Positions 1-46,801 of a stretch of DNA of 46,801 nucleotides are shown piece by piece. This DNA is from an uncultured Erysipelotrichaceae bacterium (lineage in GTDB: Bacteria; Bacillota_I; Bacilli_A; RF39; UBA660). The translations under genes and the position numbers were made by a program. Numbering within the stretch: the first letter of the stretch is position 1; each line of letters opens with the position of its first letter. Location of the stretch: positions 1 to 46,801 of the forward strand of contig CADAMI010000007.1 of assembly GCA_902788975.1 (NCBI GenBank), in the 5' to 3' direction. The notes beneath the pieces were generated by a model that saw nothing but the letters and a program-made list of their open reading frames with translations, searched no databases and had not been told where the DNA came from.

Positions 1-1
1 A

Positions 2-349
2 AATTTTGAATTTACCAAAAATATAAATGGAATAGTTGGACCTAATGGATCAGGTAAAAGTAATGTTGTCGATGCCGTTAGATGGGTTTTAGGAGAAGCT
101 TCTAATAAGCAACTTAGGGCTAGCGATACGACTAGTGTTATATTTTCAGGATCTAAAAGTAGAAAGCCATTAAATAGTGCAATGGTTAATATTATTTTTG
201 ATAATAGTGATAGACATTTACCAATTAATTTTAATGAGGTTTCTATTAAGAGAGTATTATATCGTACAGGTGAGAATGAATATTATTTAAATGGCGCAAA
301 ATGTCGTTTAAAGGATATAACAGAACTTCTAACAGATAGTGGAGCATAA
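2..349 (+). CDS. smc: SMC chromosome-segregation ATPase, N-terminal fragment (partial, frameshifted)
   Basis: This is the N-terminal half of the SMC head, cut by the window edge so the first residues are missing. The frame from base 2 carries the Walker A motif GPNGSGKS followed by NVVDAVRWVLGE, which is nearly invariant in SMC, and continues through the conserved region ending LLTDSG. It then meets a TAA at 347-349 instead of continuing into the Q-loop segment. The rest of the protein is in another frame (339-2876). SMC is the ATPase of the SMC-ScpAB condensin, which organises and segregates the chromosome. Identity is certain; whether the break is real or a sequencing/assembly error cannot be told from the sequence. 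Confidence 0.9.
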   Translation, partial: NFEFTKNINGIVGPNGSGKSNVVDAVRWVLGEASNKQLRASDTTSVIFSGSKSRKPLNSAMVNIIFDNSDRHLPINFNEVSIKRVLYRTGENEYYLNGAKCRLKDITELLTDSGA

Positions 350-2876
350 TATTATAGGCCAAGGTAAAATAGATGAGATACTATCAACTAAGCCATATGA
401 CAGGAGAGTAATTTTTGAAGAAGCAGCTGGTGTTCTTAAATATAAGAAACGTAAAGAAGAAGCTATTAGAAAATTAGAAAGAACTAATAATAATATAAAT
501 AGAGTTAATGATATTATTAATGAAATAGAAACTAATTTAGAACCATTAAAGAAACAAAGTGATGAAGCTAATAAATATTTAGAAATCAAAGATAAACTTA
601 CTAATTTTGATATATCTTTAATGGTATATGATTTAGATCGATATTCGAAAGAATTTGAAGATAATAAACTAAAATTAACAAAATTAAATGATAATATTAC
701 CGAACTTAATATGAATAATACAACATATGATGTATCAATATTACAAGGAAGAGATAAATTAAACAAACTAAATACAGATATTAATAATATCAACAATAAA
801 ATACTTGAATATACGAAAGAATTAGAACAAACTGATGCCGATATTAGATTATTAAGAGAAAGAAAAAAGTATATTAAGAGTGATGATAATTTAGATAAAA
901 TAAATAATATTAAAGAACAAATCTTAATTAAGAATAATTTACTTGGTAATTTAAATAATGAAATAGCTTTACTTAATGAAAAAATAAAAGTAAGTGAAGA
1001 TGATATTGTTAATAATAATAGTAAATATAATGATATAAATAATAATATAAATAAATATAATAAAAAGATAGATGATAATAATCGTGAAATAACTAATCTT
1101 AATTATAAAATAAGTTATTTAGAAGAAACGATTAATAATGGTGGAAGTATTCCAAGTAGTGTTAAAAATTTACTTCATAATCCATTATTTAGTGGAGTAC
1201 ACAATACAATTGGCTCTTTACTTGAAGTTCCTGATGAATATGCTTTAGCAGTATCTACTTCTTTAGGTGGAGCTAGTAATTATCTTGTCGTAGATGACCG
1301 TAAATTAGCAAGTCGAATGGTTGAGTACTTGCGTGATAATAGATTAGGCAGAGCAACATTATTTCCACTTGATGTTATTAAAGGTAGATATATTGATAAT
1401 GAAATAATAAATAAGCTAGAAGTAACCGAAGGATATATTAATATATTAGCTAATGTTGTTAAATATGATAATAAATATGAAAATATTATCATGAATCAAC
1501 TTGGTAATGTTATACTTGCCAATAATATTAAAAATGCTAATAACATTAGTCAGATTATTAACAACAGATATAAAGTAGTTACATTAGATGGACAAGTAGT
1601 TAATGTTGGGGGCTCTATTACTGGTGGAGAAAAGATTAAAACTAATGATTTAATAAAACAAAAATATGAATTAAATGACTATAGAAATAAATTAACTAAA
1701 CTATTAAATGATAATAATGATATGTTAAGTACCATTGAAGAAGAAAAGAAAAAAATAAAAACATATGAAGAAAAAATATATAATGGCAAGCTTGATGTTA
1801 ACACGATGAATGAAGAAATTAAGAATAAAAATATCAATAAAGATAGTTTAGAAACTGAAGTTAATAGCTTAGTTAAAGAATTAAAAGATATTGAAAGTAT
1901 CAGTAATAATAATGAAGAGAGTGAAGAAAATAATTTAGTTAATAAATATTATAAAATTAAAGAAAATATCGATACATTAAACAAAGAAATAGCTTCTTTA
2001 AATATTGAAAGAGAAAGAATAGATAAAGATATTAAAGAAGTTGAAGAGATAAGCCGAAATAGTAATCTAAATGTTTCAAAAGTAGAAAAAGAATTACATG
2101 ATATAGAACTCAAAAATAGTAAATTAGAAATAAAAATTGATACGATACTTAATAGTTTAAATGAAGATTATGGTATTACTTATAGTGAAGCTAAAAATAA
2201 ATATATTTTAGAAGATAATGCTGAAGAAGTAAGAAAAGAAGTAATTAACTTAAAGAATACGATTAAAGACTATGATATGGTTAATTTAGGAGCACCAGCT
2301 GAATATGAAAGAGTTAATACCAGATATGAATTTTTAACTAAACAAAGAGAAGATTTAAATAAAGCTGAAGATACTTTACTTGAAATAATTCATGATATGG
2401 ATAATATTATGAAAGATAAATTTGTTACAACCTTTAATGAAATTAAAGTAGAGTTTAAGAAAGTCTTTAAGGAATTATTTAAAGGCGGAGATGCTGATAT
2501 ATATATGACTAATCCAGAAGATATCTTAGAAACTGGAATAGAACTTGAGGCAACTCCTCCCGGAAAAAATCTTAAAAACATTCAGTCTCTTTCCGGAGGA
2601 GAAAGAACATTTACGGCTATATCATTATTGTTTGCCATCTTAAATGTTAGACCAGTTCCTTTCTGTATCTTTGATGAGGTTGAAGCGGCCCTTGATGAAG
2701 CCAATGTTGATGCTTTTGGAGAATACTTAGATAAATATCGTGATAAAACTCAATTTATCATTATTACCCATAAAAAAAGAACTATGGAATATGTTGATAC
2801 ATTATATGGTATTACAATGCAAGAATCAGGAGTATCAAAAAGAGTATCCGTTAAATTAGGTGATATAAAAAAATAA
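339..2876 (+). CDS. smc: SMC chromosome-segregation ATPase, main fragment after the frameshift
   Basis: The open frame of 845 residues begins with a GTG inside the gene, so this is not a natural start and no ribosome binding site precedes it. In order it shows the conserved IIGQGKIDEIL segment (residues 5-15), a long coiled-coil arm rich in Asn, Lys and Glu, the hinge domain (about 268-450, starting near IPSSVKNLL), the returning coiled coil, and the C-terminal head with signature LSGGER (751-756), Walker B CIFDE (776-780) and the D-loop ALDEANV. With the upstream fragment the protein would be about 980-1000 residues, shorter than the roughly 1180 usual in Bacillus and close to Mollicutes SMC, so both arms are short. 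About 14 nt seem to be missing between the two fragments. Confidence 0.92.
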   Translation: MEHNIIGQGKIDEILSTKPYDRRVIFEEAAGVLKYKKRKEEAIRKLERTNNNINRVNDIINEIETNLEPLKKQSDEANKYLEIKDKLTNFDISLMVYDLDRYSKEFEDNKLKLTKLNDNITELNMNNTTYDVSILQGRDKLNKLNTDINNINNKILEYTKELEQTDADIRLLRERKKYIKSDDNLDKINNIKEQILIKNNLLGNLNNEIALLNEKIKVSEDDIVNNNSKYNDINNNINKYNKKIDDNNREITNLNYKISYLEETINNGGSIPSSVKNLLHNPLFSGVHNTIGSLLEVPDEYALAVSTSLGGASNYLVVDDRKLASRMVEYLRDNRLGRATLFPLDVIKGRYIDNEIINKLEVTEGYINILANVVKYDNKYENIIMNQLGNVILANNIKNANNISQIINNRYKVVTLDGQVVNVGGSITGGEKIKTNDLIKQKYELNDYRNKLTKLLNDNNDMLSTIEEEKKKIKTYEEKIYNGKLDVNTMNEEIKNKNINKDSLETEVNSLVKELKDIESISNNNEESEENNLVNKYYKIKENIDTLNKEIASLNIERERIDKDIKEVEEISRNSNLNVSKVEKELHDIELKNSKLEIKIDTILNSLNEDYGITYSEAKNKYILEDNAEEVRKEVINLKNTIKDYDMVNLGAPAEYERVNTRYEFLTKQREDLNKAEDTLLEIIHDMDNIMKDKFVTTFNEIKVEFKKVFKELFKGGDADIYMTNPEDILETGIELEATPPGKNLKNIQSLSGGERTFTAISLLFAILNVRPVPFCIFDEVEAALDEANVDAFGEYLDKYRDKTQFIIITHKKRTMEYVDTLYGITMQESGVSKRVSVKLGDIKK

Positions 2877-2898
2877 AATATAGAGGAGAGGTTTTGGA

Positions 2899-3396
2899 AT
2901 GAAAAAGTATATTGATTTTGATGGGGTTATAAAAGATACATACGAGCCACTTTTTGAAGATTATTGGCAAAAACAAAAGAATGGTGAATATGTAGATGAC
3001 ACTGAACATGTTATTAAAAAAGATTGGATATATGTATTAGAAAAAAGTCCTATTATCAATAATGCAATAAATATTATTAATGATTTGGACGACGTATTTA
3101 TTTGTACCAGAATTCATTCACTCGAGAATGAAGGAGTAGCTAAAATAAAAGATCTTAGAAGACTAGGAGTAAAATGCGATATTATTTTAGTCCCTTACCA
3201 GGTAAAGAAAACCGATGTTGTAAATGCGCATGGAAATATACTTGTTGATGATGCGGTATTTAATTTAGATGAATGGACAATGGCTGGAGGAGTTCCTATC
3301 TTCTTTGATAACTATGGAACTAATATTGATGGTTGGGGTGTAGAAAATAAAAAATATGTTAGAACTAGATCATTAGAAATATTAAAAAAATATTAA
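2899..3396 (+). CDS. HAD-like hydrolase, probable 5'-nucleotidase-type
   Basis: A 165-residue protein with the marks of the haloacid dehalogenase fold: DFDG at residues 6-9 (nucleophile Asp6 and acid Asp8), a motif II Thr70 in FICTRIHS, Lys103/Lys104 as the likely motif III lysine, and the acidic pair Asp117-Asp118 in ILVDDAVF as motif IV. The size and lack of a large cap resemble small deoxyribonucleotidase-like HAD proteins, but the substrate cannot be named. It starts 22 nt after smc behind a GAGGAGAGG site and is followed 19 nt later by the deacetylase gene, so the three probably form one transcript. Confidence 0.7.
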   Translation: MKKYIDFDGVIKDTYEPLFEDYWQKQKNGEYVDDTEHVIKKDWIYVLEKSPIINNAINIINDLDDVFICTRIHSLENEGVAKIKDLRRLGVKCDIILVPYQVKKTDVVNAHGNILVDDAVFNLDEWTMAGGVPIFFDNYGTNIDGWGVENKKYVRTRSLEILKKY

Positions 3397-3415
3397 TTAA
3401 TAAGAAGGTAGTATT

Positions 3416-5152
3416 ATGGCAGTAGATAGTGATAGTAAAGAAATAAAGAAAAAGAATAATTCAAATAAAAAGAAAAATAGTAATAGCTCTTCTAAGAAGA
3501 AATCTTCATCTAACAAGAAAAAAGAAGATAATAAAACTATTGATATTAAAGAAGAAAACAAAGACGATAGCTTAGAAAAAACAGTTTTAGTTGATTTAGA
3601 GGATGTAGTAAAAGAAGATTTGGATAATACTATTATTGTTAGCGATGATATTTTAGATGATAATAGTATTATTGAAAAAGAAAAGCATCAATATGGAGAT
3701 GAAGAAGAAACAACTAAGCAACAAATAGATTCTTCTTATAATACTGCCAATAAAAATAGTAAAAAGAATAATAAAATAATAATATTAGTCATATTGATTT
3801 CCTTACTATTATTAACAACATATTTATTATTTCCTAATATTAAATTAAAAGGCGATAATCAAGTAACTATCACTTATAATCAAGAATATATTGAAAATGG
3901 TTATAATGCTAAATTTTTATTTAAAGATATTACCAAAAATATTAAAATAGATAGTAATTTAGATAACAAAAAGATAGGAAAATATAAAATTAACTATTAT
4001 TTAAAATATGGAATATTTAAGATAAATAAAACAAGAATAATTAATGTTATTGATAATATTAAACCAGAAATTATTACTGATGGAGACACGGTTAATATTT
4101 GTCCTAATGATGAAATAAAAGATTATAAGTATCAGGCAATAGATGAATATGATGGAGATATTACTGATAAAGTAATTCAAAATCGATTAGATGATAAGAT
4201 TATTTTAAGTGTTAGGGATAAATCAAATAATAAGATTATTAAAGAAATTATTATTGATAGAGTAGATAAAACAGTTCCAGAAATAAAACTAAATGGAAAT
4301 AGTACCATATATTTAGGGGTAGGAGCTAATTATGTTGAACCTGGATATACCGCTAATGATAATTGCGATGGTGATATAACTGATAAAGTATCAGTTTCTG
4401 GATATGTTGGTACGACAGCAGGAACTTATAAACTTACTTATTCAGTAAGTGATAACAATGATAATAAGACTGAAGTAATCAGAACTATTATTGTTAGAAA
4501 TTATAATTTATATAATAGTGGATCTATTAACAATGGAACCATTTATTTAACATTCGATGATGGGCCAAATGAAGGAACAACAAATGTAATATTAGATATT
4601 CTAAAAGAACAAGGAATTAAAGCCACTTTCTTCGTAACTTGTAATGGCCCAGATTATTTAATTAAAAGAATCTATGACGAAGGACATACGGTCGCTTTAC
4701 ATACAGCTACTCATGACTATAGTTATGTATATTCATCAGTTGATAATTATTTTAATGATTTAAATAGAGTTGGTGATAGAGTAAAAAACATAACTGGTAT
4801 TGAATCAAAGATAATTCGATTTCCCGGAGGATCTAGTAATACTGTTAGCAGAAGATATCAAAATGGTATAATGACAACCCTTACAGGAATGGTCATTGAT
4901 AAAGGATATCGTTATTTTGATTGGAATGTCGATGCGATGGATGCGTCTAGTGCTAGAAGTAGTAGTGATGTATACTATAATGTTATAAATCATTTATCAA
5001 TGAGTAGAGCCAATGTTGTTTTAATGCACGATACGAAAGGTATTACAAGAGATGCCCTTAGAAATATTATTAAAACAGCATCAAGTCAAGGTTATACTTT
5101 TAGTCGAATAGAAATGGATACCTATATGGTAAGACATGGAGTAAATAACTAA
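3416..5152 (+). CDS. Membrane-anchored polysaccharide deacetylase with Ig-like repeats
   Basis: A 578-residue surface enzyme. Residues 1-115 are a highly charged Lys/Ser/Asn-rich cytoplasmic tail, followed by one membrane segment (about 120-140, IIILVILISLLLL), then extracellular domains. Two stretches containing GDITDKV (around residues 245 and 320) belong to the DUF5011-like Ig-fold spacer type. The C-terminal NodB homology domain has TFDDGP (about 379-384) with the catalytic Asp pair, the metal-binding HTATHD, RFPGG and a late LMHD motif. Such enzymes remove N-acetyl groups from peptidoglycan or other amino-sugar glycans (PgdA-like). The start is supported by AAGAAGG 8 nt upstream. A strong terminator follows directly. 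Confidence 0.88.
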   Translation: MAVDSDSKEIKKKNNSNKKKNSNSSSKKKSSSNKKKEDNKTIDIKEENKDDSLEKTVLVDLEDVVKEDLDNTIIVSDDILDDNSIIEKEKHQYGDEEETTKQQIDSSYNTANKNSKKNNKIIILVILISLLLLTTYLLFPNIKLKGDNQVTITYNQEYIENGYNAKFLFKDITKNIKIDSNLDNKKIGKYKINYYLKYGIFKINKTRIINVIDNIKPEIITDGDTVNICPNDEIKDYKYQAIDEYDGDITDKVIQNRLDDKIILSVRDKSNNKIIKEIIIDRVDKTVPEIKLNGNSTIYLGVGANYVEPGYTANDNCDGDITDKVSVSGYVGTTAGTYKLTYSVSDNNDNKTEVIRTIIVRNYNLYNSGSINNGTIYLTFDDGPNEGTTNVILDILKEQGIKATFFVTCNGPDYLIKRIYDEGHTVALHTATHDYSYVYSSVDNYFNDLNRVGDRVKNITGIESKIIRFPGGSSNTVSRRYQNGIMTTLTGMVIDKGYRYFDWNVDAMDASSARSSSDVYYNVINHLSMSRANVVLMHDTKGITRDALRNIIKTASSQGYTFSRIEMDTYMVRHGVNN

Positions 5153-5188
5153 AGAACTAGACTTATAATATAAGCCTAGTTCTTTTTT
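5152..5188 (+). terminator. Rho-independent terminator between convergent genes
   Basis: AAGAACTAG pairs with CTAGTTCTT, with an additional inner CTTAT/ATAAG helix, followed by TTTTTT. It ends the smc-deacetylase transcript; the minus-strand side has only a weak U-rich tail. Confidence 0.85.
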
Positions 5189-5197
5189 AACAATATA

Positions 5198-6100
5198 CTA
5201 ATATGCTTCTTTATAAACAGATTTATCAAATGAATGAGTATCATCATTTAACTTAGTGAGTTCATCATAACTAATTAGAAAGTAGGTATCTCTATTAGCA
5301 TTAAATTCACTTATTGGATCATCCCAAGTAGCATCTAAGTGTTTCCATACACCATTTATATACACAAGATTCCAAATATGAGTTTCATTACTTATTTTAT
5401 AATTTTCAATATCTAATTCATTTAAGAAGATAGCCATCGTGTCAGCGTATCCACTACATATTCCATATCCTTGAATTAAGACGCCATAAGCTGTATTTGA
5501 TCTATATGTTTCGTCATTAATATTTTTCGTTTTTAATTCATCGTAGTCAGTATTATTAATAATATAATCATGAATAGTTTTAATTTTATCTCTTGTAGTC
5601 ATACTATCGGTTATTAAATCTTTTATTTTATTACTTACAATATAATTAATTTCAGTAATTTCTTCTTTAGAATAAACATGCTCAATTGATAGTGAAAAGT
5701 CTCCTTTGTTGGTATAAGCAAATGATATTGTTTTAAAACTATTATAAGGATGAACAAAGTTATTAATGATAGTTAAGGTATCTGTATCATCAGCAATGTT
5801 TTTTAAATCAGTAATACAACTAGTATATTCTTTAGTACATTCACCATCAGCATATTCGGCTCCAGTATTAATAACATAATAAATATAATTTAGTAATTCT
5901 TCTTTATTAGATACATCATCAGTATAATTCTTTACATAATTATAATTATTATCTAAATAATAATCATTAGCAGTAGCTATAATATATTCTTTATGTTTAA
6001 TATGTTCATTTATATAATCAGATACTTTATCAGGATAGAAATGAATAATCGATACAATAGCAATTGATAAAATACCTAGAAAAAGAGTTATATAGCGCAT
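5198..6100 (-). CDS. Transglutaminase-like (papain-fold) exported protein
   Basis: A 300-residue protein with an N-terminal membrane segment or uncleaved signal (residues 3-20) and a C-terminal transglutaminase-like domain. The likely triad is Cys215 in GYGICSGYAD, His241 in ETHIWNLV and Asp256 in HLDATWDDP, the standard order for bacterial extracellular transglutaminase/protease-fold proteins. The middle has a Cys pair (about 88 and 95) that could form a disulfide. The start is preceded by AAGGAG on the minus strand. It lies 10 nt after the ZnuA-like lipoprotein gene, so the two are probably cotranscribed and act at the cell surface. Whether it crosslinks or cleaves is not predictable. Confidence 0.82.
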   Translation of the reverse strand: MRYITLFLGILSIAIVSIIHFYPDKVSDYINEHIKHKEYIIATANDYYLDNNYNYVKNYTDDVSNKEELLNYIYYVINTGAEYADGECTKEYTSCITDLKNIADDTDTLTIINNFVHPYNSFKTISFAYTNKGDFSLSIEHVYSKEEITEINYIVSNKIKDLITDSMTTRDKIKTIHDYIINNTDYDELKTKNINDETYRSNTAYGVLIQGYGICSGYADTMAIFLNELDIENYKISNETHIWNLVYINGVWKHLDATWDDPISEFNANRDTYFLISYDELTKLNDDTHSFDKSVYKEAY

Positions 6101-6110
6101 TTTATTCTCC

Positions 6111-7112
6111 TTATTTATTTAATTCTTTTTTTAATAATTCTAAGTTATCATTCATAATTGTCAAATATGTTTCATTGTTACTAGTAGTTCCGCCATCAAT
6201 ACTATAAAGAGTATTTACAGTTATTAATTCTAAATCATTATCGTCTATAAGTTGCTTAACGGTACTATTAGTTTCAGTGTTATCAGAATAAATATATTTA
6301 ATCTTATTTTCGCTTACTAATTTTTTAACCCTGCTTACATCAGCAGAATCAATTACCTTTACCGGTATTTTAATAACATCGCCAGTGTTTAAAAGTTCAT
6401 CTGTTTTATTATTATAAGTAAGAATATCACTAACTTTTATATTATATTGATTTGAAATATCAGAAAGTGTATCACCTTCTTTTATAGTTAATTCAACAAT
6501 GTTTTCTTCAAGTGATATTACTTCAATGTTATATTTTTCTAAATATTTAAACAAATCATTGTCAGTTACGATAGTAGTGTATTTTGCATTTTTTAATGTT
6601 TCTTGATATGCCGCATCTAGTTTTGATAAATCATATTTTAAATTTTCATAATTATTATTTATTTCTTCAACTAAATATGGATTAGTAATGTATTCATTTA
6701 AACTTTGCTTAACATTTTTAGCCATCATCAAATAGTTATAGGGATTTAACCATAATTCTTCAATCGAATAATCATAAGTCATACCATAAGCAGTATCAAT
6801 TAATTTTAAATTTTTATTTTCATTGATCATTTTAACAGCATAATCTCTTTCAATATCCTGGCTATTAAATACAAATAAATCACTCTTAGCAAATTCATTA
6901 ATTTTCTTCTCAGATAATTCATATTCTTTGAAATTAACTCCACTAGGGTAAATACTATGAATAGTAGAATGTGTTCCGTATAGATAGTTTACTAAATAAT
7001 TAGTCGGATATGTTGTCGTATAAACATCGATATCTTCCATCATATCACTTTTTAGAATTGAACAACCAGTTAATAAAAACAAACTTAATATTAATATAAA
7101 TAATTTCTTCAT
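6111..7112 (-). CDS. ZnuA/TroA-fold lipoprotein with an inserted LysM domain and no metal ligands
   Basis: A 333-residue lipoprotein with signal and lipobox LTGC (Cys17). The body follows the cluster-9 metal-binding protein fold: the N-lobe with PSGVNFKEYELS (about 57-67), WLNPYNYLMMAKNV (about 121-134), the long linker helix, then the C-lobe with IVTDNDLFKYL (181-191) and a final TLYSI segment (about 301-305). A LysM domain (about 206-252, ELTIKEGDTLSDISNQYNI to GDVIKIP) sits where the family normally has a short loop in the C-lobe. The four usual metal-ligand positions read Lys62, Glu119, Asn185 and Asn300 instead of His, His, His and Asp/Glu. No transporter ATPase or permease adjoins it. 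It may bind cell wall and have lost or changed metal binding; a conventional Zn/Mn receptor is the alternative. Confidence 0.78.
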   Translation of the reverse strand: MKKLFILILSLFLLTGCSILKSDMMEDIDVYTTTYPTNYLVNYLYGTHSTIHSIYPSGVNFKEYELSEKKINEFAKSDLFVFNSQDIERDYAVKMINENKNLKLIDTAYGMTYDYSIEELWLNPYNYLMMAKNVKQSLNEYITNPYLVEEINNNYENLKYDLSKLDAAYQETLKNAKYTTIVTDNDLFKYLEKYNIEVISLEENIVELTIKEGDTLSDISNQYNIKVSDILTYNNKTDELLNTGDVIKIPVKVIDSADVSRVKKLVSENKIKYIYSDNTETNSTVKQLIDDNDLELITVNTLYSIDGGTTSNNETYLTIMNDNLELLKKELNK

Positions 7113-7225
7113 ATTGACCTCTTTTCACTATATAAATATATTTTATCAAAATATTTATAATTTGTAAATTTATTAGGTAGACTTTTAGTAATAAATTTAG
7201 TAAAATTGTATTGAAGGTGATAACG

Positions 7226-7879
7226 ATGAAAATATTTAAAACGTTAGATATAAATCCAACAAACATTAATTTATATTATGAAGCTTTTACTCACACTTCT
7301 TATAGTAATGAAAATCCATCATTTGCAAATTACGAAAGATTAGAATTTCTTGGTGATGCAATACTTGAATTTATTATTAGTGAATATTTATATAAAGAAA
7401 GACAATATCCTGAAGGAATAATGACTAGAATGCGTGCCAGATATGTATGTGAAGAAGCCTTAGCAACATATGCAAAAGATTTAAAGTTTGAAGATGATAT
7501 TAAACTTGGTGGCAGTGAACTTGAAACTGGCCCTAATGATACAATTATGGCTGATGTTTTTGAAGCTTTTATTGCAGCATGTTATTTAGATAAGGGATTA
7601 GATTTTACTAAAAAAATGGTGCTTTCTATTGTAACTAAATATATTGATAAAAAGGTAGATTTTTTACATGATTACAAATCGACTTTACAAGAATTGGTTC
7701 AAACTGATAAAAAAAGTGTTACATATGAAATAATATCTGAAAGTGGTCCTTCTCATGATAAGACATTTGTGTGTCAAGTACTTGTCGATGGAATTGTTCT
7801 AGGTAAAGGAACTGGAAGCAGTAAAAAGCAAGCCGAACAGGAAGCCGCTAAAGAAGCTTTATCGAAGCAAGCAAAATAA
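7226..7879 (+). CDS. rnc: Ribonuclease III
   Basis: A 217-residue double-strand-specific endoribonuclease used in rRNA processing and RNA decay. The signature ERLEFLGDA (37-45) holds the catalytic Glu40 and Asp44, and DVFEAFIAA supplies Asp110 and Glu113. A C-terminal double-stranded-RNA-binding domain (about 148-217) ends in GKGTGSSKKQAEQEAAKEAL. I choose the ATG at 7226 because GAAGGTG lies at a good distance before it; an in-frame TTG at 7211 overlaps that site. It opens a run of same-strand genes through tdk. In many Firmicutes rnc adjoins smc; here two minus-strand surface genes and two others separate them. Confidence 0.95.
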   Translation: MKIFKTLDINPTNINLYYEAFTHTSYSNENPSFANYERLEFLGDAILEFIISEYLYKERQYPEGIMTRMRARYVCEEALATYAKDLKFEDDIKLGGSELETGPNDTIMADVFEAFIAACYLDKGLDFTKKMVLSIVTKYIDKKVDFLHDYKSTLQELVQTDKKSVTYEIISESGPSHDKTFVCQVLVDGIVLGKGTGSSKKQAEQEAAKEALSKQAK

Positions 7880-7888
7880 GGAGGATAT

Positions 7889-8785
7889 ATGTTAAAAGTA
7901 GAAAATGTAACCAAAAAATATGGCAATTTGGTAGCGGTCGATAACCTTAGCTTTGAAGTAAATGATGGTGAAATATTTGGCCTTCTTGGATTAAATGGAG
8001 CTGGTAAGACAACAACATTTCGAATGATTTTAGGTTTACTTGATGATTATACCGGAAATATCACTATCGATGGTAAACATATCGATTATACAATAAGTGA
8101 CAAGATCGGTTTTCTAACAGAAGAAAGAAGTCTCCTAACCAAGATGACTGTTTTAGAACAAATTAAATATTATGGGGTTTTAAAATCAATACCAGAAAAT
8201 AAAATTGAAGAAAAACTAGATTACTGGTTAGATAGATTTGGAATTAGCGAATATAAAAATAAAAAAATAAAAGAATTATCTAAAGGAAATCAACAAAAAG
8301 TCCAATTTATATCAGCTATTATTAATGAACCTAAATTACTTATCTTAGATGAACCATTCTCAGGGCTGGATCCACTTAATGTTGAGTTATTTAAAAAGAT
8401 TATTATAGAATTAAAGAAAAAAGGAACCAGTATTATATTTTCATCTCATCGTATGGAACACGTTGAATTATTTTGTGAAAAATTAGTTGTCCTAGTAAAA
8501 GGAAAAAGTGTCTTGCAAGGAAAACTAAGTACTATTAAACGTAATTATAAAAAGAAAAATTTAGTAGTTATTGGAGATATTGATCCTGATAAAATAAAAG
8601 AATGCGATGGTATAGAAAAAATAGATAAAGTAGGAAAAGAATATATTATATCCATAAGTGATGAAAGTTATATAAATTCTATTTTTAAAGCAATTGCCAA
8701 ATATGATAATATCTATAAGTTTAGTGTTGAAGATCCTAGTTTAAATGAAATATTTATTAATACTGTAGGTGAAAAATATGAATAA
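7889..8785 (+). CDS. ABC-2 type transporter ATP-binding protein (NatA-like)
   Basis: A 298-residue ATPase with Walker A GLNGAGKT (34-41), signature LSKGNQQKV (about 132-140) and Walker B LLILDEPFSGLDP. The C-terminal extra region is typical of the NatA/DrrA drug or ion exporter ATPases. It begins 9 nt after rnc behind AAGGAGG, and its 3' end overlaps the start of the permease gene by 8 nt, so the two form one exporter. The substrate is unknown; NatAB-like Na+ export is one possibility. Confidence 0.9.
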   Translation: MLKVENVTKKYGNLVAVDNLSFEVNDGEIFGLLGLNGAGKTTTFRMILGLLDDYTGNITIDGKHIDYTISDKIGFLTEERSLLTKMTVLEQIKYYGVLKSIPENKIEEKLDYWLDRFGISEYKNKKIKELSKGNQQKVQFISAIINEPKLLILDEPFSGLDPLNVELFKKIIIELKKKGTSIIFSSHRMEHVELFCEKLVVLVKGKSVLQGKLSTIKRNYKKKNLVVIGDIDPDKIKECDGIEKIDKVGKEYIISISDESYINSIFKAIAKYDNIYKFSVEDPSLNEIFINTVGEKYE

Positions 8786-10076
8786 GAAATTGTGGTATTT
8801 AACAAAAATGAGCTTAAATAAAAAGATTAAGACTAAATGGTTTGTTATTGCCAATATAATCTTTTTATTACTAATTGTAGGTATTGCTAATATTGACAGT
8901 ATTATTAAAATATTTGGTGGAGACTTTAGTGAAGGTCAAGAGATAATGGTAATTGATAAAGCAAATGTTTATAATGAATTTGAAAATAACTTTATAACAG
9001 CCAGTAAGTATATCCCTGATTTTGAAGAAACAAGTGTTACTATTTATAATAAAAACTATGATGAAGGCGTTAAGGAAGTAGAAGATAATAAGCATAAAGT
9101 ATTACTCGTAATTGAACCAGATAATAGCAATTATTTAAAAGCAAAAGTAGTTAGTAAAGAAGGCCTTGGTACAATTACTAATACACTTATTAATACATCA
9201 TTATCAACAGTAAGAAGTGGTATTGTACTGTCTGAATATAATATAACGAGGGAACAATTTAATAATATTCAAGGAACTGTCGAATTAGAAAAGATAACCT
9301 TAAGCGAAAATGATCCAGTTGATAATATGACGGTATCTACTATTATGCAGGTGCTAACATTACCAATATTTATGTTAATTATGTTTCTAATTCAAATGAT
9401 TGGTGCCGAAGTAAATGAAGAAAAATCAACCAGAAGTATGGAAATAATTATATCTAATGTTAGTCCTAAAACTCACTTTATGTCTAAAGTAATTGCTGCT
9501 AATAGCTTCGTCTTTATTCAAGGATTATTATTAATTATCTTTGCTATTATTGCGATTATAATTAGATTCTTTGCTAGCGGTGGAGACTTACTTGCCGGAA
9601 TAGATAGTGATATCATATCAGCTGCTAATTCTCTACCATTAAAGGAAATAATTAATACTCTAGGTATAATGATTCCTGTATTACTAGTTATGATGATTTT
9701 AACATTTATTGCTTATTCCTTATTAGCAGGTGTGCTTGCTAGTATGACTACTAATTTAGAAGACTTTCAACAGTTACAAACTCCAATTGTAGTTATATCA
9801 TTAGTAGGCTATTATTTAGCAATAATGTCAGGCTTATTTAAAGGAAGCCTATTTATAAGAATAATGAGTTACATACCATTGATATCTTCCATGTTAGCTC
9901 CAACATTATATGTAATGGGTGAGATAACTATCTTTGATTTAATCGGAAGTATTATATTATTAATAGGCGTAATATATTTACTAATTAAATATGGCCTTCG
10001 TATATATAAAGTAGGTATCTTAAACTATTCAGGAAACGATTTGTGGAAAAAAATCTTTAAGGCGGTAAAGGAGTAA
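8778..10076 (+). CDS. ABC-2 type transporter permease (NatB-like)
   Basis: A 432-residue membrane protein: one N-terminal membrane helix (about residues 20-43), a large extracytoplasmic domain, then five or six helices (about 190-420) containing the GAEVNEEKSTRSMEII segment typical of NatB/YhaP-type ABC-2 permeases. The ATG at 8778 is preferred over a GTG at 8769 because AGGTG lies just upstream of the ATG. It overlaps the ATPase gene and is therefore its partner. Confidence 0.88.
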   Translation: MNKKLWYLTKMSLNKKIKTKWFVIANIIFLLLIVGIANIDSIIKIFGGDFSEGQEIMVIDKANVYNEFENNFITASKYIPDFEETSVTIYNKNYDEGVKEVEDNKHKVLLVIEPDNSNYLKAKVVSKEGLGTITNTLINTSLSTVRSGIVLSEYNITREQFNNIQGTVELEKITLSENDPVDNMTVSTIMQVLTLPIFMLIMFLIQMIGAEVNEEKSTRSMEIIISNVSPKTHFMSKVIAANSFVFIQGLLLIIFAIIAIIIRFFASGGDLLAGIDSDIISAANSLPLKEIINTLGIMIPVLLVMMILTFIAYSLLAGVLASMTTNLEDFQQLQTPIVVISLVGYYLAIMSGLFKGSLFIRIMSYIPLISSMLAPTLYVMGEITIFDLIGSIILLIGVIYLLIKYGLRIYKVGILNYSGNDLWKKIFKAVKE

Positions 10077-10078
10077 AT

Positions 10079-10720
10079 ATGGGTGAAGTTTATTTAGTTT
10101 TAGAATATGAAAGAAAGAAAATATATATTCCATTTTCTAAGTTAGAATATGTTGATGCTTTTACATGCGGTTATGAAGATAAATTAGAATTATGTGAAAT
10201 AATTAACAAATACCTAGAACTTGGAATACCTAAAGATGAAATGTTAGATGCTTATTTATCGGAAAGTATTTATAAAGTTAACGATGATATGCAAGAATTT
10301 AATAATCGAAGCTTAGCTATTAAATATAAGCATGATAATTATGATATAGATGATTTAAAAAATAAACTGGCCAGTTTTATGAAATATAAAAAAGATAAAA
10401 TATATATATTTAGAGGTCTAAAACAAGTAGTTAAGAATTATAAAAACAAATATCGCGGAGATAAAACATTATTAGATGCTGATTATAATAAGATTGCTAA
10501 AGCATATATAGGAGTAGATTATAAAAGACAAAAAGAGTGTTATTTTAAATTAAAAGACATGAATTATAAAATCAAAATTAATAAACTAGTTGTGGATCCT
10601 ACTAAAACAAATATCCAATTAGAAGAAGAAGATAAAATGAATCTTTGTTGGTTTACAAATATGCATCTTGAAGATTTAAAAGAATATGTTAATAATCAAA
10701 TTAAAGGTCGAAGTAGATGA
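10079..10720 (+). CDS. Uncharacterised protein in the rnc-tdk gene run
   Basis: A 213-residue soluble, charged protein that I do not recognise. It starts MGEVYLVLEYERKK, has no signal or membrane segment, and is rich in Lys, Asp and Tyr. AAGGAG stands in front of the ATG, its start is 2 nt after the permease gene, and its TGA overlaps the ATG of the Xer gene (ATGA), so it is translationally coupled to its neighbours. Function cannot be inferred. Confidence 0.75.
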   Translation: MGEVYLVLEYERKKIYIPFSKLEYVDAFTCGYEDKLELCEIINKYLELGIPKDEMLDAYLSESIYKVNDDMQEFNNRSLAIKYKHDNYDIDDLKNKLASFMKYKKDKIYIFRGLKQVVKNYKNKYRGDKTLLDADYNKIAKAYIGVDYKRQKECYFKLKDMNYKIKINKLVVDPTKTNIQLEEEDKMNLCWFTNMHLEDLKEYVNNQIKGRSR

Positions 10721-11586
10721 AATATATTGATGATTTTTTAGAATATTTAGTAGTAGTCAAAAAACATAGTGATAATACAATTATTAATTATCGAGTAGAT
10801 TTACTTGAATTTATGGAGTTTACAAATAATAACATTGATATAAAAAAAGATGATGTCAATAATTATTTAAAATACTTATATGAACAAAATACAAGTAAAA
10901 GTAGTATTTCAAGAAAACTAAGTAGTTTAAGAAGTTTCTATAATTATTTACTAAAAAAAGAAATAATAGATAATAACTATTTCAGTTTAATTAAGAATCC
11001 TAAAAAAGATAGCAGTTTACCCAAATATGTTAAAGAAGAAGATATAGATAAGATGTTTAGTATTCCCAATACGAGAACATGGATTGGTATGCGTAATTTA
11101 TTAATAATAAGGATGTTATACGCAACCGGGTTAAGAGTATCAGAGCTTATAAATGTCAAAATAAGTGATATTAATGAAACAGAAAGAACTATTAGAGTTC
11201 TTGGTAAAGGTAGTAAAGAGAGAATAGTAGTATTTGGCAATAATACCAAAGAAGCCTTAGATGATTATCTATCGAGAGGAAGAAGAGAAGTGGATTTTCA
11301 TAATAGTGAATATTTATTTCTAAATAAAGATGGTAATAAACTAAGTACTAGATACGTTAGAAAGATAATCGATGACATTATTTTTAAAGCCAGTATTGAA
11401 ATGCATGTCAGTCCTCATATGTTAAGACATACATTTGCAACAAGCATGCTTAATAATGGTGCTGATTTAGTTAGCGTTAAAGATTTACTAGGACATGAAT
11501 CATTAAATACAACAAGTATTTATACACATGTTAGTGATGATAAAATAAGAGAAATTTATAATAAAGCTCATCCAAGAGCAAAGTAG
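10717..11586 (+). CDS. xerD: Tyrosine recombinase of the XerC/XerD family
   Basis: A 289-residue site-specific recombinase. The N-terminal SAM-like DNA-binding domain (1-90) and catalytic domain are complete, with Arg140 (ATGLRVSEL), Lys164 (GKGSKER), His234-x-x-Arg237 (PHMLRHTFAT), His260 (LLGHESL) and the nucleophile Tyr269 (TSIYTHV). The length and the AHPRAK C-terminus match chromosome-dimer-resolving Xer proteins rather than phage or transposon integrases, and no mobile element surrounds it. XerC and XerD cannot be told apart with certainty here. It overlaps the upstream gene by 4 nt. Confidence 0.88.
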   Translation: MKYIDDFLEYLVVVKKHSDNTIINYRVDLLEFMEFTNNNIDIKKDDVNNYLKYLYEQNTSKSSISRKLSSLRSFYNYLLKKEIIDNNYFSLIKNPKKDSSLPKYVKEEDIDKMFSIPNTRTWIGMRNLLIIRMLYATGLRVSELINVKISDINETERTIRVLGKGSKERIVVFGNNTKEALDDYLSRGRREVDFHNSEYLFLNKDGNKLSTRYVRKIIDDIIFKASIEMHVSPHMLRHTFATSMLNNGADLVSVKDLLGHESLNTTSIYTHVSDDKIREIYNKAHPRAK

Positions 11587-11599
11587 TAAGGTGGTAAAA

Positions 11600-12208
11600 A
11601 TGGCAAAATTATATTTTAGATATGGCGCAATGGGTTGTGGTAAAACTAGAGATATTATAAAGGTATGGTATAACTATAAGGAAAAAGGAAAAAATGCAAT
11701 TATTATTAAACCGGGTATAGATACTAAAGGTAATGATAAAATTGTGTCACGTGATAATAGTGAATTAAATACCGATTATATAATAAAAAGTAATGATAAT
11801 ATTTATGATATTATTAGTAAACATAAGTTAAAATACAACTTAGATTGTATTTTAGTAGATGAAGCTCAATTTTTAGAAAGACATCATGTCGAAGAATTAA
11901 CTGATATCTGTGATGATTTAGATATTACAGTTATGTGTTATGGGCTTAGAGCCGATTTCTTAGATAATTTATTTCCTGGTAGTGCCGCTTTATTCGCTTA
12001 TGCAGATGTGATTGAAGAAATGAAAACGATATGTGAATGTATGGATGGCGCAACCCGAAATGTAAGATTTGTCAACGGACAACCAGTTTTTGAAGGAGAA
12101 CAAGTGGCAATCGACGGAGAAGACAAAGTTACATATGTTTCAATGTGTCGTAGTTGTCGTAAAAAACTAGTTAGAAAAATGAATAAAGATAGGTTATATC
12201 CAAGATAA
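11600..12208 (+). CDS. tdk: Thymidine kinase, class II
   Basis: A 202-residue enzyme that phosphorylates thymidine in the salvage pathway. The P-loop is GAMGCGKT (9-16), the catalytic base lies in DEAQF (87-91, Glu88), and the thymidine-binding lasso is GLRADFLDNLFPGS. The zinc site is provided by Cys145, Cys147, Cys183 and Cys186; the first pair is CxC rather than the usual CxxC. The ATG at 11600 is preferred over a GTG at 11591 because AAGGTGG precedes it. The terminator stem starts inside the last codons. Confidence 0.95.
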   Translation: MAKLYFRYGAMGCGKTRDIIKVWYNYKEKGKNAIIIKPGIDTKGNDKIVSRDNSELNTDYIIKSNDNIYDIISKHKLKYNLDCILVDEAQFLERHHVEELTDICDDLDITVMCYGLRADFLDNLFPGSAALFAYADVIEEMKTICECMDGATRNVRFVNGQPVFEGEQVAIDGEDKVTYVSMCRSCRKKLVRKMNKDRLYPR

Positions 12209-12222
12209 ACCTATCTTTTATT
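12185..12222 (+). terminator. Rho-independent terminator of the rnc-tdk run
   Basis: AAAGATAGGTT pairs with AACCTATCTTT and is followed by TATT. The left arm lies in the last tdk codons. Confidence 0.85.
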
Positions 12223-12259
12223 GTTAACCATAAATTAATACATCCGTTTGAATTTATTA

Positions 12260-12289
12260 TTGACATTAATATTATTAATTTGTTATAAT
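12260..12289 (+). promoter_or_regulatory. Sigma-A promoter of the small-peptide locus
   Basis: TTGACA at 12260-12265, an 18-nt spacer and TATAAT at 12284-12289 with an extended -10 TG at 12281-12282. Both hexamers are perfect. Transcription would start near 12296, giving a leader of about 55 nt before the peptide ATG. Confidence 0.85.
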
Positions 12290-12351
12290 AATACTTGGAA
12301 TATTTGATAGTTGGGTGATGCCTCCAACCTTTTATGTAAGTAGGTGATGCG

Positions 12352-12444
12352 ATGAGTACCAAAGAATTAAAAAACTTGCTTAACATATTACTTATCATCG
12401 TAATATTACTTATTGCATTGCTATTTGTAGTGCTTATGAAATAA
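12352..12444 (+). CDS. 30-residue hydrophobic peptide, candidate type I toxin
   Basis: The peptide is M-S-T-K-E-L-K-N-L-L followed by one uninterrupted run of Leu, Ile and Val to residue 28, then Met-Lys; it would form a single membrane helix with a short charged N-terminus. AGGTGAT lies 3 nt before the chosen ATG, with the leader hairpin GTTGG/CCAAC (12310-12328) upstream. The locus has its own consensus promoter, a perfect 13-bp inverted repeat directly after the stop, and a possible convergent transcript, the layout of type I toxins such as TxpA, BsrG and Fst. Sequence identity to a named toxin family is not claimed; a non-toxic small membrane protein is the alternative. Confidence 0.6.
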   Translation: MSTKELKNLLNILLIIVILLIALLFVVLMK

Positions 12445-12447
12445 AAG

Positions 12448-12476
12448 TTCACCTAACTAAAGCTTAGTTAGGTGAA
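12448..12476 (-). terminator. Perfect 13-bp hairpin, probable terminator of a convergent antisense RNA
   Basis: TTCACCTAACTAA, a 3-nt loop AGC and TTAGTTAGGTGAA form a perfect stem 3 nt after the peptide stop. On the minus strand it is followed by CTTTTATTTC, a U-rich tail; on the plus strand no U tract follows. It therefore reads best as the end of a minus-strand RNA. Confidence 0.6.
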
Positions 12477-12491
12477 TACCAAAACTTATGT

Positions 12492-12533
12492 GAGGGATCA
12501 CTCAACACGCTATATCAAGTGTTCCTCTTTTTT
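12492..12533 (+). terminator. Terminator of the peptide mRNA
   Basis: GAGG and AACAC (with an 8-nt bulge between them) pair with GTGTT-CCTC, followed by TTTTTT. The transcript from the promoter at 12260 would be about 235 nt. Confidence 0.55.
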
Positions 12534-12710
12534 ATTGTATGAAGTTTCCTTCATCTATATACATTATATAATACATTAAATAAAAAAACAAGTTTATCGA
12601 TTAAGAATATTCTTAAATATTATGAATATTTATTAAATGCATAAAGATTTATAATTGTAATTCCTCCTTTATAAATTTATAATAAATAGTGTAAATAAAT
12701 AATAAAATTA
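12534..12710. other. Noncoding stretch before ppdK
   Basis: No gene is visible between the small-peptide locus and the ppdK promoter. It is very AT-rich and contains a perfect 16-bp palindrome (TTAAGAATATTCTTAA, 12601-12616), which could be an operator or chance in such AT-rich DNA. Confidence 0.4.
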
Positions 12711-12740
12711 TTGACTATGAATAATTAATTTTGTTATGAT
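12711..12740 (+). promoter_or_regulatory. Promoter of ppdK
   Basis: TTGACT at 12711-12716, an 18-nt spacer and TATGAT at 12735-12740 with extended -10 TG at 12732-12733. Confidence 0.75.
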
Positions 12741-12767
12741 ATAAGAGTTAGGAAAGGAATGGTAAAA

Positions 12768-15395
12768 ATGAAATATGTATATGCCTTTAAAGAAGGAAAT
12801 GCAGATATGAGAAATTTACTTGGTGGTAAAGGTGCTAACTTAGCAGAAATGACTAATTTAGGCTTACCAATACCACAAGGATTCACAGTTACAACTGAAG
12901 CTTGTACAGAATACTATAACTGTGGTAAAAAAATATCAAGTGAAATAGAAAAGCAAATATTTGATGCTTTAGCAGAACTTGAAAAAATACAAGGAAAGAA
13001 ATTTGGCGATGTTGCTGATCCATTACTTGTATCAGTTCGTAGTGGAGCTAGAGCAAGTATGCCTGGTATGATGGATACTATCCTTAATTTAGGATTAAAT
13101 GATGAAGCAGTTGAAGGATTTGCTAAAAAGACAGGTAATCCAAGATTTGCTTACGATAGTTATCGTAGATTTATTCAAATGTACTCTGATGTTGTTATGG
13201 AAGTTAATAAATCTTTCTTTGAAAAGATTATTGATGAAATAAAAGAAGCAAAGGGTATTAAATATGATACCGAACTAACTGTCGATGATTTAAAAGAATT
13301 AGTTAAGAGATTTAAAGAAGTTTATAAAGATCATATGAAGGGAGAAGAATTTCCACAAGATCCTAAAGTTCAATTAATGGGAGCGGTTAAGGCTGTATTT
13401 AGATCTTGGGATAATCCAAGAGCCATCGTTTACAGAAGAATGAACGATATTCCAGGAGACTGGGGAACTGCTGTCAATGTTCAAGCAATGGTATTTGGTA
13501 ATATGGGAGATACATCTGGAACAGGTGTTGCCTTCACAAGAAATCCAAGTACTGGTGAAAAAGGTATTTATGGTGAATACTTAATTAATGCTCAAGGAGA
13601 AGATGTTGTTGCTGGCGTTAGAACTCCACAACCAATTACTAAACTTGCTGAAGATTTACCAGAATGCTATGAAGAATTTATGAAAATTGCTAATAAACTT
13701 GAAGAACATTATAAAGATATGCAAGATATGGAATTTACTATTCAAGAAGGAAAATTATATTTCTTACAGACTAGAAATGGTAAAAGAACAGCAAGAGCTG
13801 CTATCAATATCGCTTGCGATTTAGTAGATGAAGGTATGATTACTCCAGAAGAAGCAATCTCTAGAATCGATGCCAAGAGTTTAGATCAATTATTACATCC
13901 AATGTTTGATGATAAAGCTTTAAAGAACGGCGAGGTTATTGGTGAAGCATTACCAGCTAGTCCTGGTGCTGCTGCAGGTCGTGTATACTTTACAGCTGAT
14001 GAAGCTAAGAAAATGGGTAAAGGTGGCAAGGGAGAAAGAGTTATCCTTGTTAGACTTGAAACAACTCCAGAAGATATTGAAGGTATGGTAGCCAGCCAAG
14101 GTGTTTTAACAGTACGTGGTGGAATGACTTCACATGCAGCGGTAGTTGCTCGTGGTATGGGTACTTGCTGTGTATCTGGATGCGGTGATATTACTATTAA
14201 CGAAGAAGCTAAGTCATTTACTTTAGGTGGACATACTATCAAAGAAGGAGATTATATCTCATTAGATGGTTCTACTGGTAAAATATATTTAGGTGATATT
14301 AAAACTGTTGATGCTACTGTTAGTGGTAATTTTGGAAGAATCATGGCTTGGGCTGATGAATTTAGAAGATTAAAAATTAGAACTAATGCCGATAATCCAA
14401 GAGATACTAAAAAAGCTATTGAACTTGGCGCTGAAGGTATCGGACTATGTAGAACAGAGCACATGTTCTTTGAAGCAGATCGTATTCCTAAAATTAGAAA
14501 AATGATCTTATCTGAAACGGTGGAAGCTAGAGAAGCAGCATTAAATGAATTAATTCCTTTCCAAAAAGGTGACTTTAAAGCAATGTACAAAGAACTAAAT
14601 GGCTTACCTATGACAGTCAGATATTTAGATCCACCACTACATGAATTCTTACCAAGTGATCCAGAAGATATTAAAGCTTTAGCTAAGGATATGAATGTAA
14701 CTGAAGAACACTTAAAGAATAAGATTGCTGAACTACATGAATTTAACCCAATGATGGGTCACCGTGGATGTAGACTTGCAGTAACTTATCCAGAAATAGC
14801 TAAGATGCAAACCAGAGCTTTAATGGAAGCGGCTATTGAAGCAAGTGAAGAAATGGGTATCAAGATTACTCCAGAAATAATGATTCCGCTTGTAGGCGAA
14901 AAGAAAGAACTTAAATTCGTTAAAGATGTTGTTATTGAAGTAGCTGAACAAGTTAAAAAAGAAAAGAATTCTGATATTGAATATCATATTGGTACAATGA
15001 TTGAAATTCCAAGAGCAGCCTTACTTGCTGATGAAATCGCTACTGAAGCTGAATTCTTCTCATTTGGAACTAATGATTTAACTCAAATGACATTTGGATT
15101 CTCAAGAGATGATGCTGGTAAATTCTTAGATGCTTACTATCAAAATAAGATTTATGAATCAGATCCATTTGCAAGACTTGACCAAAACGGTGTTGGTAAA
15201 CTAGTTGAAATGGCTGCTAAATTAGGTAGACAAACAAGACCAGATCTTCATTTAGGCATCTGTGGAGAACATGGAGGGGAACCATCTTCAATTGAATTCT
15301 GCCACAAAGTAGGACTAGATTATGTATCATGCAGTCCATACAGAGTACCTATTGCTAGACTTGCCGCTGCACAAGCTGCAATCAATAATAAGTAA
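12768..15395 (+). CDS. ppdK: Pyruvate, phosphate dikinase
   Basis: An 875-residue enzyme interconverting pyruvate, ATP and Pi with PEP, AMP and PPi, often working in the glycolytic direction in anaerobes. The N-terminal nucleotide-binding domain begins MKYVYAFKEGNADMRNLLGG, with GMPGMMDTILNLGLN further on. The swivelling domain has the phosphohistidine motif GGMTSHAAVVARG (His456), and the C-terminal PEP/pyruvate barrel ends with GICGEHGG (catalytic Cys832). All domains are complete and the length is normal. The second ATG (12768) is used because AGGAAAGGA ends directly before the first ATG at 12759 but 9 nt before the second. It is monocistronic, with its own promoter and terminator. Confidence 0.97.
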   Translation: MKYVYAFKEGNADMRNLLGGKGANLAEMTNLGLPIPQGFTVTTEACTEYYNCGKKISSEIEKQIFDALAELEKIQGKKFGDVADPLLVSVRSGARASMPGMMDTILNLGLNDEAVEGFAKKTGNPRFAYDSYRRFIQMYSDVVMEVNKSFFEKIIDEIKEAKGIKYDTELTVDDLKELVKRFKEVYKDHMKGEEFPQDPKVQLMGAVKAVFRSWDNPRAIVYRRMNDIPGDWGTAVNVQAMVFGNMGDTSGTGVAFTRNPSTGEKGIYGEYLINAQGEDVVAGVRTPQPITKLAEDLPECYEEFMKIANKLEEHYKDMQDMEFTIQEGKLYFLQTRNGKRTARAAINIACDLVDEGMITPEEAISRIDAKSLDQLLHPMFDDKALKNGEVIGEALPASPGAAAGRVYFTADEAKKMGKGGKGERVILVRLETTPEDIEGMVASQGVLTVRGGMTSHAAVVARGMGTCCVSGCGDITINEEAKSFTLGGHTIKEGDYISLDGSTGKIYLGDIKTVDATVSGNFGRIMAWADEFRRLKIRTNADNPRDTKKAIELGAEGIGLCRTEHMFFEADRIPKIRKMILSETVEAREAALNELIPFQKGDFKAMYKELNGLPMTVRYLDPPLHEFLPSDPEDIKALAKDMNVTEEHLKNKIAELHEFNPMMGHRGCRLAVTYPEIAKMQTRALMEAAIEASEEMGIKITPEIMIPLVGEKKELKFVKDVVIEVAEQVKKEKNSDIEYHIGTMIEIPRAALLADEIATEAEFFSFGTNDLTQMTFGFSRDDAGKFLDAYYQNKIYESDPFARLDQNGVGKLVEMAAKLGRQTRPDLHLGICGEHGGEPSSIEFCHKVGLDYVSCSPYRVPIARLAAAQAAINNK

Positions 15396-15398
15396 TTC

Positions 15399-15426
15399 AA
15401 AAGACTAGGTAAAACTAGTCTTTTAT
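15399..15426 (+). terminator. Terminator after ppdK
   Basis: AAAAGACTAG pairs with CTAGTCTTTT around a 6-nt loop. Confidence 0.85.
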
Positions 15427-15472
15427 GTTATAATATTTTCAAGTTTTAAAAATATTATTTGAAGGTGCTTAT

Positions 15473-15790
15473 ATGGAAAAAATAGAATTAAATCACTGGT
15501 TTGCCACAGATAACGAATTATCGATATCACTGATGAGATACTTTGTTAAAATTAATATTTGTCAAAACAATAAATTTATATTCTATCGCTTGGAAATATT
15601 TGACGAAGGCAAAGTTACTTTAGTTTTTAATTTTTATTCGTTAAGTGATGCCATACATTTTACTGAAAATATAATTAAAAAATATACTGAAACATCTGAA
15701 ATTGTGCAACAATATATCAGTAGATTTAAAAAAGGGGAATTTAATCAAACTATAAAAGATGAAAAAATCAAAGTTAGAAAACTAAATTAA
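15473..15790 (+). CDS. Uncharacterised 105-residue protein
   Basis: A small soluble protein beginning MEKIELNHWFATDNEL, with alternating hydrophobic strands (FYRLEIFDEGKVTLVFNFY) and a Lys-rich C-terminus; no signal or membrane segment. GAAGGTG precedes the ATG. It stands alone between the ppdK terminator and the toxin-antitoxin promoter. I do not recognise it. Confidence 0.7.
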   Translation: MEKIELNHWFATDNELSISLMRYFVKINICQNNKFIFYRLEIFDEGKVTLVFNFYSLSDAIHFTENIIKKYTETSEIVQQYISRFKKGEFNQTIKDEKIKVRKLN

Positions 15791-15831
15791 TAAATAAAAA
15801 GAAAATACATATACTAATAATGGTATACTAA

Positions 15832-15860
15832 TTGACATTTTCATAAAAATATAGTATATT
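15832..15860 (+). promoter_or_regulatory. Promoter of the type III toxin-antitoxin
   Basis: TTGACA at 15832-15837, a 17-nt spacer and TATATT at 15855-15860. Transcription would begin near 15867, just before the antitoxin repeats. Confidence 0.85.
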
Positions 15861-15883
15861 TATATTGCACTGAAAAGTGTGAA

Positions 15884-15929
15884 AATGTTTCTCGCTTCCT
15901 GGTGGCTAGCGAGTAATAAATAATCCAGG
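15884..15929 (+). repeat. Antitoxin repeat unit 1
   Basis: A 46-nt unit differing from unit 2 at three positions. Stem 1: 15891-15896 with 15908-15913. Pseudoknot stem 2: CCTGG 15898-15902 with CCAGG 15925-15929. Confidence 0.9.
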
Positions 15930-15934
15930 TCGAC

Positions 15935-15980
15935 AATGTTTCTCGCTTCCGGGTGGCTAGCGAGTAATAAATGATCCCGG
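15935..15980 (+). repeat. Antitoxin repeat unit 2
   Basis: A 46-nt unit starting 51 nt after unit 1, with the 5-nt linker TCGAC between the units. Stem 1: 15942-15947 with 15959-15964. Stem 2: CCGGG 15949-15953 with CCCGG 15976-15980; the U-A pair of unit 1 has become G-C. Confidence 0.9.
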
Positions 15981-16025
15981 AGTTTTCTTTTGTTATGTGA
16001 TATATTGTTATTGGAGATGTTATTC

Positions 16026-16499
16026 ATGGAAATTAAAACAGGTTATCTATATCACATAAAAGATGAATATTTTGATGTCGTTAATGATGATAGTTTAATG
16101 CAAAATCATGAAAGAGGTAAAAAGAGGCCAACATATTTTACCATTAGAGATAAAAATATCTTATGGTTTGTTCCAATTAGCTCTAAAATTGATAAGTATC
16201 AGAAAATAATTGACAAAAAAATAGAAAAATATGGTTTTTGTAATACAATACTTATTGAGAAGATTTTTAATGAAGATTCAGCAATACTATTACAAAATAC
16301 TTTTCCAACGTTAGAAAAATATATTGACCATGTACATACAGTAGATGGCAAACCAGCTAGAGTTCCAGAAAAATTAGAGGAACTGATTCTAAAAGATTTT
16401 ATAGAATTAATGAAATTACATAATCGAGGTATAAAAGTGTTTTTTACAGATATAGATAAAATAAAAGATAAAATGTTAAAAGAATTAAATAATAAGTAA
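16026..16499 (+). CDS. cptN: Type III toxin, CptN/ToxN-like endoribonuclease
   Basis: A 157-residue protein of the ToxN/AbiQ/CptN family: it opens GYLYHIKDEYFD, has KKRPTYF (about 32-38) and FVPISSKIDKY (about 48-58), the conserved core that holds the nuclease site in this family, then ILLQNTFPTLEKYIDHVHTV. These toxins are MazF-like-fold RNases that stop growth or abort phage infection when not held by their RNA antitoxin. The ATG at 16026 has GGAG 9 nt upstream; in-frame TTG (15990) and ATG (16017) candidates lie in or before that site. The tandem pseudoknot RNA and promoter directly upstream confirm the assignment. CptIN fits better than ToxIN because of the two-unit antitoxin. Confidence 0.88.
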   Translation: MEIKTGYLYHIKDEYFDVVNDDSLMQNHERGKKRPTYFTIRDKNILWFVPISSKIDKYQKIIDKKIEKYGFCNTILIEKIFNEDSAILLQNTFPTLEKYIDHVHTVDGKPARVPEKLEELILKDFIELMKLHNRGIKVFFTDIDKIKDKMLKELNNK

Positions 16500-16531
16500 T
16501 ATAGTTAAATTATTTTATAAGAGGTGTAAGA

Positions 16532-17644
16532 ATGAAAGATAATAGAGAAAAAGTTGTAATAAAAACAAGCGTTATAAGTATATTATCAAATATTGTGTTA
16601 GCAGGATTTAAAGCATTCGTAGGTTTTCTTGCCAATTCGATTGCTATTATATCAGATGCAGTCAATAATTTAAGCGATGCTCTTTCCAGTTTGATAACAA
16701 TTGTAGGTACTAAATTAGCCGGTAAAGTTCCAGATAAAAAACACCCATATGGTTATGGTAGAATTGAGTATATGACATCACTAATTGTTTCAGCCATTGT
16801 TCTATATGCCGGTATTACTTCTTTAGTTGAATCAATTAAAAAGATTATTTATCCAGAAGTAGCAGATTATAGTACCATTACCTTAATTATTTTAATAGCA
16901 GGTATTATTGTTAAATTTATTTTAGGATTATATGTTAAGAAAAAAGGGAAAGATGTTAACTCTGATTCTTTAGTAGCTAGTGGAGCCGATGCCTTTAATG
17001 ATGCTATTTTATCTATTTCTGTTTTAGCATCAGCCATTATTTATATGATATTTAAAATAAGCTTAGAAGCTTATGTTGGTGTATTATTATCAATATTTAT
17101 CATTAAATCAGGTTTAGAATTAATTAAAGAATCGGTTGATAATATGCTTGGTGTTAGAGTAGAAAGTAGTCTTGCTAAAGCTATAAAAAAAGAAGTATCT
17201 AAAGAAAAAGAAGTTCAGGGAGCCTATGATTTAATCCTTAATGATTATGGACCTGATAAGTATTTAGGATCTATTCATATTGAAGTGGCTGATACTTTAA
17301 CTGTTACTGATATTGATAAAATATCCAGAAGAATAACCAAAAGAGTATTAGAAAAATATGGCGTAATATTACACACAATTGGGGTATATTCAGTTAATAC
17401 GAAAGATAAATTTGTAATTGATGCTAAAAAAGAAATTACTAAAATTGTTTTCTCACATAATGGTATATTACAAATGCATGGTTTTTATATTGATCAAGAA
17501 GATAAAAACATTAGTTTTGATATAATTATTGATTTTAAAACAAAAAACAGAGAAGAACTTTATCAAAAAATATATGATGAAATTCAAGAAAAATACAAAG
17601 ATTATAAACTAAATATTACTTTAGATATCGATGTAAGTGATTAA
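16532..17644 (+). CDS. Cation diffusion facilitator (CDF) efflux transporter
   Basis: A 370-residue antiporter of divalent cations. Six membrane helices lie within residues 10-205. The metal-site motif SDAVNNLSD (41-49) in helix 2 and GADAFNDA in helix 5 supply the acidic ligands, and HPYGYGR (71-77) is the family hallmark loop. The C-terminal cytoplasmic domain (about 210-370) contains a CDF dimerisation domain plus an extra region. Asn rather than His in the helix-2 motif leaves the choice between Zn, Mn and Fe open. The gene has its own AGAGGTG site and ends before a terminator. Confidence 0.92.
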   Translation: MKDNREKVVIKTSVISILSNIVLAGFKAFVGFLANSIAIISDAVNNLSDALSSLITIVGTKLAGKVPDKKHPYGYGRIEYMTSLIVSAIVLYAGITSLVESIKKIIYPEVADYSTITLIILIAGIIVKFILGLYVKKKGKDVNSDSLVASGADAFNDAILSISVLASAIIYMIFKISLEAYVGVLLSIFIIKSGLELIKESVDNMLGVRVESSLAKAIKKEVSKEKEVQGAYDLILNDYGPDKYLGSIHIEVADTLTVTDIDKISRRITKRVLEKYGVILHTIGVYSVNTKDKFVIDAKKEITKIVFSHNGILQMHGFYIDQEDKNISFDIIIDFKTKNREELYQKIYDEIQEKYKDYKLNITLDIDVSD

Positions 17645-17704
17645 TAATTATAAATAAAGGTTATTAAAAAATAGATAATACAATATGTTATATACTAAAA
17701 TATT

Positions 17705-17739
17705 GCAAAGAAGCTAAGTAGTTAACTTAGTTTTTTTGC
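17705..17739 (+). terminator. Terminator before the cyclophilin-like lipoprotein
   Basis: CTAAGT pairs with ACTTAG over a 5-nt loop, extended by AA/TT, followed by TTTTTTT. Confidence 0.75.
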
Positions 17740-17769
17740 GTTATAATAATATTAAAAGGTAGGTAGATA

Positions 17770-18213
17770 ATGAAAAGAATATTTATAGTACTACTACTAA
17801 TTATGTTATCAACTAGTTGTACTAAAAATAGTACATTTAATAATATTGATAATAAAAATGTAATGAATAAGGAGAATATAGCAATGATAAAAATTAAAAT
17901 AAATGATAATGAATATGATATTATTTTAGAAGATAATGAAACTGTTAAAGAATTATTAGATATTTTGCCTTTAAGAATTACCATGAATGAATTAAATGGT
18001 AATGAGTTTTATGCCTATTTAGATAATAATTTAAGTGAGAATAAATATAATCCCAAAACAATTAATAAAGGTGATGTGATGTTATATGGTAATAATTGTT
18101 TAGTAATCTTTTATAAGACATTTGATACATCATATAGTTATACCAAAATAGGCCATATTGATTCTTTAGCTGAATTAGATGATACAAATATAGAGGTAAG
18201 TATTTATAAATAA
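17770..18213 (+). CDS. Lipoprotein with a cyclophilin-like domain
   Basis: A 147-residue lipoprotein: signal with lipobox LSTSC (Cys17), a short linker, then a domain matching the cyclophilin-like fold family (Cyclophil_like2). Recognisable stretches are LPLRITMNELNGNEFYAYL, INKGDVMLYGNNCLVIFYK and SYSYTKIGHID. Members are often exported or fused to flavodoxins; a flavodoxin gene lies about 1 kb downstream. Prolyl isomerase activity is not established for this family. GGTAGG precedes the ATG. Confidence 0.8.
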   Translation: MKRIFIVLLLIMLSTSCTKNSTFNNIDNKNVMNKENIAMIKIKINDNEYDIILEDNETVKELLDILPLRITMNELNGNEFYAYLDNNLSENKYNPKTINKGDVMLYGNNCLVIFYKTFDTSYSYTKIGHIDSLAELDDTNIEVSIYK

Positions 18214-18304
18214 GACAAATGTTAAGAAAATGTGCGATAATTCCATTCTTAATTGATAGTTTTTATTGTTATATTATTATAGAATTACTATGAGAGGTGA
18301 AATT

Positions 18305-19243
18305 ATGGATATAGGTAAAAAGATATTAGAGTTAAGAAAGAAAAATAATTTATCACAAGAGGAGTTAGCCGAGAAAGTTGGGGTAGCAAGACAAACAATT
18401 AGCAAATGGGAACTTAATGAAACTAGTCCTGACCTTAAACAAGCTAGTTTATTAGCTAAGATATTTAATGTCAGTTTAGATGAATTAGTAAATAATGATA
18501 TAAAGTATATAGATAATAAAACAAATTCTAATGCTGAAAAACTAGCTAGTATAATTTTTGCCTTTAGTAAGATATCATTAATATTACTAATTGTTATAAT
18601 TATTGGCTTTATATTTTTAAAGATAATTCATAAACCTAATAATAGTGTTGTTGAATCAAGAATTATTGAGGAGAGTATTTATTGTACTATTTATGGTGAA
18701 GAACATGGATATACGATTAAATACAACGAATTAACGGGTTCTCCCATAAGTGATATCAGTGATGGATACTTTAATAATATTTTAGATTTAACAAGGTATA
18801 AAGATGCTCTTGAAATATTCGATGTCATTAATGATTATGTTAAAAAGAATGGTGGAACTTGTGAAATGATTAAAGATAGAGATTTAAGTGACATCGTTAA
18901 TATGTATATTAAAGAAGGAACACTTACTAATACTAGTGCTATAGTTATTATTAACGATAATAATCCTAATAGAATTGTTTATGGTAGTAACTTCTATATT
19001 GAAAAATATAATAATAATACTTGGAGTAGTGTTAAAACTACAGGTGAAAATTATGGTTTTAATGCCATGGCATATTATGTTAATAAAGAGGGGATTCTTG
19101 AAATGAATCAAGATTGGACCCATATCTATGGTGAACTACCAAAAGGAATATATAGATTGGTTAAAGATGTTTTCTTTGAATCAGATACTCCTGTAAATGA
19201 GAATGACAAATTTTATATTTGGACTGAGTTTGAGATAAAATAA
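18305..19243 (+). CDS. Membrane-anchored XRE-family regulator with an extracellular Ig-like domain
   Basis: A 312-residue protein. Residues 1-62 form a Cro/C1-type helix-turn-helix (LSQEELAEKVGVARQTISKW), residues 82-106 one membrane helix, and the remainder faces outward. The last 90 residues (FYIEKYNNNTWSSV, then YGELPKGIYRLVKDV) resemble the bacterial Ig-like domain found in Clostridia surface proteins. The ATG at 18305 follows GAGAGGTGAAATT; an earlier in-frame ATG at 18266 lacks a site. The design suggests a one-component sensor that reads an external signal and binds DNA at the membrane. It is followed 19 nt later by the flavodoxin gene, which may be part of its regulon. Confidence 0.8.
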   Translation: MDIGKKILELRKKNNLSQEELAEKVGVARQTISKWELNETSPDLKQASLLAKIFNVSLDELVNNDIKYIDNKTNSNAEKLASIIFAFSKISLILLIVIIIGFIFLKIIHKPNNSVVESRIIEESIYCTIYGEEHGYTIKYNELTGSPISDISDGYFNNILDLTRYKDALEIFDVINDYVKKNGGTCEMIKDRDLSDIVNMYIKEGTLTNTSAIVIINDNNPNRIVYGSNFYIEKYNNNTWSSVKTTGENYGFNAMAYYVNKEGILEMNQDWTHIYGELPKGIYRLVKDVFFESDTPVNENDKFYIWTEFEIK

Positions 19244-19262
19244 TAATGAAAGGACCTAAAAA

Positions 19263-19757
19263 ATGAAAGATAAGAAAAGCTTAATTATTTATTTTAGTAG
19301 AGCCGATGAAAATTATTCGGTTGGGTATATTGATAAAGGAAACACTGAAATAGTTGCTGAATATGTTAGAGATTTAACTGGAGCTGATATGTTTAAAGTT
19401 GAACCATTAGTTCCATATGCCAAAGATTATATGACTTGCATTAAAGAAGCCAAAGAGAGAATTGGCAATGCTCCAATTAAAAATAAATTAGATGATATAT
19501 CTAATTATGAAGTAATATATATAATGAGTCCTATTTATTGGGGAACATTTGCTCCAGAATTAGAAACTGCAATTAAAGATTTAGATTTTAATGGTAAAAC
19601 AGTTAGAGTAATAACAACTCATGAAGGTTCTGGATTGGGTTCAGTTGTCACTGATATTAAAAGAATATGTAAGGGAGCAAACGTTTTAGATGATGCTTTA
19701 GCTATTCGTGGCTCTTTAGTTAAAGATTCTAAAAATAAAATAGCCGAATGGATTTAA
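19263..19757 (+). CDS. Flavodoxin family protein
   Basis: A 164-residue FMN-binding electron carrier of the flavodoxin_4 type. The N-terminal strand SLIIYFSRADEN leads into the phosphate-binding loop, MSPIYWGTFAPELETAI is the typical isoalloxazine-stacking and dimer region, and ITTHEGSGLGSVVTDIKR is the third flavin loop. AAGGACC precedes the start. It is the second gene of a pair with the membrane XRE regulator. Confidence 0.88.
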   Translation: MKDKKSLIIYFSRADENYSVGYIDKGNTEIVAEYVRDLTGADMFKVEPLVPYAKDYMTCIKEAKERIGNAPIKNKLDDISNYEVIYIMSPIYWGTFAPELETAIKDLDFNGKTVRVITTHEGSGLGSVVTDIKRICKGANVLDDALAIRGSLVKDSKNKIAEWI

Positions 19758-19808
19758 TTTTCTCATAAATAATTATTCTATTCATATAATTTATTGGAGG
19801 TAAATTAT

Positions 19809-20090
19809 ATGAATGGTAATTATTATAAGAGTGACTATTTAGATAATAATAGTTTAGTAAATGATAGTGGCATAATTGATGTTTTAAAAAGAAATATTGG
19901 TAAGAAAGCAAGAATTAATGTAACTATTCCAGGATCAAATGAATCACAAGATAGAGTATTTGAAGGAATAATTGAGAAAGTGGGTAATGATTATTTAATC
20001 GTATCAAATCCAACAAATGGTGAATGGTATTTTATCTTACCAGTATATTTAGGATTTATTACTTTCGAAGAAGCAATTAATTATCTATAA
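19809..20090 (+). CDS. GerQ-like (spore coat protein family) protein
   Basis: A 93-residue protein whose second half matches the GerQ domain: GKKARINVTIPGSNES, VFEGIIEKVGNDYLIVSNP, WYFILPVYLGFITFEEAINY. In Bacillus GerQ is a coat protein needed for germination and crosslinked by transglutaminase. Here the N-terminal Gln-rich part is missing, and nothing else in the window concerns sporulation, so the role may differ. The ATG at 19809 has TTGGAGG upstream; the in-frame TTG at 19794 is part of that site. Confidence 0.75.
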   Translation: MNGNYYKSDYLDNNSLVNDSGIIDVLKRNIGKKARINVTIPGSNESQDRVFEGIIEKVGNDYLIVSNPTNGEWYFILPVYLGFITFEEAINYL

Positions 20091-20142
20091 TAATTACTTG
20101 TTTAAATGAATATAATTTGTTATAATTATTGTAGGTGGTAAG

Positions 20143-20691
20143 ATGAATACGTTTTTAATTATATTATTTGTAATAATTATATTGATTGTAGCATTAGGAA
20201 TTATATATATTCATTTTTATAATAAAATAAATGATACAATTATCAGAGTTAATGAAGCAGAAAATCGAATAGATAATAATTTAAGAGATAAGTATGATAT
20301 TTTAAATAAGTGTGTTACTCTAATTAAAAGCAAAGTAGAGTTAGATGATAAAGCATTTAAAGAATTAGCTAGTCTTAAAGCTAAGCGATTATCTAATTTT
20401 GAGTTAGATAGATTATTAGTTAATTCATACAACGAACTTATAAGTGTATATGAAAATAATAAAGAACTAAGAGATAGTGATGAATTATATAAATCGATGA
20501 AACAACTTGAACTTATTGATGAAGAATTAATTACGCTTAGAAAATATTATAATGGTAATATAACTGAATATAATCGAATGATAAAAAGAATACCTACTTT
20601 GATAATTGCTAAGATAAAGAAATACGAAGAAAGAATGTTTTATGATTTAAAGAATATGAATGATAACGATTATGAAGATTTTAAATTATAA
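20143..20691 (+). CDS. LemA family protein
   Basis: A 182-residue protein with an N-terminal membrane anchor (residues 3-24) and a helical bundle, with YNKINDTIIRVNEAENRID and NNLRDKYDILNKCV as the LemA hallmark. LemA proteins are membrane-anchored with the bundle usually cytoplasmic or outside; their molecular role is unclear. An extended -10 TGTTATAAT lies at 20118-20126 and GTAGGTGG precedes the ATG. A terminator overlaps the gene end. Confidence 0.82.
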   Translation: MNTFLIILFVIIILIVALGIIYIHFYNKINDTIIRVNEAENRIDNNLRDKYDILNKCVTLIKSKVELDDKAFKELASLKAKRLSNFELDRLLVNSYNELISVYENNKELRDSDELYKSMKQLELIDEELITLRKYYNGNITEYNRMIKRIPTLIIAKIKKYEERMFYDLKNMNDNDYEDFKL

Positions 20692-20703
20692 TCTTCTTTT
20701 TTT
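20673..20703 (+). terminator. Terminator after the LemA gene
   Basis: GAAGATT pairs with AATCTTC around a 9-nt loop, followed by TTTTTTT; the left arm is in the coding end. Confidence 0.8.
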
Positions 20704-20738
20704 ATGTTTTTTATTGTATACTTATTTTAGGTGGTAAT

Positions 20739-21395
20739 ATGAAGAAGTTAATATTAATTATTTTATGTTTATTTTTAACTATAGGTTGTAACAAAAAAGA
20801 TGACATTGTTAATGATAATAATGAAGAGAATAAACAAGAAGTAACCAAGGTAGAAGATACATATATTGATGATAATCCAATTAAAGTAGGCTTATACATG
20901 GATGGTAAATTAATTAATGAATATAATACAACTATCGTAGATGGCGAAGATATAGCCTCATTTGATGTATATTTTACGGATATTGAAGATGTTGGAAGTA
21001 GTAATACCAAAAATAATTTTAATAAGTATTATAAAATGTATGATAACATTGATAACTATAAGATTGGTTTTTATATTAGTTTTAATACCGAAGAAAAAAA
21101 GATGGAATCTGTTATTTTAAATCCATCTTCAATGTATGATTTATATTATATATATAATTATTTGTATGATGATATCCATCAACCAGATGGCGCTTGGTAT
21201 AGTCATGTTGAAGAAAAAGATGTTACTGATAATACCGTTTATTCATCAATTAAACTATATGCTGGTGGGGAGACTTCTAAAATAACATCACCAATTACAT
21301 TAATGGTATTTACATATAATGGTGATGATGATTTTGACAGTGAGGGGTATTACCGAGGAGTAAGTAGTCATACACTTATTATTAATAATAAGTAA
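20739..21395 (+). CDS. Uncharacterised lipoprotein
   Basis: A 218-residue lipoprotein with lipobox TIGC (Cys17), an Asn/Glu/Lys-rich linker (about 18-45) and a beta-rich Tyr/Asp-rich domain (ending YYRGVSSHTLIINNK). AGGTGG precedes the start. The family is not recognised; it is presumably attached to the outer face of the membrane. Confidence 0.72.
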   Translation: MKKLILIILCLFLTIGCNKKDDIVNDNNEENKQEVTKVEDTYIDDNPIKVGLYMDGKLINEYNTTIVDGEDIASFDVYFTDIEDVGSSNTKNNFNKYYKMYDNIDNYKIGFYISFNTEEKKMESVILNPSSMYDLYYIYNYLYDDIHQPDGAWYSHVEEKDVTDNTVYSSIKLYAGGETSKITSPITLMVFTYNGDDDFDSEGYYRGVSSHTLIINNK

Positions 21396-21422
21396 ATGAA
21401 AAACTCTTGAACATTCAAGAGT
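21396..21422 (-). terminator. Terminator of tRNA-Cys
   Basis: ACTCTTGAA/TTCAAGAGT stem; on the minus strand it is followed by TTTT and lies just after the tRNA. Confidence 0.75.
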
Positions 21423-21432
21423 ATAATTCTTA

Positions 21433-21507
21433 TGGAGGACCTAGTCGGATTCGAACCAACGATCAGGGAGTTGCAGTCCCACGCCTTAGCCACTTGGCTA
21501 TAGGTCC
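21433..21507 (-). tRNA. trnC: tRNA-Cys (GCA)
   Basis: On the minus strand GGACCTA pairs with TAGGTCC as acceptor stem, with discriminator U and encoded CCA. The anticodon loop is CTGCAAC (anticodon GCA), and GGTTCGAATCC forms the T arm. U73 and GCA are both diagnostic for tRNA-Cys. The anticodon stem has a terminal U-U mismatch. Confidence 0.95.
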
Positions 21508-21592
21508 ATTGCTTATCCATTATAACAAAAAAATTATTGATTTTCAATATATTATATTAAAAAAAATTAAAAATGTGCTAGGGAGGAAAAAA

Positions 21593-22141
21593 ATGAAAAT
21601 AAAAGTAGGAGTATCAAACAGACATATCCATCTATGTAAAAAAGATGCCGATATTTTGTTTGGAAATGATTATAAATTTCATAAAAGAAATGATTTAACG
21701 CAAAAAGGAGAATATGCATGCGAAGAAACCGTTATCGTTAGTACTGATAAATATGAATTTCCCCATGTAAGAGTTATGGGACCACTTAGAGATTACACCC
21801 AAGTAGAAGTATCAAGAGATGATGCCTCACTTCTTGAAATTAATCCGCCAATGAGAGATTCCGGTGATTTAGAAAATAGTGAAGCTGTGTGGATTACCGG
21901 TCCAAATGGGAAAATATATAAAGAAAATTGCTGCATTTTGGCAACAAGACATATTCATGGTAATAAAAATAATCTTCCAAACCATAATAATAGAGATATA
22001 GTTAGTGTTATCTTTAATGGTAAGGAAATTGATAATGTGCATATTAAAATGAAAGATAGTTATGAACTTGAGATGCATATTGATAAAAGTGATGCGAATG
22101 AATTTGGAATAGAAAATGGTGACTATATCGACTTAGAATAA
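21593..22141 (+). CDS. pduL: PduL-like phosphate acyltransferase (phosphotransacylase)
   Basis: A 182-residue enzyme that exchanges phosphate and CoA on acetyl or propionyl groups, probably in acetate/ATP metabolism. The two PTAC domains are recognisable: VGVSNRHIHL with metal-binding histidines at the start, then RVMGPLRDYTQVEVSRDDA, and the second His motif ATRHIHGN. No microcompartment genes are nearby and the start has no targeting extension, so a stand-alone Pta function is likely. The ATG at 21593 follows GGGAGG; upstream in-frame sequence runs through the tRNA and is not coding. Confidence 0.9.
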   Translation: MKIKVGVSNRHIHLCKKDADILFGNDYKFHKRNDLTQKGEYACEETVIVSTDKYEFPHVRVMGPLRDYTQVEVSRDDASLLEINPPMRDSGDLENSEAVWITGPNGKIYKENCCILATRHIHGNKNNLPNHNNRDIVSVIFNGKEIDNVHIKMKDSYELEMHIDKSDANEFGIENGDYIDLE

Positions 22142-22152
22142 TAGGTGATAAT

Positions 22153-23055
22153 ATGGATATAGTTACAATACTTAAAAGAACTAAAAAAGAACTTTATAGA
22201 AAAATTATAACATCAGTAATGATTCAAGGTTTACTTTTAGTTATTCCTGTTTACTGGGCTAAAGTAATTAATCATTCAACTGATTTAGAATTTAATAAAG
22301 CTTTTAAGTTAGTAATTATAACCTTAGTATTATCATTATTATATTATCTATGGAGTTATTTTAATCAAAAAGCGTGGTATAGTTATTATAATAAATTATA
22401 TTTAGAATATACCAGTTATGTAACAGAAGCTAGTGTCGATAATATTACCCTTGGAGAATATACGAATATCATCAATAATGATATTGATATCATTGGAACT
22501 TTTATTGGCAATGCCGTAACCAGATTAATTCAGGTATTGGAATTTATTGTTATCTATATGTATTTTTTAAAAGTAAATTTTTATATCTTTTTAATTACTT
22601 TGATCGTATCTATTTTTATGATAATTATTATTATTTATTTTGGATCAAAGATTGAAATAGAAAATAAAAATAGAAAAGATAATTTAGATTATAAAACTAT
22701 TAATATTCATAATATATATGATATTTTAAAAAGAAAAGAAAAAGTTAAAGATAATAGTTTTATTAAAAGTACTATTAAATATTTAGAAAGCAATGCTAAA
22801 TTTAATTTATTTGTTAATGCGATGATATTCTTGGTACTAGGATTTATTGAATTATGTAGATATTGTATAATTATTTATGCTATATATTTAGTAAGTATTA
22901 ATAATATGGAAATAGGTACAGTACTATTAATATATTCATACTATGCGAAAATAATAACTAATTTTGAAGTATTAGGAACTATTAATGCAGAATATCAGAG
23001 TGTTAAAGTTTCTGTTAATAGATTAAATAGAATAAAAGCTAATCAATATGATTAG
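22153..23055 (+). CDS. ABC exporter transmembrane domain without ATPase domain
   Basis: A 300-residue membrane protein with six helices (from about 18 to 275) in the pattern of type IV ABC exporters (ABC_membrane family): the coupling-helix region around NITLGEYTNIINNDIDII and the C-terminal SVKVSVNRLNRI, which in full-length exporters leads into the nucleotide-binding domain. Here the protein stops right at that junction and a terminator overlaps the last codons. No ATPase gene adjoins it. It may pair with an ATPase encoded elsewhere or be a remnant. AGGTGAT precedes the ATG, 11 nt after pduL. Confidence 0.78.
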   Translation: MDIVTILKRTKKELYRKIITSVMIQGLLLVIPVYWAKVINHSTDLEFNKAFKLVIITLVLSLLYYLWSYFNQKAWYSYYNKLYLEYTSYVTEASVDNITLGEYTNIINNDIDIIGTFIGNAVTRLIQVLEFIVIYMYFLKVNFYIFLITLIVSIFMIIIIIYFGSKIEIENKNRKDNLDYKTINIHNIYDILKRKEKVKDNSFIKSTIKYLESNAKFNLFVNAMIFLVLGFIELCRYCIIIYAIYLVSINNMEIGTVLLIYSYYAKIITNFEVLGTINAEYQSVKVSVNRLNRIKANQYD

Positions 23056-23062
23056 TTTTTTT
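23035..23062 (+). terminator. Terminator after the ABC membrane domain gene
   Basis: CTAATC/GATTAG stem with 5-nt loop and TTTTTTT; the arm overlaps the gene end. Confidence 0.8.
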
Positions 23063-23110
23063 GCTTTTAATGCTTATTTATGTTAAAATACAGAACTAAG
23101 GAGTGGTCTT

Positions 23111-23689
23111 ATGGAGTATTTAACAGTTGGTACTAATGAGATAAAAAAAGAATTATTTATTCCGATTAAAGATAATGAAGTAAATATTTATAAACCAAAA
23201 GGTGGTCTTTGGTTAACAGAATATAATGAAAAATATAAAAATTATAATGCTTGGGTAGATTATTTAATTGATAATCCAGATATCTTTTTTTATAAAAATA
23301 GAGAAGTAGATATTTGGAAACAACCATGTTCATTAGTTACTCTTAAAGAAAATGCTAATATATTTATGTTAGAAAATAATACTGATTATTCTTATTTAAT
23401 GAATAATTTTCCGTTGGATGACAAGAAATTTTCATATGAATTATTAGCTAAGAAATGTGATGGTATTTATGTAGATACATTAAATTTACTTAAAAATACA
23501 AATGAAAAAAATATATTAAGAATGATTATGCAATTTGGGGTAAGTTCATTAATTTTATTCAATATAGATTGTATTAATTATTATAGATCTGGGTATGTTT
23601 TAATTGAACCATTTGATTTTGAATATTATATGTATGAAAGTGCTGAATATGAAATAAATTATGAAAAAGTAAAAAAGAAGATAAGATAA
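23111..23689 (+). CDS. Uncharacterised protein with GLW...W and DGIYVD motifs
   Basis: A 192-residue soluble protein. It has KPKGGLWLTEYNEKYKNY followed by AWVDYL, a middle CSLVTLKENANIFML, and KKCDGIYVDTLNL, then SSLILFNIDCINYY. I recall this order of motifs from uncharacterised proteins of Firmicutes and their phages, without a known function. AAGGAG precedes the start. It is monocistronic. Confidence 0.7.
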   Translation: MEYLTVGTNEIKKELFIPIKDNEVNIYKPKGGLWLTEYNEKYKNYNAWVDYLIDNPDIFFYKNREVDIWKQPCSLVTLKENANIFMLENNTDYSYLMNNFPLDDKKFSYELLAKKCDGIYVDTLNLLKNTNEKNILRMIMQFGVSSLILFNIDCINYYRSGYVLIEPFDFEYYMYESAEYEINYEKVKKKIR

Positions 23690-23690
23690 T

Positions 23691-23724
23691 AAGTAAAAGG
23701 ATAATACTTTTGCTTTACTTTTTA
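23691..23724 (+). terminator. Probable terminator upstream of parE
   Basis: AAGTAAA pairs with TTTACTT with a further AAAG/CTTT inside, followed by TTTAT. Weaker than the others. Confidence 0.5.
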
Positions 23725-23736
23725 TGTCAAGTAGGT

Positions 23737-23765
23737 TTGAAAAATAAAAAAATGTGTGTTAGAAT
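23737..23765 (+). promoter_or_regulatory. Promoter of parE
   Basis: TTGAAA at 23737-23742, 17-nt spacer, TAGAAT at 23760-23765 with extended -10 TG at 23757-23758. Confidence 0.6.
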
Positions 23766-23781
23766 TATTCTAGGTGATTAT

Positions 23782-25683
23782 ATGGAGAAGTATGATGAGA
23801 GTAGTATAAAGATATTAGAGGGACTTGAAGCAGTAAGAAAAAGGCCTGGTATGTATATTGGAAGTACTGATAAGAGAGGTTTACATCACTTAGTTTGGGA
23901 AATCGTCGATAACTGTGTCGATGAAGCGTTGAATGGCTATGGAGATTATATTAAAATAACAATGCATACTGATGGATCAGTCAGCGTTCTTGACCATGGA
24001 CGTGGTGTCCCAACCGGTAAACACTCATCTGGTATGAGTACCCCAGAGGTTATATTTACTGTATTACATGCTGGTGGTAAATTTTCTGATGGTGGATACA
24101 AAGTGTCTGGAGGGCTTCATGGTGTCGGGGCATCAGTTGTTAATGCCTTATCAGAATGGATGGAAGTAACCATTAAGAGAGATAAAGAAGAACATTATAT
24201 AAAGTTTTCAAATGGTGGTCATGTCGAGATACCTTTAAAGAAGATTGGAACTGCCGCTAGAACTGGTACTTTAGTTAGATTTAAACCGGATAAAACAATA
24301 TTTGAGACAACTGCTTTTAATTATTCAACTATTTGTGAAAGAATGCAAGAATGTGCCTTTTTAATCAATGGCCTTACTATTGAAATAGTAGATGAATTTG
24401 AAAACAGATCAGAAAAATACTGCTATGAGAATGGTTTATCAGCTTTTTGTGAATACTTAAATGAAGGTAAAGAACCATTACATAAAGTATTATGCTTTGA
24501 TGCTACTAAAGACAAGATAAATGTTTCAATTGGTATGCAATATACTGATAGTTATAGTGAGAATATTGTATCTTTCGTAAACAATGTTAAGACGCCTGAT
24601 GGTGGGTCTCATGAAGTAGGATTTAAAACAGCTATTACCAAAGTACTTAATGATTATGCCAAAGAAAATGGCTTTGTTAAAGGAAAAGATAAAGCTTTTG
24701 AAGGATCGGATGTTAGAGAAGGACTTACGGCTATTATTGCTGTTCAAATTCCTGAATCATTATTACAATTTGAAGGACAGACTAAATCAAAATTAGGGAC
24801 TCCAGCTGCCAGAACAATAGTTGAAGCCATCGTATCTGAAAAATTAAAATTCTTCCTGGAAGAAAACAATGCCATTGCTAGTAAAATTATTAGTAAGGCT
24901 TTAAAGGGCAAGGAGGCTAGAGAAGCAGCAAGAAAAGCCAGAGAAGAAACTAGAAAGGGCAAAGATAATAAAAAAATAGAAAGAATATTATCTGGCAAAT
25001 TAACTCCAGCACAAAGCCGAGATCGCGATAAATGTGAATTATTTATTGTTGAGGGTGATTCAGCTGGTGGTTCAGCTAAACAGGGAAGAGATAGAAAGAC
25101 TCAAGCTATTTTACCACTTCGTGGAAAGGTAATTAATACTGAAAAGGCAAAACTTGAAGATATATTTAAAAATGAAGAAATTAATACCTTAATTCATACG
25201 ATTGGTGCTGGTATTGGGAATGATTTTAATATTAAAGAATGTAATTATGGTAAAGTAATTATTATGACCGATGCCGATGATGATGGAGCTCATATTCAAT
25301 GCTTGTTGTTAACATTCTTTTATCGATATATGAAACCATTAATTGAAGATGGAAGATTATTTATTGCAATGCCTCCATTATATAAATTAAATATTGGTGG
25401 AAAAGATCATTATCTTTGGACGAATGAAGAACTTCGTAAAATGACTGCTGGGAAAAGTAATTATAAGATTCAAAGATATAAAGGACTTGGTGAAATGAAT
25501 GCAGATCAATTATGTGATACCACAATGGATCCACGATATCGTAGCTTAGTAAAAGTAAGTATTATCGACGGAGCATTAGCAGAAAAAAGAGTAAGCATTC
25601 TTATGGGTGATGCCGTTGAACCTAGAAAAAATTGGATTAACGAAAATGTTGAATTTTCTTTAGAAGACTCTTATACTATATAA
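23782..25683 (+). CDS. parE: DNA topoisomerase IV subunit B (or gyrase B)
   Basis: A 633-residue type IIA topoisomerase ATPase subunit. It has the GHKL ATPase domain (EIVDNCVDEALNGYG; GRGVPTGKH; GGLHGVGASVVNALS), the transducer domain and the TOPRIM domain (ELFIVEGDSAGGSAKQGRDR; IIMTDADDDGAHIQCLLLTF). Features that favour ParE over GyrB are PTGKHSSGMSTPEVI, QAILPLRGKVINTEKA and DGAHIQ, where GyrB usually has PVGIH, GKILNVEKA and DGAHIR. No parC or gyrA gene follows, so the partner is elsewhere. The ATG at 23782 follows TAGGTG. Confidence 0.85.
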   Translation: MEKYDESSIKILEGLEAVRKRPGMYIGSTDKRGLHHLVWEIVDNCVDEALNGYGDYIKITMHTDGSVSVLDHGRGVPTGKHSSGMSTPEVIFTVLHAGGKFSDGGYKVSGGLHGVGASVVNALSEWMEVTIKRDKEEHYIKFSNGGHVEIPLKKIGTAARTGTLVRFKPDKTIFETTAFNYSTICERMQECAFLINGLTIEIVDEFENRSEKYCYENGLSAFCEYLNEGKEPLHKVLCFDATKDKINVSIGMQYTDSYSENIVSFVNNVKTPDGGSHEVGFKTAITKVLNDYAKENGFVKGKDKAFEGSDVREGLTAIIAVQIPESLLQFEGQTKSKLGTPAARTIVEAIVSEKLKFFLEENNAIASKIISKALKGKEAREAARKAREETRKGKDNKKIERILSGKLTPAQSRDRDKCELFIVEGDSAGGSAKQGRDRKTQAILPLRGKVINTEKAKLEDIFKNEEINTLIHTIGAGIGNDFNIKECNYGKVIIMTDADDDGAHIQCLLLTFFYRYMKPLIEDGRLFIAMPPLYKLNIGGKDHYLWTNEELRKMTAGKSNYKIQRYKGLGEMNADQLCDTTMDPRYRSLVKVSIIDGALAEKRVSILMGDAVEPRKNWINENVEFSLEDSYTI

Positions 25684-25692
25684 GAGTCTTTA
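25664..25692 (+). terminator. Terminator at the parE stop
   Basis: AAGACTCTTATA pairs perfectly with TATAAGAGTCTT over a 3-nt loop; the stop codon lies in the right arm. The U tail is weak. Confidence 0.6.
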
Positions 25693-25736
25693 ATTGTATT
25701 AATAATAAGTAAATTTCATATTATTAAATATATGAC

Positions 25737-25765
25737 TTGGCAAATATCGTTTTTTATTGTATAAT
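25737..25765 (+). promoter_or_regulatory. Promoter upstream of the small membrane protein and GGDEF-like genes
   Basis: TTGGCA at 25737-25742, 17-nt spacer, TATAAT at 25760-25765. Confidence 0.65.
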
Positions 25766-25788
25766 CATATTATATTGGAGGCGTAAAA

Positions 25789-26250
25789 ATGAATTTAATA
25801 AGAAGACATAAGGGGTTAGCAATAATTGGAGGCTTAACATTAATATTACTAGTTGTTTTATTTGCTATATTTTCTAGAATGATCTTTTCTACAGGAAAAG
25901 GTGAATATGGTGATAGACTTAAAAATATTGTTAATATTTCTAAAGATACAACCAAGAAAATAATTGATGAAACTAAAGAACTAGATGAAGTTGAAGATAT
26001 TACAATACGTACTCAAGGAAAAATTGTGTATACAACAATTACGTTTGCTGAGAGTACTAGTAAGGATAGAGCAAAAGAAATAGCTAATAAAACACTCGAA
26101 TATTATAGTGAAGAAGAAATAGAATGCTATGACTTTGAATTCTTTTTAACCCAAAAAGAAATGTTGGATGACGAAGGTAATGATAAGGCATATACGATTG
26201 CTGGAAATAAACATCCAGAAAAAGATAGTATTAGTTGGACTAGAAATTAG
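25789..26250 (+). CDS. Uncharacterised single-pass membrane protein
   Basis: A 153-residue protein with a short positive N-terminus, one membrane helix (about 9-28) and an extracytoplasmic domain rich in Lys, Glu and Thr (VEDITIRTQGKIVYTTITF). The domain has a mixed beta-alpha pattern, reminiscent of small exported alkaline-shock-like folds but not identifiable. TTGGAGG precedes the ATG. It ends 8 nt before the GGDEF-like receptor gene, so both share a transcript. Confidence 0.7.
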   Translation: MNLIRRHKGLAIIGGLTLILLVVLFAIFSRMIFSTGKGEYGDRLKNIVNISKDTTKKIIDETKELDEVEDITIRTQGKIVYTTITFAESTSKDRAKEIANKTLEYYSEEEIECYDFEFFLTQKEMLDDEGNDKAYTIAGNKHPEKDSISWTRN

Positions 26251-26258
26251 GAGTAGTT

Positions 26259-28301
26259 ATGAAAAAAAACAATAAATTAAATAAAATAGTAATTTTATCA
26301 ATAATTGCCATTATTTTTACAATATCATTAGTTATATTTATCCTTAATTTTACTAAAGATAGTTCAAGTTTTTCGATTCTTGAAAAAAAATGGATTAGCA
26401 GCCATGCCAATAAGGTAATTGACATAAGCATCTATAATGACGTTCCTATTTATGGACAAGATGGTGAAGGAATTAGTTTTTCTTACTTAGAACAATTTAC
26501 TAATGCCTATAATATTGAATTTAACAAAGTATCATATCTTACTGATAGTGATAGTAATTTAAGAGATATTGCCTTTAGAATTGCTGATTTTAATTATCAA
26601 TTAACCGATAATGACATTGAAATATTTAAAGATTATTACGTTATTGTAGGAAAAGAAAGTAATACTATTAATGATATATCTGATTTAAAAGATAGTAAAT
26701 TAGGCGTTTTAGATGATGATATTACTAATATTAGATATTATCTAAACGATGGAAAAGATATAACAATTACTAGTAGTAAAACATTTGATGAAATGTATAA
26801 TCTTTTAAATGGCAATGAAATTGAATATATGGCTATCCCTGAGAATTTATATTTAGATGATATTTTAAAGAATGATTTATCGATTGTATACCATATTAGT
26901 GAATTATATAAAAAATATATTCTTACTGTTAATAATGATAAAACTTTAAAAAGTATTATGAATAAATTTAATATTATTTATAACAAAGATTATGAACAAG
27001 ATGATTATAAGAAATATTTTTTAAATACTTTCTTTAAATATAAAAGTATTAATGAAGCAGAAAAAATGAACTATAATGCTTCATCATACACTTATGGATA
27101 TGTTATTAATATGCCATTTGAAAATACCGTTAATAAAGAGTTTGTTGGAACACTTTCAAACTATTTAAGTGGCTTTGAAGATTTGGCTAATGTCGATTTC
27201 AAGATTGTCGGTTATCAAAATGTTTTGGAACTTAAACAGGCTTTATCGCGTGGCGAAGTGGATTTAATATTTGGTAACTTTAATACAACAGGAGTAAATG
27301 TTGATGTTTTAAAAACGAATAGTCCATTTAAAGAAGAATATGTCATTATTAGTCAAGAACCACTATTAGTTAACTCAATTAGAAGTTTAAAAGGAAATGA
27401 TATTTATACGGTAAGTAATACATATTTGTATGATTATTTATCACAAAATGGTATCACTCCGAAATCTTTTGATAATACTGATATGTTACTACGTGCTATT
27501 AGAAGTGATAGTATCGTAATGATTGATAGAGATACATATGAATACTATAAGGATAATAAATTTAAGAATTATAAGATAGTTTATCAAGATACAATAAATG
27601 ATGAATATAGTTTTATAATTAGAGATGTTAATAAAAATGAAACATTTTATAAATTATTTAATTATTACGTTTCAAGTGTTAATTATAAGACTATTAAATA
27701 TGACTATAATACTAATTATATTGTAAATGCTAATAGTGGTCTTAATAATATGTTAAAATATTTATTTATTGTTTTAGGAATTACATTTGTTATATTAATT
27801 ATTTCTATTATTATTTTAAAGAATAAGGACAAAAGGAAAGATATTGCTAAAGAAGATAAGATAAAATTTATTGATGTGATGACTTCTTTAAAGAATAGAA
27901 ATTATTTAAATTATAATATAAAAGCGTGGGATGAGAATGTTATTTATCCACAATCAATTGTCATAATTGACTTAAATAATATCAAGTATATCAATGATAA
28001 TTATGGTCATGCTGAAGGCGACGAGGTTATTAAGAAAGCAGCGGCTATTTTAATTAATAATCAGCAGGAAAATACTGATATAGTAAGAACGGATGGTAAT
28101 GAGTTCTTGATATATATGGTTGGTTTTGATGAGAAACAAGTTATTGAATATACACGTAAGGTAAGTAAGGATTTAAAAGAATTACCACATGGTTTTGGAG
28201 CAACGCTTGGTTATAGTATGATAACTGATGATGTTAAAACAATTGATGATGCAATTAATGAAGCAACATTATCGATGCGCCAGGCTAAAGAAAAATTATA
28301 A
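26259..28301 (+). CDS. Membrane receptor with two solute-binding domains and a degenerate GGDEF domain
   Basis: A 680-residue protein: N-terminal membrane helix (about 10-30), two periplasmic-binding-protein-type domains (about 45-265 and 285-480), a second helix (about 500-520, YLFIVLGITFVILIISIII) and a C-terminal GGDEF domain. The GGDEF domain keeps VMTSLKNRNYL and IVIIDLNNIKYINDNYGH but has DGNEF (612-616) at the signature. Diguanylate cyclases make c-di-GMP; the loss of the first Gly and the Asp-to-Asn change suggest reduced or no catalysis and perhaps a binding role. The paired sensor domains look like SBP_bac_3-type sensors. AGGAG precedes the start. Confidence 0.82.
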   Translation: MKKNNKLNKIVILSIIAIIFTISLVIFILNFTKDSSSFSILEKKWISSHANKVIDISIYNDVPIYGQDGEGISFSYLEQFTNAYNIEFNKVSYLTDSDSNLRDIAFRIADFNYQLTDNDIEIFKDYYVIVGKESNTINDISDLKDSKLGVLDDDITNIRYYLNDGKDITITSSKTFDEMYNLLNGNEIEYMAIPENLYLDDILKNDLSIVYHISELYKKYILTVNNDKTLKSIMNKFNIIYNKDYEQDDYKKYFLNTFFKYKSINEAEKMNYNASSYTYGYVINMPFENTVNKEFVGTLSNYLSGFEDLANVDFKIVGYQNVLELKQALSRGEVDLIFGNFNTTGVNVDVLKTNSPFKEEYVIISQEPLLVNSIRSLKGNDIYTVSNTYLYDYLSQNGITPKSFDNTDMLLRAIRSDSIVMIDRDTYEYYKDNKFKNYKIVYQDTINDEYSFIIRDVNKNETFYKLFNYYVSSVNYKTIKYDYNTNYIVNANSGLNNMLKYLFIVLGITFVILIISIIILKNKDKRKDIAKEDKIKFIDVMTSLKNRNYLNYNIKAWDENVIYPQSIVIIDLNNIKYINDNYGHAEGDEVIKKAAAILINNQQENTDIVRTDGNEFLIYMVGFDEKQVIEYTRKVSKDLKELPHGFGATLGYSMITDDVKTIDDAINEATLSMRQAKEKL

Positions 28302-28318
28302 TATAAGGAGCTAAAATA

Positions 28319-29251
28319 ATGGAAAGAATAAAAGGTTACTTGAAAAAATTATTTAAAGTATTAAAAAAACCAGAGATGACTATCTTACCATCTAATATTG
28401 CTTTTAACATTATTTTAGCCATTATTCCATTACTTACAATCGTAGTTTTAATTGCTTCATATTTCGATATTTCTATCGATTTAGTTAGCAATCTTGTTAG
28501 TAGTGTTATGCCGAAACAAGTTAGTTCTATAATTATTGATGTAATTTCTGGTAAAGGTTTTGATAGAAGTGTAGGTTTCTTCAATATTGTGGCATTTGCT
28601 GTTGCCTCAAATGGTACATATGCTATTATTAATACTTCTAATACCCTTTATCAAATAAAAGAAAGAGATTATTTAAAGGATCGTATAAGTTCAATAATAT
28701 TGTTATTTATTGTCATTATTCTTTTTGTGTTCTTACTGGTAGTACCTATTTTTGGTGATAATATTATTAGACTTATGTCAAGTGCAAAATTATTATCAAA
28801 TTATGCTGATGATGCGATGATTATTTTTAACATCATAAAATGGCCAATTACTTTGCTTATAATATACTTAAATATTAAGCTTATATATACAATTGCTCCC
28901 AGTAAAAATATTCGTAGTGAAGAAACTACTTATGGGGCATTATTTACAACTATTTGCTGGATTTTTGCCACATTAATATTTAAATTTTACCTAAACCATT
29001 TCGCAAGATATGATATTATTTATGGTAATTTGGCATCGATTATCATTATGATGGTTTGGATGTACTTCTTATCATATATATTCGTCCTTGGAATGGCAAT
29101 TAACGCTTCAAGGCGAGAAGAAAAAGAAATATATGAAGAAACGATGAGGATTGAAAGAGAGCAAATAGAAAAAACTTTAAAAAAAAGAGAAAAAAAGAAC
29201 AAAAAAGAAATCAAAAATAATAAAAATATTCAAGAAACTAAAATTGATTAG
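28319..29251 (+). CDS. YihY/BrkB family membrane protein
   Basis: A 310-residue protein with six membrane helices (about 25-265). The conserved opening PSNIAFNIILAIIPLLTIVVL, the middle FAVASNGTYAIINTSN and the end IIMMVWMYFLSYIFVLGMAIN fit the YihY/BrkB family. The family was once called ribonuclease BN, now considered an unrelated membrane protein of unknown transport role. The C-terminal 45 residues are a Lys/Glu-rich cytoplasmic tail. AAGGAG precedes the start, 17 nt after the GGDEF-like gene. Confidence 0.87.
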   Translation: MERIKGYLKKLFKVLKKPEMTILPSNIAFNIILAIIPLLTIVVLIASYFDISIDLVSNLVSSVMPKQVSSIIIDVISGKGFDRSVGFFNIVAFAVASNGTYAIINTSNTLYQIKERDYLKDRISSIILLFIVIILFVFLLVVPIFGDNIIRLMSSAKLLSNYADDAMIIFNIIKWPITLLIIYLNIKLIYTIAPSKNIRSEETTYGALFTTICWIFATLIFKFYLNHFARYDIIYGNLASIIIMMVWMYFLSYIFVLGMAINASRREEKEIYEETMRIEREQIEKTLKKREKKNKKEIKNNKNIQETKID

Positions 29252-29260
29252 TTTCTTTTT
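29232..29260 (+). terminator. Terminator after the YihY gene
   Basis: AAGAAACTAA pairs with TTAGTTTCTT, followed by TTT; it overlaps the stop codon. Confidence 0.8.
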
Positions 29261-29261
29261 A

Positions 29262-29290
29262 TTGACATGTTCATTTTTAGGTGATATAAT
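29262..29290 (+). promoter_or_regulatory. Consensus promoter of the transporter-cytidylyltransferase operon
   Basis: TTGACA at 29262-29267, exactly 17 nt, TATAAT at 29285-29290: a full consensus match. Transcription would start near 29297. Confidence 0.9.
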
Positions 29291-29303
29291 TAAGAAAATG
29301 AAC
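29269..29303. promoter_or_regulatory. Inverted repeat spanning the -10 box, candidate operator
   Basis: GTTCATTTT (29269-29277) and AAAATGAAC (29295-29303) are perfect inverted repeats separated by 17 bp that contain the -10 box. A dimeric repressor bound here would block RNA polymerase. The HTH domain on the last gene of the operon is a candidate ligand (inference). Confidence 0.6.
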
Positions 29304-29315
29304 GGAGTGATAAAA

Positions 29316-30293
29316 ATGAAAAAAATACTTTCAATCGGATTATTATTATTAATAGTCTTTACAATTACTGGATGTGGCAAAAAAAACGATGTGGTAATCT
29401 ATTCTAGTCAGGAGGAAGAGAGAGATCAGGCGTTAAAAGAACAATTAAAAGAAAAATTTCCTGATTTAAATGTTGTTGTACAACATATTGGAACTGGTAA
29501 TAGTGCCGCCAAAATAAAAAACGAAGGCAGCAAAGTCGAAGCAGATATTGTTATTGATTTGGAAACTGCCCATGTGGTTGATATACAAGACAACTTTGCT
29601 GATATATCATACTTCGATGATTCTATCTATTTAGATGGCATTAATACTTCAGATAAATACCTAACTTGGGTTAAATATACATTAAATTTAATTATTGACA
29701 ATAAATATTTTAAAGAACATAATTTGAGTATTCCTAAAACTTATGAAGATTTATTAAAACCAGAATACAAAAATTTAATTGCTATGCCGGACCCAAAAAC
29801 ATCAGGAACTGGATATGGATTTTTTCTAAATTGCGTAAATATTATGGGAGAGAATAAAGCCATTGAATACTTTAAAAAATTAAAAGAAAATATGCGTGAA
29901 TTTACAACTTCTGGATCTGGGCCAACTAATTTACTTAAGCAAGGAGAAATAGCTATTGCTATGGGAATGACTGCTCAAGGAGTTAAAGCCATTAATGATG
30001 GATATGATTATAGTATTATAGAACTTGATACTGGTTCACCATATAATACAACATCTTGTGGTATTATTAAAGGCCACGAAGAAAAAGAACATGTTAAAGA
30101 AGTGTTTGAATTTGTTGTAAATGAATTTGGTAGATATGATAAAGAAAATTTTATGCCAGATATCATTTTAAAAAATCAACATAATAAAGTAGCTAATTAT
30201 CCTGAAAATCTTAAAGATGCCGATATGACAGGAATTGATAGTATTGCTACCAAAGAAAAATTAACAAAGAGATGGGAAGAAGTAAATGGATAA
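29316..30293 (+). CDS. ABC transporter substrate-binding lipoprotein (2-aminoethylphosphonate/iron type)
   Basis: A 325-residue lipoprotein with lipobox TITGC and a type 2 periplasmic-binding fold: DVVIYSSQEEERDQ at the start, KIKNEGSKVEADIVIDLE, PDPKTSGTGYGF and GEIAIAMGMTAQGVKA. The family includes FbpA-like Fe(III) receptors and PhnS-type 2-aminoethylphosphonate receptors. The genes after it favour a phosphonate-like ligand. The ATG at 29316 follows CGGAGTG; upstream in-frame codons would run through the promoter. It overlaps the ATPase gene by 8 nt. Confidence 0.85.
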   Translation: MKKILSIGLLLLIVFTITGCGKKNDVVIYSSQEEERDQALKEQLKEKFPDLNVVVQHIGTGNSAAKIKNEGSKVEADIVIDLETAHVVDIQDNFADISYFDDSIYLDGINTSDKYLTWVKYTLNLIIDNKYFKEHNLSIPKTYEDLLKPEYKNLIAMPDPKTSGTGYGFFLNCVNIMGENKAIEYFKKLKENMREFTTSGSGPTNLLKQGEIAIAMGMTAQGVKAINDGYDYSIIELDTGSPYNTTSCGIIKGHEEKEHVKEVFEFVVNEFGRYDKENFMPDIILKNQHNKVANYPENLKDADMTGIDSIATKEKLTKRWEEVNG

Positions 30294-31047
30294 TCTAGAA
30301 ATAAAGAATCTTACCAAAATTTATAATAAAAAAACAGTCTTAAATAATATTAGTTTTAGTGTTAAAAATGGTGAATTTTTATCAATATTAGGTCCAAGTG
30401 GTTGTGGTAAAACTACGTTGCTAAAAATTTTGATTGGTATTGAGAAACCAACAACTGGAGAAATTATAAAAGAAGGTAAGAATATTACTAATCTAGATTC
30501 TGCTAAAAGGGAAATGGGCATGGTCTTTCAAAACTATGCACTTTTTCCTAATATGACAGTTTTAGATAATGTAATGTATGCCTTAAATTTAAAATTAAAA
30601 AACAGAAATAAAGCTTATGAAGAGGCTTTAAAAATGTTAAAAATAGTTAATATGGATGAACACTTAAATAAATATCCACATGAACTTTCTGGAGGCCAGC
30701 AACAGCGAGTAGCAATTGCCAGAACGTTATCACTAAATCCAGATATTATCTTATTTGATGAACCTATGTCGGCACTTGATGCCGATAATCGATTAGGGTT
30801 AAGAAAAGAATTAAAAGAAATTCAAAAGAAATTTAAAACTACCATGATTTATATTACTCACGATCAAGAAGAGGCCTTCTCATTATCTGATAGGGTAATG
30901 GTCATGCACAATGGCAATATTGAACAAATTGATACTCCAAATAGAATATATAATTATCCTGCCAATGATTATGTTAGAAATTTTGTTACAAATCATTTAA
31001 TTGAAAAAGTATCTTCAATTGAAAGATGTACAGGAATTGATTTATAA
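30286..31047 (+). CDS. ABC transporter ATP-binding protein of the import operon
   Basis: A 253-residue importer ATPase with Walker A GPSGCGKTT, Q-loop VFQNYALFP, signature LSGGQQQRVAIART, Walker B IILFDEPMSALD and the switch His in YITHDQEEA. It belongs to the PotA/FbpC/PhnT class; the C-terminal regulatory domain of longer members is missing. The start overlaps the binding-protein gene and the stop overlaps the permease start (TAATG). Confidence 0.93.
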   Translation: MDNLEIKNLTKIYNKKTVLNNISFSVKNGEFLSILGPSGCGKTTLLKILIGIEKPTTGEIIKEGKNITNLDSAKREMGMVFQNYALFPNMTVLDNVMYALNLKLKNRNKAYEEALKMLKIVNMDEHLNKYPHELSGGQQQRVAIARTLSLNPDIILFDEPMSALDADNRLGLRKELKEIQKKFKTTMIYITHDQEEAFSLSDRVMVMHNGNIEQIDTPNRIYNYPANDYVRNFVTNHLIEKVSSIERCTGIDL

Positions 31048-32633
31048 TGCCAAAAAAATCAAAATTTAGTATTTTAATTTTACTATTTCTTTTAATTTCA
31101 ATTTTTTATCCATTGCTTGTTATGTTACTTAGAGTTGAGTGGTCGACATTTCCCGATTTACTATCATCAACTGCTTTTAAGAATGCCTTTAATAACTCAT
31201 TAATTGTAACAAGTATTGCTACGATTATTTCAATAACAATTGCCTATATGCTTGCCTATACATTAAATAGGACGAATATTAAACATCGCGCAGTTTTAAA
31301 AGTATTACTTACTGTGCCAATGCTAATTCCATCCATATCGCATGGATTAGGTTTAATTAATCTATTTGGCGCCAATGGTATTATTTCTTCAATTTTTGGC
31401 TTTAATATCATCGGTGAATCAGGCATAGTAATGGGATCAATTCTATATTCATTTCCAGTTGCTTTCTTGATGTTAGATGATGGCTTTAATTATATTGACA
31501 ATACAATGTATGATTCTGCCAAAATCCTAGGAATGAGCCAATGGGAAACATTTAAAAATGTAACCATGTGCTATATGAAAAAGCCACTATTATCAGCAAT
31601 CTTTGCCGTGTTTACATTGATATTTACTGATTATGGTGTTCCACTTGCCGTTGGTGGAAAATTTATTACCTTACCAGTATTCCTATATAAAGAAGTAATA
31701 GGTTTACTCGATTTCTCTCGCGGAACGATGATTGGTTTATTTTTGTTAATTCCAGCATTTATATCATTCATTTTTGATAATTTTACCAAAGATTATTCTT
31801 TTGGAGAATTTGAAGGAAAGGAATATAAAATTGAAGATAATATAACACGTGATAGCATTTTAACATTATTTGTATATTTGGTTATAATTTTTATCATGAT
31901 AATTATTGGATCATTTATTCTTTATGCCTTCGTTGATAACTATGTTTTAAATCGAGTATTTTCGTTTAAACATTTTGAATATGTTCTTAATAATGAATTA
32001 GGAAAATATATCTTCAATTCATTACTTATTGCAATTATTGTTTCCATAGCTGGAACAATTATTGCATATTTTACTGCATATTATACAGCCAGAATCAAAG
32101 AAAAAATGTCCAAAATTGCTCATATATTAACTATTGTTTCATTAGCAATTCCTGGTATTGTATTAGGATTATCTTATACAATTGGATTCCGTGACAGTTT
32201 TATTTATAACACATACATAATACTTATAATAGTTAATATAGTTCACTTTATCGCCAGTCCATATTTGATGGCCTATAATGCCTTACAAAAAGTAAATCCA
32301 AATTATGAAGTAGTTGCTAAAACGTGTAATATTAGTACCTTTAAAATAATAATTGATGTTATAATACCTTGCACAAAAAAAACTATTAGAGAAATGATTG
32401 CTTATTTCTTTGTTAACTCGATGATAACGATATCAGCAGTTGCCTTTCTATTTAATACAAGAACAATGCCATTATCACTTTTAATAAATACATATGAAGA
32501 AAACTTAATGCTTGGTGAAGCGGCAATCATCTCACTTATCATTTTAGTATTCAATATTATTGTCAAAGGAACAGTATATTTAATAAATCGTAAAGAACAT
32601 AGAAGGAGTGTTGAACGTGAAAATAACATATAA
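31047..32633 (+). CDS. ABC transporter permease with two fused MetI domains
   Basis: A 528-residue protein with about twelve membrane helices in two homologous halves (about 1-245 and 275-520). Each half has an EAA-type loop for ATPase contact: YDSAKILGMSQWETFKNV and YEVVAKTCNISTFKIIIDV. Fused permeases of this size occur in FbpB, ThiP and PhnU-type transporters (iron, thiamine, 2-aminoethylphosphonate). It overlaps the upstream gene by 1 nt and the downstream HTH-cytidylyltransferase gene by 17 nt, so four genes are coupled. Confidence 0.92.
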   Translation: MPKKSKFSILILLFLLISIFYPLLVMLLRVEWSTFPDLLSSTAFKNAFNNSLIVTSIATIISITIAYMLAYTLNRTNIKHRAVLKVLLTVPMLIPSISHGLGLINLFGANGIISSIFGFNIIGESGIVMGSILYSFPVAFLMLDDGFNYIDNTMYDSAKILGMSQWETFKNVTMCYMKKPLLSAIFAVFTLIFTDYGVPLAVGGKFITLPVFLYKEVIGLLDFSRGTMIGLFLLIPAFISFIFDNFTKDYSFGEFEGKEYKIEDNITRDSILTLFVYLVIIFIMIIIGSFILYAFVDNYVLNRVFSFKHFEYVLNNELGKYIFNSLLIAIIVSIAGTIIAYFTAYYTARIKEKMSKIAHILTIVSLAIPGIVLGLSYTIGFRDSFIYNTYIILIIVNIVHFIASPYLMAYNALQKVNPNYEVVAKTCNISTFKIIIDVIIPCTKKTIREMIAYFFVNSMITISAVAFLFNTRTMPLSLLINTYEENLMLGEAAIISLIILVFNIIVKGTVYLINRKEHRRSVERENNI

Positions 32634-33510
32634 TGAATTTTTAGTTTTAACGACAATTGAACGTGAAAAAGATAAAATATCTCAACGAAGACTATCAGAA
32701 TTAACAAAGTTATCTTTAGGGACGATTAATAAAATAGTATCAGATTTTCTAAAAAATAATTTAATTACATCTGAAAATGTAATTACCGAAAATGGTTTGA
32801 AAGAGTTAGAGCCATATCGTGTAAAAAGAGCTATCTTTTTAGCAGCTGGCTTTGGTTCAAGATTAGTACCTATTACTTTAAATACTCCCAAGCCATTAGT
32901 TTTAGTAAATGGTAAAAAAATAATCGAAACATTGCTTGATGCATGCATTAAAGCTGAAATTGAAGAGATAATTATTGTTACTGGATATCTATCAGATCAA
33001 TTTGAAATATTACTTAAAAAATACCCCAATATTAAATTTATTGTTAATAAGAAATATAATGAAGCTAATAATATTTCGTCCGCTTATTTAGTTAGAGATA
33101 AATTTGCTAATGCTTATGTTTTAGAATCAGATTTATACTTATATAACTCTAATTTAATTAGAAAATATGAGTATCAAAGCAACTTTCTAGGTAAGTATGT
33201 AAGTGTTACCGATGATTGGTGCTTAGAAACTAAGAATGGCATTATTACTAAAGAAAAAGTAGGAGGATACAATTGTTATCAAATGTATGGAATATCATAC
33301 TATGATGAAGAAGATGCCAATAAGATGGAAAAAGATATTGATGAAGTTTATAATTCACCAGGAGGTAAAGAAAAGTATTGGGAACAAGTTATCTTAGATG
33401 TAAAGAAAAAAAATTATCAAATTGCTGTACGCGAATGCTATGAAGGGGATATCATTGAAATAGATACCTTTAATGAACTAAAAGCAATTGATAAAACATA
33501 TGATGTATAA
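32617..33510 (+). CDS. HTH-fused nucleotidyltransferase of the LicC/PntC family
   Basis: A 297-residue fusion. Residues 1-65 form a winged helix-turn-helix (ISQRRLSELTKLSLGTINKI). Residues 70-297 form a small sugar-nucleotidyltransferase-like domain with AIFLAAGFGSRL (72-83) and TPKPLVLVNGK (90-100), the CTP-binding loop and Lys. Closest families are LicC (CTP:phosphocholine cytidylyltransferase) and PntC (2-aminoethylphosphonate cytidylyltransferase). No choline kinase or choline permease is present; the genes ahead form an importer of PhnSTU type. The GTG at 32617 is used because AGAAGGAG lies 8 nt upstream; GTG 32608 overlaps that site. The HTH may make it the regulator of its own operon. 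Confidence 0.82.
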   Translation: MKITYNEFLVLTTIEREKDKISQRRLSELTKLSLGTINKIVSDFLKNNLITSENVITENGLKELEPYRVKRAIFLAAGFGSRLVPITLNTPKPLVLVNGKKIIETLLDACIKAEIEEIIIVTGYLSDQFEILLKKYPNIKFIVNKKYNEANNISSAYLVRDKFANAYVLESDLYLYNSNLIRKYEYQSNFLGKYVSVTDDWCLETKNGIITKEKVGGYNCYQMYGISYYDEEDANKMEKDIDEVYNSPGGKEKYWEQVILDVKKKNYQIAVRECYEGDIIEIDTFNELKAIDKTYDV

Positions 33511-33513
33511 AAT

Positions 33514-33549
33514 AAAAGATAAATATAGTAAAGTATATTTATCTTTTTC
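33514..33549 (+). terminator. Terminator after the HTH-cytidylyltransferase gene
   Basis: A 14-bp stem AAAAGATAAATATA/TATATTTATCTTTT over a 6-nt loop, then T-rich. Confidence 0.8.
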
Positions 33550-33666
33550 TCTTTCTATAGTATAATAAATATAACATATAGTTAAATGATATACTTTACA
33601 TCGAAGTAAAATATATCTATAATTATATATTAAATGATGTTATAATTATTTAAGGAGAATGATAAT

Positions 33667-35133
33667 ATGCAACAAAAATCGATGTTTAAAAATATTATTT
33701 ATAAAGCAATTTTAAGTTTTGTAAATATAATGGTACCAGTTATAATTGGATCGTATATCGTTCATTTATTAGATGTTGATTTATATGGTGCTTATAATAA
33801 AGTATATTCCGAGTTTCAAGTATTTTTAACATTTGCATCTTTTGGTATTTATACTTTTGGTATTAGAGAAGTCAGTAAAATTCGCGATGATAATAAAAAA
33901 ATATCAATATTATTTACTAATTTATTTGTAATTTCGATCATCACTAATTTAATTACTACCGTTATCTATATTATTTATAGTATCTATACTTCGACTGGTA
34001 TAACTACCACAATATATTTATTTATGGTTATTCAATTAATTGCCAATATTTTTTACATTGAATTTGTTAATGAGGCACTTGAAAATTATAAATTTATAAC
34101 TATAAAATCAGTTATTATTAAATTAATGTATATGGTATCGCTATATTTATTTGTAAAAAAACCAGGAGATATTATTGTATATACCATTATTATCAGTATG
34201 ACAGCCGTATTAAACAATCTAGCAAGCTTTGCATATGCAAAAAAAAGAATTAGATTTAATTTTAAATATATTAATTTTAAGAAATATTTGGGTCCTATGT
34301 TTACCATTTTAATTATAAGTAATATTGATTTGCTATATTCACAATTAGATCGTATTATGCTAGGAAAATTTGTCAGTGATGTATCGGTTACAATGTATTA
34401 TATCCCTTATTATTTGATCTCTATGTTAATATCAATACCATATGCCATTATTAATGTAGCAATTCCACGTTTAGCATATGTATTAGAAAATAAAGGTAAA
34501 AAAGAATATTTATTAAATCTTTCACGTTCAATATCCTCACTTTATTTTATAATTATTCCAATGTGCTTTGGCGTATTAGTCCTTGCTGATGAAGCAATCT
34601 TACTCTATGCCGGTGAAAAATATATGGCTATGGTTCCAACGTTAATCGTAGCTTGCATTGCAAGATTAATCATAAGTACCGAATCAATTATGACTAATCT
34701 TGTATCATATCCAAACAATAAGGAAAAACAAATTCTTAAATTTTCATTATGCTTTGGGACAAGTAATTTAATCATGAATAGTATATTACTTTTAATCCAT
34801 AAATTTAATCCAACCACATCGCTAATTACAACGTGTATTGCTGAATTTGGATTTGCTTTGAGTCAGTATATTTATGCAAGAAAAAAATTAGATTTAGAAT
34901 TCCATATATTTACTAAACAAAATACCACTTATTTAATATTAGGATTATGCTTTATTCCAATTGCTTCTTTGATTCGTTTGCTAAATTTAAATTTTTATAT
35001 TAATTTTGCTTTAATTGTAATTGCCTGTGTGATTTTCTATCTTGGCTTTTTATATCTAAAAAAAGATGATAATCTATTATTGGCAAGCAGCAAAGTATTA
35101 AACAAATTTAAAGTTATTTTAAGGAGGAAGTAA
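33667..35133 (+). CDS. Polysaccharide flippase (Wzx/MATE-like, MVF superfamily)
   Basis: A 488-residue protein with about fourteen membrane helices of the oligosaccharide flippase family. It would turn lipid-linked repeat units to the outer face of the membrane. Family features are LLDVDLYGAYNKVYSEFQVF in the first loop, GIYTFGIREVSK and SQLDRIMLGKFVSD. AAGGAG precedes the start. It opens the glycan-assembly gene run and ends 1 nt before the sulfotransferase gene. Confidence 0.88.
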   Translation: MQQKSMFKNIIYKAILSFVNIMVPVIIGSYIVHLLDVDLYGAYNKVYSEFQVFLTFASFGIYTFGIREVSKIRDDNKKISILFTNLFVISIITNLITTVIYIIYSIYTSTGITTTIYLFMVIQLIANIFYIEFVNEALENYKFITIKSVIIKLMYMVSLYLFVKKPGDIIVYTIIISMTAVLNNLASFAYAKKRIRFNFKYINFKKYLGPMFTILIISNIDLLYSQLDRIMLGKFVSDVSVTMYYIPYYLISMLISIPYAIINVAIPRLAYVLENKGKKEYLLNLSRSISSLYFIIIPMCFGVLVLADEAILLYAGEKYMAMVPTLIVACIARLIISTESIMTNLVSYPNNKEKQILKFSLCFGTSNLIMNSILLLIHKFNPTTSLITTCIAEFGFALSQYIYARKKLDLEFHIFTKQNTTYLILGLCFIPIASLIRLLNLNFYINFALIVIACVIFYLGFLYLKKDDNLLLASSKVLNKFKVILRRK

Positions 35134-35134
35134 C

Positions 35135-36190
35135 ATGAATAGAATAATTGTTCCAACCGGATACATGGGATCAGGCTCATCTGCTATTACTGACTTAATA
35201 TCTGAATTTAAAGACTGTCAAAATAGTCATAAAAGTTATGAATATGTTTTATTGCATACCCCCAATGGTTTATTTGATTTAGAAGATAAACTTTTAATAG
35301 GGAATAATGCTATCCGCAGTGATGAAGCAATTCGTTCCTTTGAACAACAAATGAAAAAGTTTTATAATAAAAAGTTTTGGTGGGTGGGTAACTATGAAAA
35401 AATAATTGGTCCCCAATTTATGGAAATAACTAATCAATTTATTAATAATATTCAAGAATTTAAATTTGATGGATATTGGTATATGCATGAAGAATTAAAT
35501 TTTAAAATGTTTGTAAAATTACTATTACAAAAGCCATTTAAGATATTATCAAGAAATAAAATAAAATTTAAACGTGTCTTGCGATATAACGATGGTATGC
35601 GTATATCATATATTAAAAAAGATGAATTCTATAAACAAGCCCACAACTATATATATGACATCATCGATTATGTTGCTGATGGCAAAGAAAATATTATTTT
35701 AGATCAATTTTTATTACCATTTAATTTGCATCGTGTAGATAATTACTTTGATGATAAGTTAAAGGTTATTGTCGTCGAGCGCGATCCACGTGATGTATTT
35801 ATTTTAAATAAATATATTTGGCCGCAAAAAAACATTGTGGTTCCAATGCCTAAAGAGGCAAATGAATTCTGTAAATTTTATAAGCATATGCGTGAAAGTG
35901 AAATTATGACACATTCAGATAAAGTATTAAGAATAAAATTTGAAGATTTAATTTATAACTATGAAAATGAATTAAAAAGGATAATGCAATTCCTAAATTT
36001 TAAAGAAAAAGATCATATTAATAAAAAAACTCGTTTCAATCCAGATATTTCAATTAAGAATACCCAGTTATTTAGAAAAAAAATATATGAGAAAGAAATT
36101 AAAATACTTGAAAATGAATTAAAAGAGTATTTATATGATTTTAAAGAAACATTGGACAATGATGTTTTAAATACAGTGGAGTTTGAATAA
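35135..36190 (+). CDS. Sulfotransferase-like protein
   Basis: A 351-residue protein with the two PAPS-binding marks of the sulfotransferase superfamily: a P-loop-like 5'-phosphosulfate loop near the N-terminus (PTGYMGSGSSAITDL, about 7-21) and the 3'-phosphate loop VVERDPRDVFI (about 213-223). The rest is charged and alpha-helical, with no signal. It probably modifies a glycan or lipid in the cytoplasm before export. The GSGSS loop is unusual compared with the common RSGT/KSGT pattern. AAGGAGG precedes the start. No PAPS synthesis genes are in the window. Confidence 0.7.
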   Translation: MNRIIVPTGYMGSGSSAITDLISEFKDCQNSHKSYEYVLLHTPNGLFDLEDKLLIGNNAIRSDEAIRSFEQQMKKFYNKKFWWVGNYEKIIGPQFMEITNQFINNIQEFKFDGYWYMHEELNFKMFVKLLLQKPFKILSRNKIKFKRVLRYNDGMRISYIKKDEFYKQAHNYIYDIIDYVADGKENIILDQFLLPFNLHRVDNYFDDKLKVIVVERDPRDVFILNKYIWPQKNIVVPMPKEANEFCKFYKHMRESEIMTHSDKVLRIKFEDLIYNYENELKRIMQFLNFKEKDHINKKTRFNPDISIKNTQLFRKKIYEKEIKILENELKEYLYDFKETLDNDVLNTVEFE

Positions 36191-36308
36191 ATAATATATT
36201 TTCATTTATGAAAAATTGCGAAAAAAGTCATTTTATAAGGCAGTTATAAAATTAAGTAACAGTTAAAGTTTATTATCCAAGAAACAATATATGTAGAAGG
36301 AGTACCAT

Positions 36309-37148
36309 ATGGAAAAGGATTTAAGATCACTACAATTAAAAATTTTGGAAATAGTTAAATATTTTGATAAATTGTGTACTGAAAACAATATTGAGTATTA
36401 CATATTATATGGTTCAGCTATTGGGGCAGTCCGCCATGGCGGTTTTATCCCATGGGATGATGATTTCGATGTAGGTATGACATATGAAAATTATTTAAAA
36501 TTACTTGATGTTTGTGAAAAAAAGCTTGACAAGAAAAAATATTTTTTGCAGACTCCTGATAACGAAGAAAACTATTATTTATCATTTGCTAAATTAAGAG
36601 ATATTACCACGACATTAATTGAAGAAGGTAATAAAGATACCGATATAACTTATGGCGTTTATATTGATATCTTTCCATTTGTTGGAGTACCTAAAGGTAA
36701 AATTAAAAGGGCACTTTTAAAAATAAATCATGCTTTTGTATTATCAGCCAATATTAATATTATAAATAATAAAATATTAGCTACTCTTTTTCGAATAATA
36801 TTGAAATTTGTAGGTAAAAAAAGAATTTTAAAAATATGCTACAAAAATTGTGTTAAATATAGTTGTAATGATTATGAAGATTGGTGTTGTATTTTTGATG
36901 GCGATGGGTTTGAGAAAAATTTTACAACCAAGGCAATTATGGGCAAACCCCAAAAAATGAAATTTGAAGATACCATGCTACCTGTTCCATATGATACCGA
37001 TAAATATTTGAGATCATTTTATGGCGATTATATGAAAATTCCATCTAAAGAAGAAATTGAAAAGAAAAAACATACTCGCTATGTTTTAGATTTAAATCAC
37101 AGTTATGAAGAGTATAAAAAAATTAATAGAAGGAAAGATAAAAAATGA
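36309..37148 (+). CDS. licD: LicD family phosphotransferase
   Basis: A 279-residue member of the LicD/Fukutin nucleotidyltransferase-fold family, which moves phosphocholine or similar groups from a CDP/CMP donor onto glycans. The start is typical: LQLKILEIVKYFDKLCTEN, then YILYGSAIGAVRHGGFIPWD followed by DDFDVGM, where the Asp cluster binds metal. YGVYIDIFPFVGVP follows and a Cys-rich stretch (ICYKNCVKYSC) occurs in the middle. With the LicC/PntC-like enzyme it would decorate the polysaccharide. GAAGGAG precedes the ATG. It overlaps the following GT2 gene by 4 nt. Confidence 0.9.
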   Translation: MEKDLRSLQLKILEIVKYFDKLCTENNIEYYILYGSAIGAVRHGGFIPWDDDFDVGMTYENYLKLLDVCEKKLDKKKYFLQTPDNEENYYLSFAKLRDITTTLIEEGNKDTDITYGVYIDIFPFVGVPKGKIKRALLKINHAFVLSANINIINNKILATLFRIILKFVGKKRILKICYKNCVKYSCNDYEDWCCIFDGDGFEKNFTTKAIMGKPQKMKFEDTMLPVPYDTDKYLRSFYGDYMKIPSKEEIEKKKHTRYVLDLNHSYEEYKKINRRKDKK

Positions 37149-38083
37149 TAAAATTAAGTATAATTGTTCCAGTTTGGAATGTTGAAGATTATATTGGGAA
37201 ATGTCTTGATAGTTTGGTGAATCAAACATTAAAAGATATAGAAATAATTGTTGTTAATGATGACAGTCCAGATAATAGTCAAGCGATTATTGATGAATAT
37301 GTAAAAAAATATCCACAAAAAATAAAATCATATATCAAAGAAAACGGTGGACAAGGTTCTGCCAGAAATTTAGGTCTTAAATATGCCAAAGGTGAATATA
37401 TTAGTTTTGTCGATTCGGATGATTATTTAGACAAAAATTTTGCCAGAGACATGTATGAAACAGCAAAGAAAGATGATGCATCAGTTGTTGTCTGTGATAT
37501 GGTTGACAAATATCCCAATAAGACTGTTTATCATGATGTCACAAATTTTAAAGAGATATATATGACAACCCCTTCTGTGTGTAATAAAATATTTAAAAAA
37601 TTACTTTTTGATAATGTTGAATTTCTAAGTAAATATTGGTATGAAGATTTAAATATTATGTATAAAATATATTCCAGATTTGACAAAATATCAGTTATTC
37701 ATAAAGGATATTATATATGTAATTGCAGAGATGTATCAACGATGACCAATAACAATTCTAAAAAAAATCTTGATATGTTATATGTCTTAGATGATGCTGC
37801 TAAATGGCTCAAAAAGAATAAATTATATGATCCCAATGTATATAATTATTTAGTTTTTGACCACGTCTTAATATCTACAATCAATCGAGTTACAGCGCAA
37901 GATAATAGTGAAAAAAAACAAGTTATTAATGAATTAATAACTTATTGTAAAAAAAATATTCCTAATTATCATAAATATGATTTTTATAAAGATGTTCCGT
38001 TTAATCGAAGATTAGTTGCTTGGTTAAATCTCCATCATTTATCAAATATATCAAAAATACTAATAAATATAAAGAATAGGTGA
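37145..38083 (+). CDS. Family 2 glycosyltransferase (first of a tandem pair)
   Basis: A 312-residue GT-A enzyme. It begins IKLSIIVPVWNVEDYI, has IEIIVVNDDSPDNSQ for nucleotide binding, ENGGQGSARNLGLKYAKGEY and the metal-binding FVDSDDYLD. It transfers a sugar from a nucleotide donor to a lipid-linked glycan on the cytoplasmic face. The first half is about 70-80% identical to the next gene product. It starts in the ATGA overlap with licD and ends just before the second GT2. Confidence 0.9.
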   Translation: MIKLSIIVPVWNVEDYIGKCLDSLVNQTLKDIEIIVVNDDSPDNSQAIIDEYVKKYPQKIKSYIKENGGQGSARNLGLKYAKGEYISFVDSDDYLDKNFARDMYETAKKDDASVVVCDMVDKYPNKTVYHDVTNFKEIYMTTPSVCNKIFKKLLFDNVEFLSKYWYEDLNIMYKIYSRFDKISVIHKGYYICNCRDVSTMTNNNSKKNLDMLYVLDDAAKWLKKNKLYDPNVYNYLVFDHVLISTINRVTAQDNSEKKQVINELITYCKKNIPNYHKYDFYKDVPFNRRLVAWLNLHHLSNISKILINIKNR

Positions 38084-38091
38084 ATAAATAT

Positions 38092-39039
38092 ATGACTAAA
38101 GTAAGTATAATAGTTCCAGTCTATAATGTTGAAAAATATTTACCAAGATGTCTAGATAGCCTAGTAAATCAGACTTTGGAAGATATTGAAATAATTGTTG
38201 TCAATGATGGTAGTCCGGATAACAGTCAAAAGATAATTAATAAATATGTAAAAAAGTATCCAAACAAAGTAAAATCATACATAAAAGAAAATGGCGGGCA
38301 AGGTTCTGCCAGAAATTTAGGAATTAAAGAAGCTAAAGGAGAATATATTGGCTTCGTGGATTCGGATGATTTTGTCGAACTTGATATGTATGAAAAACTA
38401 TATAATAAAGCTCATCAAAATAAATTAGATGTTGTTATTTGTGGCAGTTATAATGTTGATGAAATTACTGGGAAAAAAGAAACTGAAATTGATAAAATCA
38501 TCTTAAATGATCAAAAAAAGAATGCCTTTTTTGGCAGAATGGCTGTATGGAATAAAATATATAAAAGAAATTTAATCAGTGACATAAAATTTAGAAGTAA
38601 AGTATGGTATGAAGATTTAGATTTTACAATTAAAGTATTATCAAAAGTAAATAGTGTCGATTATGTCAATGAACCATTATATAATTATCTACTTAGAGAA
38701 GGCTCTACAATGAATAACTCTAATATTGAAAGAAATTTAGAGATAAGGTTAGCATTTGATGAAATAAAAAAAATGTCAAAATACCGCAATATAATTGAAT
38801 TTCTAGCAGTTGATCACATTTATATATCTGCTATTGTCAGGGTTATTAATGCCAGTGGTAGCCATAAATTAAAAAAAGAAGTTATTAAAAAACTAATTGA
38901 TTATATTTATATTAATTTTAATAATTTTAAAAATAATAAGTATTTAAGCTTATTATCAAGAAGCAGAAAGATTGTTTATAATCTAATTAATTTAAAACAA
39001 TATTGGTTAATTTGGTTAATATTCAAGATGAAGGGATGA
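38092..39039 (+). CDS. Family 2 glycosyltransferase (second of a tandem pair)
   Basis: A 315-residue GT-A enzyme with VSIIVPVYNVEKYLPRCLDS, IEIIVVNDGSPDNSQ, ENGGQGSARNLGIKEAKGEY and FVDSDDFVE. The ATG at 38092 is taken because AGGTGA lies 8 nt upstream; an in-frame GTG at 38080 overlaps that site. The acceptor-binding C-terminal half differs from the upstream paralogue, as expected for a different linkage. Confidence 0.9.
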   Translation: MTKVSIIVPVYNVEKYLPRCLDSLVNQTLEDIEIIVVNDGSPDNSQKIINKYVKKYPNKVKSYIKENGGQGSARNLGIKEAKGEYIGFVDSDDFVELDMYEKLYNKAHQNKLDVVICGSYNVDEITGKKETEIDKIILNDQKKNAFFGRMAVWNKIYKRNLISDIKFRSKVWYEDLDFTIKVLSKVNSVDYVNEPLYNYLLREGSTMNNSNIERNLEIRLAFDEIKKMSKYRNIIEFLAVDHIYISAIVRVINASGSHKLKKEVIKKLIDYIYINFNNFKNNKYLSLLSRSRKIVYNLINLKQYWLIWLIFKMKG

Positions 39040-39046
39040 TTTTATT

Positions 39047-41602
39047 ATGCTTGAAAAAATAAAAAAATATATAGATCAATATTGGTTGTTATTTATCGTA
39101 GCTACTCAACCAATTCTAGATATAATTGCTTTCTTTACCTTTAATGAAAAAATTACAATAATTAGTTTTTTAATTAGATCTATTTATTTAATATTTATTG
39201 TTGGATATTCATTCTATAAAACTTCTAATAAGAAAAAATATATTTTATGTTTACTACCCATAGCAATATTTAGTATTTTTCATCTATTAAATTCGTATCG
39301 GACATCTGGATTTAATTTATTTGATGATTTGAGATATTTAATATTAGTTATGCAAATGCCAATTATTACTATATCACTATGTTTTTATGTAAAAGAAAAT
39401 GAATGGCAAATTAAAAAGATCGGTCATGCCTTTGCAATAGCAATTACTATTATTGCCACAAGCGTGCTATTGTCGGTTATTACCGGAACTGGTAAGACAA
39501 CATATACTACTTATGGCTTAAATGGTTGGTTTACCAGTCCAAATACCCAAAGTATGATTTTAAGTGTATTATGCCCTTTTTGTTTATATTATTTTTCTAA
39601 ACAAAATGATATTAAATATTTAATTGCCAGTCTAGCAATATTTATCCTACTATTTAATAACGGTACACGTGCTTGTTATTATTCATTGGTGGCATTATTA
39701 GCCGTTAATTTATTTAATTATATTGTAAGTAAAAATAAAAAAAATATATATAAAATTAGTATTACAACTTGTTTTTTATTGCTATCATTGTTTTTATATC
39801 ACATGTCTTTCGCATCACTTCGACAAACAGATATTACAATTAATAATAATGGTTATAAAGAAGAAAAAATTGATTATAGCAACGAAGTAAATAAAAATAA
39901 GGCAATTGATTTTATGCGCCAAAGTTATTTATTTGATGAACTAATAAATAATTTTGGTGAAGACAGGGTATATTACGAAATGAAAGATAAAATAAATGCT
40001 TATAATATAAGTGATAATCGTTTAGTAAAAAGAATATATGGTAAATTTATCTTTGAAGATAGTGATTTCTTAACAAAAATAGTTGGCTTTAATCATTATG
40101 AAATAAAACAATATAGTATGGATCTTGAAAATGATCTAACCGCCTTATTTTACTATTATGGATATCTTGGTTTTGCTTTGTATATAATATTTATTCTATA
40201 TTTTATGTATCTAGGCATTCGACAATTAATAATAAAACCAAGTATGATATTTGATAGTAAATTTGTTATTCTTGGTTTTACTATCGTTCTAGCTTTATAC
40301 GGTTCGGAGTACTCAGGAGCTTTACTCAGAAAACCAAATGCTAATATTTATTTATCATTAATTCTCGTAATGTTTTATGTGTATACTTATAGTCAATTAA
40401 ACAACAAAGAAGTTAAAAAGAATAAACTATCATTTCTAATGCTTCATATAGGCTATGGCGGTATTGAAACCGCTATTGTAAATACTGCCAACTCATTATG
40501 TGATAAATACACGATTGAATTGATAAGCTTTTATAAACTTAAAAAAAATCAAGTAAGTAATTTAGATAAAAGAGTAACAGTTAAGTATTTATATAATGGC
40601 GAACCAAATCGAGATATTTTTAAATCTTACCTTAAAAAAATAAATATTCCATTGATATTTAAAGAAGGAATGAAGGCCATAAGTATTTTGGTAAAAAAAA
40701 GGTATTTAATTATTAGAGCAATTATTGATAACGATGCTTCATTCATTATCTCAACTAGATATGAATTTAGTATTCCTTTAAGCAAATATGGTAGCAATCG
40801 TTGCATTAAAATTGCCGAAGAACATTGCTATCATAATAACAATCGAAAATATATTAATATTATAAAGAAAAAATATAACAATATTGATTACTTATTTGCC
40901 TTAACAAAAACGTTAGAAGAAGATTATCGTAAGTTTTTAAAAAACAATTCACATACGAAGATTGTTCTCATGCCTAATATGCTATATATAATGCCTGATA
41001 AAAAAAGCGATTTAAACAAAAACAACATTATTACCCTTAGTAGGTTAGATGTCAAAAAGAAAAATGATGATATAATTCGTGCATTTTCAAAAATTAAAGA
41101 AAAAGATTGGCATTTGTATATTTTAGGAGATGGTAATGAATTTGATAATTTAAATCAATTGATTAAAGATTTACAATTATCTGATAGAGTATTTCTAACT
41201 GGTTATAAAACAAAAGAAGAAATACCAAATTATATGTTAAATGCAAGTATTTTTCTAATGGCCTCCCTTACTGAAGGCCTTCCAATGGTTTTGCTTGAAG
41301 CAATGAGTTATGGTATTCCCTGCATTGCTTATAATATTCCTAGTGGCGTAAATGACATTATTGATAGTAATAAAAATGGTTATGTTGTTAATAATAGAAA
41401 TGAAGAAGAATATGTAAAATGTATTGAAAAATTAATAAATAATAAAGAATTGCGTAAGAATTTTAGCACTAATGCAATTAATAAAGCCAAAGAATTTTCA
41501 AAAGAAGAAATTACTAAAAAATGGGATAGTGTATTAAGCGAGGGAAGTATATGTTTAGAGTTAGAAAGCAAAAAAAGAAAAGAAATATTATCAGATATCT
41601 AA
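39047..41602 (+). CDS. Fusion of O-antigen polymerase/ligase-like domain and GT4 glycosyltransferase
   Basis: An 851-residue protein. Residues 1-450 carry about ten or more membrane helices with a large outer loop (about 250-360), as in Wzy/O-antigen ligase proteins, including GLNGWFTSPNTQSMIL and NNGTRACYYSLVAL. Residues about 458-840 form a GT-B fold enzyme of family GT4: SFLMLHIGYGGIETAIVNTA, then NIITLSRLDVKKKNDDIIRA, ILGDGNEFDNL and the donor-binding SLTEGLPMVLLEAMSYGIPC. One polypeptide thus seems to combine chain polymerisation outside with sugar transfer inside. No internal stop or start suggests two genes. Its 3' end overlaps the next gene by 52 nt. Confidence 0.85.
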   Translation: MLEKIKKYIDQYWLLFIVATQPILDIIAFFTFNEKITIISFLIRSIYLIFIVGYSFYKTSNKKKYILCLLPIAIFSIFHLLNSYRTSGFNLFDDLRYLILVMQMPIITISLCFYVKENEWQIKKIGHAFAIAITIIATSVLLSVITGTGKTTYTTYGLNGWFTSPNTQSMILSVLCPFCLYYFSKQNDIKYLIASLAIFILLFNNGTRACYYSLVALLAVNLFNYIVSKNKKNIYKISITTCFLLLSLFLYHMSFASLRQTDITINNNGYKEEKIDYSNEVNKNKAIDFMRQSYLFDELINNFGEDRVYYEMKDKINAYNISDNRLVKRIYGKFIFEDSDFLTKIVGFNHYEIKQYSMDLENDLTALFYYYGYLGFALYIIFILYFMYLGIRQLIIKPSMIFDSKFVILGFTIVLALYGSEYSGALLRKPNANIYLSLILVMFYVYTYSQLNNKEVKKNKLSFLMLHIGYGGIETAIVNTANSLCDKYTIELISFYKLKKNQVSNLDKRVTVKYLYNGEPNRDIFKSYLKKINIPLIFKEGMKAISILVKKRYLIIRAIIDNDASFIISTRYEFSIPLSKYGSNRCIKIAEEHCYHNNNRKYINIIKKKYNNIDYLFALTKTLEEDYRKFLKNNSHTKIVLMPNMLYIMPDKKSDLNKNNIITLSRLDVKKKNDDIIRAFSKIKEKDWHLYILGDGNEFDNLNQLIKDLQLSDRVFLTGYKTKEEIPNYMLNASIFLMASLTEGLPMVLLEAMSYGIPCIAYNIPSGVNDIIDSNKNGYVVNNRNEEEYVKCIEKLINNKELRKNFSTNAINKAKEFSKEEITKKWDSVLSEGSICLELESKKRKEILSDI

Positions 41603-42834
41603 TTTATATCTTTATAATTGTTTTCCTTATTTCAGGATGGAAATACTACAATTATCAGCAAAAAAAAATTAATGATATTAAATTAGTAGGAATTATTAAT
41701 AGTCACTATAATACCTATATTAAAACAGCTAAAGAAACTGATTTATATAATAACTTAGGTGAAGTAATTGGTAAGATAAACAAAGATATTGAATTAACAC
41801 TAAAAAACTTAAATATTGATAAAAATACCAAATATTTTAAAGTAGCAGATTTTAAAAATACCTATATTAGATATCAAGATGTTGAAACCATTAGTAATTT
41901 ATCACCAAAAAATAATCGATATAAAAAATATATTCCTTTTAATAAAAGTGTTATAACTAAAAATAAAGTTACTTTTAAAGATGAATATGATAATTATTTA
42001 TATACTTTAAATGAATCATATGAATTGCCAATAATAATTAATGATAGTGATAAATATGGGGTAGAATTTAATGAACAATTATTATATATAGACAAGAACG
42101 ATGTTGAAGAAGTTATAGATAATAATATTGATAGCAAAAATGTTAATGGTGTTGGCGTCTTAAATTATCATTTCTTTTATGATGATAATGACCCTGATGC
42201 GATTAAAAACTGCAACGAAATTATTTGTGCATCTAAAAGTGATTTGCAAACACATATTGACTTTTTAAAAAATAATGATATTTTTGCCATTACAATGAAT
42301 GAATTAGAACTTTATATGGATGGCAAATTACAGTTGCCTAGAAGTGTATTAATTACTATTGATGATGGTGGCAGAAATGAAGTTGGCATCGATATGTTAT
42401 CAGAAAACAAATTAAATTTTACCGTCTTTTTAATTACATCTTGGTATAATCCAAGAGACTATTATAAGACAGATTATATTGAATTGCATTCTCATTCTCA
42501 CGATATGCATGATGGTGGCGAATGTCCTGGCGGTCAGGGGAGTGGAATAAAGTGCTTGCCTAGAGATTATATTCTAGAAGATTTAAGAAAATCACGTGAA
42601 TCTTTAGGTGGATCAACAGCATTTTGCTACCCATTTTATGAGTATAATAAGTATTCAGAAAATTTATTAAAAGAGGCAGGATTCACAATGGCATTTATTG
42701 GCGAAGTTGGAGCTAGTTATGGTCCTTATAAATTAGCTGAGGTAGGCGGAGATAAAATGAAAATTCCACGCTTTGTTGTAACTACATACACAACATTAAA
42801 TGATTTAAAAATATATTTTAATGAAATAAAATAA
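41551..42834 (+). CDS. Membrane-anchored polysaccharide deacetylase-like protein
   Basis: A 427-residue protein with positive N-terminus, one membrane helix (about 14-32), an extracellular linker domain with SH3-like strands (about 50-190) and a NodB-type domain: GVLNYHFFYDD (about 203-213), TIDDGG (269-274), HSHSHDMH (about 313-320) and FCYPFYEYN. It would remove acetyl groups from the glycan or from cell wall. GAGGGAA precedes the ATG, which lies inside the end of the upstream gene. Confidence 0.87.
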   Translation: MFRVRKQKKKRNIIRYLIYIFIIVFLISGWKYYNYQQKKINDIKLVGIINSHYNTYIKTAKETDLYNNLGEVIGKINKDIELTLKNLNIDKNTKYFKVADFKNTYIRYQDVETISNLSPKNNRYKKYIPFNKSVITKNKVTFKDEYDNYLYTLNESYELPIIINDSDKYGVEFNEQLLYIDKNDVEEVIDNNIDSKNVNGVGVLNYHFFYDDNDPDAIKNCNEIICASKSDLQTHIDFLKNNDIFAITMNELELYMDGKLQLPRSVLITIDDGGRNEVGIDMLSENKLNFTVFLITSWYNPRDYYKTDYIELHSHSHDMHDGGECPGGQGSGIKCLPRDYILEDLRKSRESLGGSTAFCYPFYEYNKYSENLLKEAGFTMAFIGEVGASYGPYKLAEVGGDKMKIPRFVVTTYTTLNDLKIYFNEIK

Positions 42835-42845
42835 AGGAGTAATTA

Positions 42846-43328
42846 ATGAAGAAAAGAGTATTATTTATTGCTTCAACTGGAGGTCATCTAGAAGAGTTGA
42901 TGCAATTGAAATCAATGTTTGATAAATATGATTACTATATTATAACCGAAAAAACCAAATCAAATTTATCTTTAAAGAACAAGTATCCCAATCGAGTATC
43001 GTTTCTAGTATATGGAAGTTATACCACAATATCTAAAAAAGTAATTTATCCATTTAAGTTATTATATAATACTTTAAAATCATTTATATTGTTTTTAAAG
43101 TATCGACCACAATATATTGTTTCTACAGGAGCGCATACATCTGGTCCAATGTGTCTTATTGGTCACATATTAGGAAGTAAAGTTATTTATATTGAAACAT
43201 TTGCTAATAGTGAAACCAAATCTAGAACAGGTTCAGTAGTATATAAATTTGCTGATTTATTTATCGTGCAATGGGAGAGTATGTTGAAATTATATCCTAA
43301 TGCTATATATGGAGGGTGGATATTCTAA
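42846..43328 (+). CDS. Alg14-like glycosyltransferase subunit (PssD/Cps14F type)
   Basis: A 160-residue membrane-associated partner subunit. It opens KRVLFIASTGGHLEELMQL, has YIVSTGAHTSGPMCLIGHI and IYIETFANSETKSRTG, and a membrane-associated helix around 70-88. In PssDE, Cps14FG and the yeast Alg13/14 pair this subunit anchors the catalytic partner. The stop overlaps the partner start (TAATG). Confidence 0.9.
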   Translation: MKKRVLFIASTGGHLEELMQLKSMFDKYDYYIITEKTKSNLSLKNKYPNRVSFLVYGSYTTISKKVIYPFKLLYNTLKSFILFLKYRPQYIVSTGAHTSGPMCLIGHILGSKVIYIETFANSETKSRTGSVVYKFADLFIVQWESMLKLYPNAIYGGWIF

Positions 43329-43807
43329 TGATATTTGTTACTTTAGGAACTCAAGACAAAACATTTAAACGTCTACTTGAAGCAATTGATCACGAAATTG
43401 AAAATGGTCACATTAAAGAAAGAGTAATCGTTCAAGCTGGCTTTACTAAATATAGTAGTAAAAATATGGAAATATTTGATTTGTTGGATAAAGAAGCCTT
43501 TGACAAATATATCGAAGAATGTGATTTATTAATAACTCATGGTGGCGTTGGAGCTATTCTAACAGGTTTAAAAAATAATAAAAAAGTAATAGCATGTCCG
43601 AGATTAGCCAAATATAAAGAACATATGAATAATCATCAAGTTCAAATCATAAAAAGGTTTTCTGATGCCGGTTATATTCTTCCATATAATGAAAATGATG
43701 ATCTAGGAAAAATCATAAAAAATGCTAAAAATTTTACCCCTAACAAGTATAAAAGCAATACTAAAAATATAATAAAGATAATTTCAAATTATATTGATAA
43801 TAATTAA
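43328..43807 (+). CDS. Alg13-like catalytic glycosyltransferase subunit (PssE/Cps14G type)
   Basis: A 159-residue GT-B C-terminal half that joins the Alg14-like subunit. It begins MIFVTLGTQDKTFKRLLEAI and has the donor-binding loop DLLITHGGVGAILTGLKNNKK followed by CPRLAKYKEHMNNHQ, the family signature. The ATG at 43328 is preferred over GTG 43316 because GGAGG is placed for the ATG. In Cps14 it adds a beta-1,4-galactose to the lipid-linked glucose. Confidence 0.9.
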   Translation: MIFVTLGTQDKTFKRLLEAIDHEIENGHIKERVIVQAGFTKYSSKNMEIFDLLDKEAFDKYIEECDLLITHGGVGAILTGLKNNKKVIACPRLAKYKEHMNNHQVQIIKRFSDAGYILPYNENDDLGKIIKNAKNFTPNKYKSNTKNIIKIISNYIDNN

Positions 43808-43838
43808 TTATCGTGTTATAATTTATGTGGTGATGTAA

Positions 43839-44048
43839 ATGGCTAATAAAAAGAAAAAAAGACTATATAGAGTAGAGGAGCCAGAGGCTAAAGTATTTGG
43901 CGTATGCGGTGGTATAGCTGAATATTTTGATATTGATCCTACTATCGTAAGAGTTGCCTGGGCTGTCTTAATATTTGCTTATGGAACTGGGTTGCTTGCC
44001 TATTTAGTTTGTGCTCTATGTATGCCTAAAAAATCAGAAATAAAATAA
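43839..44048 (+). CDS. PspC-domain small membrane protein
   Basis: A 69-residue protein made of one PspC domain: RLYRVEEPEAKVFGVCGGIA, EYFDIDPTIVRVAWAVLIF and a membrane helix (about 40-62). Stand-alone PspC proteins in Firmicutes are small membrane proteins linked to envelope stress. An extended -10 TGTTATAAT lies about 20 nt upstream and GTGGTG precedes the ATG. Confidence 0.9.
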   Translation: MANKKKKRLYRVEEPEAKVFGVCGGIAEYFDIDPTIVRVAWAVLIFAYGTGLLAYLVCALCMPKKSEIK

Positions 44049-44073
44049 AGTCATAAAAAGACTTTATTTTTTT
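44045..44073 (+). terminator. Terminator after the PspC gene
   Basis: ATAAAGTC pairs with GACTTTAT over a 7-nt loop, followed by TTTTTTT. Confidence 0.8.
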
Positions 44074-44103
44074 CTTGTTTTATTATATAATTGAATACGT
44101 AAG

Positions 44104-44189
44104 GCCAGCCTGGCGGAATGGTAGACGCGATAGACTCAAAATCTATTGTCAGCGATGGCGTGAGGGTTCAAGTCCCTTGGCTGGTACCA
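44104..44189 (+). tRNA. trnL: tRNA-Leu (CAA)
   Basis: An 86-nt class II tRNA: acceptor GCCAGCC with GGCTGGT (one G-U), anticodon loop CTCAAAA (anticodon CAA, reads UUG), long variable arm, T arm GGGTTCAAGTCCC and encoded CCA. Confidence 0.96.
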
Positions 44190-44198
44190 ATATAAAAT

Positions 44199-44225
44199 AA
44201 AACGACTTGCACAAAAGTCGTTTTT
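44199..44225 (+). terminator. Terminator after tRNA-Leu
   Basis: AACGACTT pairs with AAGTCGTT, followed by TTT. Confidence 0.85.
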
Positions 44226-44261
44226 AAGTTATTATGTTAATATAATAAAATTGGAGGTAGT

Positions 44262-44795
44262 ATGGAAAATATAGAAGTTTTATTTAATGAAAAAGTTATT
44301 AATAAAAAAGTAAAAGAATTAGCTAGTGAGTTATATGATATATACGGTGATAACGAAGTCGTCTTTATTTGTACATTAAAAGGAGCCGTTTTTTTTGCAT
44401 GTGATCTCCTTAAAAATTATAAAGGCGATGCAAGGATGGAATTTTTAAGAGTATCTAGTTATAAGGGTATGGAATCTACTGGTAAAATAGAATTAAACTT
44501 ATCAATTTCTGAAGAAAATATAAAAAATAAAAATGTCGTTATCATTGAAGATATCGTAGATACCGGAAATACATTATCGTTTTTATGCGATTATATTAAT
44601 AAAATGAATCCAAAATCTTTAATAACATGTACTTTATTAGATAAAAAAATTAAACGTGTTGTAGATATAGATCCGACATATACAGGCTTTGTAATTGATG
44701 ATTTATTTGTTATTGGATATGGTCTCGATTATGATGAAAAGTATCGTAATTTACCATATATTGGAGTTTTAAGGAAAACAAAAAAAGATCTCTAA
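44262..44795 (+). CDS. hpt: Hypoxanthine-guanine phosphoribosyltransferase
   Basis: A 177-residue purine-salvage enzyme that converts hypoxanthine or guanine plus PRPP to IMP or GMP. The PRPP-binding motif is VVIIEDIVDTGNTL (about 91-104), the early FICTLKGAVFFACDLL and the flexible-loop start RVSSYKGMESTG are typical, and VIDDLFVIGYGLDYDEKYRN ends the active site. TTGGAGG precedes the ATG. Confidence 0.95.
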   Translation: MENIEVLFNEKVINKKVKELASELYDIYGDNEVVFICTLKGAVFFACDLLKNYKGDARMEFLRVSSYKGMESTGKIELNLSISEENIKNKNVVIIEDIVDTGNTLSFLCDYINKMNPKSLITCTLLDKKIKRVVDIDPTYTGFVIDDLFVIGYGLDYDEKYRNLPYIGVLRKTKKDL

Positions 44796-44810
44796 GTAGA
44801 GATCTTTTAA
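44781..44810. terminator. Bidirectional terminator between hpt and the minus-strand gene
   Basis: AAAAGATCTCT pairs perfectly with AGAGATCTTTT over AAGT. Both strands carry T runs after the stem, stronger on the minus strand. The hpt stop lies in the hairpin. Confidence 0.85.
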
Positions 44811-44814
44811 AGTA

Positions 44815-45234
44815 TTACTTTGTTTTGTTTTTAATTTCAGTAGTATTTTTCCAAATCATTATAATAATTAGAGCAAATTCATAAACAATTCTAGCAATTA
44901 AGTTACCAAAAACTAATGTTGTTAAGAATCCTAAGAAATTAGTTCCAATTAAGGCAAAAGAACCTAACGTAATAAATAATGCTACAAATATATAAGCAAT
45001 CTTTAAGATTGTTTCTACAAGCATCTTATCAAATCTTAAGAAACTTTTTAACCATGCAAGGTATTTATTATTTTCTTTGCCATCTTTCTTGACGAACATG
45101 AAATAGATAAGGAAGCATCCAATTAAAGAAACAACTAAGGTAATAATTAACCAAATAGCACTTCCAAGACCAGTTCCAGACATATCTGGTAAAAGATTCG
45201 TAGTTCCTAAGCCATCGTAACCATAATTATACAT
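44815..45234 (-). CDS. Uncharacterised membrane protein
   Basis: A 139-residue protein with three membrane helices (about 27-50, 77-98, 103-128) and a Gly-rich N-terminus starting MYNYGYDGLGTTNLL. The family is not recognised; it has the look of small DUF4282-type membrane proteins. AAAGGAG lies before the start and a good minus-strand promoter further up. It shares a bidirectional terminator with hpt. Confidence 0.72.
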   Translation of the reverse strand: MYNYGYDGLGTTNLLPDMSGTGLGSAIWLIITLVVSLIGCFLIYFMFVKKDGKENNKYLAWLKSFLRFDKMLVETILKIAYIFVALFITLGSFALIGTNFLGFLTTLVFGNLIARIVYEFALIIIMIWKNTTEIKNKTK

Positions 45235-45272
45235 AACATAATACTCCTTTCATATAATAATCATATCATATT

Positions 45273-45301
45273 ATTTTAAATTATTCACCAAAATTTGTAA
45301 A
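45273..45301 (-). promoter_or_regulatory. Promoter of the minus-strand membrane protein
   Basis: On the minus strand TTTACA (plus 45296-45301), 17 nt, TAAAAT (plus 45273-45278). Confidence 0.6.
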
Positions 45302-45324
45302 AAAGATAAAATTAAGGGGAATAA

Positions 45325-45353
45325 TTTACATATTAAAGGATATTTGATATAAT
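45325..45353 (+). promoter_or_regulatory. Promoter of rnr
   Basis: TTTACA at 45325-45330, 17 nt, TATAAT at 45348-45353 with extended -10 TG at 45345-45346. Confidence 0.8.
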
Positions 45354-45380
45354 AGATGTAATGATGGAAAGGATAAAAAG

Positions 45381-46502
45381 ATGGAACAGGAAATATTAAA
45401 ATTATTAAAAAATAAAAAAAATACTTCTTTAACAAGTATTGAAATAAATGATTATCTTGGATTAAATGGGATAGATGAATATGCTAACTTAGAAAAGATA
45501 TTAGATAAATTATGTTTAGAAGGTAAAATATATTATAGTGAAAAGAAAAAAAGATATACTCCTATCGAAAATACTAGTTTTAAGACAGGTAAATTATTAG
45601 TTAATCCTAAAGGATATGGTTTTGTTATTCTAGATGAAAGTTTTCATGAAGATGACGTCTATATCAGTGGAAAAAATCTATTAGATGGTAGAAATAATGA
45701 TACAGTTGTTATTGAAATTATAAATAAGAATACTCGTGAAGGTAGAGTAATACGTATTCTTAAAAGAGATGACTCTGTTTTAGTAGGTCTTCTTTGTGAA
45801 GATAAAGGTAATTACTATGTTAAACCAGATAAACCCGAATATAAAGATATTCCTATTCCTAATGATATGCTAAAAGGAGCTATACCAGGACATAAAGTGT
45901 TAGTTAAACCAAATAATGTTGGCCATGAATATATTGGCGAAATCATTAAAATAATCGGTCATAAAAATGATGTTGGTGTTGATATTTTATCTTATGTATA
46001 TCAATATGAATTTGACCCAACATTCTCGGATGAAGTAATGAATGCAGTAGAAAAAATACCTAGTGAAGTTTTACCAGAAGAGTATGATGGTAGAGTAGAT
46101 TTACGTAATGAAGTAATATTTACCATCGATGGAGATGATACTAAAGATATTGATGATGCTATTAGTATTAAAAAAATTAGTAATGATGTATATGAATTAG
46201 GGGTACATATTGCCGATGTATCACACTATGTTAAGAATGAAGGAATTATTGATAAAGATGCTTATGAAAGAGGAACTAGTGTCTACTTGGTAGATAGAGT
46301 TATTCCAATGCTTCCCCATAAATTATCAAATGGTATTTGTTCTCTAAATCCAGAAGTTGATAGATTAGCCTTATCTTGTGTTATGAATATTAACAGCAAA
46401 GGCTATGTTATTAAATATAAAATATTTAAATCTGTAATTAGAAGTAGAAAACAAATGACTTATAATTGTGTCAAACTTATAATTGTGTCAATGATATCTT
46501 AG
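45381..46502 (+). CDS. rnr: Ribonuclease R, N-terminal part up to the frameshift
   Basis: The 3'-to-5' exoribonuclease RNase R, which degrades structured RNA and helps rRNA and tmRNA turnover. Residues 1-70 form the N-terminal helix-turn-helix, about 72-220 hold two cold-shock/OB domains (KLLVNPKGYGFVILDE), and the RNB catalytic domain starts with EVIFTIDGDDTKDIDDAISI, whose Asp residues bind Mg. The frame goes wrong after RKQMTYN at the 17-bp duplication (46458-46491), adds ten or so foreign residues and stops at 46502. The correct continuation is in the frame from 46490. GGAAAGG precedes the start. Confidence 0.93.
   Translation: MEQEILKLLKNKKNTSLTSIEINDYLGLNGIDEYANLEKILDKLCLEGKIYYSEKKKRYTPIENTSFKTGKLLVNPKGYGFVILDESFHEDDVYISGKNLLDGRNNDTVVIEIINKNTREGRVIRILKRDDSVLVGLLCEDKGNYYVKPDKPEYKDIPIPNDMLKGAIPGHKVLVKPNNVGHEYIGEIIKIIGHKNDVGVDILSYVYQYEFDPTFSDEVMNAVEKIPSEVLPEEYDGRVDLRNEVIFTIDGDDTKDIDDAISIKKISNDVYELGVHIADVSHYVKNEGIIDKDAYERGTSVYLVDRVIPMLPHKLSNGICSLNPEVDRLALSCVMNINSKGYVIKYKIFKSVIRSRKQMTYNCVKLIIVSMIS
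46458..46491 (+). repeat. Perfect 17-bp tandem duplication in rnr
   Basis: The unit ACTTATAATTGTGTCAA occurs at 46458-46474 and again at 46475-46491 with no mismatch. Seventeen is not a multiple of three, so it shifts the rnr frame. Confidence 0.97.
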
Positions 46503-46801
46503 AAAATAATAAAGTTCCTGACGGTTATGAACCATTCGTTAAAGACTTAAAATTAATGAATGAATTATCTAACATTCTAAGAAAGAAAATGATTAATCAT
46601 GGCTATTTAGAGTTTGATAGACCTGAAGCTAAGATACTCGTCGATGAAAAATGTCATCCAACAGAGATAAAATTAAGAGAACAAAGAACGGGTGAAAAAT
46701 TGATTGAAAACTTTATGATTGCTGCTAATGAAACGGTTGCTGGTTATATTGAAGATATGAAAGTACCTGGCATCTATCGTGTTCATGATAAACCTAATAA
46801 A
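46490..46801 (+). CDS. rnr: Ribonuclease R, continuation in the shifted frame (partial)
   Basis: The frame from 46490 stays open to the window end and gives NDILENNKVPDGYEPFVKDL, RKKMINHGYLEFDRPEAKI, TGEKLIENFMIAANETVA and VPGIYRVHDKPNK, all typical RNB-domain sequence. Removing one copy of the 17-bp duplication joins it seamlessly to the upstream part. The 3' end lies outside the window. Confidence 0.92.

Follow-up and report, generated by a model that had tools for sequence, protein, structure and literature searches.

The window analysed here, a stretch of 46,801 nt from an uncultured Erysipelotrichaceae bacterium, holds between positions 12260 and 12591 two convergent predicted transcription units, one for a putative toxin mRNA of ~235 nt and one for an antisense RNA of ~115 nt, whose overlap with the mRNA is confined to the 3' UTR. 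The unit lies downstream of tdk (thymidine kinase, 11591-12208; Pfam PF00265) and upstream of ppdK (12759-15395), and its features are given in Table 1.

The toxin promoter, which the first-pass annotation described as a pair of perfect hexamers with an extended -10, indeed matches the consensus at 12 of 12 positions, and the mRNA is predicted to start near 12296 on the plus strand. Among 84 related units, the -10 hexamer TATAAT is kept at 85-100% per position, and the TG extension is found in 61. The leader hairpin, the 30-codon hydrophobic ORF, the perfect 13-bp hairpin just after the stop codon with its U tail on the minus strand, and the plus-strand terminator had also been noted at that first reading, and each of them was recovered. 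In the window copy the Shine-Dalgarno sequence is weak, and the leader folded alone does no better than shuffled sequences. The minus-strand promoter, previously reported as a weak one inside 12260-12533, proved to be a good promoter located outside that range. Its -35 element reads TTG in 100/96/96% of the same 84 units at a spacing of exactly 17 nt, neither of which was selected for by the search pattern. Beyond these elements, the analysis revealed a widespread multi-copy family, pairing between the 5' and 3' ends of the mRNA, three hairpins in the antisense RNA, and remnants in which only the antisense RNA is left.

Table 1. Predicted features of the unit between tdk and ppdK (positions in the window)
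Feature	Positions	Strand	Details
Toxin promoter	12260..12289	+	-35 TTGACA (12260-12265), 18-nt spacer, extended -10 TGTTATAAT (12281-12289)
mRNA leader, ~56 nt	12296..12351	+	first ~28 nt (12297-12325) complementary to the mRNA 3' end
Leader hairpin GTTGGGTGATGCCTCCAAC	12310..12328	+	sequence and fold
Shine-Dalgarno AGGTG	12342..12346	+	GGAGG in most relatives
30-residue hydrophobic peptide, putative toxin MSTKELKNLLNILLIIVILLIALLFVVLMK	12352..12444	+	purifying selection on the family; identical peptide in L002
Toxin mRNA terminator	12492..12533	+	hairpin 12492-12527 and T6, -9.9 kcal/mol; doubles as 3' strand of the 5'-3' helix
Antisense promoter	12563..12591	-	-35 TTGTTT (12591-12586), 17-nt spacer, -10 TATAAT (12568-12563); start about 12556
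Antisense RNA, putative antitoxin	12441..12556	-	about 115 nt, three hairpins; match to model R1 with E 5.4e-17
Antisense 5' hairpin ATGAAG-GAAA-CTTCAT	12539..12554	-	different hairpin GCAAGAGTTCTTGC in its place in L172
Antisense terminator hairpin, 13 perfect pairs	12448..12476	-	U tail CUUUUAUUU to about 12438

Copies, hosts and insertion site

The 1.23-Mb MAG from which the window derives contains at least 8 copies of the unit (about 8, with 8 strong ones), which share 70-85% identity or are partial. One of these, L002, encodes an identical peptide with silent differences only, while the others encode clearly related peptides, such as MNKKDFLIFALVIIILLLILLLFIVLI. When species genomes were scanned for the antisense core, at least 116 stretches were returned. 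The hosts among the matches listed, all of them uncultured MAGs, were uncultured Bacilli, 'Tenericutes', Erysipelotrichaceae, Bacillales, bins labelled Firmicutes or Clostridium, Ca. Coprosoma and Ca. Ventrenecus. Since the unit recurs about 8 times in one genome and at hundreds of loci elsewhere, it is not a chance arrangement.

A search of related genomes and plasmids had been suggested at first reading, and the two halves of that suggestion fared differently: the covariance model used for the family search, R1, matched 71 of the 98 genomes of the window's taxonomic family, with 0 to 22 copies each, whereas plasmid records gave no match. The richest genomes hold 22 (G083) and 17 (G018) matches, and all such counts are lower bounds, as R1 misses copies of the L172 type with a different antisense 5' hairpin. 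In an even sample of the class, R1 matched 16 of ~31 genomes of the window's family and 1 of ~216 others. The host group probably corresponds to RF39 of GTDB. The lone match outside the family (L181; G276:C32:11743-11854) lies near a contig end, and is therefore probably a case of transfer or of a wrongly binned contig. Whole units also occur in tandem or closely paired (L090, L101, L106, L123 and L150; G079:C14; G061:C64). Furthermore, a subgroup marked by MELLVLALIVILYTIIAIKNK (L038, L057, L106 and L110) is without the usual toxin promoter and leader; in two of its members, L057 and L110, there is an additional ribosome site, together with a short ORF (MH.N.ITGGLWNY) that runs across the toxin start in another reading frame and recalls the mok leader ORF of hok.

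Comparison with databases assigned the unit to no known RNA or protein family, and that possibility was rejected. Rfam at the gathering score returned nothing besides tRNAs, and at a relaxed threshold the best sub-threshold hit had an E-value of 0.17 (19.4 of 75 bits). Searches of Pfam, NCBIfam and PHROGs with 35 peptides gave stray weak matches and no family, in agreement with the earlier remark that the peptide resembles no known toxin. Fst/Ldr peptides carry the signature PXXXG, which is absent here: the peptide of the window contains neither P nor G and has no NCBIfam match. An origin from a phage or plasmid was likewise rejected, there being no match in phage records, as in those of plasmids, and no occurrence of the antisense core motif in IMG/VR. 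Elsewhere in the window, a tRNA-Cys gene (21433-21507, minus strand) lies antisense within the first part of the ORF at 21407-22141 (plus strand), which therefore probably starts further downstream.

At the tdk-ppdK site itself, the unit is missing from two genomes of the same genus (L163 and L168) and inverted in a third (L009). Judged from these genomes, gain, loss or inversion of the unit takes place over short times.

Pairing between the mRNA ends and the antisense RNA

The first ~28 nt of each mRNA pair with its last ~40 nt, the sole interruption being an additional loop of ~7 nt within the 3' copy. The mean energy of this duplex is -34.5 kcal/mol with the unit's own 3' end versus -19.0 kcal/mol with the 3' ends of other units, with z-scores of -8.3 relative to shuffles and -3.5 relative to distantly related units. 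The helix was present in 82 of 84 computed full-length folds, and compensatory double changes were found at 10 of its 12 outer pairs in the non-redundant alignment. Its imperfect pairs are G.U far more often than A.C (167 versus 44, p 5e-18), and this excess persisted after redundancy removal (110 versus 29) and in 22 non-redundant units (45 versus 13). Drift of a DNA inverted repeat is expected to yield G.U and A.C in about equal numbers; the excess therefore indicates that an RNA helix is selected, rather than a DNA repeat.

These data bear on the idea that the unit is a MITE-like miniature mobile repeat, in which promoters and terminators would be incidental and the inverted repeats would be transposon ends. 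Its dispersed, multi-copy, intergenic occurrence would fit such an element, as would its presence, absence or inversion between tdk and ppdK, but covariation between the repeat partners, in the form of compensatory changes and G.U pairs, would not be needed for DNA ends, purifying selection acts on the peptide (see below), and no target-site duplication was seen at tdk-ppdK (by eye, in diverged flanks). The G.U bias and the codon-position pattern largely refute this explanation, which we consider very improbable.

The antisense RNA folds at -35.3 kcal/mol (z -4.66 against dinucleotide shuffles), and eight pairs of its middle hairpin covary. In L172 (G000:C2:35900-36800), where the layout is normal, the 5' hairpin is GCAAGAGTTCTTGC instead of the usual ATGAAGGAAACTTCAT, entirely different in sequence and alike in shape; it thus seems that the shape, rather than the sequence, of this hairpin counts. 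Complementarity of the antisense RNA to the mRNA is complete over the final ~90 nt of the latter and does not extend to its coding or ribosome-binding region; that to the translation start does not exceed chance (-20.3 kcal/mol for its own unit, -20.3 kcal/mol for other units). Blocking of the ribosome site is therefore not expected and was rejected as a mechanism, leaving action only via the 3' end.

The same result weighs on a further reading, namely that of a module of the par/Fst type, in which the antisense RNA would block the ribosome-binding region through repeated elements. The convergent layout and the 3' overlap are indeed those of par of pAD1 (PMC7472228), and the leader and the antisense region do have a repeated sequence in common. 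Here, however, the repeat is inverted and the antisense RNA has the same sense as the leader, so that the two could not pair as DRa and DRb do; furthermore, the terminators are separate rather than shared and the peptide is devoid of PXXXG. A par/Fst-type module thus appears hardly tenable.

The 3' strand of the 5'-3' helix also serves as the terminator stem and as the segment targeted by the antisense RNA. It follows that the antisense RNA holds a same-sense copy of the leader and not its complement; in this copy, the G.U wobbles are replaced and the 7-nt loop is added. In equilibrium folds, exposure of the Shine-Dalgarno sequence was unchanged when the 3' UTR was blocked or removed (0.17 versus 0.17 versus 0.18), and a Shine-Dalgarno switch upon loss or blocking of the 3' end was rejected on these grounds. 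With predicted exposure constant at about 0.17-0.20 in full, 3'-blocked, 3'-truncated and nascent forms, these folds do not account for a translation switch.

The window's own genome also contains an orphan antisense RNA (L005; G000:C62:211-376), the toxin of which is truncated at its 5' end and which may possibly protect in trans against paralogues. Computed duplex energies among the paralogues of this genome were strongest for the own pair in every case, and they suggest that cross-talk between close paralogues, the orphan L005 included, is possible.

Linkage, peptide selection and decay of the toxin gene

In eight genomes, a profile search with the peptide only (E<=1e-3), in which the RNA motif was not used, produced 48 matches, 45 of them with a convergent antisense RNA immediately downstream. 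The three exceptions are L171, in which the antisense gene is partly deleted, L172 with its different antisense 5' hairpin, and L173, in which an apparent insertion-sequence end is found and the promoter is gone. Four peptide subfamilies gave pN/pS values of 0.33, 0.41, 0.51 and 0.31, while a fifth, of five sequences, showed no purifying signal (0.99). In most subfamilies the peptide is therefore very probably translated and conserved.

A Shine-Dalgarno sequence and an intact ORF, coding for hydrophobic peptides of mostly 20-34 residues, were present in 98 of 120 units, and the remaining 22 keep the antisense RNA without an intact toxin ORF preceded by a Shine-Dalgarno sequence. These 120 are the units with enough upstream sequence, found via the antisense motif, and cannot alone count toxin-only loci; the toxin-only rate rests on the peptide-anchored search, which partly answers this bias. 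The lesions are of many kinds: frameshifts (L048, L050, L086 and L118), a missing start codon (L064), a deletion within the gene (L123), absence of both promoter and Shine-Dalgarno sequence (L069), an apparent transposase insertion (L080), the 5' truncation of L005, and complete loss in about nine units. In the eight-genome search, 12 of 61 RNA matches were without a peptide match, while toxins without an intact antisense RNA were few and mostly damaged. Loss of the toxin first, with retention of the antisense RNA, is what is predicted for a toxin held in check by its antitoxin.

The peptide might alternatively be a small membrane protein of benefit to the cell, such as a regulator of stress or of the envelope, with the antisense RNA serving as an ordinary tuning regulator rather than as an antitoxin. 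Purifying selection and the maintenance of many copies would suit such a protein, and a passage of PMC7472228 mentions roles in stress response and metabolism proposed for some type I toxins. Against this, the toxins are repeatedly broken with the antisense RNA kept, close relatives differ by gain, loss and inversion at the site, and the copy number varies from 0 to 22, all of which is the behaviour of an accessory module. We therefore regard this alternative as unlikely.

Proposed mechanism and relation to known type I systems

Taken as a whole, the anatomy of the unit, its conservation, covariation and linkage, the selection on its peptide and its toxin-first decay are best explained by a chromosomal type I toxin-antitoxin module with a 5'-3'-closed mRNA and an antisense RNA acting at the 3' segment, to which we assign a probability of roughly 0.8. 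The first-pass annotation had already proposed a type I module of two convergent RNAs; such a module, its RNAs sharing an overlap at the 3' ends, is the best-supported reading of the predicted elements.

In such a module, the strong promoter would drive the ~235-nt mRNA for a 30-residue, single-helix membrane peptide which, by analogy with other type I toxins, may be toxic to the cell when translated, while the convergent promoter would drive the ~115-nt antisense RNA with its three hairpins. The mRNA would close upon itself by pairing of its extreme 5' end with the terminator strand at the 3' end. In the majority of relatives, the Shine-Dalgarno sequence would additionally lie within a local leader hairpin, and the outcome would be a stable and poorly translated mRNA. 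The antisense RNA would bind the same 3' segment and displace the leader; the resulting duplex would mainly be destroyed by RNase III in the style of TxpA/RatA, and/or the freed leader would keep the Shine-Dalgarno sequence hidden in the style of BsrG/SR4. It is conceivable, if on balance somewhat doubtful, that the antisense RNA acts as a leader mimic, its same-sense copy of the mRNA 5' end taking the 3' strand from the leader through strand displacement. In that case a single short inverted repeat would govern whether the mRNA closes, how stable it is and how far it is exposed to the antitoxin, and we know of no type I system with such an inverted-repeat logic.

Type I modules easily escape detection, as toxin and RNA are both tiny and poorly conserved. 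With R1, this family, which reaches 22 copies in a genome of ~1-1.5 Mb, can be searched for at the RNA level in a large set of uncultured Bacilli from the gut; a literature search for type I modules together with Mollicutes or RF39 found nothing relevant, and no such module described in this group. From sequence comparison, the family appears to be new in its peptide, host group and inverted-repeat arrangement, and known in kind. With its many paralogues, its antisense RNAs left as orphans and its naturally empty sites, it offers a good test bed for the role of chromosomal type I modules, for cross-talk between paralogues, and for the competition between a 5'-3'-closed mRNA and its antisense RNA.

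Among known systems, the topology of TxpA/RatA of Bacillus subtilis, in which a 3'-end overlap of about 75 nt leads to RNase III degradation (PMC4147584), was aptly invoked at first reading. Both systems combine the mRNA of a small hydrophobic peptide with a convergent antisense RNA that overlaps its 3' end only and does not pair with the translation start (here, the antisense RNA spans 12441-12556 and the ORF ends at 12444). In contrast to TxpA, of 59 residues, the peptides described here have 25-34 residues without a sequence match, the units are chromosomal and multi-copy in uncultured Bacilli and were not found in phages or plasmids, and the mRNA ends pair. In BsrG/SR4 of B. subtilis, degradation is accompanied by a distant change at the Shine-Dalgarno sequence (PMC4147584). 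The 3' overlap is of similar length here, and binding of the antisense RNA far from the start could similarly alter Shine-Dalgarno sequestration; however, no sequence relation was found, and the 5' partner is formed by the first nucleotides of the mRNA, of which the antisense RNA carries a second copy.

The par system of pAD1 has convergent RNAs with a 3' overlap, direct repeats DRa and DRb, a shared bidirectional terminator, and an upstream helix that sequesters the 5' end and makes the toxin RNA more stable (PMC7472228). The convergent RNAs, the membrane peptide of ~30 residues, the repeats at both mRNA ends and the sequestration of the 5' end are shared, whereas inverted repeats and two separate terminators take the place of direct repeats and a common one. 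Closure of the 5' and 3' ends keeps AapA and hok mRNAs stable and silent, and AapA3 carries an anti-Shine-Dalgarno at its 3' end (PMC6733600). AapA/IsoA of Helicobacter pylori (PMC6733600) and hok/Sok resemble the present unit in this long-distance closure (computed here), in having several chromosomal copies, and in placing the Shine-Dalgarno sequence in local hairpins. They differ in that their antisense RNA targets the 5' part or the gene start, and not, as here, the 3' UTR only; unlike in AapA3, the 3' end pairs with the extreme 5' end of the mRNA rather than with the Shine-Dalgarno sequence. By analogy, the unit may work like TxpA/RatA or BsrG/SR4 with a 5'-3' closure like that of AapA or hok, while being a member of none of these families.

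Follow-up and report, generated by a model that had tools for sequence, protein, structure and literature searches.

The closest described relative of the locus reported here is the Pnt phosphonyl-tailoring pathway, in which PntC, a LicC-like cytidylyltransferase, is proposed to form CMP-2-aminoethylphosphonate (CMP-AEP) for surface tailoring (Rice et al. 2019, PMC6697681). Neither "transporter" nor "salvage" occurs in the text of PMC6697681. Earlier work has treated the uptake of AEP as a matter of nutrition and its display on the surface as one of in-house biosynthesis. The literature searched did not describe AEP being imported for use at the surface; the operon described below would unite both. 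A precedent of another kind is offered by BirA and NadR, enzyme-regulator fusions in which a nucleotidyl-activating enzyme carries a helix-turn-helix (HTH) domain and the supply operon carries the operator.

The window, that is, the whole stretch of DNA analysed (46,801 nt), contains seven genes of interest, all on the + strand (Table 1). The binding protein, ATPase, double-domain permease, LicC/PntC-like cytidylyltransferase (CYT), flippase, sulfotransferase, and LicD genes of the initial annotation were all located, and three features absent from it were added: an N-terminal winged-helix DNA-binding domain (wHTH) of the CYT, an inverted repeat over the promoter, and hairpins bounding the operon. 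Positions 29316-33510 read as a single transcription unit encoding the substrate-binding protein (SBP), the ATPase, the fused permease, and the wHTH-CYT. As hairpins flank these four genes on both sides, the flippase, sulfotransferase, and LicD genes, which have their own promoter-like site, are considered a separate unit; the 158-nt stretch with the downstream hairpin has a folding z of -3.4. The 3′ end of the permease gene overlaps the start of the CYT gene, for which GTG at 32617, following a ribosome-binding site, is more likely than 32608. The TTG at 29244 in the list of open reading frames (ORFs) is not the real SBP start because it lies upstream of the promoter. No Rfam riboswitch was found in the window.

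Table 1. Positions of the features of the locus in the window
Feature	Position	Strand	Remarks
Terminator-like hairpin of upstream BrkB/YihY gene	29231-29260 (about)	+	AAGAAACTAA...TTAGTTTCTT TTT; inverted repeat, sequence reading
Promoter TTGACA-17-TATAAT	29262-29290	+	Consensus match only: 12/12, TG preceding second hexamer
Operator TGTTCA-N25-TGAACG (predicted)	29268-29304	.	Inverted repeat; sole exact match in window
SBP (lipoprotein), PhnS2-like	29316-30293	+	TIGR03261 best, E 1e-43, below cut-off
ABC ATPase, PhnT2-like	30286-31047	+	TIGR03265 best, E 2e-98, below cut-off
Two-domain permease, PhnU2-like	31047-32633	+	TIGR03262 best, E 5e-111, below cut-off
wHTH-CYT	32617-33510	+	ORF from 32608; predicted to activate AEP with CTP and to regulate the operon
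Terminator-like hairpin	33514-33547	+	T-rich tail after; closes four-gene operon
Wzx-type flippase, separate unit	33667-35133	+	PF01943/PF13440
Sulfotransferase-like protein, separate unit	35135-36190	+	PF00685, PF13469
LicD family protein	36309-37148	+	PF04991 E 6e-45; NCBIfam Mf1 cholinephosphotransferase E 5e-25, below cut-off

On the evidence of sequence, the operon is likely to serve AEP salvage, comprising import, activation with CTP, probable placement on the surface, and probable autoregulation by the wHTH-CYT. We infer a route in which the lipoprotein SBP would bind AEP, the ABC transporter would bring it in, and the wHTH-CYT would convert AEP and CTP to CMP-AEP and pyrophosphate. A CMP-using transferase, for which LicD is the candidate here, would then probably add the activated AEP to a surface glycan or lipid. 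The wHTH of the CYT probably binds the operator over the promoter, by which the AEP-consuming enzyme would also govern the AEP supply, as BirA does for biotin.

The four-gene module is conserved in about 28 genomes of many species, far more than chance allows. The CYT clade (tree support 100/98) occurs within AEP-synthesis operons (PepM-PhnW-Ppd; loci L051, L092, L093, and L095), which is the genomic link to Ppm/PepM by which PntC is recognized, and CYTs of importer and synthesis operons are interleaved in the tree with at least 4-5 changes of context. Of the CYT genomes that lack the ABC importer, 8/12 have PepM, against 2/28 of those that possess it (Fisher p 2e-4, the genomes not being independent); the latter two carry both. 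PepM was not found in the window genome itself, which is about 71% complete, and the host, a gut bacterium, apparently cannot make AEP, a rare carbon-phosphorus compound; absences from this genome are weak by themselves because of that completeness. Several relatives come from the rumen and from herbivore guts; rumen protozoa were the source of the first AEP to be isolated (Horiguchi and Kandatsu 1959, as cited in PMC10590968). The genes adjoining the orphan CYTs of L061-L063, guessed from their sizes to encode a TRAP transporter, are assigned by Pfam to radical SAM, UDG, beta-lactamase-like, and M17 families, and the TRAP assignment was discarded.

The TGTTCA-N24..26-TGAAC operator lying over the promoter is new. 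Its first half-site adjoins the -35 box and the second directly follows the -10 box; an exact match has a chance expectation of 0.02 in the window. It is conserved upstream of the four-gene importer operon in most relatives, and it is also found upstream of PhnW-Ppd-PepM operons in six genomes (G352, G408, G462, G401, G493, and G163) and of the CYT-led CYT-PhnW-PepM-Ppd operon of L093. Among control upstream regions, 3/406 score 11/12 against it. The operator accompanies an intact wHTH in 30 of 31 cases and a lost or degenerate one in none of seven, with the threshold, spacing, and wHTH rule fitted on the same data; the wHTH was lost independently only a few times (p 0.125 by sign test on 4 well-supported pairs). 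Since the operator is common to import and PepM operons and tracks the intact wHTH, AEP import and synthesis look like one regulon. Its switch is probably the CYT itself, acting through its wHTH, and the pattern of enzyme-regulator fusions, an HTH fused to the enzyme with a conserved operator on the supply operon, is found here. The operator could instead be recognized by a separate transcription factor, since a half-site spacing of 31 nt is wide for a single wHTH dimer and the operator is missing at L050 despite an intact wHTH. However, operator and intact wHTH vanish together, and no other recurrent regulator gene was seen adjoining the loci, so that a separate factor is unlikely. In four loci (L067, L068, L070, and L071), the permease and the CYT are fused in a single ORF. 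It can be suggested, somewhat tentatively, that one wHTH-CYT regulates both the import and the biosynthesis operons and that in some lineages this regulator-enzyme, joined to the ABC permease, is membrane-bound and imports, activates, and possibly senses AEP.

The CYT has the PF12804/PF00483 fold, near LicC and PntC, as a PntC would. Its best PDB match is LicC (1jyk, 2e-32), followed by PntC (6pd1, 8e-11), and Tde-PntC is further from it than LicC by both sequence and fold. The equivalents of LicC D107, E216, and D218 are conserved. Glu residues occupy the equivalents of LicC positions 105 and 192 (compare Tde-PntC E104 and E196), a pair that is not diagnostic. Glu105 is present in all importer-, APC-, and synthesis-linked CYTs tested and matches Tde-PntC E104 (PMC6697681), but 3/10 choline-linked CYTs carry it too, and it was rejected as stand-alone proof of AEP. 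Glu192 was also rejected as an AEP marker, as Glu/Asp at this position does not discriminate and varies inside the CYT clade. The equivalents of LicC Trp136 and Trp191 are kept.

Glu105 would accommodate any primary amine, and some clade members adjoin LicA-like kinases and amidohydrolases; the substrate might thus be phosphoethanolamine or another aminophosphonate (e.g., N-methyl- or hydroxy-AEP). This is quite unlikely, given that every synthesis operon holding the CYT clade encodes PhnW, an AEP-making enzyme, as does each of the six PepM operons with the operator.

Phosphocholine, the other option of the initial annotation, is disfavoured. It would be imported as such and converted to CDP-choline for LicD in a kinase-free Lic pathway, and LicC as nearest structure, the conserved tryptophans, and the Mf1 cholinephosphotransferase match of the neighbouring LicD, below cut-off, speak for it. 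Nevertheless, it is very unlikely: CYTs adjoining LicA and a choline transporter of the BCCT type belong to a distinct clade (support 97/95) outside which the window CYT falls, although the placement of Spn-LicC is uncertain owing to its long branch, and the window CYT clade lies within AEP-synthesis operons and has its operator in common with PepM operons. The tryptophans are neutral, because the AEP-specific Ari-PntC keeps the aromatic box as well (Rice et al., PMC6697681). The absence of a choline kinase (licA), noted previously, is borne out by a PF01633 search of the roughly 71% complete window genome; this model, which detects LicA relatives, exceeds its cut-off in 1/23 genomes. LicB/BCCT is absent from the operon. 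Glu105 also weighs against phosphocholine, within the limit set by the 3/10 choline-linked CYTs that share it.

The best NCBIfam matches of SBP, ATPase, and permease are PhnS2, PhnT2, and PhnU2; for the SBP and the permease, the lead over the next model is clear. All scores are below the curated equivalog cut-offs (150/393, 330/458, and 372/593 bits, respectively), and the transporter is classed as probably working like PhnS2T2U2, not as an equivalog. Characterized AEP importers, namely AepXVW, AepP, and AepSTU, are tied to catabolism (PMC8316502), and the importer could likewise supply phosphorus or nitrogen from AEP, the CYT being merely adjacent. The permease-CYT fusions and the finding of PhnX, the one catabolic marker sought, above cut-off in 1/34 genomes make this highly improbable. 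Fe(III) or thiamine, suggested by an SBP fold that is also that of FbpA and thiamine-binding protein, can practically be dismissed: the closest solved folds to the SBP model (AF2, pLDDT 93) are the phosphate-ester binders 8x1a, AfuA, and P5PA, no Tyr-Tyr dipeptide corresponding to the paired iron-ligand tyrosines of FbpA (FbpABC) occurs anywhere in the SBP sequence, and the PhnS2 model scores 150 bits versus 52 for the thiamine-type SfuA model.

AEP import and activation, as first proposed, are strongly supported by the synthesis-operon CYTs, the complementarity of importer and PepM, and the common operator. The envelope part of that proposal, transfer by LicD to a glycan, fares less well: LicD is in another transcription unit, relatives possess other candidates, and its presence in only 15/23 importer/CYT genomes led to its rejection as universal transferase. 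A YidC-like/Glyphos_transf fusion was rejected in the same role, not being found in the window genome (G000) and many others. LicD here is a candidate AEP transferase.

Bacteria unable to make C-P bonds could thus coat themselves with phosphonate taken from ciliates or neighbours. An importer with wHTH-CYT but without PepM would be a genomic marker for phosphonate-coated gut bacteria overlooked by PepM-based surveys. APC is a candidate second transporter type, and the operon offers a directly testable regulator and a permease-enzyme fusion.

The operon is best called a variant of the Pnt pathway. As in the latter, there is a LicC-like cytidylyltransferase with Glu at the AEP-amine position; unlike Pnt clusters, where the phosphonate is made in-house by Ppm (PMC6697681), it apparently imports the phosphonate, and unlike PntC its CYT carries a wHTH and is fused to the permease in some relatives. 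Import, CTP activation, and a LicD candidate are in common with Lic-1 (LicA-LicB-LicC-LicD), whereas the choline kinase was not found, the operon contains no LicB/BCCT, the CYT clade is different, and the proposed ligand would require no phosphorylation. Each transporter subunit scores highest with the PhnS2T2U2 models (TIGR03261/03265/03262), but under their curated cut-offs. AepX neighbourhoods are catabolic (PMC8316502), while the window importer is tied to activation, its likeness being judged via the PhnS2/T2/U2 models. The predicted combination of nucleotidyl-activating enzyme, HTH, and operator on the supply operon is that of BirA and NadR, from which the CYT differs in enzyme fold and ligand.

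The region holds two gene groups, a four-gene operon and then a distinct envelope-glycan cluster. The fourth product, here called CYT, combines a winged helix (wHTH) with a LicC/PntC-type cytidylyltransferase domain. Import and activation of 2-aminoethylphosphonate (AEP) is the best reading of the operon, as suggested by converging genomic evidence. The genes had been correctly recognized in the initial annotation, which drew a line from import to LicD. The genes for this line are present, but it probably crosses a transcription boundary, formed by the hairpin after CYT (the 158-nt stretch containing it has a folding z of -3.4) and a fresh promoter-like site, past which lie the flippase, sulfotransferase, LicD and glycosyltransferase genes. 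Of the two CYT starts listed below, the GTG is the likelier; it stands eight bases past AGAAGGAG and agrees with the relatives.

Features of the operon and its boundaries (genes on the + strand)
Feature	Position	Remarks
Terminator-like hairpin	29231-29260	directly ahead of promoter
Consensus promoter	29262-29290	12/12 match
Operator TGTTCA-N25-TGAACG		upstream of binding-protein gene; first half abuts the -35 box, second half right after the -10 box
Binding protein	29316-30293	
ATPase	30286-31047	head-to-tail overlap with binding-protein gene
Two-domain permease	31047-32633	head-to-tail overlap with ATPase gene
CYT	start 32608 (ORF list) or 32617 (GTG)	overlaps end of permease gene
Terminator-like hairpin	33514-33547	after CYT

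Elsewhere in the window, an O-antigen-ligase-like membrane domain and a GT4 glycosyltransferase are fused in one 851-aa ORF (39047-41602). An RNase R-like gene near the end appears split by a frameshift at 46440-46520 (ORFs 45381-46502 and 46466 onward), perhaps through an assembly error.

The top NCBIfam models for the three transporter subunits are PhnS2, PhnT2 and PhnU2, with scores below the curated cut-offs. A PDB search with a profile of 24 binding proteins returned first 8x1a, AfuA and P5PA, whose ligands are glucose-6-phosphate, hexose phosphates and pyridoxal phosphate, and Foldseek with the AF2 model of the window protein (pLDDT 93) ranked the same three first. FbpA-type iron proteins rank behind them, and the sequence contains no Tyr-Tyr pair.

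The CYT model (pLDDT 94.7) fits LicC best (1jyl, TM 0.92 by target length), followed by PntC (6pd2). The equivalents of LicC D107, E216 and D218 are retained, and the position of D105 is occupied by Glu, as in Tde-PntC, where Glu104 and Glu196 are placed at the AEP amine (Rice et al., PMC6697681). Glu105 is found in all importer-, APC- and synthesis-linked CYTs tested; it counts as no more than supporting evidence for AEP, because 3/10 CYTs from choline operons also carry it.

A scan of GTDB contigs yielded 22 close relatives, most with the four-gene set, and further relatives came from a phylum sample of genomes, in which permease and CYT form a single ORF of ~850 aa at four loci (L067, L068, L070, L071). 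The same CYT occurs with the AEP-synthesis genes PhnW and Ppd in L051, L092, L093 and L095; PepM lies inside the operon in the first three and ~12 kb off on the same contig in L095. Importer and synthesis CYTs are interleaved within one clade (support 100/98), and those adjacent to LicA and the BCCT choline transporter form a separate one (97/95). Searches for PepM found none in the window genome or in 26/28 importer-CYT genomes, whereas 8/12 importer-less CYT genomes have it (Fisher p 2e-4, an optimistic value given the kinship among the species and the gaps in several genomes). Choline kinase PF01633, a model shown able to detect LicA relatives, exceeded its cut-off in 1/23 genomes, and PhnX did so in 1/34.

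At L047-L049 the ABC genes are replaced by an APC-family amino-acid permease adjoining CYT; this permease may represent a second class of AEP transporter. At L074, L076 and L098 an amidohydrolase gene, whose product possibly frees an amine or alcohol for phosphorylation, adjoins a LicC-LicA fusion and a Glu105 CYT. The window genome encodes a second nucleotidyltransferase (L002 1489-3129, G000:C27) with a long C-terminal region lacking a Pfam call; it lies in a small cluster that also includes HAD-like and PHP-like ORFs. In genomes of family f15 (e.g. G355, G329, G173), LicC-like homologues carry multiple in-frame TGA codons, as would be expected if TGA is read as Trp.

Within the window the operator pattern matches once, against 0.02 matches expected; the 1.23-Mb genome as a whole has one further copy, which is intragenic. 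With 24-26 nt spacing the operator is found at most importer operons, and also upstream of PhnW-Ppd-PepM operons (G352, G408, G462, G401, G493, G163) and of the CYT-PhnW-PepM-Ppd operon of L093; among upstream regions of 406 other genes, just 3 reached an 11/12 match. L043 and L053 have a variant repeat, TGTTCT-N26-AGAACA, and a CYT recognition helix SLSTINK in place of SLGTINK. The operator is missing where the wHTH is lost or degenerate (L045, L051, L071, L073, L092, L095, L096) and accompanies an intact wHTH in 30/31 cases when PepM operons of three orphan-CYT genomes are counted (27/31 otherwise), the pattern having been defined on these same loci. In phylogenetically independent pairs, only four of them well supported, both change the same way (p 0.125). 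This joint loss suggests that wHTH-CYT is probably a repressor of its own supply operon. At L069 (5351-8029) and L072 (4920-7607), wHTH-LicC is fused with a LicA-like kinase and a further CYT in single ORFs of ~890 aa; the wHTH-operator pair may reach choline-type operons, since operator-like repeats (12/12 and 11/12) precede these fusions.

The window LicD is a plausible AEP transferase. Other members have LtaS-like sulfatase-family or Glyphos_transf proteins in its place. Near CYT, one ORF joins a YidC-like 60KD_IMP membrane domain to a Glyphos_transf domain of the CDP-glycerol type, as shown by Pfam calls for L045 9567-11642 and L048 4441-6537 and by BLAST homology for L036 7914-9971 and L039 898-2967. 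A YidC-like and sulfatase-family fusion, with a stand-alone Glyphos_transf protein alongside, occurs in both an importer and a synthesis locus (L046 5643-8363, L092 3123-5861).

On the best reading, AEP would be imported and converted to CMP-AEP, which would then probably pass to a surface transferase. Among the relatives, several are from the rumen and herbivore guts. Rumen protozoa were the first source from which AEP was isolated, according to the passage of PMC10590968 citing Horiguchi and Kandatsu 1959, and AEP is reported in rumen bacteria and feed as well (PMC4659874). Neither AEP import for surface tailoring nor a wHTH-CYT regulator was found in the openly licensed papers searched; in the literature the Pnt pathway has in-house synthesis, and AEP importers serve catabolism.
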